DNA of 46,707 nucleotides from Caldimicrobium sp. (GTDB taxonomy: Bacteria; Desulfobacterota; Thermodesulfobacteria; Thermodesulfobacteriales; Thermodesulfobacteriaceae), in the NCBI GenBank assembly GCA_009903935.1, contig WYEG01000039.1, forward strand, positions 1 through 46,707, given 5' to 3'. The position numbers and the translations under genes are program-made. Under the pieces are notes generated by a model that worked only from the letters and a program-made list of their open reading frames with translations, was not told where the DNA came from and ran no database searches. This document shows, in pieces, positions 1-46,707 of the stretch; positions within the stretch are counted from its first letter, which is position 1, and each line of letters opens with the position of its first letter.

Positions 1-72
1 TCGGGGCGACAAAAAGTAGGCTCGGGGCGACAGCAGGAGGGCTTGCATAAAAAACATTCTTAATACAGCCTC
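1..72. repeat. Right end of a dispersed MITE-like repeat (partial copy)
   Basis: Bases 22-72 match 9600-9651 with only a few differences: TCGGGGCGACA, then CAGGAGGGCTTGCA, an A-rich run, CATT and a terminal ACAGCCTC. The 11-mer TCGGGGCGACA occurs twice here (1-11 and 22-32). The left part of this copy lies outside the window. It carries no coding capacity and ends about 110 bp before murJ. The better preserved copy is at 9467-9651. Confidence 0.7.
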
Positions 73-120
73 AGAGGGCATGGAGGATAACTCGATATAA
101 TCCTTTAGATGGTTTCTAAT

Positions 121-149
121 TTGTTAAAAGTGTTTTAAAATCTTTAATT
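121..149 (+). promoter_or_regulatory. Possible sigma-70 promoter for murJ
   Basis: TTGTTA (121-126), a 17-bp spacer and TTAATT (144-149) lie 33 bp before the TTG start. The -10 is poor, and the run is very AT-rich, so chance matches are likely. A GGGGA ribosome site follows at about 174-178. Confidence 0.3.
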
Positions 150-182
150 TGAAGCCAAACATCCAAAAACTTTGGGGATACA

Positions 183-1844
183 TTGAGGCAAACCCATTCA
201 GAAAGCCCTTCTTCTCAAGCCAAAGAAGAGCGCCTCGAAAAGGTAGCTAGAGGGGCAAGCTCAGTCACCATAGCAGTTTTCATAAGTAGGATCCTTGGGC
301 TTGTCAGAGAACAAGTCCTTGCCTACTTTTTTGGAGCTGGAAAAAGCATGGATGCCTTCGTCGTAGCCTACCGCATCCCAAACCTCTTGAGGGACCTCTT
401 TGCCGAGGGGGCAAGCCAAGCAGCCTTCGTCAAGGTCTTTAGCTCAACCTTAGAGCGTGAGGGAAAAGAAAGGGCTTTAACGGTAGCAAAGACGCTTCTT
501 GCAAATTTTATCTTGGTTTCAGGCTCGGTGGTTCTCCTTATGCTCCTTTTTGCTCCAAGCCTCGTTGAGCTTCTTGCCCCAGCCTTTAAAGAAACACCCT
601 CAAAGTTTTCCCTGGCCGTAAACCTAACCTACATAACTATACCCTTCCTCTTTTTCATAAGCTTAGCCTCTCTCTTTGCCGGCTTGCTAAACAGCCTTGG
701 GTACTTTTTTCTACCTGCCCTCTCTTCCGGTCTTTTTAACCTTTCTTCTATCTTGATCGGGGTTTTTGGCTATTTCCTTTTAGTTTCCCTTGGGATTGAG
801 CCTATCTATGCCATGGCGGTTGGGGTAACCCTTGGCGGTTGTCTTCAAGCTTTAATGCAGGTTCCCCTTCTTTTGAAAGAATGTTTTTCCTTCGCTCTTA
901 AACCCGATTTTTCTCATCCTGCTTTCAAGGAGGTCTTAAGGCTCATAGGTCCAACCATCTTTGGGCTTTCCATCATGCAGATAAACATCTTTGTTAACAC
1001 CTACTTTGCTACCTCCTGCGGTGAAGGGGCTGTCTCTTGGTATTCCTATGCCTTTCGGGTTATGTATGTGCCCCTTGGCTTGTTCGGAGTTGGAATAACT
1101 CAAGCCCTCCTCCCAGAGTTGACAAGGATACTAAGTAAAAAAGAAAGGCAAGCAGAGCTCCCTCAGGCAAGGGACTTATTTACCCGTTCGCTTGCTCTGT
1201 GTTTAAGCTTATCTCTTCCCTCATCAGCCGGTCTATATCTTCTCGCTCAGGAGATAATCTCCGTCCTTTTTGAACGGGGGAGGTTTACAAGCCTTGACAC
1301 GGAGATGACGGGCGCGCTCTTAGCCATACTATCATTGGCTCTTCCTTTTTACAGCGCATCAAAGACTATAATCCCTCTTTTTTATTCCCTTGGAAAGACT
1401 TACATCCCAGCCCTGGCAAGTGGGGTAGCGCTGCTTGTAAATCTTGCCGTTATACTACTTAGTATAAAAAAATTAGGGATAAAAGCGGTAGCCCTTGGGA
1501 CGACAGCATCCCTAATCTCTCAGTGTTTATTCTTAAGCCTTGTATCTGTTTTGTATTTAAGAGGGCTAAGCTTTAGGGTGCTTTTCCGAGCCCTTGGAAC
1601 TATCCTTTTGGGAACGGCTATGATGAGCCTTCTTGTTTATGGGCTAAAGTTTTATTTTTTTGAGCAAGCTAAGCTACATAAGGTATGGCTAATTCTTCTT
1701 GCTGTGCCGGGAGGGGCAGGAGTTTACCATGCTATCGTTAAGCTTTTTGGACCAAGGGAGGCTTATCTCATGCTCGATAGGCTTTTTGGCATCTTTTTTA
1801 AGCCTTTAACAAGAGTAACTTTATTCAAGAGGCATAGGGGGTAA
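183..1844 (+). CDS. murJ: Lipid II flippase MurJ
   Basis: Inner-membrane flippase of the MOP/MVF superfamily that moves the peptidoglycan precursor lipid II to the periplasmic face. The 553-residue protein is an almost continuous series of hydrophobic segments (13-14 expected for the family). The family-typical start SRILGLVREQVLAYFFGAG with MDAFVVAYRIPNLLRDLFAEGA lies at residues 35-80. Length is normal for MurJ. The start is TTG at 183, preceded by GGGGA; no better upstream start is open in frame. It is followed after 4 bp by prmA, so the two are probably co-transcribed. Assignment to MurJ is by family; the flippase activity is inferred. Confidence 0.93.
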   Translation: MRQTHSESPSSQAKEERLEKVARGASSVTIAVFISRILGLVREQVLAYFFGAGKSMDAFVVAYRIPNLLRDLFAEGASQAAFVKVFSSTLEREGKERALTVAKTLLANFILVSGSVVLLMLLFAPSLVELLAPAFKETPSKFSLAVNLTYITIPFLFFISLASLFAGLLNSLGYFFLPALSSGLFNLSSILIGVFGYFLLVSLGIEPIYAMAVGVTLGGCLQALMQVPLLLKECFSFALKPDFSHPAFKEVLRLIGPTIFGLSIMQINIFVNTYFATSCGEGAVSWYSYAFRVMYVPLGLFGVGITQALLPELTRILSKKERQAELPQARDLFTRSLALCLSLSLPSSAGLYLLAQEIISVLFERGRFTSLDTEMTGALLAILSLALPFYSASKTIIPLFYSLGKTYIPALASGVALLVNLAVILLSIKKLGIKAVALGTTASLISQCLFLSLVSVLYLRGLSFRVLFRALGTILLGTAMMSLLVYGLKFYFFEQAKLHKVWLILLAVPGGAGVYHAIVKLFGPREAYLMLDRLFGIFFKPLTRVTLFKRHRG

Positions 1845-1848
1845 GAGC

Positions 1849-2712
1849 ATGTATTTAGTTTTTATTCTTGCAGTAAGCAAAGATGTAGCACCTCTCATCG
1901 AGGAGGAGCTTTATAGCATAGCAAGGTCAGGCTGGGAATACGAGGAAAGGGATTTAGAGGTGATTTTTAAGTTCTACTTCCCTTTAAACTTGGAAAAAAA
2001 GGACTCAGACCTCCTCGAACATCTACATTCTCTGAGCCAAAAATACGATGTGGCAAGGATTGAGCTTTCCCTTCAGCCTAAGGAGAAGTGGGAGGAGATT
2101 TGGAAGTATAACTTCCCGCCCCTTAAGGTAGGAAAGAGGTTTTTAGTGCTTCCACCTTGGGAGGAAGGGGAGGAAGAGGAGGGAAGGATCAAGGTTATCA
2201 TCTATCCAGGGCAAGCCTTTGGAACAGGGCATCATGCCACAACACAACTTATGCTTGAAAATCTTGATGAATTTTTAGAGGGGAAAGAGGACAAACCTCT
2301 AAGAGTTCTTGACATGGGTTGCGGGAGCGGGATTTTAGCCATTGCGGTGGCAAAGCTTTGCCCAAAGGCAAGCATCCTTGCGGTAGATATAGATGAACTT
2401 GCCCTTTCTGCAACCTATGAGAACGCCGAAAGAAATAAGGTCTTAAGTCAGGTGAAAATTGCCAAAGAAGTTCCGGAGGAAGAAAGGGATAAAAAGTTCG
2501 ACCTCATCCTTGCCAACATCGGGCAAAAAGAACTAAAAGCCCTCTCCCCTCTTTTTAAGGAGCTAAGCAAGCCTGGAGACACCTATCTCATGCTCTCTGG
2601 TTTCTTTAAAGAGGATGCTGAGGATATTTTTAGACATTATTTTCAACTTGGGTTCAAGAAGGTGAAATCTCAGTTTTTACGGGAATGGGGTTTTCTTATG
2701 CTTAGGCTTTAG
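1849..2712 (+). CDS. prmA: Ribosomal protein L11 methyltransferase PrmA
   Basis: AdoMet-dependent methyltransferase that trimethylates ribosomal protein L11. The sequence shows GQAFGTGHHATT (about residues 123-134), the AdoMet motif I VLDMGCGSGILA (about 152-163), the acidic VDID after beta-2, and LILANIG in the motif IV position, which are the PrmA hallmarks. An N-terminal region of about 90 residues matches the substrate-recognition domain. Length 287 aa is typical. ATG is preceded by GGGGTAAG that overlaps the end of murJ. Probably the distal gene of a murJ-prmA transcript. Confidence 0.92.
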   Translation: MYLVFILAVSKDVAPLIEEELYSIARSGWEYEERDLEVIFKFYFPLNLEKKDSDLLEHLHSLSQKYDVARIELSLQPKEKWEEIWKYNFPPLKVGKRFLVLPPWEEGEEEEGRIKVIIYPGQAFGTGHHATTQLMLENLDEFLEGKEDKPLRVLDMGCGSGILAIAVAKLCPKASILAVDIDELALSATYENAERNKVLSQVKIAKEVPEEERDKKFDLILANIGQKELKALSPLFKELSKPGDTYLMLSGFFKEDAEDIFRHYFQLGFKKVKSQFLREWGFLMLRL

Positions 2713-2739
2713 GTTGATTGTTTGGTATAAAAATTCATC

Positions 2740-2767
2740 TTGACTTTAAAAAAAAATCCATTATAAA
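2740..2767 (+). promoter_or_regulatory. Promoter for yjbQ, leaderless arrangement
   Basis: TTGACT (2740-2745), a 16-bp spacer and TATAAA (2762-2767) end 6 bp before the ATG at 2774. A start 6-8 bp after the -10 would fall on or next to the ATG. No Shine-Dalgarno sequence is present between the -10 and the ATG. Confidence 0.65.
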
Positions 2768-2773
2768 AATTGT

Positions 2774-3163
2774 ATGCTCGAGGTAATAAATGTAAAAACA
2801 ACAAGAAAGACAGAATTAATAGACATAACTCATGAGATAGAAAAACTTTTGCCTAACAAAGATGGCATTTGTATCCTTTTTAATCCCCATACAACAGCAG
2901 GTCTTATTGTCAATGAAGGGGCTGACCCCTCAGTTAAAGAGGATATTTTAGCCATATTCTCTCAACTTGCTCCTGAAAAATTCCCCTACAAGCACCTTGA
3001 AGGTAATTCCCCCGGTCATGTAAAGTCTGCCCTTACAGGACCTACCCTTATTCTTATCGTTGAAAAAGGAAAGCTTCTCCTTGGCACCTGGCAAAAGGTC
3101 TTCTTTGCCGAATACGATGGACCAAGGAATAGAAAGGTTTTTCTAAAATTTATCGAGGGATAG
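2774..3163 (+). CDS. yjbQ: YjbQ/UPF0047 family protein
   Basis: Small single-domain protein of the UPF0047/YjbQ family; members have weak thiamin-phosphate-synthase-like activity, but the cellular role is not settled. Recognised by FNPHTTAGLIVNEGADPSV (about residues 37-55), YKHLEGNSPGHVKSALTG (about 77-94) and the C-terminal LGTWQKVFFAEYDGPR. The conserved His residues in the PHTT and H-x-E-G regions are present. Length 129 aa is normal. The ATG has no ribosome site and sits 6 bp after a -10 box, so it is a candidate leaderless gene. It heads a two-gene unit with the TPR lipoprotein 4 bp downstream. Confidence 0.9.
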   Translation: MLEVINVKTTRKTELIDITHEIEKLLPNKDGICILFNPHTTAGLIVNEGADPSVKEDILAIFSQLAPEKFPYKHLEGNSPGHVKSALTGPTLILIVEKGKLLLGTWQKVFFAEYDGPRNRKVFLKFIEG

Positions 3164-3166
3164 AGC

Positions 3167-3931
3167 ATGAAAAAGTTGATGATATCTCTCTTAGCAGGTT
3201 TTGCCTTGATCTCCTGTGTGCCTAAAAAGGAATACACACAAGAAAAATTGCAATCTCACAAGGAAATAGCAAAGATCTACATTGCCGATGGTCGTTATCA
3301 AGATGCCTTAAGAGAGCTCACCCTTGGTATTTCAACGGATAAATGCGACGCAGAAACTTACAACCTCCTGGGCGTAGTGTATCTAAACCTTAAAGACTAT
3401 GCTAAAGCAGAAGAATCCTTTAACGAAGCTTTAAAGCTTGACCCCAACTTTTCTGAAGCTTACAACAATCTGGGGCTACTCAAACTTCTTCAAGGAAGGT
3501 ATCAGCAAGCCATATTTTATTTTGAGAAAGCTTTAGCCAATCCCCTTTATGCAAACGCCCACTCAGCTAAAACCAACATGGCTCAAGCCTACTATCTCCT
3601 TGGTGAGAAAAATAAGGCGCTCGAGATTTTAACCTCTCTTCTTAAAGAGAGGGCTGACTATGCTCAAGCCCTCATCGAGCTTGGTAAAATCTACCTTAAC
3701 GAGAGGGACCTTCAGGCAGCAGAGTTTTATCTCAAACAAGCCTTAAAGCTCGACCGAACATCAAGCGAAGCCCGCTACTACTTAGGGGAAGTTTTTTTTC
3801 AACAAGGAAAGTTTGACTTGGCAAAAGAGCTCTGGGAATCCTTAATTCAAATTAGACCAGATTCCCCTTGGAGTAGCCTTGCCAGAGAAAAGGTCTTCTT
3901 TTTAGAAAGGCTAAAAACTCAAAAACCTTAA
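3167..3931 (+). CDS. TPR lipoprotein, PilF/PilW-like
   Basis: Predicted outer-membrane lipoprotein made of tetratricopeptide repeats. The N-terminus is a lipoprotein signal with lipobox LISC (Cys17). About five to six TPR units follow (for example DAETYNLLGVVYLNLKDYAK, then SEAYNNLGLLKLLQGRYQQA). The size (254 aa) and architecture match PilF/PilW-type proteins that help assemble the type IV pilus secretin. No pilus gene is adjacent, so that role is inference; it could be a generic TPR scaffold. A GAGGGA ribosome site overlaps the end of yjbQ. The TAA stop shares TTAA (3928-3931) with the convergent leuA stop. Confidence 0.8.
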   Translation: MKKLMISLLAGFALISCVPKKEYTQEKLQSHKEIAKIYIADGRYQDALRELTLGISTDKCDAETYNLLGVVYLNLKDYAKAEESFNEALKLDPNFSEAYNNLGLLKLLQGRYQQAIFYFEKALANPLYANAHSAKTNMAQAYYLLGEKNKALEILTSLLKERADYAQALIELGKIYLNERDLQAAEFYLKQALKLDRTSSEARYYLGEVFFQQGKFDLAKELWESLIQIRPDSPWSSLAREKVFFLERLKTQKP

Positions 3932-5568
3932 GCTTTTTGAACTTTCATCAAACTTTCTTTTAGCTCCTTTCCCTTTTCTTTGTAGGCAATAAGTCTGTTT
4001 AAAGCTTTAATAAGGGCTTTAAGGCTTGCGATGACGATGTCTCCGTCCTTGCCAAGACCTGCAGTCCTCACCCCATCCCTATCCTCAAGGATAACCCCAC
4101 ACACTCCCTCGGCTGAGGTTCCGCCGTTTAAGGCATCTATATGGAAGTCAACGAGCCTAAGCCACTCCTTATCAGAAGAGGGTTCAAAGCTAAAGCCGAG
4201 AGCAGAGGCAACTGCCTTGTAAGCGGCATCGATGGGACCAACCCCAAGCCCTATAGAAACCTTTTTACCTTCCCTTGTATCCTCAACCTCAACCTGAGCA
4301 AAGGGCTTAAGAGAACCGCTGTAGACACTTATTACCTGCGAAGAAGAGAGCCTATACCGATAAGTATCTTCAAGGAAGACATCGAGAACGATACCCTCAA
4401 GGTAGGAATCGTCAACAACCCTAAGGATATCCTTAACCTCAGCTCGGTAGCGTTCAAACACCTTGTTTAAAGATTCGCTATCAAGTTCCCAGCCAAGGCT
4501 CTTGAGCTTGAAGGAAATGGCATGCCGTCCTGAATGCTTGCCAAGAACGATGGCCGACCCTGACCAGCCAACATCTTCCGGATTGATGATCTCATAGGTG
4601 CTTCTCTCGCAGAGGACTCCATGCTGATGAATGCCTGACTCATGGGCAAAAGCATTTGCCCCAACTATCGCCTTGTTTGGCTGAACGGGCATCCCAGTGT
4701 ACTTGGAAACAAGCTGGCTTAAAGGAACGATCATCCTTGTGTTTACCCGTAGTTCTGGCTCATAACCGAGGGTTTTAGCAAAGAAGTCCTTCCTTGTTTT
4801 AAGGGTCATGATGATCTCTTCCAGGGCAGCGTTCCCAGCCCGCTCCCCTATACCGTTTATCGTCCCTTCAACCTGAGTTGCTCCTGCTAAGATGGCAGAA
4901 AGGGAGTTTGCCACTGCAAGCCCAAGGTCGTTATGGCAATGAACGGATATCCTAAGCCTTCCGCTCTTTAAATCCTCTTCATAACCATGTTCCTTAAGCT
5001 TATTAATTAGAAAGTTTATGAGGGCATAATACTCTTGCGGAACGGTATAGCCTACAGTGTCAGGAATGTTTACCGTCGTTGCCCCAGCTTTAACTACTTC
5101 TAAGACAACCTGAGCCAAGAACTCCCAGTCCGAACGGGTCGCATCCTCTGCTGAAAATTCAACATCTGGACATAAACTTTTGGCAAAGGATACAGCTTCT
5201 CTGGCTAGTCTTAAAACTTCCTCTCTACTCTTTTTAAGCTTATACTGGAGATGAATGTCCGAAGTGGCGATGAAGGTATGGATACGAGGATTTTTGGCAT
5301 CCCGCAGAGCCTCCCAGGCAACCTCAATATCCTTTTGGTTAGCCCTGGCAAGGGCGGCAATGGTTGCCCCCTTTACCTCTTTGGCGATGGTTTGCACAGC
5401 CTGGAAGTCGCCAGGAGAAGTAACCGGGAATCCAGCCTCGATCACATCTATCCCAAGCTCAACGAGCATTTTCCCGATCTCAACCTTTTGCTTCAAGTTT
5501 AAAGATACTCCTGGCGATTGCTCCCCATCCCTCAAAGTAGTGTCAAAGAATATTATCCTTCGGTTCAA
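3928..5568 (-). CDS. leuA: 2-isopropylmalate synthase
   Basis: Catalyses the first committed step of leucine biosynthesis, condensing acetyl-CoA with 2-oxoisovalerate. The TIM-barrel domain shows DTTLRDGEQSPG (residues 9-20), the metal-ligand region HCHNDLGLAVANS and NGIGERAGNAALEE. It is followed by the LeuA regulatory domain, seen from GVGPIDAAYKAV onward, which binds leucine for feedback inhibition. At 546 aa it is slightly longer than many LeuA. The start is TTG at 5568 behind a strong GGGGG ribosome site. It is a single gene with no leu neighbours in the window, and it converges on the TPR lipoprotein. Confidence 0.93.
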   Translation of the reverse strand: MNRRIIFFDTTLRDGEQSPGVSLNLKQKVEIGKMLVELGIDVIEAGFPVTSPGDFQAVQTIAKEVKGATIAALARANQKDIEVAWEALRDAKNPRIHTFIATSDIHLQYKLKKSREEVLRLAREAVSFAKSLCPDVEFSAEDATRSDWEFLAQVVLEVVKAGATTVNIPDTVGYTVPQEYYALINFLINKLKEHGYEEDLKSGRLRISVHCHNDLGLAVANSLSAILAGATQVEGTINGIGERAGNAALEEIIMTLKTRKDFFAKTLGYEPELRVNTRMIVPLSQLVSKYTGMPVQPNKAIVGANAFAHESGIHQHGVLCERSTYEIINPEDVGWSGSAIVLGKHSGRHAISFKLKSLGWELDSESLNKVFERYRAEVKDILRVVDDSYLEGIVLDVFLEDTYRYRLSSSQVISVYSGSLKPFAQVEVEDTREGKKVSIGLGVGPIDAAYKAVASALGFSFEPSSDKEWLRLVDFHIDALNGGTSAEGVCGVILEDRDGVRTAGLGKDGDIVIASLKALIKALNRLIAYKEKGKELKESLMKVQKA

Positions 5569-5598
5569 GGTTTACCCCCTAAACTTAGCTTATTTTTA

Positions 5599-5626
5599 AA
5601 TTTAAAATCATTTTAAAATCTTTCAA
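5599..5626 (-). promoter_or_regulatory. Possible promoter for leuA
   Basis: On the minus strand TTGAAA (5626-5621), a 16-bp spacer and TAAATT (5604-5599) precede the TTG start by about 30 bp, leaving room for the GGGGG ribosome site. AT-rich context lowers confidence. Confidence 0.4.
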
Positions 5627-5772
5627 CCTGAGATATAAGTTTTTTATCATATTATCACATTTCTTTTGAACCAAAATAGGTATTTATAAAAAAGAGGAGA
5701 TTGAGCTAAAAATCTTTCTACGCTTCCCCTTAGGGGACAAAAAGGGGCTTCTCTTTTAAAATTTAAGAGAAC

Positions 5773-5800
5773 TTGTTAAACCTAATAACTGGTTTATTAT
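5773..5800 (+). promoter_or_regulatory. Promoter for the secreted Pro/Tyr/Gln-rich protein
   Basis: TTGTTA (5773-5778), 16-bp spacer, TATTAT (5795-5800). The predicted start near 5807 leaves a leader of about 25 nt containing GAGAGGGA before the ATG at 5833, a conventional arrangement unlike the leaderless genes nearby. Confidence 0.55.
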
Positions 5801-5832
5801 TTTTTTAAGAACTATATCAGAGAGGGACCAAC

Positions 5833-6906
5833 ATGAGAAAAAAATTCTTTTCTTTAATTTTTATATTTTTTATTGTTCTTGCTTCTAACCTTTGGGCGTC
5901 GGCTAAGAGGGTTCTTATTCTGCCCTTTGATATTTATGCTCAGCAAGACCTTTCCTATCTCAAACAATCTCTGCCACAAATGATCGCAAGCAGGCTTTTC
6001 TCCCCAGGTAAAGTTGAACCCATAGACCCGGAGAAAGTTTTGGATGAGGTAAAAAAATATCAAAGGATAACTCGGGATGTGGCTATCGAGCTTGGAAAGA
6101 ATTTTCAGGCTGACTATGTGATCTTTGGAAGCATCACTCAACTTGGGGACATGGTGAGCATCGATGCCCAAATCGTAGACCTTTCTCAAGAAAAAAAGCC
6201 AGCTCAATTCTTCCAAGAGATAAAGGGACTATCCGAGATAATCCCTCAGATCAGCCGGTTTGCAAGAAAGTCAAGGTTTTACATTGAAGGAAAGGAAGAG
6301 GATTTCTATCGGGAAGACCTCTTTGCTGGCTATCCCGGGCAACCCTATGCCCCAGGTAGATATCATCCAGAAAGGGGGTTCTATGGCTATCCTGTTTATC
6401 CCTATCCCATACCCCCAAGAGAAGAGGAACCAAAGGTAACTAGGGCAAAACCTCGTTTTGGGGAGGACCCAACCAATGAAAGCTTAACTAAAAACTTAGT
6501 GATCGACCTTTCAGGTTCAAAGCCAGTTATTGGATTTGCAAAGGAGGACGAGGGTAATAATACCTCAAAGAAAGAGACTAAACAGTCTCAGCCCAACTAT
6601 TACTCCTATTATCCGCCCCAACCCTACTACAACTACTCGCCTCCTCCATACTATTACTATGCCCCTCAAGAGGAATCCTTAGCAGAAAAGATTTGGAAAA
6701 GAGTCTGGCCCTTTGGAGAAAAGGAGAAGATTCCTCAGCCTATGCCTCAACCCCAAGTTTACCAAGCTCAACCATCCCAAGCTCCTCAACCTACCCCACC
6801 TCAGGCTCAACCCCAACCCCAACCAATCTATCCTCAGAACATTCCTCAAAGCATACCTCAGCAAAGTCCAAAAAAAGGAAAGGATAATCCCTGGAGCTGG
6901 GATTAA
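5833..6906 (+). CDS. Secreted protein, TolB/FlgO-like N-domain with P/Y/Q-rich tail
   Basis: Exported protein of 357 aa. Residues 1-23 form a Sec signal peptide (hydrophobic core, ending near LWASA). Residues 25-125 resemble the alpha/beta module of TolB-N/CsgG/FlgO-like periplasmic proteins: KRVLILPFDIY, then ADYVIFGSITQLGDMVSIDAQIVD. After about residue 165 the chain becomes low complexity, rich in Pro, Tyr and Gln (for example NYYSYYPPQPYYNYSPPPYY), and ends NPWSWD. As I recall, related proteins in sulfur-metabolising bacteria carry a beta-propeller after the N-domain; here there is none. Function is unknown; an envelope or surface role is inferred. It is a single-gene unit. Confidence 0.7.
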   Translation: MRKKFFSLIFIFFIVLASNLWASAKRVLILPFDIYAQQDLSYLKQSLPQMIASRLFSPGKVEPIDPEKVLDEVKKYQRITRDVAIELGKNFQADYVIFGSITQLGDMVSIDAQIVDLSQEKKPAQFFQEIKGLSEIIPQISRFARKSRFYIEGKEEDFYREDLFAGYPGQPYAPGRYHPERGFYGYPVYPYPIPPREEEPKVTRAKPRFGEDPTNESLTKNLVIDLSGSKPVIGFAKEDEGNNTSKKETKQSQPNYYSYYPPQPYYNYSPPPYYYYAPQEESLAEKIWKRVWPFGEKEKIPQPMPQPQVYQAQPSQAPQPTPPQAQPQPQPIYPQNIPQSIPQQSPKKGKDNPWSWD

Positions 6907-6921
6907 GTTAGCAGGCTAAAA

Positions 6922-7275
6922 TCAACAGGTTAGATGAAAGGCTCCGGCAAGGGAGCTTGCTGAACCTAAGAGCTCGTTGAAGCGTTTTACCGCCTCAAGA
7001 GTTCTTGCGACCTCAAGCTTAATCCCTAAGGCTTTAGCCTTTTCTATAACCCTTTGGTCAACCCTCATGACTCCGCTTGCCCCAGTGCCCACGATTAAAT
7101 ACTCTGGTCTTGCTTCCCATATAACTTCAAGGTCTTCTGGTTGTAAGAAATGTCCTTCTTTCCGCCACCAGTTGGGGTAGACTTTGCAAGTTCCTCCTTG
7201 ACAAAGGATGATCAGGTCCTTGGTGTAGCGGATGCCTTGAACCGTTATCTCTCCAAAGGAATAATGCTCAATCAT
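6922..7275 (-). CDS. Mth938/NDUFAF3-fold protein
   Basis: 117-residue single-domain protein of the Mth938-like (DUF498/DUF598) family, recognised from VQGIRYTKDLIIL, the central WEARPEYLIVGTGASG and the helix with VDQRVIEKAKALGI. Eukaryotic NDUFAF3 of this fold is a complex I assembly factor; bacterial roles are not defined. It starts 5 bp after prfA ends, in the place where many genomes carry prmC (release-factor methyltransferase). It is the last gene of the acetyltransferase-rpmE-prfA unit. Confidence 0.8.
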   Translation of the reverse strand: MIEHYSFGEITVQGIRYTKDLIILCQGGTCKVYPNWWRKEGHFLQPEDLEVIWEARPEYLIVGTGASGVMRVDQRVIEKAKALGIKLEVARTLEAVKRFNELLGSASSLAGAFHLTC

Positions 7276-7280
7276 AGGGA

Positions 7281-8387
7281 TTATGCGGCAAGGCTTAGGG
7301 CTTGCTCTTCCTGTTTTAAGGCTTCAGCACGGAAGTGAGCGATCAAGGCGTCAATGAACTCATCAAGGTCGCCGTCAAGCACCTCAGGCAGGTTGTAGAC
7401 GGTTAATCCTATCCTGTGGTCGGTTACCCTGTTTTGAGGAAAGTTGTATGTTCGAATCTTTTCGCTTCTTTCACCGGTGCCAACCTGAGAACGGCGTTCC
7501 TTTTGGATTTTTTCCTGTTGCTCCCTTTGGTAAAGCTCATAGAGCTTGGCCCTAAGTATCCTTAAGGCTGTTGCCTTGTTTTGATGTTGGCTCCTTTCGT
7601 TCTGGCAAGAAACTACGATGCCCGTAGGAATGTGAGTAATCCGCACTGCGCTTTCTGTGCGGTTTACATGCTGACCACCGTGCCCGCTAGCTCGCATGGT
7701 CTCAATTTTCAGGTCCTCTGGGCGGATTTCTACCTCTACCTCGTCTACCTCGGGGAGAACAGCAACGGTTGCGGTTGAGGTATGGATCCGTCCACCAGCC
7801 TCGGTCACAGGAACTCTTTGGACCCTATGCACCCCGCTTTCATATTTTAACCTGCTATAAGCACCCTTCCCCTCAATCCTAAGCACAACCTCTTTTACCC
7901 CGCCAAGACCTGTCTCATTGATGTCTAAGACTTCAACCTTCCAGCCCTTTCTCTCGGCATACCTTTGATACATCCGCATAAGCTCTGCGGCAAAGAGGGC
8001 TGCCTCCTCGCCACCAGCACCAGCTCGGATCTCGACGATAACATTTTTCTCGTCGTTTGGGTCCTTGGGCAATAAAAGAAGAGGAAGCTCCTTTTCTAAT
8101 CTTTCAATCTTCTCTTCAAGGAGCTTTATCTCCTCCTTGATAAGCTGTCTTAGCTCGTCATCCTCTTCAACTTCAAGCATCTCTTTGTTTTCTTTGAGTT
8201 GTTTGAGGGAGGATTTATACTCCCGATAGGCCTTAACGCTATCCTCAAGGGACGCTAATTCTTTGGTAAGCTTTGCATAAAGGGAAGGGTCTGCCAAGGT
8301 TTCAGGTAAGGTTAGACGGGAGGTAAGCTCCTCATACCTTTTTTCTAAGGCGCTAAGCTTCTCTAAATAAAGGTTAGCTAAACCCAT
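7281..8387 (-). CDS. prfA: Peptide chain release factor 1
   Basis: Decodes UAA and UAG and triggers hydrolysis of peptidyl-tRNA on the ribosome. The catalytic GGQ is in [17 protein letters not shown] (about residues 233-249), which is also the PrmC methylation site. A coiled-coil N-terminal domain 1 (about residues 1-100, charged helices) and [13 protein letters not shown] are typical. Length 368 aa is normal for RF1. It lies 12 bp downstream of rpmE and 5 bp upstream of the Mth938 gene. No frameshift site is present, as expected for RF1 in contrast to RF2. Confidence 0.95.
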
Positions 8388-8399
8388 AAAGCGTTGGCT

Positions 8400-8627
8400 T
8401 TATTCTCCTTCTTTTTTAGCTTGGTAGATGTGCCCGTATTTTTTCATAAACTTCTCGATCTTTCCTTCCGTATCAACAAACCTCGTTTCCCCAGTGAAGA
8501 AGGGGTGACATTTGGCGCAGACTTCGACCCTTATCTCCGGTCTCGTTGAGCCAATCCTATATTCCGCCCCACAAGCACAGCGTATAACTGCATTTTCGTA
8601 ATAATTTGGATGAATACCCTTTTTCAT
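8400..8627 (-). CDS. rpmE: 50S ribosomal protein L31
   Basis: Zinc-binding (C+) type L31 of 75 aa. Start MKKGIHPNYYENAVIRC, then CACG and later VCAKCHPFFTG provide the Cys ligands; YGHIYQAKK is the usual tail. A strong AGGGAGG ribosome site precedes the ATG. The rpmE-prfA order is common in bacteria. The C+ form suggests zinc is not limiting for this copy; no C- paralogue is in the window. Confidence 0.95.
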   Translation of the reverse strand: MKKGIHPNYYENAVIRCACGAEYRIGSTRPEIRVEVCAKCHPFFTGETRFVDTEGKIEKFMKKYGHIYQAKKEGE

Positions 8628-8677
8628 ACTACCTCCCTAAGGTCTTGTATAATTTTCCTTAAAATTTAATCCATCTT

Positions 8678-9154
8678 TTAAGATTTCTCAAGCTTCTCTT
8701 CTAAAGGTTTAGTGTATCTGATCCATTTCCCCCATTTTCCATCCCTTGTAAACCCTAACTTTTCGTAGAACCTTTGAGCTCGAATGTTCTTTTCTCCTAC
8801 CCACAGCTCGGCAAGCTTTCTCTTTTTTGAACGTCCATAAGCTAAGGCTTTTTCCATAAGCTTTGTCCCGATTCCTTTACCCTGAGAGGAGGGGACGACA
8901 AATATTTCGTGGATTTCGAGCACTTTATGCCCCCAAAAATCTTCCCATCTGGCATCGCTTCCCACAAAGCCCAAAACCTCCCCATCCTCCTCAGCAACGA
9001 AAAACCCTTGAGGGTCCCTTTTTAAAAGCCATTTAAAATAGTTCTTTACATCTCTTGGGTGGGAATAGTGATAATCCGGGAGGCTGGAATAGGTGTAAAG
9101 ATAGGCGATAACAAAGGTTGGTAGGTCTGATTTTTTTACCCGTCTAATCCGCAT
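8678..9154 (-). CDS. GNAT-family N-acetyltransferase
   Basis: 158-residue acetyl-CoA-dependent N-acetyltransferase of unknown substrate. The acetyl-CoA-binding motif A is EIFVVPSSQGKGIGTKLMEKAL (roughly residues 83-104), followed by motif B with NIRAQRFYEKLGF. The ATG at 9154 lies 24 bp after the 3' end of tRNA-Leu with no ribosome site or promoter between, so it is probably transcribed with the tRNA. It is 50 bp upstream of rpmE. A RimI-like role cannot be concluded from sequence. Confidence 0.85.
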   Translation of the reverse strand: MRIRRVKKSDLPTFVIAYLYTYSSLPDYHYSHPRDVKNYFKWLLKRDPQGFFVAEEDGEVLGFVGSDARWEDFWGHKVLEIHEIFVVPSSQGKGIGTKLMEKALAYGRSKKRKLAELWVGEKNIRAQRFYEKLGFTRDGKWGKWIRYTKPLEEKLEKS

Positions 9155-9178
9155 AGAGTAGTAATTTTTTTAAGAGAA

Positions 9179-9261
9179 TGCGGGAGGAGGGACTTGAACC
9201 CTCACGGGGAAATCCCCACCGGATCCTAAGTCCGGAGCGTCTACCATTCCGCCACTCCCGC
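9179..9261 (-). tRNA. tRNA-Leu (anticodon UAG)
   Basis: Reads GCGGGAG...CTCCCGC plus discriminator A on the minus strand. The anticodon stem CCGGA/TCCGG encloses loop CTTAGGA, giving anticodon TAG. A long variable arm (GGGGATTTCCCC) marks a class II tRNA, and T-arm GAGGGTTCAAGTCCCTC is complete. The 3' CCA is not encoded. The upstream promoter is at 9272-9300. Confidence 0.97.
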
Positions 9262-9271
9262 TTATTTTAAT

Positions 9272-9300
9272 ATTATAGAACCAAACTCAAATCTCTTCAA
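9272..9300 (-). promoter_or_regulatory. Promoter for tRNA-Leu
   Basis: Minus strand TTGAAG (9300-9295), 17-bp spacer, perfect TATAAT (9277-9272), 10 bp before the tRNA 5' end. Good sigma-70 geometry. Confidence 0.75.
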
Positions 9301-9385
9301 TGCAACTTCTTTATAGGTTCTTGCTTAGTTCTTGAGAGAGGTAAGGCTAAGGATTAAGCGCGCATGAATTGAAAATGTATCCCTT

Positions 9386-9414
9386 GGGGGCAACCAGCGT
9401 GTTGCCCCCTTTTA
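9386..9414 (+). terminator. Orphan intrinsic terminator
   Basis: Perfect 8-bp stem GGGGGCAA / TTGCCCCC (9386-9393 and 9402-9409), 8-nt loop, followed by TTTTA on the plus strand. The minus strand has no T run, so it is directional. No annotated plus-strand gene ends here; the nearest plus-strand space is the 120 bp from 9262, where I see no ORF or convincing promoter. It may end a small RNA or block read-through toward tRNA-Lys. Confidence 0.65.
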
Positions 9415-9466
9415 TCGAATGAAGCCTGGACTCGAGGCAAAAGACCTTTGATTAGCCTGGGTATAT

Positions 9467-9651
9467 TTGGGGCTGTTCAAAAAAGTCCCCCCTACTTTGT
9501 CCTGCCGAGCGATAGCGAGGCATCCCTCACTTCGTTTGGGACAGCGCTTCGGGATGTCATCCCGAGGCACGTAAGTGACGAGGGACCCCTCGGCTGACAC
9601 CTCGGGGCGACACCAGGAGGGCTTGCACAAAAACATTTTTAGTACAGCCTC
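9467..9651. mobile_element. 185-bp MITE-like element with 8-bp target duplication
   Basis: The element begins TTGGGGCTGTTCAAAAAAG and its right end read on the other strand is GAGGCTGTACTAAAAATG, giving imperfect terminal inverted repeats. It is flanked by an exact 8-bp direct repeat GGGTATAT at 9459-9466 and 9652-9659. The interior is rich in short palindromic modules such as GAGCGATAGCGAGG and GCACGTAAGTGACGAGG. There is no transposase, so movement would need one in trans. The right end also occurs at 22-72, and a shorter related module occurs at 27774-27807. It lies directly against the -35 of the tRNA-Lys promoter. Confidence 0.7.
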
Positions 9652-9660
9652 GGGTATATC

Positions 9661-9689
9661 TTGACGGATAGAAATTGTTGGATTAAATT
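9661..9689 (+). promoter_or_regulatory. Promoter for tRNA-Lys
   Basis: TTGACG (9661-9666), 17-bp spacer, TAAATT (9684-9689), 12 bp before the tRNA. The -35 starts 1 bp after the target duplication of the MITE-like element. Confidence 0.6.
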
Positions 9690-9701
9690 TAGTTTAAAAT
9701 T

Positions 9702-9774
9702 GGGCCGTTAGCTCAAACGGTAGAGCAATGGACTCTTAATCCATAGGTTGGAGGTTCGAGTCCTCCACGGCCCA
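9702..9774 (+). tRNA. tRNA-Lys (anticodon CUU)
   Basis: Acceptor GGGCCGT pairs with ACGGCCC, discriminator A at 9774. Anticodon stem ATGGA/TCCAT encloses CTCTTAA, giving CTT. T-arm GGAGGTTCGAGTCCTCC is complete. CCA is not encoded. A T6 run follows immediately. Confidence 0.97.
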
Positions 9775-9956
9775 TTTTTTATCAAATTTTTTTTAACCAA
9801 GGTTTAACCCTTAACTTCTTTTTAAACTTCTATTAGAAAGGTCTATTCTATCCTTCCAAGCTATCCTCTATTTAGAAACGGAACCTCACATTAGAAAAGC
9901 GGACCTCTATACTTCTTGCCTTAAAAAGGAACCTTGGTCAAAGCACTATAGGAGAT
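9775..9956. other. Non-coding spacer between tRNA-Lys and tRNA-Arg
   Basis: AT-rich stretch without a credible ORF. It contains the palindrome AACCAAGGTT at 9795-9804 with a related AACCTTGGTC at 9930-9939, and GAAAGGTCT (9836-9844), which is an exact inverted copy of AGACCTTTC at 9965-9973 in the adjacent terminator. No RNA family was recognised. Confidence 0.3.
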
Positions 9957-9984
9957 AAAAATTAAGACCTTTCGGGGGAGGTCT
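9957..9984 (-). terminator. Terminator of tRNA-Arg
   Basis: On the minus strand AGACCT-CCCCCGAA-AGGTCT forms a 6-bp stem followed by TAATTTTT, 18 nt past the tRNA-Arg 3' end. Confidence 0.6.
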
Positions 9985-10001
9985 GGCTATAAGAAATCAT
10001 G

Positions 10002-10075
10002 CGCCCCCGGAGGGACTCGAACCCCCAACCTGCGGATTAGAAGTCCGCTGCTCTATCCTGTTGAGCTACAGGGGC
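10002..10075 (-). tRNA. tRNA-Arg (anticodon UCU)
   Basis: Minus strand acceptor GCCCCTG pairs with CGGGGGC, discriminator G. Anticodon stem GCGGA/TCCGC encloses CTTCTAA, giving TCT. T-arm GGGGGTTCGAGTCCCTC is complete. CCA is not encoded. Confidence 0.97.
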
Positions 10076-10086
10076 TTTTTTAAAAA

Positions 10087-10114
10087 ATTATAACCAAACT
10101 CCCATTTTTGACAA
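10087..10114 (-). promoter_or_regulatory. Promoter for tRNA-Arg
   Basis: Minus strand TTGTCA (10114-10109), 16-bp spacer, TATAAT (10092-10087), 11 bp before the tRNA. The -35 overlaps that of the divergent promoter at 10108-10135 by five bases. Confidence 0.75.
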
Positions 10115-10135
10115 GACCTAAGATTGGTTTATAAT
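10108..10135 (+). promoter_or_regulatory. Consensus promoter of the envelope operon, leaderless arrangement
   Basis: Perfect TTGACA (10108-10113), 16-bp spacer, perfect TATAAT (10130-10135). The -10 ends 7 bp before the ATG at 10143, so the transcript should start at or within 2 nt of the ATG. No ribosome site is present. It shares its -35 bases with the tRNA-Arg promoter on the other strand. Confidence 0.8.
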
Positions 10136-10142
10136 CATCCTC

Positions 10143-10925
10143 ATGGACGATATACTTTTTGATGAATTTTTCTCTGGTCTCCCTGAGGGAAGGATATCTG
10201 AGCTTTTCAAAAAAGGTTATCCTTGGGAACCCCTAAAGGTTTTGAAAGATTTTCTTTTTGATACTCTACCAGAGCTTCCCAAAGATTTCCCAGTGGAAAC
10301 TCCACTTCGAGAAGACCTACTCCTTACCCTTGAAGGCGAGGTCATCCCAGTAAGAGAGCTTGAGGTTGTTGATGGGGAATATTTCTTTAAAGGTGAAAGG
10401 GTATTAGGCGCATTGATAAAAGCTTCCTCCTATTTTTCAGGGAGGAAATTTTATCTTGGGGCTTCAGCCATAGTTGAGCCTTTTGCTTACCTTAAAGAAC
10501 CGGTCTACATTGGAGATTATGCTGAAGTTAGACATGCTGCCTACTTGAGGGGGAGCGTTTATGTATCCTCAAGGGCAGTCATCGGACATACCACGGAGGT
10601 AAAGAATAGCATTTTTCTCCGGGAGGCCAAGGCAGCCCATTTTGCGTATGTAGGCGATTCCATCCTCGGTAGGAATGTCAACCTTGGAGCCGGCACAAAG
10701 CTTGCCAATCTCAAATTTCATAAAAGGGAAATAACTGTTGAAATTAAAGGAAGGGTATACAAAACTGGTTTAAAGAAGTTTGGAGCCATCCTCGGGGACA
10801 ATGTGCAAACGGGATGTAATGCTGTTTTACAGCCCGGAACCCTTGTTGGGCAGAATTCTTTTATATTCCCGGGAGTTGTGGCTGGACCTGGTTTTATTCC
10901 AAAGGGAAGCAAAATCAAAAAATAA
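10143..10925 (+). CDS. Left-handed beta-helix (GlmU C-domain-like) protein
   Basis: 260 aa. From about residue 95 the chain shows hexapeptide-repeat character (EPVYIGDYAEVRHAAYLRG, then GRNVNLGAGTKLANLK, then LGDNVQTGCNAVLQPGTLVG), the left-handed beta-helix of nucleotidyltransferase-associated acetyltransferases such as GlmU. The N-terminal part lacks the pyrophosphorylase motif, so only the acyltransferase-like half is recognisable. A sugar-nucleotide acetyltransferase role is inferred; substrate is unknown. It heads the operon with the peptidyl-prolyl isomerase 13 bp downstream. The promoter position makes it a strong leaderless candidate. Confidence 0.8.
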   Translation: MDDILFDEFFSGLPEGRISELFKKGYPWEPLKVLKDFLFDTLPELPKDFPVETPLREDLLLTLEGEVIPVRELEVVDGEYFFKGERVLGALIKASSYFSGRKFYLGASAIVEPFAYLKEPVYIGDYAEVRHAAYLRGSVYVSSRAVIGHTTEVKNSIFLREAKAAHFAYVGDSILGRNVNLGAGTKLANLKFHKREITVEIKGRVYKTGLKKFGAILGDNVQTGCNAVLQPGTLVGQNSFIFPGVVAGPGFIPKGSKIKK

Positions 10926-10938
10926 TAGGGAGGCTCTA

Positions 10939-11850
10939 ATGTTTAACTTCAAAAGGATGCTTGCGCTTGGTTTTACTTCGTTGTCTTTGGTAGTGGTAGG
11001 GGGTTTGAAAAATGGTTGCCTTGCTTCGGATGAGGGGATACTGGCTAAGGTTGGCAACTATACTCTATCGGCAAGTGATGTTCGTGTGGTAATGGAGACA
11101 GACCCTCAGATAAAAGAGCTGATAAAACAAAAACCGGAGCTTAAAGGGCAGATAGAGAGGCTTGTTGTTGACAGATGGCTAAACATAACGCTTCTTTATC
11201 TTTACGCTAAGGAAAAGGGGCTTGACAAAGATCCGCTTATTCAGAAGAAGCTTTCTGAGATGGAAAAGTATCTGCTCGCTGAGGAGGTGTTGCAGAAAGA
11301 ACTTTCAACGCTTAAGTCAACCGAAGAGGAGCTTAAGAAATTCTATGAAAAAAACAAAGAGCTTTACACCGAACCTGAGGGCTTAAAGCTTAAACACATA
11401 CTTATTTATGTGCCAGAAAAGGCAGATAAGCAAACGAGGGAGAAAGCTTTAGCCAAGGCAAAGAAAATTCGCGAGGAATTAAGGAAGGGGGCAAAGTTTG
11501 AGGAACTTGCGAAGAAGTATTCAGACGATACCGCCTCAAGGGAAAAGGGTGGAGATATAGGGGTTCTACGCAAAGGGATGACTGTTCCTGAGTTTGAGAA
11601 AAAGGTCTTTTCTTTAAAAGAGGGAAGTATTAGCGAGCCTATCGAGTCCCCTTACGGCTATCACATCGTCAAGGTAGAAAAAAGGGTCCCACCCAAGGTA
11701 AAATCCTTTGAAGAGGTTAAAGACCAGGTTCAAAATGATTATATTAAGGAAAAAGAGAGGGAGATAATAAGTAAGCTTATCGAAGAGTTGAGGAATAAAT
11801 ACAAACCTCAGGTTTTTCTTGAGGGAGGTAGGAGTGCAGAATCTAAGTAA
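10939..11850 (+). CDS. Periplasmic parvulin-type peptidyl-prolyl isomerase
   Basis: 303 aa when started at the ATG at 10939, which has GGGAGG 6-7 nt upstream; longer readings extending into the preceding gene lack a ribosome site. Residues 1-30 form a Sec signal peptide; a Cys follows it but the context KNGC is not a good lipobox. A SurA/PrsA-like N-terminal helical region precedes the parvulin (PpiC) domain at about residues 150-250: LKLKHILIYV, YSDDTASREKGGDIG, SEPIESPYGYHIVKVEKR. It probably folds outer-membrane or secreted proteins together with the SurA-like and Do-type proteins in the same operon. Confidence 0.9.
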   Translation: MFNFKRMLALGFTSLSLVVVGGLKNGCLASDEGILAKVGNYTLSASDVRVVMETDPQIKELIKQKPELKGQIERLVVDRWLNITLLYLYAKEKGLDKDPLIQKKLSEMEKYLLAEEVLQKELSTLKSTEEELKKFYEKNKELYTEPEGLKLKHILIYVPEKADKQTREKALAKAKKIREELRKGAKFEELAKKYSDDTASREKGGDIGVLRKGMTVPEFEKKVFSLKEGSISEPIESPYGYHIVKVEKRVPPKVKSFEEVKDQVQNDYIKEKEREIISKLIEELRNKYKPQVFLEGGRSAESK

Positions 11851-12418
11851 AGAGAAGCTTTGCTACTACTATTTTTCCTACCCTGATAAGGTTTTATTCC
11901 TTGACATAGAAACTGAGGGTCTCTCCAAGGAGAGAAACGACATAACGGTAATAGGGATTTATCATCAGGGAGCTTATCGCCCTTTCATCAAAGGTTTAAA
12001 TTTGCATCGTGCTTTTGAGTTCCTCTCAGGCATCCCCATTTGGGTGACCTTTAACGGAGAAAACTTTGATATACCCTTTATCAAGGCTAAATTCCCAGAG
12101 TTATCAACCCCACATCTCCATATAGACCTTTTCCAGTTAACCGGAGCTATTGGCTTAAGGGGAGGGCTTAAAAAGATTGAAAAGGCTTTAGGGATAATTC
12201 GGAAGACCGAGGGGATGAACGGCTACGATGCTGTTAAACTTTGGCGCAGATGGGAAGAATTCGGAGATAAGTCAGCCCTTAGGACCCTTATCTTTTACAA
12301 TCGAGAGGATGTTGTAAACTTAAAAAGGATCATGGAGCATGTAGGTAGGTTGATACTCAAGGAGGCTAAAAATAGCTTTTTATCAAGAATGAAGCAAGAA
12401 AGCAAGGAGGGGCTATAA
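11834..12418 (+). CDS. RNase H-like DEDDy exonuclease-family protein
   Basis: The start chosen is GTG at 11834, which has GGGAGGT 5 nt upstream; it overlaps the isomerase gene by 17 bp. 194 aa. The exonuclease motifs are visible: Exo I LFLDIETEG (Asp/Glu), Exo II TFNGENFDIPFI (Asn...Asp) and Exo III FYNREDVVNL (Tyr...Asp), as in the RNase_H_2/YprB family. It likely trims nucleic acid ends; the substrate is unknown. It is a nucleic-acid enzyme embedded in an envelope operon whose last gene is recO. Confidence 0.85.
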   Translation: MQNLSKEKLCYYYFSYPDKVLFLDIETEGLSKERNDITVIGIYHQGAYRPFIKGLNLHRAFEFLSGIPIWVTFNGENFDIPFIKAKFPELSTPHLHIDLFQLTGAIGLRGGLKKIEKALGIIRKTEGMNGYDAVKLWRRWEEFGDKSALRTLIFYNREDVVNLKRIMEHVGRLILKEAKNSFLSRMKQESKEGL

Positions 12419-12419
12419 G

Positions 12420-13895
12420 ATGAGGGAAGGGTTGCATCGGTATAAGCTTGCCTTTTTAATTCTTTTCGTGTTTGCCCTTGGGCTTTTTGCTCGGGAAGTA
12501 TGGGAAAAGCTTCACCCTTTAAGCTTTCCTAATCTTATCGCTGAGGATGGTAAGCGGGCAAGCAGCGAAGCCCTCCAGTTAGCTCAAAAGGTATCCCAAG
12601 CCTTCTCCGAGATTGCCGAAAGGTCCTCTCCAGCAGTTGTATACATCGAGACGGAAAGGGTGGTATCTCGAGGACAAGCTCCTTTTGATTTCTTTGGAGA
12701 TGAGTTTTTTAGGCGTTTCTTTTCCCCGCCAAAGTACCGTGAAAGGGGTGCAGGGTCTGGTTTTATCATCTCCAAGGAAGGCTACATCGTCACCAACAAT
12801 CATGTGATCGAAGGAGCTCAGAAGATAACCGTAAAGCTTGCGGACGGTAGGACCTTTAAGGCTGAGGTGGTAGGGAAAGACCCCTTTTCAGATATCGCCC
12901 TTCTTAAGATACTCGGTGGGAACCTTCCCGTCCTCCCTTTAGGCGATTCTAACCTTTTGCGGGTTGGTGAATGGGTGATCGCTATCGGTAATCCCTTCGG
13001 GCTTACGCACACGGTAACTGTAGGGGTGGTTAGCGCCAAGGGCAGGTCAGGCATTGGGATTACGGATGTAGAAGATTTTATCCAGACGGATGCCGCCATA
13101 AACCCTGGGAACTCAGGTGGTCCTCTCTTGAACCTTAAGGGAGAGGTCATCGGTGTAAATTCGGCTATTTTCACCCGTTCCGGCGGTTATATGGGAATTG
13201 GCTTTGCTATTCCTATAAACTTGGTAAAGAATGTGGTGGAACAGCTAAAGACCAAGGGCAAGGTAGAAAGAGGTTGGCTGGGTGTAGTGATCCAAGACTT
13301 GACTCCTGAGCTTGCAAAAGAACTGGGGATTAAAGCCACAGAGGGAGTGCTCATCACCGAAGTGGTTGAAGATTCCCCAGCGAAGAAGGCAGGTCTTAGG
13401 GAGAACGATGTTATCCTTTCCTTTAACGGAAAGCCTGTTAAAAATGCCTCAGAGCTTAGAAGCTTGGTGCTTCAGGCTAAACCCGGGACAACGGTTGAGC
13501 TTGAAATCTTGAGAGGTTCTGAGAGGAAGCTCGTTAAGGTTCAGATTGAGGCGCCTAAAAAGGGTATGCTCACAAGCAGGGCTGAAATTCAGGAGCTTCA
13601 AGCCTTTTTAGAGGAGCTTGGGCTAAACGTTGCCAACTTAAGCCCAGACCTAAGGAGAAGGTTTGGGGTTCCGGAGAGCGTAAAGGGGGTGCTAATAATT
13701 GAGGTTTATCCTGAAAGCCCAGCTGATTACGCAGGCTTAACCCCTGGGATGGTCATCGATGAGGTAAACAAGAAAAGGGTAAACAATCTGGCTGATTTTT
13801 ATGAGGCTCTAAAACCATCCTTAGAGAAGAAAAAGGTCCTTTTAGGAATAAGGACTCCTCGGGGGAGGTTTTACACAACCCTTTCTCTTGAGTAA
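12420..13895 (+). CDS. Do/DegP-type periplasmic serine protease
   Basis: HtrA-family protease-chaperone of the periplasm, 491 aa. An N-terminal membrane/signal segment (about residues 8-24) precedes a trypsin-like domain with the triad His128 (TNNHVIEGA), Asp158 (DPFSDIALLKI) and Ser232 (GNSGGPLLN). Two PDZ domains follow: PDZ1 from GWLGVVIQDLT and PDZ2 ending near the C-terminus with ADYAGLTPGMVIDEV. This is the DegP/DegQ/MucD layout. The ATG at 12420 starts 1 bp after the preceding stop, so translation is probably coupled. Which of the Do paralogues it equals cannot be decided. Confidence 0.93.
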   Translation: MREGLHRYKLAFLILFVFALGLFAREVWEKLHPLSFPNLIAEDGKRASSEALQLAQKVSQAFSEIAERSSPAVVYIETERVVSRGQAPFDFFGDEFFRRFFSPPKYRERGAGSGFIISKEGYIVTNNHVIEGAQKITVKLADGRTFKAEVVGKDPFSDIALLKILGGNLPVLPLGDSNLLRVGEWVIAIGNPFGLTHTVTVGVVSAKGRSGIGITDVEDFIQTDAAINPGNSGGPLLNLKGEVIGVNSAIFTRSGGYMGIGFAIPINLVKNVVEQLKTKGKVERGWLGVVIQDLTPELAKELGIKATEGVLITEVVEDSPAKKAGLRENDVILSFNGKPVKNASELRSLVLQAKPGTTVELEILRGSERKLVKVQIEAPKKGMLTSRAEIQELQAFLEELGLNVANLSPDLRRRFGVPESVKGVLIIEVYPESPADYAGLTPGMVIDEVNKKRVNNLADFYEALKPSLEKKKVLLGIRTPRGRFYTTLSLE

Positions 13896-13898
13896 GGC

Positions 13899-14819
13899 AT
13901 GAGGGTAAGACCGCTACTTTTAGCTTTATTTTTTTGGCTATTTTTTTGGGCTAAAACTCCTAAGGCTGAGGTGGTAAACAAGATCGTTGCCGTGGTTGGG
14001 AGCGAGGTTTTAACCCTTTATGAGCTTGAAAACCTTGCTCAACCTCTTTATCAGCAGTTCCTAAACCAAAACCTACCTTTAGAAGAAAAGGAAAGGCTTA
14101 AATCTCAGATAAGAAAAGAGCTCCTTGAGAGATGGATTGAGGATACAGTTATTGGACTTGAGGCTAAAAAGCATAAAATTACCGTTTCGGATGAGGAATT
14201 TGATCGTTTTTACCAGGCAGAAGTTAAGCGGTTAGGGGGAGAAGAAAGGCTTAAAGAGGAGCTTGCTAAAGAGGGTAAAACCGTAGAAGAGTACAAGAAG
14301 AACCTTAGAGAACAACTTACCAAGATTAAGTTTGTGCAGATCATGGTTGGCTCAAAGATTGCTATCCCTGAAGAGGATTTAAAGAAGCTTTATCAGGAAA
14401 AGATTAAAAACTTTGACCCATCTCCCAAGTATGAGCTTGAAGTTTTAATCGTTAGGGATGAAGGATTGCTTTCCGAGGTTGAAGGCTTGTTAAAAAGGGG
14501 TGAGGGACTGGGGGAAATTGCCACCCGCTATCCAGAGAAGATTTATTATGTTAAGGAAACCTTTAAGGAAGAAGAGTTAGACAAGGAGCTTCTTTCATTT
14601 TTAAAAGATATGAACCCAGGAAGCCACACACCTCCTCTCAAGAGGGGGAATGTTTACCATATCGTTAAGCTTGTGAAAAAGCTTGCTGGTGAACCACCGA
14701 AGTTCGAAGAGATGCGAGATAGCCTTTATGAGGAGCTTTTCAATCAAAGGGCTAAAGAATATCTTGAACGCTGGATAAAGGAATTAAAAGAGACAAGGTT
14801 TGTGAAAATTTATCTTTAA
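13899..14819 (+). CDS. SurA-like periplasmic chaperone
   Basis: 306 aa. A signal peptide (residues 1-24, rich in Phe/Trp) ends near TPKAEV. The family-typical VVNKIVAVVGSEVLTLYEL starts the SurA N-terminal domain (about residues 24-170). The region from about 175 to 265 aligns with a parvulin domain but keeps only part of its signature (PLKRGNVYHIVKLVKK), so isomerase activity may be weak or absent. Role: folding and transit of outer-membrane proteins. It follows the Do-type protease by 3 bp. Confidence 0.88.
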   Translation: MRVRPLLLALFFWLFFWAKTPKAEVVNKIVAVVGSEVLTLYELENLAQPLYQQFLNQNLPLEEKERLKSQIRKELLERWIEDTVIGLEAKKHKITVSDEEFDRFYQAEVKRLGGEERLKEELAKEGKTVEEYKKNLREQLTKIKFVQIMVGSKIAIPEEDLKKLYQEKIKNFDPSPKYELEVLIVRDEGLLSEVEGLLKRGEGLGEIATRYPEKIYYVKETFKEEELDKELLSFLKDMNPGSHTPPLKRGNVYHIVKLVKKLAGEPPKFEEMRDSLYEELFNQRAKEYLERWIKELKETRFVKIYL

Positions 14820-14836
14820 GTGTTTAAGTTGCTACT

Positions 14837-15556
14837 TTGAAGCTTAAAAGTTATCCTGCTATAGTCCTTTCCGTTGAGCCTGTCTCTGAAATAGACTTAA
14901 AGGTTGAGTTTTTGACACCTGTTGGTAGGGTCTTAGCGGTAGCTAAAGGCGGAAGAAAGAGCAAAAGGCGCTTTTTAAACCTCTTCTCTGAGATAAACAT
15001 CTTAAGGGTTAACTTAAGAAAAAGTTCAAGGACCATCTTCCCCATCATAGATTCTGCAGACCTTATTTATCAGGTAAAAAGTCCTTGGTTTGAGCGACAA
15101 AAGTTTGAATTCTTTAGCTGTTTAGCTGAGCTTTTAAGTTATCTTGGGAAGGGACTACTTGAGGAAGGTAGCTTCAGCTTTTGGGTCTCTTTTATAAAAG
15201 TAGCTGACGCTAATCCTATTTCCGAAAAACTACTCTTTCTTCTTGAATTAAAAATACTTAAGCATCTTGGCTATGCACCTATGGTCGATGAATGCGTAAA
15301 ATGCGGAAACATACCTAAGAGAATTTTTTACTTTTCTGTAGAGCAAGGGGGTATTCTATGTCTTAACTGTCGAGACGACCGAACACTTCCTCTTTCTTCT
15401 GCTGAGGTTGAATGTCTAAAGAATTATCTTCTTTTAAAGGACCCAAAGGGGGTATTTGAGCTTTCATCTCCTTCTTCTAAGTTGTTAAGACTTGTTCGGC
15501 AATTTTTAATTTACTATTTAGGGTTAGATTACAAAGCACCTTGTCAAGGTCTATAA
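14837..15556 (+). CDS. recO: DNA repair protein RecO
   Basis: RecF-pathway mediator that loads RecA on SSB-coated DNA. 239 aa. The N-terminal OB fold starts YPAIVLSVEPVSEIDLKVEFLT; a helical C-domain carries a zinc finger with CVKCG (about residue 153) and CLNC (about residue 178). The start is TTG at 14837; no clear ribosome site is visible, and it lies 17 bp after the SurA-like gene. Its last codons contain the -35 region of the promoter for the glycogen operon. Confidence 0.9.
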   Translation: MKLKSYPAIVLSVEPVSEIDLKVEFLTPVGRVLAVAKGGRKSKRRFLNLFSEINILRVNLRKSSRTIFPIIDSADLIYQVKSPWFERQKFEFFSCLAELLSYLGKGLLEEGSFSFWVSFIKVADANPISEKLLFLLELKILKHLGYAPMVDECVKCGNIPKRIFYFSVEQGGILCLNCRDDRTLPLSSAEVECLKNYLLLKDPKGVFELSSPSSKLLRLVRQFLIYYLGLDYKAPCQGL

Positions 15557-15568
15557 GAAAACTATAAT
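15541..15568 (+). promoter_or_regulatory. Promoter of the glycogen operon, leaderless arrangement
   Basis: TTGTCA (15541-15546, inside the last recO codons), 16-bp spacer, perfect TATAAT (15563-15568), 9 bp before the ATG at 15578. The expected start leaves a leader of about 2-4 nt, with no ribosome site. Confidence 0.75.
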
Positions 15569-15577
15569 AAAAGTAGC

Positions 15578-17506
15578 ATGCTAAGCTATCTTTATCAGCG
15601 GTTTACCCCCTATGAATGGCTCCTTACGAACCGCAAAGGAGGCTATGCCCTTGGGACGGCTTTTCTGGCTAATGTTAGAAAATATCATGGCTTGCTTATC
15701 GCGGGTGATGGCAAGGGCAAAAGATACCATCTCTTGGCTTGCCTTGAAGAGGTTGCTACCTTCCCTTCGGGCTTAACCTATCAGCTTGACACAAACTTCT
15801 ATAGAGATGTAGTCTACCCTCAGGGCTATCAGCACATTAAAGAATACTTTTACCTTCCCTATCCAGTTTTTTATTTTTACTGCCCAAAGAGAGAGAACGG
15901 GGTTTTTCTAAAGAAAAGCCTTCGTTTCCACGAGGAAAAAAACCTTCTTCTTCTAACCTATGAAAACATCAGCTCTTATCCTTATAAGCTTCTTCTTAGA
16001 CCAAGGCTCACTTTTAGGGACCATCATCATTTAAGCTTTGCCAACTTTTGGGATTGGTTTGAGGAGGAAATCTCTTCTAACTTTGCCTTCATCGCCAAAG
16101 ACAACCTTGCCCTATTCTGCTACTCAGACAAAGATGGTTTTACCAAGGACCCTATCTTTTACTATGGCGTTTACTACCCCCTTGAAGAAATGCGGGGCTA
16201 TCCTGGCTTTGAGGACCATTTTTCACCCTTTAAGATTGAGGTTGAGCTAAATCCCGGAGAGAAATTAAATCTACTTTTTTCTGATGAACCCCTAAAGGAC
16301 CTACATGGAACCTTAGAGGAGATTATTACTCGTTATGAAGGAAGACCTAAAATAGGTCTTACAAAGCCCTACTTTGAAGATAAGGATATACTTTCTCTTC
16401 TTAATCATATGGTTAAGGCTTTTCTTCTTAAGGATAATGTTTGCGCTGGCTATCCTTGGTTTTATGCTTGGGGTAGGGATACCTTCATCGGACTTCCAGC
16501 CCTGTTTTATGATGCTAACGCTCTCGAAACATGCTATAAAATATTTGAAACTTACGGAAAATACATGCAGGGGGGATTGATCCCCAATCTGATTGGAGAT
16601 TTAGCTCCCGTCAATTACAATTCTGTTGACGCAAGCCTTTGGTTTGGGATAAGGATATTTGAGTATCTTGATAGGTTCGGTGAAAGTCTTACCCAAGAAA
16701 AACGAACAAAGCTACTTTCTTTAGCTGAAGAGGTAATCAGAGGTTATCTCCGGGGTGCTGACCATCCCTTTTTCGTTGACCCGGAAAATGGGCTGATATA
16801 TCTTCCTGAGAGCTCTGGGAAGGCCTTTACTTGGATGGATGTCATGCTTGATGGTAGACCCATAACTCCTAGGTATGAAAACCCGATAGAAATTGAATTC
16901 CTTTGGTATAATCTTCTAATGCTTGCCAAAGATAGATTACCGCAGAAGGAAGTGGAAGAGCTTGGAATACCCAGTTTGGTTGAAAAGATTCCTCAAAGTT
17001 TAAGAAGATACTACAATGGTGAACTATTTGCGGATACGCTTTATAAGGGAGAGCCTGTGTATGAGGTTCGACCAAACTTTGTTATCGCTTTAAGCCTTCC
17101 TTATGTGCCCTTTGAAAGGTATGAGCTTTTGAAGGCCGTTGAAATTGTCCGAAGAGAGCTCCTTACTCCTTATGGATTAAGGTCTTTATCCCCAAGGCAT
17201 CCTCATTTTAAGAGGAAATACTTTGGTTCGCAGCATCAAAGGGACCTTGCTTATCACAACGGAACGGTCTGGGTTTGGCTAATATATCCTTATGCCCTTC
17301 TTCTGAAAAAGGTCTTGCCGAGAGAAGAGTACCTTGCCGAGGTAAAAAAACTCATCTCTCCTTTTATACAACTTTTGAAGACAGGAAAACTTGCAAGCAT
17401 ACCTGAGCTTTACGATGGAGACCAGCCTTATTATCCTAAAGGGGCACCAGCCCAGTTTTGGTCAACCGCAGCGGTGTATCTTTTAGCGAGAGAAGTTTTT
17501 TCATAA
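15578..17506 (+). CDS. Glycogen debranching enzyme (amylo-alpha-1,6-glucosidase family)
   Basis: 642 aa. The N-terminal half (about 1-260) matches the GDE N-domain, with EWLLTNRKGGYALGTAF near the start. The C-terminal (alpha/alpha)6 catalytic domain has AGYPWFYAWGRDTFIGLPAL (about 291-310), KAFTWMDVMLDGRPITPRY and HNGTVWVWLIYPYAL, the GH133/GDE_C pattern with acidic catalytic candidates. It removes alpha-1,6 branches so that the phosphorylase encoded downstream can degrade linear chains. It heads a four-gene operon and has its own promoter at the recO end. Confidence 0.92.
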   Translation: MLSYLYQRFTPYEWLLTNRKGGYALGTAFLANVRKYHGLLIAGDGKGKRYHLLACLEEVATFPSGLTYQLDTNFYRDVVYPQGYQHIKEYFYLPYPVFYFYCPKRENGVFLKKSLRFHEEKNLLLLTYENISSYPYKLLLRPRLTFRDHHHLSFANFWDWFEEEISSNFAFIAKDNLALFCYSDKDGFTKDPIFYYGVYYPLEEMRGYPGFEDHFSPFKIEVELNPGEKLNLLFSDEPLKDLHGTLEEIITRYEGRPKIGLTKPYFEDKDILSLLNHMVKAFLLKDNVCAGYPWFYAWGRDTFIGLPALFYDANALETCYKIFETYGKYMQGGLIPNLIGDLAPVNYNSVDASLWFGIRIFEYLDRFGESLTQEKRTKLLSLAEEVIRGYLRGADHPFFVDPENGLIYLPESSGKAFTWMDVMLDGRPITPRYENPIEIEFLWYNLLMLAKDRLPQKEVEELGIPSLVEKIPQSLRRYYNGELFADTLYKGEPVYEVRPNFVIALSLPYVPFERYELLKAVEIVRRELLTPYGLRSLSPRHPHFKRKYFGSQHQRDLAYHNGTVWVWLIYPYALLLKKVLPREEYLAEVKKLISPFIQLLKTGKLASIPELYDGDQPYYPKGAPAQFWSTAAVYLLAREVFS

Positions 17507-17516
17507 AGGGGGGCTT

Positions 17517-18815
17517 ATGCGAATTTTGATGCTCACTTGGGAGTATCCGCCCTTTATCGTAGGCGGGCTTGGGATGGCTTGCTATGGATTGTTTAGGGGG
17601 CTCTCAAGCCTTGGGGTCACCGTAGATTTCATCCTTCCTGTTAAGGAGGATGTATATTTTGAAATTAAAAGTTCAGATGAGGCAGACCATCCACGGATCA
17701 AAAGCGAAAACGGTGAAGAAGCCAAAGAACAAAAAAAGCCCCTTGAATTTTTTAAGGTTATGTATGAAATTCCTGAAGAGGGAGCTTACGCAAGCCTTAA
17801 AGCTTTTATCGTTGAGGTTAGCAAGAGCTTGGGTGTTCCTTCAAGGGAGCCTAAGCTTCAAGTCCCTGATGAGGTTATTAGCCGCTTAAAATACCTTCTT
17901 CTCCAAGGAAACCACATGATCTCTAAGGTTTCGCTCTACACGGAGAAAGTTTTAAGAATAGCGCAAAGATTAAGCTTTGACCTTATTCATGCTCATGATT
18001 GGCTTACCTATCCTGCCGGGCTTATGCTAAAAAAGTATTTTAACAAGCCTCTTGTTAGCCATATCCATGCCACAGAGTTTGATAGAGCCCTTGGTTTTGG
18101 ACATCCTATCATTCATGAAATAGAGTATTTAGGCTTAAACTATGCAGATAGAGTGATCGCTGTTTCGCGTTATACGGCAAACATCATCAAAGAACATTAC
18201 TTTGTGCCCGAGGAAAAGGTTCGCGTCGTTTACAATGCCTATTATGCGGAAACTAAGTCTTCGCAAAAGATAAAAAAATTCAAAGAACCGGTTGTGCTTT
18301 TTCTTGGAAGGCTTACCCCTCAGAAGGGACCTACCATCTTTTTAGAGCTTGCTAAAAAGGTTCTTGAGCGAACAAAAAAGGTTAGGTTTTTGGTTGCTGG
18401 GGCAGGGGAGATGGAAAGGGAGCTTATGCTCTGGGCAAGCTCGCTCGGTTATGGGGCTCATATCATGTTTACCGGCTTTCTAAAAAGGGCAGAGGTTGAA
18501 AGGGCGCTAAGCCTTGCAGACATTGTTATCATGCCCTCACCCTCCGAACCCTTCGGTATAGTTGCCCTTGAAGCCATGCATTTTGGCTGTGCCTTGATCC
18601 TCTCCAAACAATCTGGGGCTTCAGAGATAGTTAAAAGCGCTTATGTGGTTGATTACTGGGATGTTGATAAAATGGTCGATATCGTCCTTGAGCTTATCAA
18701 CAAGCCTGAGCTTTTAAAGGCAAAACAAGAGGAGGCAAGAAGGGAGGTCCAAACCTTTAGGTGGGAAGATAGGGCAAGGGAAGTTTTAGAGGTTTATCGG
18801 GAACTCCTTTCATGA
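17517..18815 (+). CDS. Glycogen synthase-type glycosyltransferase (GT4/GT5-like)
   Basis: 432 aa, GT-B fold. The start MLTWEYPPFIVGGLGMACYG is the ADP/UDP-glucose synthase-like N-domain; FDLIHAHDWLTYPAGLML is the linking region. The C-terminal donor-binding domain shows FLGRLTPQKGPTIFLELAK, PSPSEPFGIVALEAM with both conserved Glu, and DYWDVDKMVDIV. Probably builds alpha-1,4-glucan from a nucleotide sugar. At this length it resembles the shorter thermophile/archaeal forms rather than E. coli GlgA. The donor sugar is not predictable. An internal segment of charged residues (about 45-85) is an insertion. It overlaps the GH57 gene by 4 bp. Confidence 0.88.
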   Translation: MRILMLTWEYPPFIVGGLGMACYGLFRGLSSLGVTVDFILPVKEDVYFEIKSSDEADHPRIKSENGEEAKEQKKPLEFFKVMYEIPEEGAYASLKAFIVEVSKSLGVPSREPKLQVPDEVISRLKYLLLQGNHMISKVSLYTEKVLRIAQRLSFDLIHAHDWLTYPAGLMLKKYFNKPLVSHIHATEFDRALGFGHPIIHEIEYLGLNYADRVIAVSRYTANIIKEHYFVPEEKVRVVYNAYYAETKSSQKIKKFKEPVVLFLGRLTPQKGPTIFLELAKKVLERTKKVRFLVAGAGEMERELMLWASSLGYGAHIMFTGFLKRAEVERALSLADIVIMPSPSEPFGIVALEAMHFGCALILSKQSGASEIVKSAYVVDYWDVDKMVDIVLELINKPELLKAKQEEARREVQTFRWEDRAREVLEVYRELLS

Positions 18816-20014
18816 AAGTCTATATTATCTTCTATTTTCAAGTCCATCAGCCTTTTCGGATCGCACCTTATAGTTTTTTTGATATCGGAACAGGCAAAAG
18901 CTACTTTGACGAAGACCTAAACAGGGCAGTTTTTAACAAAGTGTCGGATAGATGCTATATACCAGCTAACAATCTTTTTAAAGAACTGATCTTAGAGAGC
19001 GAGGGACGGTTTAAGATTTCTTTTAGTTTAACTGGGACTTTTATTGAGCAGGCAAAGCTTTATAGACCGGATGTTTACCAAAGCTTTGTTGACCTTTGGC
19101 AGACGGGTGGGGTTGAGCTACTTTCCGAGACCTATTATCATTCTTTGGCAAGCATCTTTGACCTTGAGGAGTTTGTGGAACAGGTAGATGAGCACATAAA
19201 ATTAATGAAGCGTGAGTTTGGACATGAGGCAACGGTTTTTCGCAACACTGAGCTCATCTATTTTGATAAGCTAAGCGATGTTCTTATCAATTTCCCAAAC
19301 CTTCAGACCATTCTTATTGAGGGGGCTGACAGGATCTTGATGGGGGAATCTCCTCTATATCCTCGTTGGTCAGCAAACCATGCCCATCTTCTTCTTTTGA
19401 AGCACTACAAGCTTTCAGATGATATTGCTTTTAGATTTTCAGACCGGTCCTGGCCAGAGTGGCCTTTAACAATTCCAAAATATGTCCGATGGGTAAAGGA
19501 CCTGACTCTTGCTGAGGGGCAAGGAAGGAACCTCTATCTTGGTCTCTTTATGGATTATGAGACCTTTGGGGAGCATCAATGGGCAGAAAGCGGGATATTT
19601 GAATTCATGAGACATTTGATAAGGGCGCTCCTTAAAGAGCCTATGATAGATTTTCTCTTTCCCTCTGAAGCCTTGAAGACCTTAAACTTTACTCCTAAGA
19701 CCCTATCTGTGCCCACTCCAACCTCTTGGGCTGACACGGAGCGGGACCTTTCAGCCTGGCTCTCAAACCCCTTGCAATGGAACGCCATGAAGAGCATTTT
19801 TGATCTCCTTCGTTTAGCCAAAGAGAAAGGTAGATGGGACTTGGTTCCAACGATAAGAAAGCTTACCACCTCTGACCATTTTTATTACATGTGCATAAAA
19901 TACTTTCAGGATGGAGACGTGCACAAGTATTTCTCTCCCTATCCTTCGCCTGAGGTTGCATATAAATATTTTTTAAATATAATTGCTGACCTCGAGGAAC
20001 AGCTTGAAGATTAA
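18812..20014 (+). CDS. GH57 alpha-glucan hydrolase (alpha-amylase type)
   Basis: 400 aa. The conserved GH57 regions are present: region 1 VHQPFR (residues 11-16), region 2 GGVELLSETYYHSL (99-112), region 3 VFRNTELIYF with the nucleophile Glu147, region 4 LFMDYETFGEHQW with the acid/base Asp248. The length fits the alpha-amylase-like subgroup and is shorter than typical GH57 branching enzymes, so amylase or glucanotransferase activity is more likely. No signal peptide is present, so it acts in the cytoplasm on stored glucan. It overlaps the previous gene by 4 bp (ATGA). Confidence 0.9.
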   Translation: MKVYIIFYFQVHQPFRIAPYSFFDIGTGKSYFDEDLNRAVFNKVSDRCYIPANNLFKELILESEGRFKISFSLTGTFIEQAKLYRPDVYQSFVDLWQTGGVELLSETYYHSLASIFDLEEFVEQVDEHIKLMKREFGHEATVFRNTELIYFDKLSDVLINFPNLQTILIEGADRILMGESPLYPRWSANHAHLLLLKHYKLSDDIAFRFSDRSWPEWPLTIPKYVRWVKDLTLAEGQGRNLYLGLFMDYETFGEHQWAESGIFEFMRHLIRALLKEPMIDFLFPSEALKTLNFTPKTLSVPTPTSWADTERDLSAWLSNPLQWNAMKSIFDLLRLAKEKGRWDLVPTIRKLTTSDHFYYMCIKYFQDGDVHKYFSPYPSPEVAYKYFLNIIADLEEQLED

Positions 20015-20028
20015 ACTGGAGGAGTTAG

Positions 20029-22578
20029 ATGGAATTTAAAAAGTTCTTTGTCTTCCCAAAGTTTCCTGAACCCATAGAGAAGCTTGTTACCATCTCTTAC
20101 AATCTTTGGTTTACTTGGGATTTTGATGCCTTAAACCTTTTCTATCAGATAGATGCTGACCTATTTAGGAAGGTAAAGCATAATCCTATAAAGTTTATTC
20201 ATCATCTACCCAAAGAAAAGATACGAGAGTTAATTGAAGACAAGCGGTTTCTGCTTCAGCTTCAACACATCTGGGAAAGGTTTGAGGAGTATAAATCTAA
20301 AAGGCATCCTTTGATCACTGAACACGGAATATCAAAGGATGATACGATTGCCTATTTCTGTATGGAATTTGCCATTCATGAAGCCTTGCCCATCTATGCC
20401 GGAGGGCTTGGGGTGTTGGCAGGTGATGTTTTGATGGGGGCATCAGACCTTGACCTACCCATCGTAGGGGTTGGGCTTCTATACAACAAAGGCTATTTTA
20501 AGCAAGTTCTTGATGCTTCAGGGATGCAGAATGAAGAGGATGAACGTTTGGACAAGTTTTTAAACATCATTCGTGAGGTTCGAACCGAGGAGGGCTTACC
20601 CCTTATCATAGATTTGCACCTTCATAATGGCTGGCATTTTAAGGCTAAGGTCTGGAAGGTAGAAATTGGAAAGACTGTATGCTTACTACTTGACACCGAC
20701 ATCATGGAAAATCCTCCCGAAGTGAGGGGGTTGCTAAATAGACTTTATCCAGCCGAACTGGAAACGAGGCTAAAGCAAGAGCTTCTCTTAGGTATGGGTG
20801 GTTATTTAGCCTTAAAGCAGATGGGATTTAAGCCAAAGATATATCATTTGAACGAGGGGCATTCGGCCTTTGTTATTCTTTCAAGACTAAAGGACCTTTT
20901 AGCAGAAGGCTTAACGATTGATGAAGCAAGATTGCTTATTAAGGAGACTACCGTCTTTACAACTCATACTCCAGTCATTGCTGGGAACGAGCATTTTGAT
21001 GTGGAGTTGGTTAAAAAGTATTTAGAGCCTGAGGTGACATCACTTGGACTTAATCTTGAAGAATTTATAGGCTGTGGATGCATCTTTGGGGATACTAAGT
21101 TCTTTTGGCTTCCCGTGTTTGCCATCAAGCATGCCAACTATGTCAACGCAGTTTCAAAGCTTCATCAAAGGACCACAAAGAAGATGTGGTCTCCCCTTTT
21201 TCAAGATTATTTGCTTGACGAGGTCCCTATCGATTATGTGACAAACGGTGTCCATTGGAGATGGCTTAGCGAGCCTATCTATGAGCTTTTGAGAGACCAT
21301 TTGGGGGAGGAGTTTAAATACTTAGGTCCAGACGATAAAGATTGGGAGGAAATCTTTAACATACCAGATGAAGACCTCTGGGATGCCCATAAAAAGAATA
21401 AACAAAAATTAGTAAACCTTCTTAATAAGATCCTTGAAGAGGAAGTAGCTAAAAAGGAGCCACTTCGTGGAGGAGAATATGGCCCGGTTAAACGTTTTCC
21501 TATGATCATCGGCTGTGCAAGGAGGATCACCGGATACAAAAGAAACACCCTTATACTCTTTGACAAGGAAAGGTTGCTAAACCTTCTTAAAGATCCAGAT
21601 AGACCTATCATTTTAGCCATGGCTGGGAAAGCTCATCCGAAGGATGTTGAAGGAAAGAAGATGATCCAAGAGATCATTCAATTCAGAGATGCTAACAAGC
21701 TTTATGACAGGTTCTTTTTCATCGAGAACTATGATCTTCATATTGCGAGATATTTGGTTTGGGGTTCAGATGTCTGGCTAAACACTCCCTACAGACCAAT
21801 GGAGGCAAGCGGGACCTCTGGCATGAAAGCCTGTTTAAACGGCGTTCTACATCTTAGCGTGTTAGATGGCTGGTGGATTGAGGGTTATAACGGGAAAAAT
21901 GGCTGGGCTATTCAGCCCAAGGAAGGGCTCCCTCCTTATAACTACTACGAAGCAAACCAGCTTTATTCTCTGATCGAGGGAGAAATCAGAGACCTCTTTT
22001 ACCATCGAGATGAAGAGGGGCTCCCGAGGGAATGGATAAAACGCATGAAATACGCTATCTACACAGCCTGCAAGCACTTTAGCATAAACCGAGCCCTACT
22101 TGAGTATCTGCAAAAATTCTATGTTCCTTCCCTAAACAACCTTCAAGTTTTATCTAAAAATGAATTTTTCTATCTAAAGGAATTAGCTAAAAAGGCAAGA
22201 CTTCTTAAAGAAAACTGGGCTAAGGTTAACTTCGTTAGAGTTTACGATAACATCGTAAGCGAGGAATTGTTTGAAGAAACAACCGTAGAGTTTACTGCTG
22301 AGGTGGACTTGGCAAACATACCCCCTGAACTTATAACAGTTGAGCTTGTGTGTATAAGAGGCTTGGAGGAAGAAGGGCCTACTTCTTCAGATGAAAATCG
22401 AGAGCTTGATTTTACCGTTTTTCCCTTTGAATTCCTGGGAATGGAAGGGAGCATAGCCAAATACTTTTTAAAATATTTCATAGTTGGGCATGGATTGCGA
22501 AAGATTGCTATTCGCCTTGTGCCAGCAAACGAGCTCATAAGAAGGAGTTATCCCGAACTGATTAAATGGTATAGATAG
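20029..22578 (+). CDS. glgP: Alpha-glucan phosphorylase (GT35)
   Basis: 849 aa. Releases glucose-1-phosphate from alpha-1,4-glucan with PLP as cofactor. An N-terminal DUF3417-like region (about 1-110, PKFPEPIEKLVTISYNLWFTWD) is followed by the phosphorylase fold: AGGLGVLAGD, HLNEGHSAFV, and the PLP-binding EASGTSGMKACLNG with Lys600. The architecture is the shorter bacterial/archaeal type seen in Thermotoga rather than the E. coli MalP/GlgP type. Last gene of the glycogen operon; GGAG lies before the ATG. Together the operon can make and mobilise glycogen; a branching enzyme and GlgC are not in the window. Confidence 0.94.
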   Translation: MEFKKFFVFPKFPEPIEKLVTISYNLWFTWDFDALNLFYQIDADLFRKVKHNPIKFIHHLPKEKIRELIEDKRFLLQLQHIWERFEEYKSKRHPLITEHGISKDDTIAYFCMEFAIHEALPIYAGGLGVLAGDVLMGASDLDLPIVGVGLLYNKGYFKQVLDASGMQNEEDERLDKFLNIIREVRTEEGLPLIIDLHLHNGWHFKAKVWKVEIGKTVCLLLDTDIMENPPEVRGLLNRLYPAELETRLKQELLLGMGGYLALKQMGFKPKIYHLNEGHSAFVILSRLKDLLAEGLTIDEARLLIKETTVFTTHTPVIAGNEHFDVELVKKYLEPEVTSLGLNLEEFIGCGCIFGDTKFFWLPVFAIKHANYVNAVSKLHQRTTKKMWSPLFQDYLLDEVPIDYVTNGVHWRWLSEPIYELLRDHLGEEFKYLGPDDKDWEEIFNIPDEDLWDAHKKNKQKLVNLLNKILEEEVAKKEPLRGGEYGPVKRFPMIIGCARRITGYKRNTLILFDKERLLNLLKDPDRPIILAMAGKAHPKDVEGKKMIQEIIQFRDANKLYDRFFFIENYDLHIARYLVWGSDVWLNTPYRPMEASGTSGMKACLNGVLHLSVLDGWWIEGYNGKNGWAIQPKEGLPPYNYYEANQLYSLIEGEIRDLFYHRDEEGLPREWIKRMKYAIYTACKHFSINRALLEYLQKFYVPSLNNLQVLSKNEFFYLKELAKKARLLKENWAKVNFVRVYDNIVSEELFEETTVEFTAEVDLANIPPELITVELVCIRGLEEEGPTSSDENRELDFTVFPFEFLGMEGSIAKYFLKYFIVGHGLRKIAIRLVPANELIRRSYPELIKWYR

Positions 22579-22699
22579 GGTAGAAAAATTAAGCTTAAGC
22601 CTTATATTATACACACAAGGGTTTTTTCAATTTGAAATAAGCAGGGAGTTTTTTGAAAGCATCCTTATTTGGCTAAGTCTTAAAGGATGGAGGTGAGAC

Positions 22700-23290
22700 A
22701 TGGAGTTTGACTCAACCTTGCTCATTGCTATTGTTTCTATAGCAATCTTTTTAATCGTCTTCTTGTGGTTAGCTATAAATATCATAAAAACCTTAAGAAG
22801 GCTAAATCAAAACCTTGAGCTTTTACCCGGTGTTATCATGAACCTCAAAACCACCTCTGAGAGGGCTAACGAAACTTTAGAAACCGCTAATGCTTCCATT
22901 AAAAACCTAAACTCTTTAGTGGAAGAGTTAAAAATTCTTCCAAAGATTATTGCTGAAGTAGGAGAGTCCTTAAAGGAATTTGAGGTTTTTCTCAAGGGGC
23001 AGATAGAGGTTTTGAAGGATGATGTGCATTTTACCCTTGAGGATTCTCGAGCAATTCTCTCTGACCTAAAAAAGGTTTCAAGCGAAGTCAAGACCAACAT
23101 AGAGGAATTGAACAAGGCTATTCATCCTTTAATCAAGAATGTGAAGGAAACAGCAGAAACTGGGAGCCTGATACTTTCAGACCTTAACAAGAGCATTAAG
23201 ACGGTGTATGTTGAAGCATCAGCTTTGACGGCTGGCTTAACGGAACTACTTTCTGGGCTAAAGAAGATCCTTGGTTTTAAGAAAATTTAA
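22700..23290 (+). CDS. DUF948 membrane-anchored coiled-coil protein
   Basis: 196 aa with one N-terminal transmembrane helix (about residues 6-28) and a long helical, coiled-coil C-terminal part with heptad-like repeats, as in DUF948/YtxG stress-associated proteins. Function is unknown. A strong GGAGGTGAG ribosome site is present. The 121-bp upstream gap contains an AAATAAG / CTTATTT inverted repeat (22635-22641 and 22664-22670) and no convincing promoter. It pairs with the YtxH gene 17 bp downstream, the same ytxG-ytxH pairing known from Firmicutes general-stress operons. Confidence 0.8.
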   Translation: MEFDSTLLIAIVSIAIFLIVFLWLAINIIKTLRRLNQNLELLPGVIMNLKTTSERANETLETANASIKNLNSLVEELKILPKIIAEVGESLKEFEVFLKGQIEVLKDDVHFTLEDSRAILSDLKKVSSEVKTNIEELNKAIHPLIKNVKETAETGSLILSDLNKSIKTVYVEASALTAGLTELLSGLKKILGFKKI

Positions 23291-23307
23291 AAAGGAGGTG
23301 GTAAACG

Positions 23308-23667
23308 ATGGCAGAAAACAAGGGGTCTATTTTAGCAGCCTTTTTGGCGGGGTTAGTCGTTGGAGGCGTGGTTGCTCTTCTTTTTGCTCCGGCAAGCGGT
23401 GAAGAGGTAAGAAGAAGGCTTAAAGAGGAGGCAGAGGAGAAGGTTGGTAAGGTTAAAGAAGAAGTAGGCGTTATTAAGGAGAAAGTAGAATCTATAAAGG
23501 GAACCGCCGAAGAAAAGATTGGCGAAATTAGCTCAAAGGCAAAGGAAATTCTCACCGAAAAGAAAGCTCAACTTTCTGAAACCCTTGAGAAGGCTAAGGA
23601 AACCATCAAAGAAAAGAAGGAAGAGCTTGCTGAAAAATTCTTCAAGAAAGAAGAGGAAGAAGTTTAA
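23308..23667 (+). CDS. ytxH: YtxH domain protein
   Basis: 119 aa. A glycine-rich membrane segment (about residues 7-26, ILAAFLAGLVVGGVVALL) followed by FAPASGEEVRRRLKE is the YtxH/GvpP signature; the rest is a highly charged Lys/Glu helix with 11-residue-like repeats. Family members are linked to stress responses in Bacillus; the role here is inferred from the adjacent DUF948 gene. Ribosome site AAGGAGGTGG is near consensus, implying strong translation. It converges on nadK with 11 bp between stops and no terminator visible. Confidence 0.85.
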   Translation: MAENKGSILAAFLAGLVVGGVVALLFAPASGEEVRRRLKEEAEEKVGKVKEEVGVIKEKVESIKGTAEEKIGEISSKAKEILTEKKAQLSETLEKAKETIKEKKEELAEKFFKKEEEEV

Positions 23668-23678
23668 GTAATAAGCCC

Positions 23679-24473
23679 TTACCAACCAAACTTTTCCCTG
23701 AGGGAGAGGAAAAACCCTCTTCTCGGGTCCCTTATAAGTTTTATCCTTTTTTCTCCTTTTTTAAACTCAACTCTTGCTCCAGAACTTAGAAGGATGTTCG
23801 TATGTCCATCTATCAGAAGATGCACCTCATCATCAGCTGAAGGAAGCTCAACCCTTACCTTAAAATCCATGGGAATAACCACCGGTTTTATCTGGATTTT
23901 AAAGGAACAGATGGGGGTTATCACAAAGACTTGCGATTGGGGATGTATTATCGGTCCTCCTGCGGAGAGGTTGTAAGCTGTTGACCCGGTGGGTGTAGCA
24001 ACGAGCAACCCGTCCCCAAGGACCTCAAACCACCCCTCTTCTATGCCCTCCTTCTCTATGCTTACGACTAACTTTATGGTCCTTCCAGCTGGACCTTTAA
24101 GTATCGCACCTTCATTCAAGGCAACGAAGCTTTTACCTTGATAGAAGATATTAAGCACCTCTCGTTCATCAAAATAAAGCTTAGTCTTTTCCCAATTTTC
24201 TAAGATTTCGATTGCCGAGTTTAGGGTGAGCTTGGTTAAGAAGCCAAACTTACCAAGATTTACCCCGAGGATAGGAAGGTCAAGCTTGTAGGCATAAGGG
24301 GCAGCCCGCAGCAAAGTCCCGTCACCACCAAGGACTAAGATGGCAGAGGGTGCTTCTCCCTCCTTTTCAAGGTCATTTTCGGAGATGAGCCTTATCTTAG
24401 CCTTGGATAAGGCCTTGCTTAGCTCAGAGGGAATATCTAAGCCCTTTTTAGCAAAGTATAGAAATGTAGGCAT
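23679..24473 (-). CDS. nadK: NAD kinase
   Basis: Phosphorylates NAD to NADP with ATP or polyphosphate. The start chosen is ATG at 24473 (264 aa); a longer frame to 24530 adds 19 residues with no family similarity and runs into ispG. Motifs: LVLGGDGTLLRAA (GGDG), GVNLGKFGFL, ALNEGAI, and TPTGSTAYNLSAGGPI. The ATG has no ribosome site and lies 7 bp after a TAAAAT -10-like box, so it may be leaderless. Divergent from ispG, whose ATG is only 29 bp away. Confidence 0.93.
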   Translation of the reverse strand: MPTFLYFAKKGLDIPSELSKALSKAKIRLISENDLEKEGEAPSAILVLGGDGTLLRAAPYAYKLDLPILGVNLGKFGFLTKLTLNSAIEILENWEKTKLYFDEREVLNIFYQGKSFVALNEGAILKGPAGRTIKLVVSIEKEGIEEGWFEVLGDGLLVATPTGSTAYNLSAGGPIIHPQSQVFVITPICSFKIQIKPVVIPMDFKVRVELPSADDEVHLLIDGHTNILLSSGARVEFKKGEKRIKLIRDPRRGFFLSLREKFGW

Positions 24474-24480
24474 AAGCTTA

Positions 24481-24495
24481 ATTTTAAAGTAAAAT
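24481..24495. promoter_or_regulatory. Symmetric back-to-back -10 boxes between nadK and ispG
   Basis: ATTTTA-AAG-TAAAAT is a perfect palindrome with a 3-bp centre. Each arm is a TAAAAT -10 box facing outwards, each followed by exactly 7 bp and an ATG (24473 on minus, 24503 on plus). No good -35 is visible for either side; they would lie inside the opposite coding regions. Confidence 0.45.
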
Positions 24496-24502
24496 GGGAA
24501 AC

Positions 24503-25615
24503 ATGAGAAGATTAGTTGCCTATTATCCAAAGGTCAAAAGAAAAAAAACCCGGGTTGTTTATGTAGGGCAAGTAGCCATAGGAGGGGAAAACCCCATCCG
24601 TGTTCAAAGCATGACCAGCACACCTACTTGGCAGATAAAGGAAACTCTTTCTCAGATAGAGCGCCTCTATCAAGCGGGTTGTGAATTGGTAAGGGTTGCC
24701 ATTCCCGATGAAAAATCCGTTTTAGCCCTAAAGGAAATTGTTAAAGAAAGCCCCATCCCAGTGATAGCCGACCTTCACTTTGCTGGAACCCTTGGCTTTA
24801 AAGCCCTTGAGCAGGGTGTGCAAGGGCTAAGGATAAATCCCGGCACCTTTAAAGATAGGTCGAAGCTTGACGACCTAATCCGGGCTTGTAAAGAGCGTAG
24901 GGTCTGCGTTAGGATTGGAATAAACGCCGGAAGCTTAGAGCCTGAAATCTTAGAACGCTTCAAATATCCAAGCCCTTCTGCTATGGTTGAGAGCGCTGTA
25001 AGATGGGTAGAATACATCGTGGAAAAACATGACTACTATAACCTTAAAGTTTCTCTTAAATCTTCCAACTGGTGGCATACCGTTAAAGCCTATCAACTCT
25101 TTGCTAGAAGGTCAGATTTTCCGCTTCATGTAGGGGTGACCGAGGCTGGGGGGCTAATCCCTGGGACGGTGAAAAATACTTTAGCCTTGGGTTATCTTTT
25201 CCTTAAAGGAATAGGGGATACCATAAGGGTATCTTTGACGGCTGACCCGGTGGAGGAGGTCTATGTTGCCTATGAGATATTAAGGAACCTTGGGCTTCGA
25301 ACTTTGTATCCTGAGGTTATTGCCTGTCCAACCTGCGGAAGATGTGAGATAGACCTCATGCCTCTTTATCAGAAGGTTGTTGAATGGGCAAGGAACATTA
25401 AGGCCAATCTTAAGCTTGCCGTGATGGGCTGTGTAGTCAACGGTCCAGGTGAAGCCCGATTAGCCGACCTTGGGATAGCAGGAGGAAAGGGGGTTGGTAT
25501 TATCTTTAGAGAGGGTAAAATCATCAAAAAAGTAAAGGAAGAGGACCTGCTTAAGGCTTTCTTTGAGGAAGTTGAGCGGTTTTTACAAGACCATCCTGAA
25601 AGGTTTATAACTTAA
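24503..25615 (+). CDS. ispG: 4-hydroxy-3-methylbut-2-enyl diphosphate synthase
   Basis: MEP-pathway [4Fe-4S] enzyme for isoprenoid synthesis. 370 aa from ATG 24503; ATG 24494 would add three residues. The TIM-barrel starts at VGQVAIGGENPIRVQSMT, and the cluster ligands are in CPTCGRCEID plus MGCVVNGPGEA. The length is the bacterial two-domain type. The chosen start is 7 bp after a TAAAAT box and no ribosome site exists, so leaderless translation is possible. First of three tightly packed genes: the TAATG junction with fumarase alpha overlaps by one base. Confidence 0.94.
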   Translation: MRRLVAYYPKVKRKKTRVVYVGQVAIGGENPIRVQSMTSTPTWQIKETLSQIERLYQAGCELVRVAIPDEKSVLALKEIVKESPIPVIADLHFAGTLGFKALEQGVQGLRINPGTFKDRSKLDDLIRACKERRVCVRIGINAGSLEPEILERFKYPSPSAMVESAVRWVEYIVEKHDYYNLKVSLKSSNWWHTVKAYQLFARRSDFPLHVGVTEAGGLIPGTVKNTLALGYLFLKGIGDTIRVSLTADPVEEVYVAYEILRNLGLRTLYPEVIACPTCGRCEIDLMPLYQKVVEWARNIKANLKLAVMGCVVNGPGEARLADLGIAGGKGVGIIFREGKIIKKVKEEDLLKAFFEEVERFLQDHPERFIT

Positions 25616-26454
25616 TGGTTAGCCTTGATAAGCTCAAAGAAGAAATAAAGAAAGCCTACATATCTTCCTGCATTAAACTACCAAATTCGGTAAAAGAGCT
25701 TTTCAAACAAGCAAGGAACAAGGAGGTAAATGGGGGCTTAGCCCAAAAGGTCTTTGACATCTTGCTTCAAAACGCTGAAATAGCAGAAAGAGAGAGCTTA
25801 CCCCTCTGCCAAGACACGGGGATACCTGTTATTCTTGTGCGGATCTCGGAGGGTTTGACTATTCCAACCGGGTTTGAGAGCGCGATAAATGCTGGAGTTG
25901 CCGAGGCCGTAAAAGAAGGCTACCTTCGAGCCTCTGTAGCCCATCCCTTGACCAGGGAAAACACCGGCACAAACACCCCAGCTATAATTCATTATGAAAT
26001 AGTTCCGGGAAAGGAACTTTTTGAGATTTGGGTCATGCCTAAGGGTTGTGGAAGCGAAAACATGAGCAGGCTTGCCATGCTCAAGCCTGCTGATGGCCTA
26101 GAGGGGATAAAGAATTTTGTCCTTGAGACGGTTAAGCTTGCAGGTCCAAACCCCTGTCCCCCTCTTATCGTAGGAGTGGGGATTGGTGGAAGCTTTGAAC
26201 ATTGCGCTTTCCTTGCGAAAAAGGCTCTTTTCCGAGAGCTTGGAACCCAAAACCTAGACCCAAAAGTAAAAGCCCTTGAGGAGGAGTTGCTCTCTGAAAT
26301 AAATAAGCTTGCCATCGGTCCCTTGGGTTTTGGGGGAAAAACTACAGCTTTGGCTGTTCATGTAGAGGTTGCTCATACTCACATTGCAAGCCTACCCGTT
26401 GCGGTAAACTTCCTCTGCCATTCTGCAAGGATAGCAAAGATTAAGTTTTTATGA
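25615..26454 (+). CDS. Class I fumarate hydratase alpha subunit (FumA N-terminal / TtdA type)
   Basis: 279 aa. Iron-sulfur hydro-lyase alpha subunit that, with a beta subunit, interconverts fumarate and malate (or acts on tartrate). The cluster ligands are in LPLCQDTGIPV, MPKGCGSENMSR and PNPCPPLIVGVGIGG. Substrate assignment between fumarase and tartrate dehydratase cannot be made from sequence alone; fumarase is favoured by the anaerobe-like context. The beta subunit is not adjacent and not in the window; the next gene is a lipoprotein overlapping by 4 bp. Confidence 0.9.
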   Translation: MVSLDKLKEEIKKAYISSCIKLPNSVKELFKQARNKEVNGGLAQKVFDILLQNAEIAERESLPLCQDTGIPVILVRISEGLTIPTGFESAINAGVAEAVKEGYLRASVAHPLTRENTGTNTPAIIHYEIVPGKELFEIWVMPKGCGSENMSRLAMLKPADGLEGIKNFVLETVKLAGPNPCPPLIVGVGIGGSFEHCAFLAKKALFRELGTQNLDPKVKALEEELLSEINKLAIGPLGFGGKTTALAVHVEVAHTHIASLPVAVNFLCHSARIAKIKFL

Positions 26455-27179
26455 AAAAAATGAACCCTCTTCTCAGAATATTAGGATTTTTTTTAGCCTC
26501 TTTTCTTTTGGTTTCCTGTGGTAGGAAGGCGCCTCCTTTACCCATAGAAAAGAGCATCCCTCAAGTTCCGGGTCTCAGCGCCGAGGTTGAAGGTCAAGCT
26601 ATAAAACTACTCATTGACCTTCCTTCCCAAACAAGCGGTGGGAACTATCTTACCTCGCTTAAAGCCTTGATCATCGAAAAGAGAGAGGTCTCCCTTGATG
26701 ACCCAAAGAAAAAAGAGAAGCAAACAGAGATAAAGCTTAAACCAAGGCTACATTCGGCGGCAACCCTTTTTATCTACACAGACGAAAAGGTGGCACCAAG
26801 AAGGCTCTACATCTACCGTGTTAAGGCAAAAAAGGATTTTTTGGTTGAAAGTCCCTTTAGCGAGGAGGTTCGGGTATACTTTCGTTATCCTCCAAAGGCT
26901 CCTGTAAATTTAGAGGTTATAGAGCTATATCCAGCATACTATCTCCTACGGTTTGAGCCGGTCTATGAGGACATAAATAGTCTACCCCTTGAGCTTCCCT
27001 TAGAGTTTACTATTGAGAGGATCCGAGACGGAAAAAGCTTTTACATCGACTTAAAGAACAAAACGGAGTACACCTTTACCAAAGAAGGGGAACAAAAGGA
27101 GTGTTTTAGAGTTCAGGCAAGGTTTCGTTACTTTACTACGGAAATTAAGGGTCCCTTCTCGAGGGAGCTATGTTTTTAA
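26451..27179 (+). CDS. Lipoprotein with fibronectin-like region
   Basis: 242 aa, predicted lipoprotein: signal peptide with lipobox LVSC followed by GRKAPPLP, a start common among small outer-membrane lipoproteins of this group of bacteria. The rest looks beta-rich, with two repeats of the type found in fibronectin III-like domains, including VFYRYPPKAPVNLEV-like linkers (actual: YFRYPPKAPVNLEVI). No known function. ATGA overlap with the fumarase gene suggests translational coupling. The stop shares TTAA (27176-27179) with convergent rsmD. Confidence 0.75.
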   Translation: MKKMNPLLRILGFFLASFLLVSCGRKAPPLPIEKSIPQVPGLSAEVEGQAIKLLIDLPSQTSGGNYLTSLKALIIEKREVSLDDPKKKEKQTEIKLKPRLHSAATLFIYTDEKVAPRRLYIYRVKAKKDFLVESPFSEEVRVYFRYPPKAPVNLEVIELYPAYYLLRFEPVYEDINSLPLELPLEFTIERIRDGKSFYIDLKNKTEYTFTKEGEQKECFRVQARFRYFTTEIKGPFSRELCF

Positions 27180-27772
27180 GCCTTTATCCGATAAAAATAT
27201 AAAGTAGTCTCTCCGTAAGCTCTTTTATCTTCAAGCTCAAACTGAGCCACTTCATCTGGGAGGTCCACTCCGCTTTCTTCCTCAACCACGATCAGGGCTT
27301 TTGGGTTTAGAATTTCTGTAGGTAGATTTTCTAAGGTCTTTAAGCTTAAGCCTGTTCTGTAGGGTGGGGTAATAAACACAAGGTCGTAGGAAGGATTCTC
27401 CTTCTGGAAGTCTTCACCTTTTCTCAGAAAGAGAGTCCTTTCTTTTATTTTTTTCAGTCCCTGAGGAAGGGCAATTTGAAGGATCATAGCTTTATCTAAA
27501 AGGTTAAAGCGTTCGAGGTTTTTCTTTATTAGCTCTATGCTCTTTTTGCTTGCATCTACGAAGAGGACAAATTCTGCTCCTCTTGATAGGGCTTCTATCC
27601 CAAGGGCCCCGGTGCCGGAAAAAAGGTCAAGCACCCTCAACCCCGAGAGGTCATCCCCTAAGATGTCAAAAAGGGCTTTCCTAATCCTTGTTCTTAGGGG
27701 TCGTATCTCAAGGGCTGAGGCAGGCGGACAGTAAAGATTTCTTCCCTTTAAAAATCCCCCAGTAATCTTCAA
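27176..27772 (-). CDS. rsmD: RsmD-family 16S rRNA guanine-N2 methyltransferase
   Basis: 198 aa. RsmD methylates G966 of 16S rRNA. The start MKITGGFLKGRNL and RPLRTRIRKALFDIL are family-typical, and motif I VLDLFSGTGALGIEALSRGA is intact. The catalytic motif IV, normally DPPY, reads FITPPYRTG here, with Thr in place of Asp. The ATG overlaps the stop of speE by 4 bp, giving an unusual speD-speE-rsmD unit. Converges on the lipoprotein gene with a shared TTAA stop. Confidence 0.85.
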   Translation of the reverse strand: MKITGGFLKGRNLYCPPASALEIRPLRTRIRKALFDILGDDLSGLRVLDLFSGTGALGIEALSRGAEFVLFVDASKKSIELIKKNLERFNLLDKAMILQIALPQGLKKIKERTLFLRKGEDFQKENPSYDLVFITPPYRTGLSLKTLENLPTEILNPKALIVVEEESGVDLPDEVAQFELEDKRAYGETTLYFYRIKA

Positions 27773-28635
27773 AAGACGCTTCCCTCACTTGGCTCGGGAC
27801 GGCGTCTTTCCACAAGATTTAGCCAGGTTTGAGGAAGAGTAAAAAGGGCTTTGTTCAAACCAGGATGATAGTATTTACCATAGTAAGGTTGCAAGGGGTT
27901 GGTTGGGTCTTTCTTCTCTTTTGCCCCTAAGATAAAAGCTAATTCTTCGCCATAGCAGGGAACATAAACCCGGGCGATATCAAACCATGGGAACACTGAA
28001 GATGCTTGTAGGGCAAGCTTTAGGACATGGGGAAAATAGGCAGGGAGACTTGCCTGTTGAATGAAAACCCCATCAGGTTTTAACGCCCGATGTATCTCTT
28101 GATAGAATTCTAAGGAGTAGAGGCTTTTAGCCGGCCCTACTGGGTCAGTGCAGTCAACGATGATAAGGTCAAAGGCTTCGGTATCGCTTTCTTTCAATCC
28201 CTGAAGACCATCAACAAAATTGAGCTCAACCCGTGGGTCAGAGTAGTCCCCCATAAGCTTAAAGAAGTACTTCCTGCATAGGTCAAACACGGTTCGGTCA
28301 ATTTCAAATTGAAGGATCTTTTTTACGCCGGATATTTTTTGGAGTTCTCTTAAAACCCCTCCGTCGCCCCCTCCAATGATTAGCACAGTCTCAGGAGCCT
28401 TTTTAAGAAGGCTTGCGGGTAGATAGGTGATGACCTCGTGATAGATGTATTCGTCCCTTTCAGTAAACTGAACTATGCCGTCTAAGACAAAAAAGTAGCC
28501 CCAGGTTTGATTTTTAAATATTTGGACCTTTTGGAGGTTATGCTCCTCAAATACTAATTCAACTTTGTAGGCGTGCCCGAAATCTTGATGGATTTTTTCC
28601 CGCCAGAAGAAGTATCCAGTCAAGTTTCCCCCCAA
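27769..28635 (-). CDS. speE: Spermidine synthase-family aminopropyltransferase
   Basis: 288 aa. Transfers aminopropyl from decarboxylated AdoMet to a polyamine. Motifs: GGGDGGVLREL (about 89-99) for nucleotide binding, VDCTDPVGPA with the catalytic Asp pair, and the N-terminal HDF-like QDFGHAYKVELVF. The segment normally containing Gln-x-Glu-Ser-Pro reads QQASLP, so acceptor choice may differ from classic SpeE. The last ten or so residues (PEPSEGSVF) are encoded by a repeat module (27774-27807) related to the MITE-like element. The start overlaps speD by 16 bp. Confidence 0.87.
   Translation of the reverse strand: MGGNLTGYFFWREKIHQDFGHAYKVELVFEEHNLQKVQIFKNQTWGYFFVLDGIVQFTERDEYIYHEVITYLPASLLKKAPETVLIIGGGDGGVLRELQKISGVKKILQFEIDRTVFDLCRKYFFKLMGDYSDPRVELNFVDGLQGLKESDTEAFDLIIVDCTDPVGPAKSLYSLEFYQEIHRALKPDGVFIQQASLPAYFPHVLKLALQASSVFPWFDIARVYVPCYGEELAFILGAKEKKDPTNPLQPYYGKYYHPGLNKALFTLPQTWLNLVERRRPEPSEGSVF
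27774..27807. repeat. Palindromic repeat module inside the 3' end of speE
   Basis: AGACGC...GCGTCT ends enclose TCCCTCACTTGGCTCGGGA, which can form a hairpin. On the minus strand GTCCCGAGCCAAGTGAGGGA resembles GTCCCAAACGAAGTGAGGGA within the element at 9467-9651. It encodes the last residues of SpeE. Confidence 0.6.
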
Positions 28636-29063
28636 TCGCTGTTAGTAATTCCTCTTGGGACCTCGGCAACGCAGACCTTTTCTGGTTTTAAGGCCATTTG
28701 AAGACGGAATAAAATCTCGTAAGCCCTCCCCCGGTCTTCAGCAAGGATATCTATAGCGGAATAACCGTTCTCAGGCCAAGTGTGAATGTAGATATGAGAT
28801 TTTCCGTCGTTCACCTGCGCCGAAACTCCAAAGGGCTTAAATTGATAACTAACGGCTCTTATGTTTCCATCTTCTGAATTGTTGTTTGTTAAGGCGAAGA
28901 TAAGGGCAGATTTGACCTTTTCTGCTTCAGCGATCCCGTCAAAGGGTGAGTTCCAAAATTCTACCACTAAATGAAAGCCCCAGATGCATCGTTTCAAAGC
29001 ACCTTGCTGGGTAGGAATTAGTTCGAACCTTTCCATGGCGCAAACAGTATCCGCTACCCTCAT
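28620..29063 (-). CDS. speD: SpeD-family pyruvoyl decarboxylase (AdoMet decarboxylase-like)
   Basis: 147 aa proenzyme. The self-cleaving Ser is Ser89 in GKSHIYIHTWPENGYSAID, with the processing His94 and Ser81 (FGVSA) also present. In class 1b AdoMet decarboxylases a Cys follows shortly in the sequence FTCG; here the corresponding stretch reads ILAEDRG, with no Cys. It is paired with speE, which argues for decarboxylated-AdoMet supply, but the missing Cys raises the question of another substrate. About 25 residues longer at the N-terminus than the Thermotoga enzyme. Very strong GGGGGAGGTGAG ribosome site; lies 70 bp after tRNA-Pro. Confidence 0.85.
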   Translation of the reverse strand: MRVADTVCAMERFELIPTQQGALKRCIWGFHLVVEFWNSPFDGIAEAEKVKSALIFALTNNNSEDGNIRAVSYQFKPFGVSAQVNDGKSHIYIHTWPENGYSAIDILAEDRGRAYEILFRLQMALKPEKVCVAEVPRGITNSDWGET

Positions 29064-29133
29064 AGCTCACCTCCCCCAGGCAAGGTGCCCGGTTATTTTG
29101 AATTTTGGTCATTATACTGCAAACATAAAAAAA

Positions 29134-29207
29134 TCGGGACGGGCGGATTTGAACCGCCGACCCCCCACACCCCAAGCGGGTGCGCTCCCAGGCTGCGCTA
29201 CGTCCCG
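29134..29207 (-). tRNA. tRNA-Pro (anticodon GGG)
   Basis: Minus strand starts CGGGACG and ends CGTCCCG plus discriminator A. Anticodon stem CCCGC/GTGGG encloses TTGGGGT, giving GGG. T-arm GGCGGTTCAAATCCGCC is complete. CCA is not encoded. A T7 run follows the 3' end. Confidence 0.96.
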
Positions 29208-29216
29208 ATTATCAAC

Positions 29217-29245
29217 ATAATAAAAAATTTTTTATGATTTGTCAA
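29217..29245 (-). promoter_or_regulatory. Promoter for tRNA-Pro
   Basis: Minus strand perfect TTGACA (29245-29240), 17-bp spacer, TATTAT (29222-29217), 9 bp before the tRNA. The -35 is formed by the last sense codons (Leu-Asp-Lys) of the flavoprotein gene. Confidence 0.75.
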
Positions 29246-29945
29246 GCATTAACATCTTCTTAGCATGAAGCTTGCAACTATCTTTAATCAGCCCAAGCTC
29301 AGAAATAACTTCTTTCCTTATGGCATCTCGAAGCTTTGGGTCGTATTGAAAGGTTAAATCAACCGCTTCGCCTTTTAATCTTTTCACCATCCTTGCGATG
29401 AGAAGACCTATGTTTATGGCATCCATCAGGGCTTTATCGTCAAATATAGCTTGGTCACCCTTGTGGGAATAGGCAATCCCCCAGGGTGGGATGATTGCTC
29501 CCATAGAAGTAAGCGCGGTAATCAGGTATCCAGTAGCATAAGCACCTCCATCGTCTGCTCCCACAGCGATAGCGCCTACTACCTTGCCCTCAAGATAGCT
29601 TGGCTCCCCAAAGACTACCATGTTTTCAAGGGCGGTCATCCTGTCTATAAGGTTTTTCATTGGTCCTGATGGGGCAAACCAATAGACAGGAGTAGCAAAA
29701 ACGATCCCCTCTGCCTCATGAATTTTTTCTAAAATGACCTTCCCATAATCATCAAAGATGCACGGGAATTTACAGGTTGGCTCCTCATCTTGCACACACC
29801 CAACGCAGGGTTTTACCTCACCATCATATAGGCTTAAAAATTCAGTCTTTGCCCCCTCTCTTTCTGCACCTTTAAGCGCTGAAATTAAAAGTTGCGCCGT
29901 TCCCCCGTTCTTGTGCGGCGAGCCTAATATACCTATTACCTTCAT
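29232..29945 (-). CDS. NADPH-dependent FMN reductase-like / iron-sulfur flavoprotein
   Basis: 237 aa flavodoxin-like protein. The FMN phosphate loop is GSPHKNGGTAQLL (about 8-20), and the FMN-ring region is FATPVYWFAPSGPMKNLIDR. Between them lies CVGC...C...C (CVGCVQDEEPTCKFPC, about 48-63), a Cys cluster similar in position to that of iron-sulfur flavoproteins, although its spacing is not the archetypal one. Likely an FMN-dependent oxidoreductase, possibly with a [4Fe-4S] cluster. Good GGGGGTG ribosome site. It lies downstream of the Pat-like gene (98-bp gap with an ATTATTT/AAATAAT hairpin just after the latter). Confidence 0.82.
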   Translation of the reverse strand: MKVIGILGSPHKNGGTAQLLISALKGAEREGAKTEFLSLYDGEVKPCVGCVQDEEPTCKFPCIFDDYGKVILEKIHEAEGIVFATPVYWFAPSGPMKNLIDRMTALENMVVFGEPSYLEGKVVGAIAVGADDGGAYATGYLITALTSMGAIIPPWGIAYSHKGDQAIFDDKALMDAINIGLLIARMVKRLKGEAVDLTFQYDPKLRDAIRKEVISELGLIKDSCKLHAKKMLMLDKS

Positions 29946-30043
29946 AGCACCCCCTTTAAGCTATTTTAAACCATGTTAGTTATTTAAAAGACTCTTTTAG
30001 ACACTTATGAGCCTGCAAAGTATGAGATTATTTAAAAAATAAT

Positions 30044-32752
30044 TCACGCAAAGAGTTGAGGCAACTCCTCGGAGAGGTTTTTCTGTACATAGACCATGTC
30101 CTCTTCGGAGCTTGAAACCTCAAACCCAAAAGCTTTGGCTAAACGAAGCATGGCAAGGTTATCCTTTCTGATTTCCATCCAAAGGGTTTTATAGCCGCAA
30201 AGGGTTGCCCATTGCAATAGCTTTTGCATTAAGACCTTTCCCAATCCTTTGCCCTGATAGTCATCCCTTACTTCAAAGGCAAGCTCGGCAGTGTCTTCAT
30301 AGGATTTGATTAGGTGACCAGCTCCGATGATTTCGGACTTCCCGTTGGAATTTTTGACCAAGGCTATAAGCGTCATCTCCTGGTCATAGTCTATATGGCA
30401 AAACCTTATCAACTCTTCGCGAGTAATCTTTCTACCTGGCTGGTTAAACCTAAGTTCGGTGGACTTTTCTGATAGCTTGTAAAAAAGTTCCTTCAACAAA
30501 GGTTCATCCTCCGGTTTTACCGGACGAATGAAAACCTCTGTGCCATCCTTTAGCCTTTCATGAAAGGAAAAATAGGAGGGATAAGGACAGATAGAAAGAT
30601 GAGAAGGGCAGAATAGGGAGGTAGGTTTTATATCTTCATAGAGAGCAACCTCTTCAAGGTCAACCTTTAAGTATTGAACAAGGACGCCCTGCCTGGTCAA
30701 AAGGAGAGGATTTATCACCACATTAGCTATCTCCGGAAAATCAACTATTAGCATGCTAAACTTTACCATTAAGCTTTCAAGCTCTTCGATCGGATACCCC
30801 TCAAGCTTTAGATGATGATAGATGATGGTTTCTTCTAAAAGCCTGCGGGCAATCGTTTGATTGAGAGGAGGTAGACCGATAGCTTGATCATAGCCAAGCT
30901 TAACCTCTTTACCGCCTATCCCAACCACAATAATAGCCCCGAAAACAGGGTCCTTCTTGCTACCAAGGAGAAGTTCGTATGTTTGTTCGGCTGTATAAGG
31001 GAAGATTAAAAGGTTTTTATCTAATCCTACCTTTTCGGCATAATCCCAAAGCTCCCTTGCCTCTCTTAAGAGGGATTTTTCAGTGTAAATACCCTGATGC
31101 TTTGTTTCAACCATTTGCTGTGCATAGGTTAGATATGGGGTCTCGTTCAAACATAAAGAAAGCGGATAGCCTAACTCTTCGGCAACGGCTAAGAGATCCT
31201 CTTCATTTCTTGCCATCCTGTACTTTGGAACTGGGATCCCATAAGCCTTTAACAACTCAAAGCCTTCGGAGAGGTTAAGATATGTTCTTCCCTTTTTTAA
31301 AGCTTGGAAAATGATCCTTTGAGCACGCTCCTTATCGGGGATAAAGTCTTCAAGGATGTTTGAAGGTGTTTCAAAAAGGAGGTCAATGTTATGCTCGTAT
31401 TGATATAGATAGTAAAAGGTTTTAATAGCCTGCTCTGGTGTATCAAAGACTGCCAATCCTTGTTCTAAAAGGTAGGTTTTTGCTTCTTCCACCTTTTTTG
31501 CCCCAAAAGGAACGATAAAAATCGGCTTTTTGATTGGCGAAGCCTTCCAGGCGGAAACTATACTCATTGCCAGTTCAAAAACTTTAAGTCTATGGGTTGG
31601 AGAAAGAAGGATGATGATAGCATCAAAATCTCTACTTTTTACCAGGCTCTCTAAAAGATTTTTGTAAACTGATGGTGGACTATCGCTTAACAATTTAATT
31701 GGATTATCAAGAGATTCGAGCGAGTTTGAAATCTTCGCGGAAAGTTCGGTTTTTAATTCTTGAGAAAGGTTGGGAAGGGGTAGGCGATATTCTCTTAAAA
31801 ACTTTAAGGCAATATCTGTAAGCCCTCCAGAATTTGAAACTAAAGCCAAACGAGGACCCTTAGGTCGTGATAGCTTTTCTAATCCTTCTGCTAAGTAAAA
31901 AAGGTCTTCTATGGTTGATACCTCTACCATGCCTGCCCGTTTAAAAGCGCTTGAATAGATCAAGTCTTCAGTTGCTATACCATCAAGGATGCTTGTGCAT
32001 TTACTTAGGCTTTCTATAGAAGATTTGGATTTGATCACGATCATCGGTTTACTTCTGGCAAAGCCTCGAACAGAACGTAAGAATTTTCTTCCCGACTCTA
32101 TGCTTTCTAAATGGATTAAGATGGCACGAGTTGAGGGGTCATAACCAAGGTAGTCGATGGCATCGGGTAAATCTACGTCAACCTTTTCCCCAAGGGAGAT
32201 GAAGGTGCTGAAGCCAAACCTTTTTTCTATCGCCCAATCAAGCAAGCCAATAGCCATGGTTGAACTGTCTGAGATAAAGCCGATGTGCCCTTGCGGTATT
32301 TCACCATCAAATAAACTGGCATTAAGGTTGAGGCTTGGAACGATAAAACCCAAGCTATTTGGACCAAGAGACCTGATACCATACTTTCTTGTAAGCAAAC
32401 GAATCTTTTGCAGTAGGTCTGTAGCGTTTGGCACCCTAAAGTTAAAATCAGGGTAGATCAGCAAAAGAGCCTTAACACCTTTTCTTTTGCAGTTTTCCAC
32501 CTCCTCAACCCAATGTTCAACCCCTCCAGCCAGTATGCAAAGGTCTATCTCCTTAGGAACTGCAAGCAGGTTTGGATAGGGTTCTATGCCAAAGAAGCTT
32601 TCACCATCAGGTGAGATGGGATACACTGTCCCTTTAAAGTTTCTCAGGATTAGGTTTTTAAAAAGGACTTCGCTTAAGTCCCTATCCTTAGGATGATGGA
32701 CAATGGCTATTCTTTTCGGTTTAAAAAGGGCGTTTAGGTTGTAAATCGACAT
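30044..32752 (-). CDS. Pat/YfiQ-like protein lysine acetyltransferase (inactive acyl-CoA synthetase + GNAT)
   Basis: 902 aa. An NDP-forming acyl-CoA synthetase-like region (CoA-binding and succinyl-CoA-synthetase-type domains, about 5-460, then an ATP-grasp region, about 475-705) is joined to a C-terminal GNAT domain (about 735-895) with VRDDYQGKGLGKVLMQKLL. This is the layout of Salmonella Pat/E. coli YfiQ, which acetylates acetyl-CoA synthetase and other proteins. The active synthetases carry a phosphorylated His in an SSHTGALAG motif; here the aligned stretch (about 250-260, KCTSILDGIA) has no His, matching the Pat subgroup. Starts 9 bp after the MBL-fold gene. Confidence 0.85.
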   Translation of the reverse strand: MSIYNLNALFKPKRIAIVHHPKDRDLSEVLFKNLILRNFKGTVYPISPDGESFFGIEPYPNLLAVPKEIDLCILAGGVEHWVEEVENCKRKGVKALLLIYPDFNFRVPNATDLLQKIRLLTRKYGIRSLGPNSLGFIVPSLNLNASLFDGEIPQGHIGFISDSSTMAIGLLDWAIEKRFGFSTFISLGEKVDVDLPDAIDYLGYDPSTRAILIHLESIESGRKFLRSVRGFARSKPMIVIKSKSSIESLSKCTSILDGIATEDLIYSSAFKRAGMVEVSTIEDLFYLAEGLEKLSRPKGPRLALVSNSGGLTDIALKFLREYRLPLPNLSQELKTELSAKISNSLESLDNPIKLLSDSPPSVYKNLLESLVKSRDFDAIIILLSPTHRLKVFELAMSIVSAWKASPIKKPIFIVPFGAKKVEEAKTYLLEQGLAVFDTPEQAIKTFYYLYQYEHNIDLLFETPSNILEDFIPDKERAQRIIFQALKKGRTYLNLSEGFELLKAYGIPVPKYRMARNEEDLLAVAEELGYPLSLCLNETPYLTYAQQMVETKHQGIYTEKSLLREARELWDYAEKVGLDKNLLIFPYTAEQTYELLLGSKKDPVFGAIIVVGIGGKEVKLGYDQAIGLPPLNQTIARRLLEETIIYHHLKLEGYPIEELESLMVKFSMLIVDFPEIANVVINPLLLTRQGVLVQYLKVDLEEVALYEDIKPTSLFCPSHLSICPYPSYFSFHERLKDGTEVFIRPVKPEDEPLLKELFYKLSEKSTELRFNQPGRKITREELIRFCHIDYDQEMTLIALVKNSNGKSEIIGAGHLIKSYEDTAELAFEVRDDYQGKGLGKVLMQKLLQWATLCGYKTLWMEIRKDNLAMLRLAKAFGFEVSSSEEDMVYVQKNLSEELPQLFA

Positions 32753-32761
32753 ACTCTTTTC

Positions 32762-33511
32762 TCAAAGAGTCAATCTTAACCCGTCGTAAGCGGCAACGAC
32801 TTTAAGGTTTAGCTCAGAACTCAAGTCCTTTGCTACCTTGAAAGGGTTTGCTCGGAGCATGGTCATCCCGAAATGGGTGATAACCGTTAGCTCCGGTCTT
32901 AAGCTCGCTAATAATTTTCGCACATCTTGGACCGAGAGATGAAGCACCCCCTCTTTAGGCTCATACCTTACTACATTCACGATTAAATAGTTCACTCCTT
33001 GAAATTCCGAAATAAGCTCTTCAAAAAAGGCAGTGTCAACAAGAAAACCAAGGCTTTTCCCATCCTTGAGGTTGAAGATAAAACCATAAGTTTCAGCTGA
33101 ATGAAGAAGCTTTTTTGTGGTTTTAAAACTAAACTTAGCGGTATGATAAGCCTCTTTCTCGGCTAAAAATATTGTTTCAGCTAAAGCCTCTTTTAGGTAA
33201 GAAAGAAGAACGCCCTCCTCCCAGGCTTCCTTTGGGATAAAAAGCCTTCCCCGTTTTTTAAGGGTGCCTTCAGTTATGGCATCAACGATCACATTAAGGT
33301 CTGCTGAGTGGTCAAGATGCTTGTGAGAGATAAGGATGTTTCTGATCTTCTCAACGGGTATCTTATGCTTGGCTAAATGGACGATGGTGCCAGGACCAGG
33401 GTCAATGAGGAGAAATTCTCCATCCTCTTCCAGCACCGTCCCGGCAGAGGCTCTAAGCTGTTTAGCCACTACATACCTCGCCCCAGCCGTCCCAAGTAGA
33501 TAAACATTCAT
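32762..33511 (-). CDS. Metallo-beta-lactamase-fold hydrolase
   Basis: 249 aa. Metal-binding SHKHLDHSAD (His-x-His-x-Asp-His type, here H-K-H-L-D-H), then VDTAFF with the bridging Asp and THFGMT supplying a C-terminal His. The glycine-rich start LLGTAGAR and LIDPGPGT resemble RNase Z/PqqB-like single-domain members. Substrate unknown. No ribosome site precedes the ATG, and a TAAAAT box lies 9 bp upstream, so it may be another leaderless gene, though the -35 is weak. It precedes the Pat-like gene in one transcript. Confidence 0.82.
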   Translation of the reverse strand: MNVYLLGTAGARYVVAKQLRASAGTVLEEDGEFLLIDPGPGTIVHLAKHKIPVEKIRNILISHKHLDHSADLNVIVDAITEGTLKKRGRLFIPKEAWEEGVLLSYLKEALAETIFLAEKEAYHTAKFSFKTTKKLLHSAETYGFIFNLKDGKSLGFLVDTAFFEELISEFQGVNYLIVNVVRYEPKEGVLHLSVQDVRKLLASLRPELTVITHFGMTMLRANPFKVAKDLSSELNLKVVAAYDGLRLTL

Positions 33512-33561
33512 GTTGCCATAATTTTACCAGAAGAAGCTAATTTAGAAAGACCTTTTTTAAA

Positions 33562-33647
33562 AATGTAGAAAAAATCCTCATATTTGGAACAAGACTAATT
33601 TTTAGATAAATCAAGTTTTTTAGAGATGAAGAATGGAGAAAAAATCC
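33562..33647. repeat. Pair of direct repeats upstream of the MBL-fold gene
   Basis: AATGTAGAAAAAATCC (33562-33577) and AATGGAGAAAAAATCC (33632-33647) differ at one base and lie 70 bp apart in the 150-bp gap between the GGDEF gene and the MBL-fold gene. They could be operator sites or a decayed duplication; AT-richness makes chance similarity possible. Confidence 0.35.
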
Positions 33648-33661
33648 ACAAAATGGTTTCA

Positions 33662-34927
33662 TTAATATATGATTTGATTTTTACCTAAGGACTTAGATTT
33701 GTAAAGCTTAAAATCAGCGCTTTTTAGCATCTCTTCAAGGTTTTCTTTGAGTTCGAGCTCAACTCCTGCAGAAAAGGTGTAGGGAAGTTGCACATTTTCA
33801 AAAGATGGTGGGTTTTGGGCTATAAATTCCCTAAATTTTTCGAGGTAAGAGAGAAAATTTTCTATATTATCGTAAAAACATATCAACACGAACTCTTCGC
33901 CCCCGTAACGGGCTATAATATCCGTATACCTTTTAAACCACTCTTTTAGCTTTTTACCGAAGTCGCATAGCACAAGGTCACCAGCCTGATGTCCATAGGT
34001 ATCGTTAATTTTCTTAAAGTCGTCTAAGTCAAACATCACCAAGGCAAGCTTTAGCCCCTTTCTTTTAGCTATTTGAAAAAGCTCGTTAGCCTTAGTAAAA
34101 AAGGTTTTTCGGTTGAGAAGTCCCGTTAAAGGGTCGTGGTTTGCTAAAAAGCTTAGCTCTCTTATGGCATCAAGGTAATCAAGTAGGTTGTTTACTCTAA
34201 CCTTAAGCTCCTCTTCAAGGAAGGGTTTTCTCAAAAAATCGTTAGCCCCAGCTTTTAAGAGCTGAGGGACAAAGATGCTTGTCACATAGGCGGAAATAAC
34301 AATAACCCCCACTTCATGCTTTGAATATCTTTTTCTTAGATTGATTAAAAGGTCTATAGCCTCCCGTTCAAGATAGTAGTCAAGTAGGATCAACTCAAAG
34401 GTTTCCCCTTTCTCGAATATAAGTTTTTCCGTTTCGGCTAAGGTCCCTGCTTGAAAGACATTAAGACCGATTGATTTTAAGGTCTTAGTGATAACCGTTT
34501 GGGCAAGTTTAGAATCTTCAACTACGAGGACGTTTGTATGCATATTCTTCAAGAGGCGTTTCACAGTTGAAATAATTATTTCAGAAAGATTGGGAATATT
34601 TTTTAAAAGGACATCTGCCACCCCAAGATTTATACAAAATTCTCTGATGGCTGGGTCATAAGCTCCTGTTAAGACAACCGTAGGAATATTGGACTTAACC
34701 AAGCACTCTATAGCCTCTCCTTTTTCAGCATCAGGAAGATGATAATCACAGATGGCAAGGTCAAAATTTTCTTTAAAAATTAGACCTTTAGCTTCGGAAA
34801 AGGACATGGCATTATTGACCTGAATTGTAGGAAGATAACGGGAAAATAATTTGTTTAAAGCTTTATGAAAAAAATGGTCGTCATCAACTATAAGAATTTT
34901 CTTGCCTTGAAGGAGGTTTGGCATCAT
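33662..34927 (-). CDS. REC-REC-GGDEF diguanylate cyclase (PleD-like)
   Basis: 421 aa. Two receiver domains (about 8-125 and 130-250), with phospho-acceptor Asp in LAICDYHLP and LILLDYYLE. The GGDEF domain (about 265-421) has NHDPLTGLLNR, FDLDDFKKINDTYGHQAGD and RYGGEEF. The inhibitory-site RxxD (RYTD) lies five residues before RYGGEEF, so product feedback by cyclic di-GMP is expected. This is the PleD architecture. Start MMP has no clear ribosome site. It is the last gene after the cysK-cysS-like fusion and the DNA glycosylase, 16 bp after the latter. Confidence 0.92.
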   Translation of the reverse strand: MMPNLLQGKKILIVDDDHFFHKALNKLFSRYLPTIQVNNAMSFSEAKGLIFKENFDLAICDYHLPDAEKGEAIECLVKSNIPTVVLTGAYDPAIREFCINLGVADVLLKNIPNLSEIIISTVKRLLKNMHTNVLVVEDSKLAQTVITKTLKSIGLNVFQAGTLAETEKLIFEKGETFELILLDYYLEREAIDLLINLRKRYSKHEVGVIVISAYVTSIFVPQLLKAGANDFLRKPFLEEELKVRVNNLLDYLDAIRELSFLANHDPLTGLLNRKTFFTKANELFQIAKRKGLKLALVMFDLDDFKKINDTYGHQAGDLVLCDFGKKLKEWFKRYTDIIARYGGEEFVLICFYDNIENFLSYLEKFREFIAQNPPSFENVQLPYTFSAGVELELKENLEEMLKSADFKLYKSKSLGKNQIIY

Positions 34928-34943
34928 AATTTTTGAAAAATAA

Positions 34944-35591
34944 TTAATCTTCCTGCTTTTCCAAGGGGCATCCGCTGCAGGAAGGAGACTTGGTTTTACA
35001 GTAGGTCTTTCCGCAGGCTACAAGCAAGGCATGAAACTCCTTAAAAAGGTTTAGGTCGGAAGGCAGGTTATTCATGAAAAATTCCTGAAGCTCATCATAG
35101 GTTATTTCTTCCGAGGCTAAAGAGTGTCTATGTAAAATCCTGTAGGTGTAGGCATCAACTACAAAGATTGGATAATCAAGAGCGTAGAGAAGGATGGAGT
35201 CAACCGTCTCCTTCCCAAGCCCCGAGACTCCTAAAAGCTCATCCCGAACCTTCTTTAAGTCTTTGCCGCGAAGCCTCTCTATTTCACCCTCGTATTTTTC
35301 AACAAGAAAGGATATAAAGTTTTTCAAGCGCTTAGCTTTAACATTGTAGCAGCCGCAGGGTCTGATGAGCTCCGCTAAGGTCTTTTGGTCAAGTTGGTAG
35401 AGTGCTCTTGGTGAAAGAAGACCCTTGGCTTTAAGTTTTTGGATAGCCCTTTCCACATTTTTCCAGTTTGTGCCTTGAGTAAGGATGGCACCTACGCAGA
35501 CTTCAAAAGGGGTTTCAGCAGGCCACCAGCCTTGCGGTCCAAAATGCTCAAACAAACGCTCATACATCTCAAGGAGAAGTTTAGAACTCAT
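34944..35591 (-). CDS. MagIII/endonuclease III-related DNA glycosylase
   Basis: 215 aa HhH-GPD protein. The helix-hairpin-helix is LLGVSGLGKETVDSILL (about 119-135) and the catalytic Asp is Asp146 in VVDAYTYR. The Lys that makes endonuclease III a lyase falls on Glu128, so a monofunctional glycosylase like Helicobacter MagIII (3-methyladenine) is favoured. Cys198, Cys205 and Cys208 have the C-x6-C-x2-C spacing of the [4Fe-4S] loop, but the chain ends before the usual fourth Cys; Cys193 may replace it. Its start overlaps the 3' end of the fusion gene by 11 bp, so translation is probably coupled. Confidence 0.85.
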   Translation of the reverse strand: MSSKLLLEMYERLFEHFGPQGWWPAETPFEVCVGAILTQGTNWKNVERAIQKLKAKGLLSPRALYQLDQKTLAELIRPCGCYNVKAKRLKNFISFLVEKYEGEIERLRGKDLKKVRDELLGVSGLGKETVDSILLYALDYPIFVVDAYTYRILHRHSLASEEITYDELQEFFMNNLPSDLNLFKEFHALLVACGKTYCKTKSPSCSGCPLEKQED

Positions 35592-37920
35592 AACGGAACT
35601 TCAAAACCCTTGTTTTTCCATCCTTCTCAAACAGGCGATAGCCAAGGCGAGAAAGCTCATCCCTTATTCTATCTGCCGTCTCATAATCTAATTCTTCCTT
35701 TGCTTTATCCCTTCTTTTAGCAAGCTCTAATATCTCCTTATCTAACACCTCTTCAGGAAAGGCAAGAATTTTATGGACTTTGTTGAATTCTTTAAGATAG
35801 GCAAAAAGAGAAGACTTAAACCCTATGGGTAAGCCTTCTTTTGTGGCCTGATAAACCCTTTTTAAAAGGGTTATAAGCTCCGATATCGCAAGAGGGGAGT
35901 TAAGGTCCTCCTTCAGGGCGTTTTCCCACTTAGCCTTAAAGCTCTCAAGAGACTGCCAAAGCCCTTCCTTTTGTTCTTCGGATAAGACTTTTTCTTCCGT
36001 GATGGCAATCTGTCCTAAATAGGTTTCAAGCTTCTCAAGGAGCCTTTTTGCCTGCTCAAGCGCTGAAAAACTAAGGTTTAGCTTACTTTTATAATGGGCT
36101 TGAAGAAAAACTAACCTTAGATGCCTTCCCTCGTATCCTTGTTTTTTGATATCTTCGATAGTTATTCGGTTCTCAGAGGAGAGCCTTTTACCCTCAAAGT
36201 AAGTTAGCCCCGTTGCCAAGTAATATCTTGCAAGCTCTTTGCCGGTTAAAGCCTTGGCTACTGCACGGGTATTTTCGATGTGAGGAAAGATCAGGTCTTC
36301 GCCTGAGATGAAGATATCAAAGGTTTCCCCAAGGTATCTTAAGGCAAGGCAAGCGCAATGGATGTGCCAGGTTGGACGAACCCTTCCAAAGGGAGTTTCC
36401 ACAAAATATCCAGCCTTCATCTCCAGAATATGCACCCTTTTAAGAAGGGCAAAATCAGCAGGCTCTTCTTTCTCGTATTCCTCAGCATCTATAGGCTCTC
36501 TGTCCTTCATCGTCTTTAAGTCAAGCTTTACAAGCTTCCCATACTCTGGAAATCTTGAAACATCAAAATAAACGGCTGAAAACTTTTCATAGGCTTTGTT
36601 CTTTTGCATTAGCTCCAAAGCAAAGTTTTTCATATCCTCTAAGTGTTCGCTAACCTTTGGACAGAGGTTTGGCTTATCAATGGCTAAAAACTCAAGGTCC
36701 TCAAAGAACTGAGCCTCGATTTCTGAGGTCAAATCTTTGAGGGGGCGGTTTTGGTTCAAGGCAGAAGCTATGGTTTTGTCGTCAAAATCGGTAAAGTTCA
36801 TAACCCAGAATACTTCATAGCCCTTATGTTCTAAATATCTTTTAAGGAGGTCTGCGGTCAAAAGTCTACGGTAAAGACCCAGGTGAGGTCTGATGTTAAG
36901 CGTTGGTCCGCAGGTGTATAGCTTAAGCCTGGCCTTTTCAAGAGGGATAAAGGGCTCACGCTTTCCGCTAAGGAGGTTCGAGAGGATTAAATCAGCCTTT
37001 GCCTCTTTTTCTTCAAAGGACCAAAGAGGGGTAGAAAGATAGCGCTCGCCAGAATCAGGGAATATAACGACGATCAATCCTTCATCTATCTCCTCAGCAA
37101 GCTTAAGAGCACCCGCTAAAGCACAGCCTGAGCTCATGCCAACAAAAATCCCTTCCTTCTTGGCAAGCCATCTTGCCATCTCGTAGGCTTCCTCATCAGG
37201 AACATTGATGACCCTATCAAGGAGGCTTCGGTCAAAGATACCCGGCGGGAAGGATTCTTTCATGTTTTTAAGTCCTTGAATTTTGTGCCCCGGATAAGGC
37301 TCAATGCCAACCACCTTGAAAGGCAAGCCAAAGTCCTTAGCATACCGGGCAATGCCCATTGCCGTCCCTGTTGTGCCAAGACCACAGACTACATACCGAA
37401 CTTTCCCCTCTGTTTGAGCCCAGACCTCTGGAGCAGTTCCACGGTAGTGGGCTTGCCAGTTTGCTGGGTTGTTAAACTGGTCAGGACAAAAGTATTTAGC
37501 AGGGTTTTCTCGAACAAGGTCGTAAACAAATTCAATGGCTCCGTCTGTGCCCTTTTTAGCAGGGGTCAAAATTATCTCTGCCCCGAAGGCTTGCATGATT
37601 TTTCTTCTCTCAACGGATGCAGACTCAGGCATGGCGATCATGCATTTGTAGCCCTTTACGGCACAAACTAAGGAAAGACCAATGCCCGTATTTCCGCTTG
37701 AAGCTTCTACCACTATTTTATCCTTTGTAAGAATGCCCTTAGCCTCAGCATCCTCTATCATGGAGAGGGCTATGCGGTCTTTAATAGAGCCTCCAGGGTT
37801 TACAGATTCAATCTTTCCCCAAATTTCGACCGTAGGCTTGACCTTAATCTTGTTTAGCCTTACAATAGGAGTGTTTCCAATCCTATGAAGAATGTTCTCA
37901 AATCGTATATAGGTTTGCAT
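35581..37920 (-). CDS. Cysteine synthase fused to a CysRS-like domain
   Basis: 779 aa. Residues 1-300 are a complete O-acetylserine sulfhydrylase: PLP Lys47 (GGSIKDR), SSGNTG (74-79), GLGTTGTAMG (181-190) and PDSGERYLST near 289-298. Residues 313-779 align along their whole length with cysteinyl-tRNA synthetase: LYTCGPT (Cys337), WVMNFTDFDDKTI, WHIHC (Cys522), FPHIEN (His547), and the C-terminal tail AKEELDYETADRIRDEL. The class I signatures are lost: HIGH is HLGL (346-349), KMSKS is RLSSE (579-583), the HGGG loop is FISG, and the fourth zinc ligand Glu is Thr551. Three zinc ligands remain. Cysteine synthesis is expected; tRNA charging is doubtful. Heads an operon with the glycosylase and GGDEF genes. 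Confidence 0.93.
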   Translation of the reverse strand: MQTYIRFENILHRIGNTPIVRLNKIKVKPTVEIWGKIESVNPGGSIKDRIALSMIEDAEAKGILTKDKIVVEASSGNTGIGLSLVCAVKGYKCMIAMPESASVERRKIMQAFGAEIILTPAKKGTDGAIEFVYDLVRENPAKYFCPDQFNNPANWQAHYRGTAPEVWAQTEGKVRYVVCGLGTTGTAMGIARYAKDFGLPFKVVGIEPYPGHKIQGLKNMKESFPPGIFDRSLLDRVINVPDEEAYEMARWLAKKEGIFVGMSSGCALAGALKLAEEIDEGLIVVIFPDSGERYLSTPLWSFEEKEAKADLILSNLLSGKREPFIPLEKARLKLYTCGPTLNIRPHLGLYRRLLTADLLKRYLEHKGYEVFWVMNFTDFDDKTIASALNQNRPLKDLTSEIEAQFFEDLEFLAIDKPNLCPKVSEHLEDMKNFALELMQKNKAYEKFSAVYFDVSRFPEYGKLVKLDLKTMKDREPIDAEEYEKEEPADFALLKRVHILEMKAGYFVETPFGRVRPTWHIHCACLALRYLGETFDIFISGEDLIFPHIENTRAVAKALTGKELARYYLATGLTYFEGKRLSSENRITIEDIKKQGYEGRHLRLVFLQAHYKSKLNLSFSALEQAKRLLEKLETYLGQIAITEEKVLSEEQKEGLWQSLESFKAKWENALKEDLNSPLAISELITLLKRVYQATKEGLPIGFKSSLFAYLKEFNKVHKILAFPEEVLDKEILELAKRRDKAKEELDYETADRIRDELSRLGYRLFEKDGKTRVLKFRYEF
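37838..37866 (+). promoter_or_regulatory. Promoter for the L,D-transpeptidase gene, inside the fusion gene
   Basis: TTGACC (37838-37843), 17-bp spacer, TACAAT (37861-37866). Predicted start near 37873, 11-12 nt before the ATG at 37885. It lies within the first 30 codons of the fusion gene on the other strand. Confidence 0.6.
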
Positions 37921-38883
37921 AAGGATTTCTCCCTTTTAAAAATCCTTCTTTGGACTTTGCTACTATTTTACCCTTTAGGAGCCCCTTGCCAAGGCAGTGA
38001 TGGGGTTATACTTTCGGCAAATTTTAGCACTGAACGAGCCGTCTACTTTCAGAACAAGGAATATGTCATTAAAGATAAGGACACTCTTGTTGACCTTGCG
38101 GTAGCCTTTAAGGTTGGCTATCAACACCTGGTTAGCGCAAACCCTGGGGTTGATCCTTGGGTCCCCCCACCTGGAAAAAAGATCATCATTCCTTATCAGG
38201 TCATTATCCCTCAAGACTTTCTTTACCCCGAGAGGACTTATATCCTGATAAATTTTCCGGAGATGAGGCTTTATTTTTTTTACGCAAACAAGCTCTATGT
38301 TTTCCCCGTTGGTATAGCTGACGAAGGTAAGATAACTCCGGAAGGAACCTACACAGTTGTGAGAAAGCAGGAAAAGCCTACCTGGTATCCTCCCCCTTCA
38401 ATCTTAGCTGAAGACCCGACCTTGCCAAAGGTTGTCCCACCAGGACCTGATAATCCCCTCGGGGATTATGCCCTCTACTTAGACCGAGGTAATTACCTTA
38501 TTCACGGGACAAACAAAGAGGAAAGCGTAGGACGGAGAACAACCCATGGTTGCTTTCGCCTCTATAAAGAACACATAGCTTTTCTTTATCAGAATGTTCC
38601 CTTAAAAACTAAGGTTTTCATCGTCTACCAACCCTTCAAGGTTGCCATTGAGGGGAAAAAGATATTTCTGCAAGTCTTTCCAGACTTTGAAAAGCGCATA
38701 CAAAATCCCTTCTATCATGTTTTAAGGAAAATTTCAGCCCTTGCTGAGCTAAGAGGGGAAGACTTTAGGCTAAACCTTCTAAAGCTTGAAGAGGCGCTCG
38801 AAAGAGCAGACGGTTTAGTCTATGAAGTGGGAAGGCTTACTAAGCCCTCCTCGCAAACCTCTTCTTCACGAGAAAAAAGGTAA
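37885..38883 (+). CDS. LysM-containing L,D-transpeptidase (YkuD/ErfK family)
   Basis: 332 aa. Residues 1-38 form a signal peptide or anchor; LysM-like sequence follows (YVIKDKDTLVDLAVAF...LVSANPGVDPW, about 60-105). The YkuD domain (about 115-265) has LIHGTN and the catalytic RRTTHGCFRL with Cys223 and His221. It forms 3-3 peptidoglycan crosslinks or attaches proteins to peptidoglycan in the periplasm. The start at 37885 lies inside the divergent fusion gene (36-bp overlap) and is supported by the promoter at 37838-37866; a TTG at 37915 is an alternative. Its 3' end overlaps lpxC by 44 bp. Confidence 0.9.
   Translation: MKNVLKSYIGLHKDFSLLKILLWTLLLFYPLGAPCQGSDGVILSANFSTERAVYFQNKEYVIKDKDTLVDLAVAFKVGYQHLVSANPGVDPWVPPPGKKIIIPYQVIIPQDFLYPERTYILINFPEMRLYFFYANKLYVFPVGIADEGKITPEGTYTVVRKQEKPTWYPPPSILAEDPTLPKVVPPGPDNPLGDYALYLDRGNYLIHGTNKEESVGRRTTHGCFRLYKEHIAFLYQNVPLKTKVFIVYQPFKVAIEGKKIFLQVFPDFEKRIQNPFYHVLRKISALAELRGEDFRLNLLKLEEALERADGLVYEVGRLTKPSSQTSSSREKR
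37965..37992 (-). promoter_or_regulatory. Promoter for the cysK-cysS-like operon, inside the transpeptidase gene
   Basis: Minus strand TTGGCA (37992-37987), 16-bp spacer, TAAAAT (37970-37965). Predicted start near 37958, giving a leader of about 38 nt with GGGAG about 8 nt before the ATG at 37920. Confidence 0.6.
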
Positions 38884-39739
38884 GGGAAGAAACTTCAACC
38901 TCCTCAACAAGCCCTGAGGTCCACAAGGTCCTTAGGGCTTCCACATGGAGCTTATGGGAAGAAAGCTCTGCATAAACCTCGGCAACTAATGGTCTGCCAA
39001 GGACAAAAAGGTCTCCTACAAGGTCGAGCACTTTATGCCGGACAAACTCATCCTCTGTTCTTAAGCCTTCTGGGTTTAAGACCTCCTTTTCATCAAGGAC
39101 GATGGCGTTTGTTAAATCTCCACCCTTAAGGATCCCTTTTTTCCTTCTTTCTTCAAGAAGGCTTTTAAACCCGAAGGTCCGGGCAAAGCATACCTCTTTG
39201 AGGTAGTTCGTTGGTGTAAGGGCAAGGCTAAAAGACTGCTCTCCGATCAAAGGATGAGGAAAGCTTATCTTGGCGGAGATAGTCGTAGCTAAGGAACGGC
39301 GGAATCGAATAAAGCCGTTTCCGTTTTGCATCTCAAAATCTTTACGAAGGTAGAACTTTTTCCTTAGCCTTGGAAGTATAGTATAGCCAGCATGTCTCAA
39401 AGCCTGGACATAGGGGAGGGCAGAGCCGTCAAAAAGGGGTATCTCTTCTCCATAAACTTTTATGTAAGCAGCGTCAATTCCAAGCCCGTGTAAAGCTGAA
39501 AGTAGATGCTCGATCAATAAGATGGTGTGCTCTCCGTCTGTTATGGCAGTTGCCCCGTCAAGCCCGATAACATTTTCTACTTTAAGGGGAATTACAACCT
39601 TTGGGCTTAGGTCTGCCCTCTCAAAGAGGATCCCATCCCCCTCGTACCTCGGATGGATTTCCACCCTAACATCTTTACCGCTAAAGACTCCAACCCCCTC
39701 AAGCACAACCTCTCTTCCTACTGTTCTCATGTATTCCAT
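38840..39739 (-). CDS. lpxC: UDP-3-O-acyl-N-acetylglucosamine deacetylase
   Basis: Zinc deacetylase for the committed step of lipid A synthesis. 299 aa (about the usual 300). Motifs: GVGVFSGKDVRVEIHP at the start, TILLIEHLLSALHGLGID with the zinc His, FARTFGF, and FVRHKVLDLVGDLFVLGRPL with the second metal-site His and Asp. Ribosome site GGGAG precedes the ATG at 39739; the ATG at 39730 is an alternative. The leader contains an AAAAAGGA/TCCTTTTT hairpin (39764-39787). The 3' end overlaps the transpeptidase gene tail-to-tail by 44 bp. Confidence 0.95.
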   Translation of the reverse strand: MEYMRTVGREVVLEGVGVFSGKDVRVEIHPRYEGDGILFERADLSPKVVIPLKVENVIGLDGATAITDGEHTILLIEHLLSALHGLGIDAAYIKVYGEEIPLFDGSALPYVQALRHAGYTILPRLRKKFYLRKDFEMQNGNGFIRFRRSLATTISAKISFPHPLIGEQSFSLALTPTNYLKEVCFARTFGFKSLLEERRKKGILKGGDLTNAIVLDEKEVLNPEGLRTEDEFVRHKVLDLVGDLFVLGRPLVAEVYAELSSHKLHVEALRTLWTSGLVEEVEVSSLTFFLVKKRFARRA

Positions 39740-39974
39740 GCTTTACTCCCTTTTTGTTCTATCAAAAAGGATAGTCCTTTCCTTTTTAAGCTTATTTTAT
39801 ATACAAAAAATATGCCACACTTAAAGGACCTGCGCCTTTATAATTTTTTATGTTTAAGTATGAAGGAACAAGGGATGCCCATGGGAACCTTAAATTGTCC
39901 GTGAATAGGCAAAGAAGTCAACCCAAATCGACCTGTATTGTTTTTTACCCACCTGTGTGAAAAACTACACAGGG
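39740..39974. other. pyrC-lpxC intergenic region with hairpins
   Basis: 235 bp with no credible ORF. Contains CCTGTGT-GAAAAACT-ACACAGG (39951-39972), a 7-bp perfect stem directly after the pyrC stop but without a T run on either strand; AAAGG-ACCTGCG-CCTTT (39822-39838), followed on the plus strand by ATAATTTTTT; and the AAAAAGGA/TCCTTTTT hairpin in the lpxC leader. One of these may end the pyr transcript, but none is a clean terminator in that direction. Confidence 0.35.
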
Positions 39975-41243
39975 TTAAAATTCGTAAACTTTATCTTCGA
40001 GGATGACCTTTTTTACTCTTCCCTTGATGGTTTTGCCAAGGAAGGGGGTATTTTTGCTTTTACTCTGGATGAAATCTTCAGTAACTAAGTATTCTTCTTC
40101 GGGGTCAAAAAGGACAATTTTAGCTTTTTCTCCCTTTCGGAGGCTTGGTGGCTCAATACCTATAACCTTGGCAGGATTAGTGATTAGGAGCTCAAGTAGC
40201 TTCAACGGGGAGATAAGTCCTTCCCGCACCAAGCTTGAGCTCAAGGGTAGAAGGAATTCAAGCCCTATCATCCCTGGGCTTGCAAGTTCAAACTCTACAT
40301 CCTTTTCAAGGGGGCTATGGGGTGCATGGTCGCTTGCTATCACTTCAATCAGCCCCTCTTTGATGGCTTGTTTTATAGCAAGGACATCATCCTCTGTGCG
40401 AAGAGGTGGGTTGACCTTAGCTAAAGTGTTGTAGCCATCGCACTCCCATTCGGTTAGATGAAAGTAGTGGGGGCAGGTTTCAGCGGTGAAGTTTACGCCC
40501 TCTTCCTTTGCCCAGCGAAGGAAGGGGAGGTTTTCTTTTACAGAGAGATGGGCTAAGTGAAGTTTACCCTTTGTTTCTTTGGCTAAAAGGAGGTCTCGAA
40601 CCACGGCAACGGTTTCAGCAGTAAAAGGGACCCCCTTCAAACCAAGCTTTGCTGAAAGCTTACCTAAGTTGACCTGTCCTCCAAAGCTTAAAGCCTGGTC
40701 CTCAGGGTGGGAAATTATGGGGAGGTCAAAGGATTTAGCGTAAAGCAAAGCCTTCCTCATCACCTCAGAATCCTGAACCCATTTGCCATCATCCGAAAGG
40801 GCAACCGCTCCAGCAAGCTTTAGTCTTCCAAACTCGGTTAGTTCCTTTCCAGCCTGGCCTTTGGTAATGCAAGCTATAGGATAGACAGGAACATATCCCT
40901 TTTCTTTAGCCTTGGCTATGATTGCTGAGCAGACCTCAGGAGTGTCAACAGGGGGCTTTGTGTTTGGCATGCAAGCAACCCGAAGAACACCTCCGTGAAG
41001 GGCAGCTCTGGTTCCGGATTCGATGTCCTCCTTCCATTCTTCTCCGGGCTCCCTTAAATGGACATGAATATCCACAAGACCAGGCAATACCCAAAGTCCA
41101 TGAGCATCGAGAATCCTATCAGCAGAAACTGAAATATTTTCCTCAACGCCTTCTATCTTTCCGTCAACTATGTAGACATCGGCGATTAAATCCAAGCCAA
41201 GCGTTGGGTCAAGGACCCTTCCGTTCTTTATAAGCAACCTCAT
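39975..41243 (-). CDS. pyrC: Dihydroorotase (class I)
   Basis: 422 aa amidohydrolase of de novo pyrimidine synthesis. Metal-binding DIHVHLREPGEEWKEDIESG (about 58-77), ALSDDGKWV, ISHPED, LAHLSVKE and IASDHAPHSP are the class I pattern. Class I enzymes often act with aspartate carbamoyltransferase; pyrB lies 4 bp upstream. The product is dihydroorotate. Last gene of the LOG-pyrB-pyrC transcript. Confidence 0.95.
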   Translation of the reverse strand: MRLLIKNGRVLDPTLGLDLIADVYIVDGKIEGVEENISVSADRILDAHGLWVLPGLVDIHVHLREPGEEWKEDIESGTRAALHGGVLRVACMPNTKPPVDTPEVCSAIIAKAKEKGYVPVYPIACITKGQAGKELTEFGRLKLAGAVALSDDGKWVQDSEVMRKALLYAKSFDLPIISHPEDQALSFGGQVNLGKLSAKLGLKGVPFTAETVAVVRDLLLAKETKGKLHLAHLSVKENLPFLRWAKEEGVNFTAETCPHYFHLTEWECDGYNTLAKVNPPLRTEDDVLAIKQAIKEGLIEVIASDHAPHSPLEKDVEFELASPGMIGLEFLLPLSSSLVREGLISPLKLLELLITNPAKVIGIEPPSLRKGEKAKIVLFDPEEEYLVTEDFIQSKSKNTPFLGKTIKGRVKKVILEDKVYEF

Positions 41244-41247
41244 AGTT

Positions 41248-42177
41248 TTAAGCTCCTGTTAGAAGGGTTAGAAGGACAGCCATCCTAACGGCAACTCCGT
41301 TTTCTACCTGGTCAAGGATCACCTGAAAAGGATACTTCTCAAGCTCAGGATGAAGCTCAACCCCCCAGTTGATTGGACCGGGATGCATGAGCAAAGCCCC
41401 TTCCTTTATTAAATCAAGATGCTTAGGCGCTAAGCCAAAAGTAAGATGATACTCATTGTAGCCTGGAATAAGAGGGGTCTCGTGCCTTTCTTTCTGAACT
41501 CGAAGAGCAATGACTACATCCGCAGATTCTATTGCTGTGGCAAGATTATAGCAAACCTTAAATGCCTTAGGTTTTAAGCAAAAGAACTCCTCTTCAGCAG
41601 GAGTTGGTAGAAGATGGGCTGGACCTGAAACATAAACAGTGCTCCCCATCTTTTGAAAGGCTAGGATGTCCGAGTGGGCTACTCGGCTGTGTTTGATGTC
41701 TCCGATTATGGCTACTTTTAGGTCATAGAGGGTGCCAAGCTTTTGCCGTACAGTAAGAAGGTCAAGAAGGGCTTGGGTTGGGTGTTCGTGCGTGCCATCC
41801 CCCGCGTTGACAACAGGCACAGATAAATTTCTGGCTAAAAAATGGGGTGTTCCAGAAAGATTATGCCTAATCACAATCAGATTGACCCCAAGGGTTTTTA
41901 GGTTTTTCACAGTGTCAAGCAAAGTTTCTCCCTTTTCTAAGCTACTACCCTTGGTTTGAAAACTCATCACCTCAGCGGATAAAATCTTGCAAGCCCTTTC
42001 AAAGGAAAACTTTGTCCTCGTAGATGGTTCATAGAAAAGAAGCAGGACAAGCTTTCCGCGAAGAGTTGGCACCTTTGGTATGGGGCGATAAAGGATCTCC
42101 TTAAGATTGTCCGCAAGGTTTAGGTAGTGTTCTATGTCCTCTTTGCTTAAGCTTTCAATGTCAAGAAGATGCTTCAT
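41248..42177 (-). CDS. pyrB: Aspartate carbamoyltransferase catalytic chain
   Basis: 309 aa. Carbamoyl phosphate-binding FYEPSTRTKFSFERA (about 49-63), the HPTQALLDLLTV region and MHPGPINWGVEL at the C-terminal active-site loop. The Arg usual after the Asn in HPGPxNRGVE is Trp here, which is mildly unusual. No regulatory chain (pyrI) is adjacent, so the PyrB-class C arrangement with dihydroorotase is likely. ATG lies 1 bp after the LOG stop. Confidence 0.95.
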   Translation of the reverse strand: MKHLLDIESLSKEDIEHYLNLADNLKEILYRPIPKVPTLRGKLVLLLFYEPSTRTKFSFERACKILSAEVMSFQTKGSSLEKGETLLDTVKNLKTLGVNLIVIRHNLSGTPHFLARNLSVPVVNAGDGTHEHPTQALLDLLTVRQKLGTLYDLKVAIIGDIKHSRVAHSDILAFQKMGSTVYVSGPAHLLPTPAEEEFFCLKPKAFKVCYNLATAIESADVVIALRVQKERHETPLIPGYNEYHLTFGLAPKHLDLIKEGALLMHPGPINWGVELHPELEKYPFQVILDQVENGVAVRMAVLLTLLTGA

Positions 42178-42178
42178 G

Positions 42179-42859
42179 TTAAATCCAAAGTTTTTCCTTT
42201 ATGTGATTTACTATTTCCTCTGGTTCGTCAAGGACTTTAAATATTTCAAGGTCCTGCGGAGAAATTTTGTTCTCTGGAATGAGGGTTTTAGTAAACCAGC
42301 TGACCAAAGGTTTCCAGAATTGTTTATCCACAAGAACTATGGGCACAGGACGAATTTTTCTTGTCTGAACGAGGGTTAAGATTTCAAACATCTCATCCAT
42401 GGTGCCAAAGCCACCGGGGAAAAACACAAAGGCAACGGAGTATTTAGCCAGCATTACCTTCCTCACGAAAAAGTAGCGAAATTCAAGCTTGATGTTGGCG
42501 TAGGGGTTTGGTTCTTGTTCCATAGGGAGGCGAATGTTTAGCCCGACAGAATAGCCTCCAGCATTACTTGCCCCTTTGTTTGCTGCTTCCATTATCCCTG
42601 GTCCACCCCCGGTAATTACAGAAAAACCCGCTCTAACAAGAAGTTCCGCAAGCTTTTCAGCCTTTTGATAATCAGGGTCATCTGGCTTTGTGCGAGCGGA
42701 ACCAAAGATGGTTACTCCAGGATATACTCTCGGTAGAACTTCAAAACCTTCTACAAACTCGGCAAGAATTCTAAAGAGCCGCCAAGACTCCTTAGCCTGA
42801 AGCCCTTCAAGGACGTATTGCTTTTCTTCAAAAAGTCTATTCTTTAAATCTTCAGCCAT
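42179..42859 (-). CDS. LOG-family nucleoside 5'-monophosphate phosphoribohydrolase
   Basis: 226 aa. The Rossmann-like LOG/YgdH-YvdD fold is recognised by VITGGGPGIMEAANKGA (about 79-95) and the PGGFGTMDEMFE catalytic motif (about 147-158). Family members hydrolyse nucleotide monophosphates to base and ribose 5-phosphate; plant homologues activate cytokinins. Its position as first gene of a pyrB-pyrC operon suggests nucleotide salvage or removal of pyrimidine nucleotides, by inference. Own promoter at 42883-42911. Confidence 0.88.
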   Translation of the reverse strand: MAEDLKNRLFEEKQYVLEGLQAKESWRLFRILAEFVEGFEVLPRVYPGVTIFGSARTKPDDPDYQKAEKLAELLVRAGFSVITGGGPGIMEAANKGASNAGGYSVGLNIRLPMEQEPNPYANIKLEFRYFFVRKVMLAKYSVAFVFFPGGFGTMDEMFEILTLVQTRKIRPVPIVLVDKQFWKPLVSWFTKTLIPENKISPQDLEIFKVLDEPEEIVNHIKEKLWI

Positions 42860-42882
42860 GGGGCAAAGATGATTTTTTTTAA

Positions 42883-42911
42883 ATTCTAACGGTTAGTTAA
42901 AAAACGGTCAA
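42883..42911 (-). promoter_or_regulatory. Promoter of the LOG-pyrB-pyrC operon
   Basis: Minus strand TTGACC (42911-42906), 17-bp spacer, TAGAAT (42888-42883). Predicted start about 17 nt before the ATG. No PyrR-like attenuator fits in such a short leader. Confidence 0.65.
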
Positions 42912-42984
42912 GAAGAAAATAGGGACCCTCGCTAAGACCTAAGCTTACCCACAAACGACCCCCTGTGGGAAATTCCCGGGAATT

Positions 42985-43644
42985 CTACCACACGACAATT
43001 TTAAGAATGTAAAGAGCAACAAGAAGGCATGACAAGAAGAGAGCTATTCCATAGAATAAATACAAAGAAGTGTTTGTCTTGTAGGTCCCTTGCTCAACCC
43101 TTTTGACTGTGCGGTAAAAGTTGATAAGACCAAGAATAATGGTAATGAGCCCAAGTAATATGAATAAAATTCCAAACCCATGGAGGGATTTTGTTCCGCT
43201 TTTAATAGGAATATTGAGCATACTTTTAACCTCTTCAAGAAAGAATTCAAACTTTTCGATGACAAACCCGAAGACAATGAGCCCGATAGCAGTCCTAATC
43301 CAGGATAAAAAAGTTCTTTCTCCTGCCATGTAAATCCTTGGGTCAACAACCTCTTTTGGGTCCACTTCTACGCCCTCCTCGAGGAATTTTAACATCAACA
43401 TAAAGCTTGGTATTGACAAAAGGGATATGAGTATCCCAGTAAACAAAAAAAACTTAAAGAGTGTTTCCCAAATAGGAGATAGGTACGTTCCTTTAATTTC
43501 AACAGCTATTCGCCTCAATTTCCACAAAAAGATAGCTAAAGAAACAAGAAAAATAGCGAGCCTTTGAAAGCTAAGAAAGGTTCTCTCAATCGAAAGATAA
43601 AGCCTTGGCTCCTTTGCTGATTTTAATTTTTTTAAGCTATACAT
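42985..43644 (-). CDS. Tandem DUF202 membrane protein
   Basis: 219 aa with five to six hydrophobic segments. Two DUF202 units are visible: IERTFLSFQRLAIFL (about 19-33) and GERTFLSWIRTAIGLIVFGF (about 107-126), each with the ER-T-x-L-x-W-x-R pattern. DUF202 (YidH-like) occurs alone in bacteria and next to the SPX/VTC polyphosphate domain in yeast; function is unknown. The gap to the LOG gene carries CCCACA/TGTGGG and AATTCCC/GGGAATT inverted repeats with no T run. First ordinary gene before the AT-rich right end. Confidence 0.8.
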   Translation of the reverse strand: MYSLKKLKSAKEPRLYLSIERTFLSFQRLAIFLVSLAIFLWKLRRIAVEIKGTYLSPIWETLFKFFLFTGILISLLSIPSFMLMLKFLEEGVEVDPKEVVDPRIYMAGERTFLSWIRTAIGLIVFGFVIEKFEFFLEEVKSMLNIPIKSGTKSLHGFGILFILLGLITIILGLINFYRTVKRVEQGTYKTNTSLYLFYGIALFLSCLLVALYILKIVVW

Positions 43645-43647
43645 TTA

Positions 43648-43914
43648 GATTTATCTAAGTGCCTCCGCCATACTGTAGTAAAGTCTCCATCAAAATCTTT
43701 ATCTTCAAAGCCTTCGTTAAATATATATATCTTCTATCCCTGTTCCAAAATAAATCCTATCGTGCTCTCCCAATCTTGCTATCTTGTCACTTACTTCAAG
43801 ATATTTTCACAGATATTGTATCTTTTAAAATGTATCAAATTTCCATATGATCAAGCCTCTATCCAACGCTTTATTAAATTTTTGACCTCTTTGATTGTTA
43901 AATAAATCTATCAT
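43648..43914 (-). pseudogene. Remnant of an unidentified AT-rich gene
   Basis: Between the methyltransferase stop and the DUF202 gene the minus strand carries protein-like pieces in different frames: MIDLFNNQRGQKFNKALDRG (from ATG 43914, to a stop after about 29 codons), then SDKIARLGEHDRIYFGTGIE, then NEGFEDKDFDGDFTTVW. They read in order but are broken by stops and shifts, including at a TATATATATTT stretch. I do not recognise the family. It could be the end of the acquired segment or a third gene of the restriction locus. Confidence 0.4.
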
Positions 43915-43933
43915 GAATGAGAATTTATATAAA

Positions 43934-45280
43934 CTAAGGCTTTGTGCAAATAATGATGCTTTCCCCTCTAATAGCTCTGTTTCTTACTCCTAATAAGGGA
44001 TTGAATATTAATTTTTCAAATTTAAATCCTACTTCCTCACAAAACCTCTTTGTCATTATTGTAGTTGGTATTTTTTTTCCCTCAACAGTGCTATCGCCTA
44101 CAATAATAGCTAATTTACCACCTGATTTCAAAGTCCAATAAATATTTTCAATGGCTATTTTAAGGTCAAGGTAATATCTAATAACCTTGGAAGGAAATCC
44201 AGATAGATAACTGAGAGATGAATCTAAGTTTTTTAAATTATTTTCTTTCATTCCTAAATATTTTTTTCTATTTCTTTTGTATCTAAATTTAAATATTCAT
44301 AAGCAATTTTATCCTTCCCTACATAATCAATAGAAAAGTAGTATGGTGGACTTGTTATACATGCATCAAACTTTTTTTCATAACTAATTAAATTTTTTAA
44401 ATCTAAAATATCTCCTTTGATTATTTTAGCTTTAGCAAAAGATAATTTATTATTTTCTTGAATTTTTTTTGATTTTTTTGTAACAATCTTTAATATATTG
44501 AAATTTTTCTATAAACAATCCAGTTTTACCTTTCTTTTCGTATCTTGATGTTCTTTGGAAAGCATCTACAGTATCAAAGTAGATGATTAACATCAGTTTA
44601 TAAATAGTAGAATTCTTGTCTTCCCATTTTTTATTTTCTATAGCATTTAAAATTTCAATAAGATCAGAATAAGAAAAATCTATGTCTTTTTCATTAAGAA
44701 ACAGAAGTTCATTCTTAAGTTCTGCAATCATAACACCAATAGGAGTAATCTCTATTCCAATGCTTGGAATTCCCATTAGTGAAGCTTCGTGTGTAGTTGT
44801 TCCAGATCCATTAAAAGGGTCCAAAATTAGGCTATTTGAATCTAATTTAAAAGCGTTAATCAAAGTTCGAACAATTCGAGGATAAAACTTCCCTTTATAT
44901 GGATACAAATTATGAAAGGCATAAGCGTTAGTATCATCGAACTCATCTACAAATTCACAATATAATGAGGGCTTATTCAGAACTAATTCTAAATGAGCAA
45001 CTCTATTTCTTACATAGTCATCGTCACCTTCAAAATCAACAATTTTATTTATTGGATCAATATAGTAGATTTTCGTTAATCCCTGTAGTTCTAAGTCTAA
45101 AAGTTCTAAATCTGCAAGGGTTTGCATCCAAAAGCCAAAACATGTATCACCTTTAGGTTTAATTAAGTTTCTAAACTCTTTTGAATATTGTTGGATAATG
45201 TCTTCATATGAAGCATAATTATATGTGTTAAATAAAGTAATTTGTTTTTTTGTATCATGGAAAAGAGTTTGTTCTTTCAT
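43934..45280 (-). pseudogene. DNA methyltransferase of a restriction-modification locus, two frameshifts
   Basis: Three pieces of one AdoMet DNA methyltransferase. Piece 1 (44450-45280) holds the motif X-like HNLYPYKGKFYPRIVRTL and motif I LILDPFNGSGTTTHEA. Piece 2, in another frame (open from about 44480 to the stop at 44254), holds catalytic motif IV ITSPPYYFSIDYVGKD. Piece 3 (43934-44251), back in the first frame, holds GGKLAIIVGDSTVEG and the C-terminus. Removing one base at the A8 (44463-44470) or A7 (44473-44479) run and adding one at the A7 run (44261-44267) would restore one chain of about 448 aa. SPPY suggests N6-adenine or N4-cytosine methylation. A strong AAGGAG site precedes ATG 45280. 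Confidence 0.8.
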
Positions 45281-45281
45281 A

Positions 45282-46460
45282 TTATATCTCCTTATTGTCG
45301 TGTAAACTTCTGTATTGTAGCAAAAGAAAATTAAAAACTTTTGGGCATAGTAAAATTTGTATTAGATCGGCTAAATAGTCATCTATAGTATAGGTAGTTT
45401 CTATTTTCATAATCTGTATAGCTTTAGAATGACTAACTGCTTTTAAAAGCTCTTTGTCTTTTTTTATAATATTTTTAATCTTTATTATTATTTTTTTCAA
45501 GTCCTCTTTGCTTTTGGATTTTTTCTTCAAAAAATTATCAAAGAAATTCTTAAATTCAACATCTCTTATATAATGGTCTAAAATATATGTTAAGGTATTT
45601 TTTAACTTCTTATTCTTTCTAAACATTTGATTTAATATACTTCTTTCATTAATTGAAATTAATTGAGCTAACCATATATCATCATATAGTTTCGTTTCCA
45701 ATTTTTCTTTTAAATCTTCTAAATAATTTATAGATTCACCTACAGTAATTGCCTCGATTAATTGGTTTCCATAAAGAAAGTAAATCACAAATTTAATGCT
45801 TTTTAATATGAAAGAAATCTGCAAAGCACAATTTCTATATTTATTTTCATATTGAAAATTTAGATTTTTATTTTTTAAAAAGTTGATTAATCTATTTATT
45901 CCATTCTTTAATCCACTATAACATATTTGCCATTCAATATCCTTTTCTAATGTTGCTGGATTTCCTTCAATATCATATAACACGCCACCAATTAATTTTA
46001 TTTCTTTTATTTTGTTCAAATCAAAGCAATTATACAGTTTTTCATCTTTGTCCACTAGTTCTACAAATTTTATAAACTTTTCTATAATTTCAATTCTCCC
46101 TGCAGTACATCCTGAGTAAATTTTCATTTTTAATTCACAAATAACCATGGTATTGTTCATTTTAACTACAATATCAAATTTTTGATCTTCGTCTTTACTT
46201 ATTTCAAGTATGCAACCTTTATTTAAAATTTTTGAAAAATTAGATACTCTACCTTCAAACAAAACTTTCTCATTGCTCTCTATATTTAATAATTCTTGGA
46301 ATAATTTAGCAATTAAAGAGCCTCTACCAGCTTGACTATGTTGATAGTAAGAAGTAACAGTTAGAAATGCTTCATAAAAGCTATATAAATCTTGAGATTC
46401 AACTTCTGTTTTTGCTATTCCATGAAAAAATTTCATCAAAGATACTGAATATAGATTCAA
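45282..46460 (-). CDS. Putative type II restriction endonuclease (PD-(D/E)XK)
   Basis: 392 aa from TTG 46460; ATG 46436 is an alternative. The likely nuclease core is KFDIVV...VICELKMK (about residues 93-112), a D-x(n)-E-x-K pattern, preceded by AGRGSLIAKLFQELL. Lys/Ile/Asn-rich composition matches the methyltransferase and not the host genes. No family was recognised beyond the fold motif. The true N-terminus is probably further upstream: another frame from ATG 46479/46482 encodes AISLESIFSIFDEIF and would join this one by losing one base of the T6 run at 46425-46430. Its stop lies 1 bp before the methyltransferase ATG. Confidence 0.65.
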   Translation of the reverse strand: MNLYSVSLMKFFHGIAKTEVESQDLYSFYEAFLTVTSYYQHSQAGRGSLIAKLFQELLNIESNEKVLFEGRVSNFSKILNKGCILEISKDEDQKFDIVVKMNNTMVICELKMKIYSGCTAGRIEIIEKFIKFVELVDKDEKLYNCFDLNKIKEIKLIGGVLYDIEGNPATLEKDIEWQICYSGLKNGINRLINFLKNKNLNFQYENKYRNCALQISFILKSIKFVIYFLYGNQLIEAITVGESINYLEDLKEKLETKLYDDIWLAQLISINERSILNQMFRKNKKLKNTLTYILDHYIRDVEFKNFFDNFLKKKSKSKEDLKKIIIKIKNIIKKDKELLKAVSHSKAIQIMKIETTYTIDDYLADLIQILLCPKVFNFLLLQYRSLHDNKEI

Positions 46461-46491
46461 GAGATATCGCTTTTTTCATCATTTCTTGTAC

Positions 46492-46572
46492 TCATTTTAT
46501 ATACATTTTCTGCAAATTTTTCTCCAGCTCATCAGCAGGGTCAGTAAGAATAAGCAGTTTTCTTATTTTCAT
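46492..46572 (-). CDS. Small ORF, 26 aa, possibly a truncated host gene
   Basis: MKIRKLLILTDPADELEKNL and six more residues, with a good GAGGAG ribosome site 4-5 nt before the ATG. Its TGA overlaps an ATG (46495) that begins a 12-codon reading frame leading into the restriction gene. It may be the 5' remnant of a gene interrupted by the restriction-modification insertion, or a leader peptide coupled to the endonuclease. Not recognised. Confidence 0.4.
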   Translation of the reverse strand: MKIRKLLILTDPADELEKNLQKMYIK

Positions 46573-46601
46573 TTTCTCCTCACTTTTCTCTCGGATTAGT
46601 T

Positions 46602-46707
46602 TCAGGAAGGAAAAAGAAGGAAAGAAGCAAGGCAAAGGCAGAAACAGCGGATAAGTAGATACCTGGGAAAGTTAGGAGGTTTAGTTTTTCAACAAAGTAG
46701 GTGCAAA
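46602..46707 (-). CDS. C-terminal end of a membrane protein (partial)
   Basis: Open from the window edge to TGA 46602-46604, encoding ...YFVEKLNLLTFPGIYLSAV followed by a hydrophobic stretch and ending FLFPS. It looks like the last transmembrane helix of a transporter such as an MFS protein, but too little is visible to name it. Composition is like the host, so the boundary of the acquired AT-rich segment lies near 46490-46600. Confidence 0.5.

Follow-up and report, generated by a model that had tools for sequence, protein, structure and literature searches.

Domain organization of the fusion protein

A 46,707-nt contig of Caldimicrobium sp. (WYEG01000039.1, referred to below as the window) carries a gene that joins a cysteine synthase to a domain resembling cysteinyl-tRNA synthetase (CysRS) without its usual catalytic signatures. 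This locus raises the question of what such a domain could be doing on a biosynthetic enzyme, and whether its role is still that of a synthetase.

The features of the locus are listed in Table 1. As described in an initial sequence-only reading, a single open reading frame encodes a complete CysK and a full-length CysRS-like domain; Pfam, TIGR01136, alignment, and Foldseek agree on this composition. The Pfam domain PALP covers residues 12 to 289 of the fusion (257 bits), and tRNA-synt_1e covers residues 325 to 625 (254 bits). The protein scores above the cut-off of the cysKM model TIGR01136 (363 versus 344) and below that of the cysS model TIGR00435 (315 versus 340). In the AlphaFold2 model, both halves are confident (mean pLDDT of 90.5), the linker at residues 295 to 305 is loose, and the placement of the halves relative to each other is poorly determined (pTM of 0.64). 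Foldseek comparison with the PDB returns CysRS structures first (8qhp and 1u0b, the latter the Escherichia coli CysRS-tRNA-Cys complex) and cysteine synthases next. With Lys47, the SSGNTG and GTTGT loops, and the TIGR01136 score all as expected, the CysK half is, by sequence criteria, a complete cysteine synthase. Rfam detected no riboswitch or T-box 5' of the gene.

Table 1. Sequence features of the fusion locus (positions in the window; residues of the fusion protein)
Feature	Positions	Strand	Basis or remark
Fusion gene: cysteine synthase (CysK/CysM type) plus CysRS-like putative pseudo-synthetase, 779 aa	35581..37920 (ATG at 37920, stop at 35583-35581)	-	ORF/translation, Pfam, NCBIfam, AlphaFold2
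Cysteine synthase half, residues 1-300	37021..37920	-	TIGR01136 above cut-off; PDB neighbors are CysM and OASS
PLP lysine K47 of the synthase half	37782-37780	-	SSGNTG and GTTGT loops in the same half
CysRS-like half, residues 311-775	35596..36990	-	Pfam tRNA-synt_1e, 254 bits; top Foldseek matches are CysRS structures
HLGL (residues 346-349) at the HIGH position; the family signature RR comes next at 351-352	36874..36885	-	Alignment with E. coli CysRS
RLSSE replacing KMSKS, residues 579-583	36172..36186	-	Alignment
C-terminal tail, residues 728-776, with homology to the anticodon-binding domain of CysRS	35593..35739	-	Alignment
Ribosome-binding site GGGAG	37929..37933	-	5' of the fusion ATG; sequence

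Alignment of the CysRS-like half with E. coli CysRS, whose numbering is used below unless stated otherwise, shows HLGL in place of HIGH, FISG in place of HGGG, and RLSSE in place of KMSKS. Three of the four zinc ligands are retained (C337, C522, and H547 of the fusion), the fourth, E238, being replaced by T551; the TDFDDK region is retained as well. The motifs had been read from the sequence alone in both halves (K47, SSGNTG, and GTTGT; HLGL, RLSSE, FISG, the Glu-to-Thr change at the zinc site, and the retained features), and every one of these readings was reproduced.

In the C-terminal tail, residues R737, K741, Y746, D750, and R753 of the fusion align with R423, R427, W432, D436, and R439 of E. 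coli CysRS. In CysRS, R423, R427, the aromatic residue at position 432, and D436 contact G34 of tRNA-Cys (PMC12684709). At these positions, the window's protein retains R423 and D436 and has Lys for R427 and Tyr for W432. In addition, D451 is Glu in the window's own lineage, and the Pfam domain CysS_C, present in 43 of 50 family members, is not detected in the window's own protein. Judging from R427K, W432Y, D451E, and the undetected CysS_C, tRNA binding may be weaker in this lineage. The family is broad, and the window's protein ranks among its more degraded representatives; since this protein has drifted at two of the four G34-contact positions, the functional proposal made below has a firmer basis in the family as a whole than in this particular member.

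Distribution and descent of the family

A search with the CysRS-like half as the query found the fusion in about 57 of the 148 sampled genomes of the phylum, a count that includes one broken copy; the reading frames are single and open and span ∼700 to 930 aa, with one longer. The fusion-type motif HT[S]G.DL.FPH[HN]ENE, which covers only one variant of the CysRS-like half and leaves members elsewhere possible, matched 77 loci in a scan in which each GTDB species was represented by one genome. Their titles refer to Deltaproteobacteria, Thermodesulfobacteriota, Desulfo- and related names, or unspecific Proteobacteria, and none of the 77 names a clearly different phylum. Because the same architecture is repeated in dozens of independent genomes, it cannot be due to an assembly artifact, a frameshift, chance, or a sequencing error that joined two genes, the last of which had been the caveat attached to the initial reading. 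In five loci from one lineage (L048, L053, L092, L097, and L099), the two halves are split into a CysK gene and an adjacent CysRS-like gene, which begins directly at the CysK end, either in another frame or past a stop codon.

In the CysRS tree, a branch with 100% support divides all 39 CysRS-like domains used (fused and split loci) from the canonical CysRS. The CysK halves likewise form one group (100%), to which the phylum's stand-alone CysM and OASS do not belong. In each of the two trees, the fused or paired state occurs in one group only; no CysRS-like genes were observed in the vicinity of stand-alone CysM genes. The split clade is placed outside the fusions in the CysK tree (88% support) and inside them in the CysRS tree (97%). 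The protein from the window clusters with its own family, next to Thermosulfurimonas and other Thermodesulfobacteriaceae. Searches of the literature in an open library found no description of a family of CysK-pseudo-CysRS fusions.

In close pairs, dN/dS is ∼0.03 to 0.15 for CysK and ∼0.05 to 0.16 for the CysRS-like half, with higher values for both halves in wider pairs, which indicates that the CysRS-like half is maintained by purifying selection. With dN/dS of ∼0.1, its interpretation as a decayed pseudogene can be rejected in general; a broken copy of the fusion is found in one complete genome (G014, locus L187). In the family that includes the window's protein, the CysRS-like half accumulates changes at two to three times the rate of CysK.

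Canonical CysRS and tRNA-Cys in the same genomes

The window's genome (1.56 Mb, 97% complete) encodes a separate canonical CysS of 494 aa (G000:C59:36817-38262), in which HLGH and KMSKS are intact. The search for such a gene had been suggested in the sequence-only reading, and its presence rejects the fusion as the organism's sole CysRS. Every adequately assembled fusion-encoding genome of the phylum also carries a separate CysS, the gaps coming from fragmented assemblies; two genomes (G023 and G135) have partial canonical CysS. All 37 tRNA matches in the window's genome could be typed, and they include one tRNA-Cys, with the anticodon GCA, so a special second tRNA-Cys can be rejected. Together with the loss of catalytic signatures throughout the family and the strong selection, the separate canonical CysRS gives good support to the earlier suggestion that the CysRS-like half has a changed job, other than aminoacylation.

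Loss of the catalytic site

None of the 94 CysRS-like domains combines H37, G39, H40, and K269. The second KMSKS lysine, K269, is found in a single member of the 94, K266 is found in 90, and HIGH and the second KMSKS lysine have been lost by different routes in different clades. On the strength of these sequences, the CysRS-like half can be expected with high confidence to lack aminoacylation activity. It is accordingly improbable that these proteins still serve as aminoacyl-tRNA synthetases or cysteine ligases (a second CysRS or an MshC-like enzyme) with altered residues in the ATP site. Such activity would agree with the retention of K266 and with the appearance in most members of new near-invariant residues, P30, R43 (yielding the CGPT and RR signatures), T225-S226, and K/R265, which adjoin the old ATP motifs in sequence; these residues could form a site for another ligand or reflect mere repacking. 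It is opposed by the clade-specific routes of loss, by the destruction of the site in family f37 (see below), by the presence of the canonical CysRS, and by the low score with MshC. Like the fusion half, MshC is a CysRS paralogue, but it is an ATP-dependent ligase of actinobacteria, whereas the fusion has lost the ATP site and retained the anticodon domain. The window's fusion scores 143 bits with the MshC model TIGR03447, which has a cut-off of 485; this score and the lost ATP site reject a relationship to MshC, and the MshC-like ligase reaction considered in the sequence-only reading is not supported.

Persulfide formation or sulfur transfer through a CysRS-type PLP-lysine site, also considered there, fares no better and appears highly improbable. 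CysRS does make cysteine persulfide, using PLP on K73, K76, K266, and K269, all four of which are needed in E. coli CysRS (PMC5660078), and in one Desulfobulbia-type lineage the fusion gene lies 3' of dsrMKJOP. However, K76 and K269 are mostly substituted in the family, K73 is found in only 55% of it, and the window's protein retains only K73 of the four lysines.

Retention of the anticodon-contact residues

The conservation of individual features was compared in 34 members found by similarity; the loci fetched with the motif were excluded because some of their positions are fixed by construction. The four G34 contacts are retained in 133 of 136 cells (98%; 98 to 99% in the family), and T68 and W205, the cysteine contacts in CysRS structures, in 65 of 68 (96%). 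The zinc ligands C28, C209, H234, and E238 follow with 120 of 136 cells (88%), and then HIGH (54/102, 53%), KMSKS (65/136, 48%), and the GGG loop (28/102, 27%). No other feature of the CysRS-like domain is as persistent in these alignments as the residues that contact the anticodon. That this reading head has outlasted the other features leads to the proposal that the half serves the attached synthase as a sensor or holder of tRNA-Cys and, in most members, of cysteine too. Among the new jobs listed in the sequence-only reading, sensing of tRNA-Cys or cysteine fits best for the same reason.

The most extreme case is f37, a family represented by three genomes (loci L184 to L186). Its members have lost C28, C209, E238, T68, HIGH, GGG, and KMSKS (zinc ligands, 25%; motifs, 0%) and are still predicted to adopt the CysRS fold. 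The four G34 contacts are present in 12 of 12 cells, and R439, G446, and D451 are also found in all three proteins. CysS_C is detected in all three and above the cut-off in two, with scores of up to 45 bits; those of the catalytic domain are down to 108 to 136 bits. The contrast is modest once all conserved positions are considered: the C-terminal part retains 9 of 16, compared with 7 of 30 for the active site (P = 0.03) and 50 of 149 for the other regions (P = 0.066). The evidence from f37 is therefore good but not decisive. Within f37, the C-terminal domain as a whole also does not exceed the remainder of the CysRS-like half in amino acid identity.

These patterns also bear on the possibility that the CysRS-like half is a sensor of free cysteine. 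In this scenario, product bound at the zinc site would exert feedback on the synthase, as histidine does through HisZ, with no part for tRNA and with the anticodon domain carried along as a passenger. In most members, the zinc ligands, T68, and W205 are all present while the ATP motifs are lost, as such a sensor would require. However, f37 lacks three of the four zinc ligands and T68 and yet retains the fusion and the anticodon contacts, E238 is lost in the window's lineage, and 98 to 99% retention of the G34 contacts would be unexpected for a passenger domain. A pure cysteine sensor is therefore an unlikely, although the strongest, competitor of the proposal that involves tRNA.

Predicted function of the fusion protein

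The sequence data are best explained if the CysRS-like half is a pseudo-synthetase that binds tRNA-Cys and through which the attached cysteine synthase is controlled or anchored, an explanation whose chances can be put at about even. Its first element, the binding of tRNA-Cys by the CysRS-like half, is probable; control or tethering of the synthase through this binding is a less secure step and could go either way. In the proposed mechanism, the CysK half would be a working cysteine synthase joined to a retired CysRS that no longer makes cysteinyl-adenylate or Cys-tRNA. The anticodon-binding domain most likely still grips tRNA-Cys, and in most relatives of the window's protein free cysteine is most likely still bound at the zinc of the CysRS-like half. 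The status of tRNA-Cys and cysteine could then be reported to the synthase, for example, with uncharged tRNA-Cys activating it and cysteine dampening its activity. Alternatively, the CysRS-like half might simply keep the synthase near tRNA-Cys.

Retention of the tRNA contacts, together with the flexible linker, would equally suit a scaffold that docks the synthase on components of the translation machinery (tRNA-Cys, the canonical CysRS, EF-Tu) for local hand-over of cysteine, with no allostery. Cysteine, however, is a small molecule that diffuses freely, and channeling of this kind seems quite unlikely.

No other cysteine synthase was found in the window's genome when it was searched one protein family at a time: its remaining PALP proteins are TrpB and ThrC, which leaves the fused enzyme as the only one found there. 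No serine acetyltransferase reached the cut-off in this genome either, and a clear one is missing from 30 of the 57 fusion genomes compared to 23 of the 91 others (P = 0.0014 by Fisher's test, with no correction for relatedness). The missing serine acetyltransferase hints at O-phosphoserine as the substrate. Since the CysM of Campylobacter jejuni works with O-acetylserine (PMC9855970), this absence does not settle the choice between O-acetylserine and O-phosphoserine.

The combination of a PLP enzyme with a tRNA-Cys-binding fold formally resembles the SepRS-SepCysS system and could suggest that the CysK half converts a precursor on the tRNA-Cys held by the other half; the many fusion genomes without a clear serine acetyltransferase, the window's among them, would fit such a scheme. 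Against it, none of the 148 genomes encodes a SepRS scoring over the cut-off, which rejects the SepRS-SepCysS route itself, and the canonical CysRS is present. Furthermore, the SGNTG loop, which binds the amino acid substrate by its free carboxylate, is invariant. Synthesis on the tRNA thus has a very slim chance of being correct. The wider idea of a tRNA-gated or tRNA-dependent cysteine synthase, in which tRNA-Cys acts as the switch of the enzyme or, going further, as the carrier of the precursor for the CysK half, is tentative and on balance doubtful; if true, it would represent a second, unrelated route of building tRNA-Cys into cysteine synthesis, beside SepRS-SepCysS.

The gene context of the fusion loci offers no direct link to tRNA. 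A DsrP homologue is encoded directly upstream, on the same strand, in 16 of the 64 loci with a readable upstream gene, mostly in a Desulfobulbia-type lineage. In locus L058, a complete dsrMKJOP set, with each protein above its NCBIfam cut-off, lies 5' of the fusion on the same strand. This context links the fused enzyme to sulfide production in the Desulfobulbia-type lineage. In other lineages, the neighbors encode endonuclease III and L,D-transpeptidase-like, MurJ-like, or ARMT1-like proteins, which have no obvious link to the fusion.

Comparison with known proteins and implications

Like bacterial CysS, the CysRS-like half has the CysRS fold from end to end, C-terminal domain included, and, in most members, the zinc site. 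It differs in its degraded HIGH, GGG, and KMSKS motifs, its CysK partner, its coexistence with a canonical CysS, and its own group in the tree. The other half is a complete PLP enzyme, like CysM and CysK, and in the window's member scores above the TIGR01136 cut-off, but it forms its own group relative to the stand-alone CysM/OASS of the phylum and has an extra half attached. One precedent is HisZ, the regulatory subunit of HisG, a HisRS paralogue that is dead in adenylation and controls histidine biosynthesis (PMC9437257); in both cases, a synthetase paralogue that is dead, or predicted to be dead, in adenylation is tied to a biosynthetic enzyme for the same amino acid. Unlike HisZ, the paralogue described here derives from a class I CysRS, is fused rather than a separate subunit, and has retained the tRNA contacts. 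Another precedent is Gcn2, in which tRNA acts as a signal through its binding to a synthetase-like domain: the HisRS-like domain of Gcn2 senses uncharged tRNA (PMC4335047). Gcn2, however, is a eukaryotic kinase with a class II domain and an unrelated enzyme partner, and tRNA binding by the fusion is a prediction. Finally, CysRS* of Desulfobacterales, also a noncanonical CysRS paralogue from related bacteria, lacks the anticodon-binding domain and aminoacylates SelC* (PMC9437257). CysRS* is also characterized by its genetic link to selC*/selB*. The fusion family shows the opposite domain pattern, with the C-terminal domain recognized by Pfam in 43 of 50 members.

Many fusion proteins score above the cut-off of the "cysteine--tRNA ligase" model (e.g., L058, 421 versus 340), and automatic annotation may therefore label a non-synthetase as a synthetase. 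In a 2022 review of synthetase paralogues, only MshC and CysRS* are given as derived from CysRS (PMC9437257). The fusion half would be the third such paralogue, present in about two-fifths of the sampled genomes of a major sulfur-cycling phylum. In some of these genomes, including that of the window, the fused enzyme is the sole cysteine synthase found. If tRNA-Cys controls this enzyme, the state of a tRNA would directly determine, at the protein level, how much of its own amino acid is supplied.

Genomic context of the fusion gene

In the Caldimicrobium window, the gene for the CysK-CysRS-like fusion is overlapped at its 3' end by the endonuclease III-like gene, which suggests that the two may be translationally coupled. 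The same gene order is also seen in Thermosulfurimonas and in the window's family. The L,D-transpeptidase-like gene, transcribed divergently on the other side, probably has its true start further inside its listed ORF. At 16 loci, the Desulfurivibrio locus L058 and 15 others, dsrP is located directly upstream of the fusion gene.

Features near the fusion gene and other CysRS-type genes
Feature	Location	Strand	Remarks
Endonuclease III-like gene	window 34944-35591	-	11-base overlap with fusion gene 3' end
L,D-transpeptidase-like gene	window 37885-38883	+	listed ORF start overlaps fusion gene 5' end by 36 bases
dsrMKJOP operon, then fusion gene	L058:295-7921		operon complete, upstream of fusion
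Broken fusion gene	L187 (G014:C1:2736000-2740000)		frameshift and additional in-frame TGA, both within CysRS-like half
Additional CysRS-type protein	L149 (G058:C27), L150 (G020:C1), L151 (G094:C20)		729-742 aa
Second CysRS	L152 (G026:C163), ORF ~1902-3086		HLGH and KMSKS intact, C-terminal anticodon domain absent

Variant fusions and other CysRS-type proteins

In three fusions (L184 in genome G037, L185 in G106, and L186 in G073), the CysRS-like half lacks three zinc ligands and any ATP motif and retains all residues aligned to those that read G34 of tRNA-Cys. The genome with the broken fusion gene is complete, in a single contig.

The additional CysRS-type proteins carry the motifs HIGN or HLGN, plus KMAKS, and a C-terminal extension recognized by eye as a glycosyltransferase-2-like domain. 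Their host genomes belong to one family and also encode the fusion. The second CysRS at L152, with intact motifs and no C-terminal anticodon-binding domain, appears, judging by its motifs and domains, similar to the published CysRS* of Desulfobacterales (PMC9437257).

Substrate of the cysteine synthase

A clear serine acetyltransferase is absent from the window's family and from 30 of the 57 fusion genomes in the phylum sample. That these genomes nonetheless have a cysteine synthase hints at an O-phosphoserine route to cysteine.
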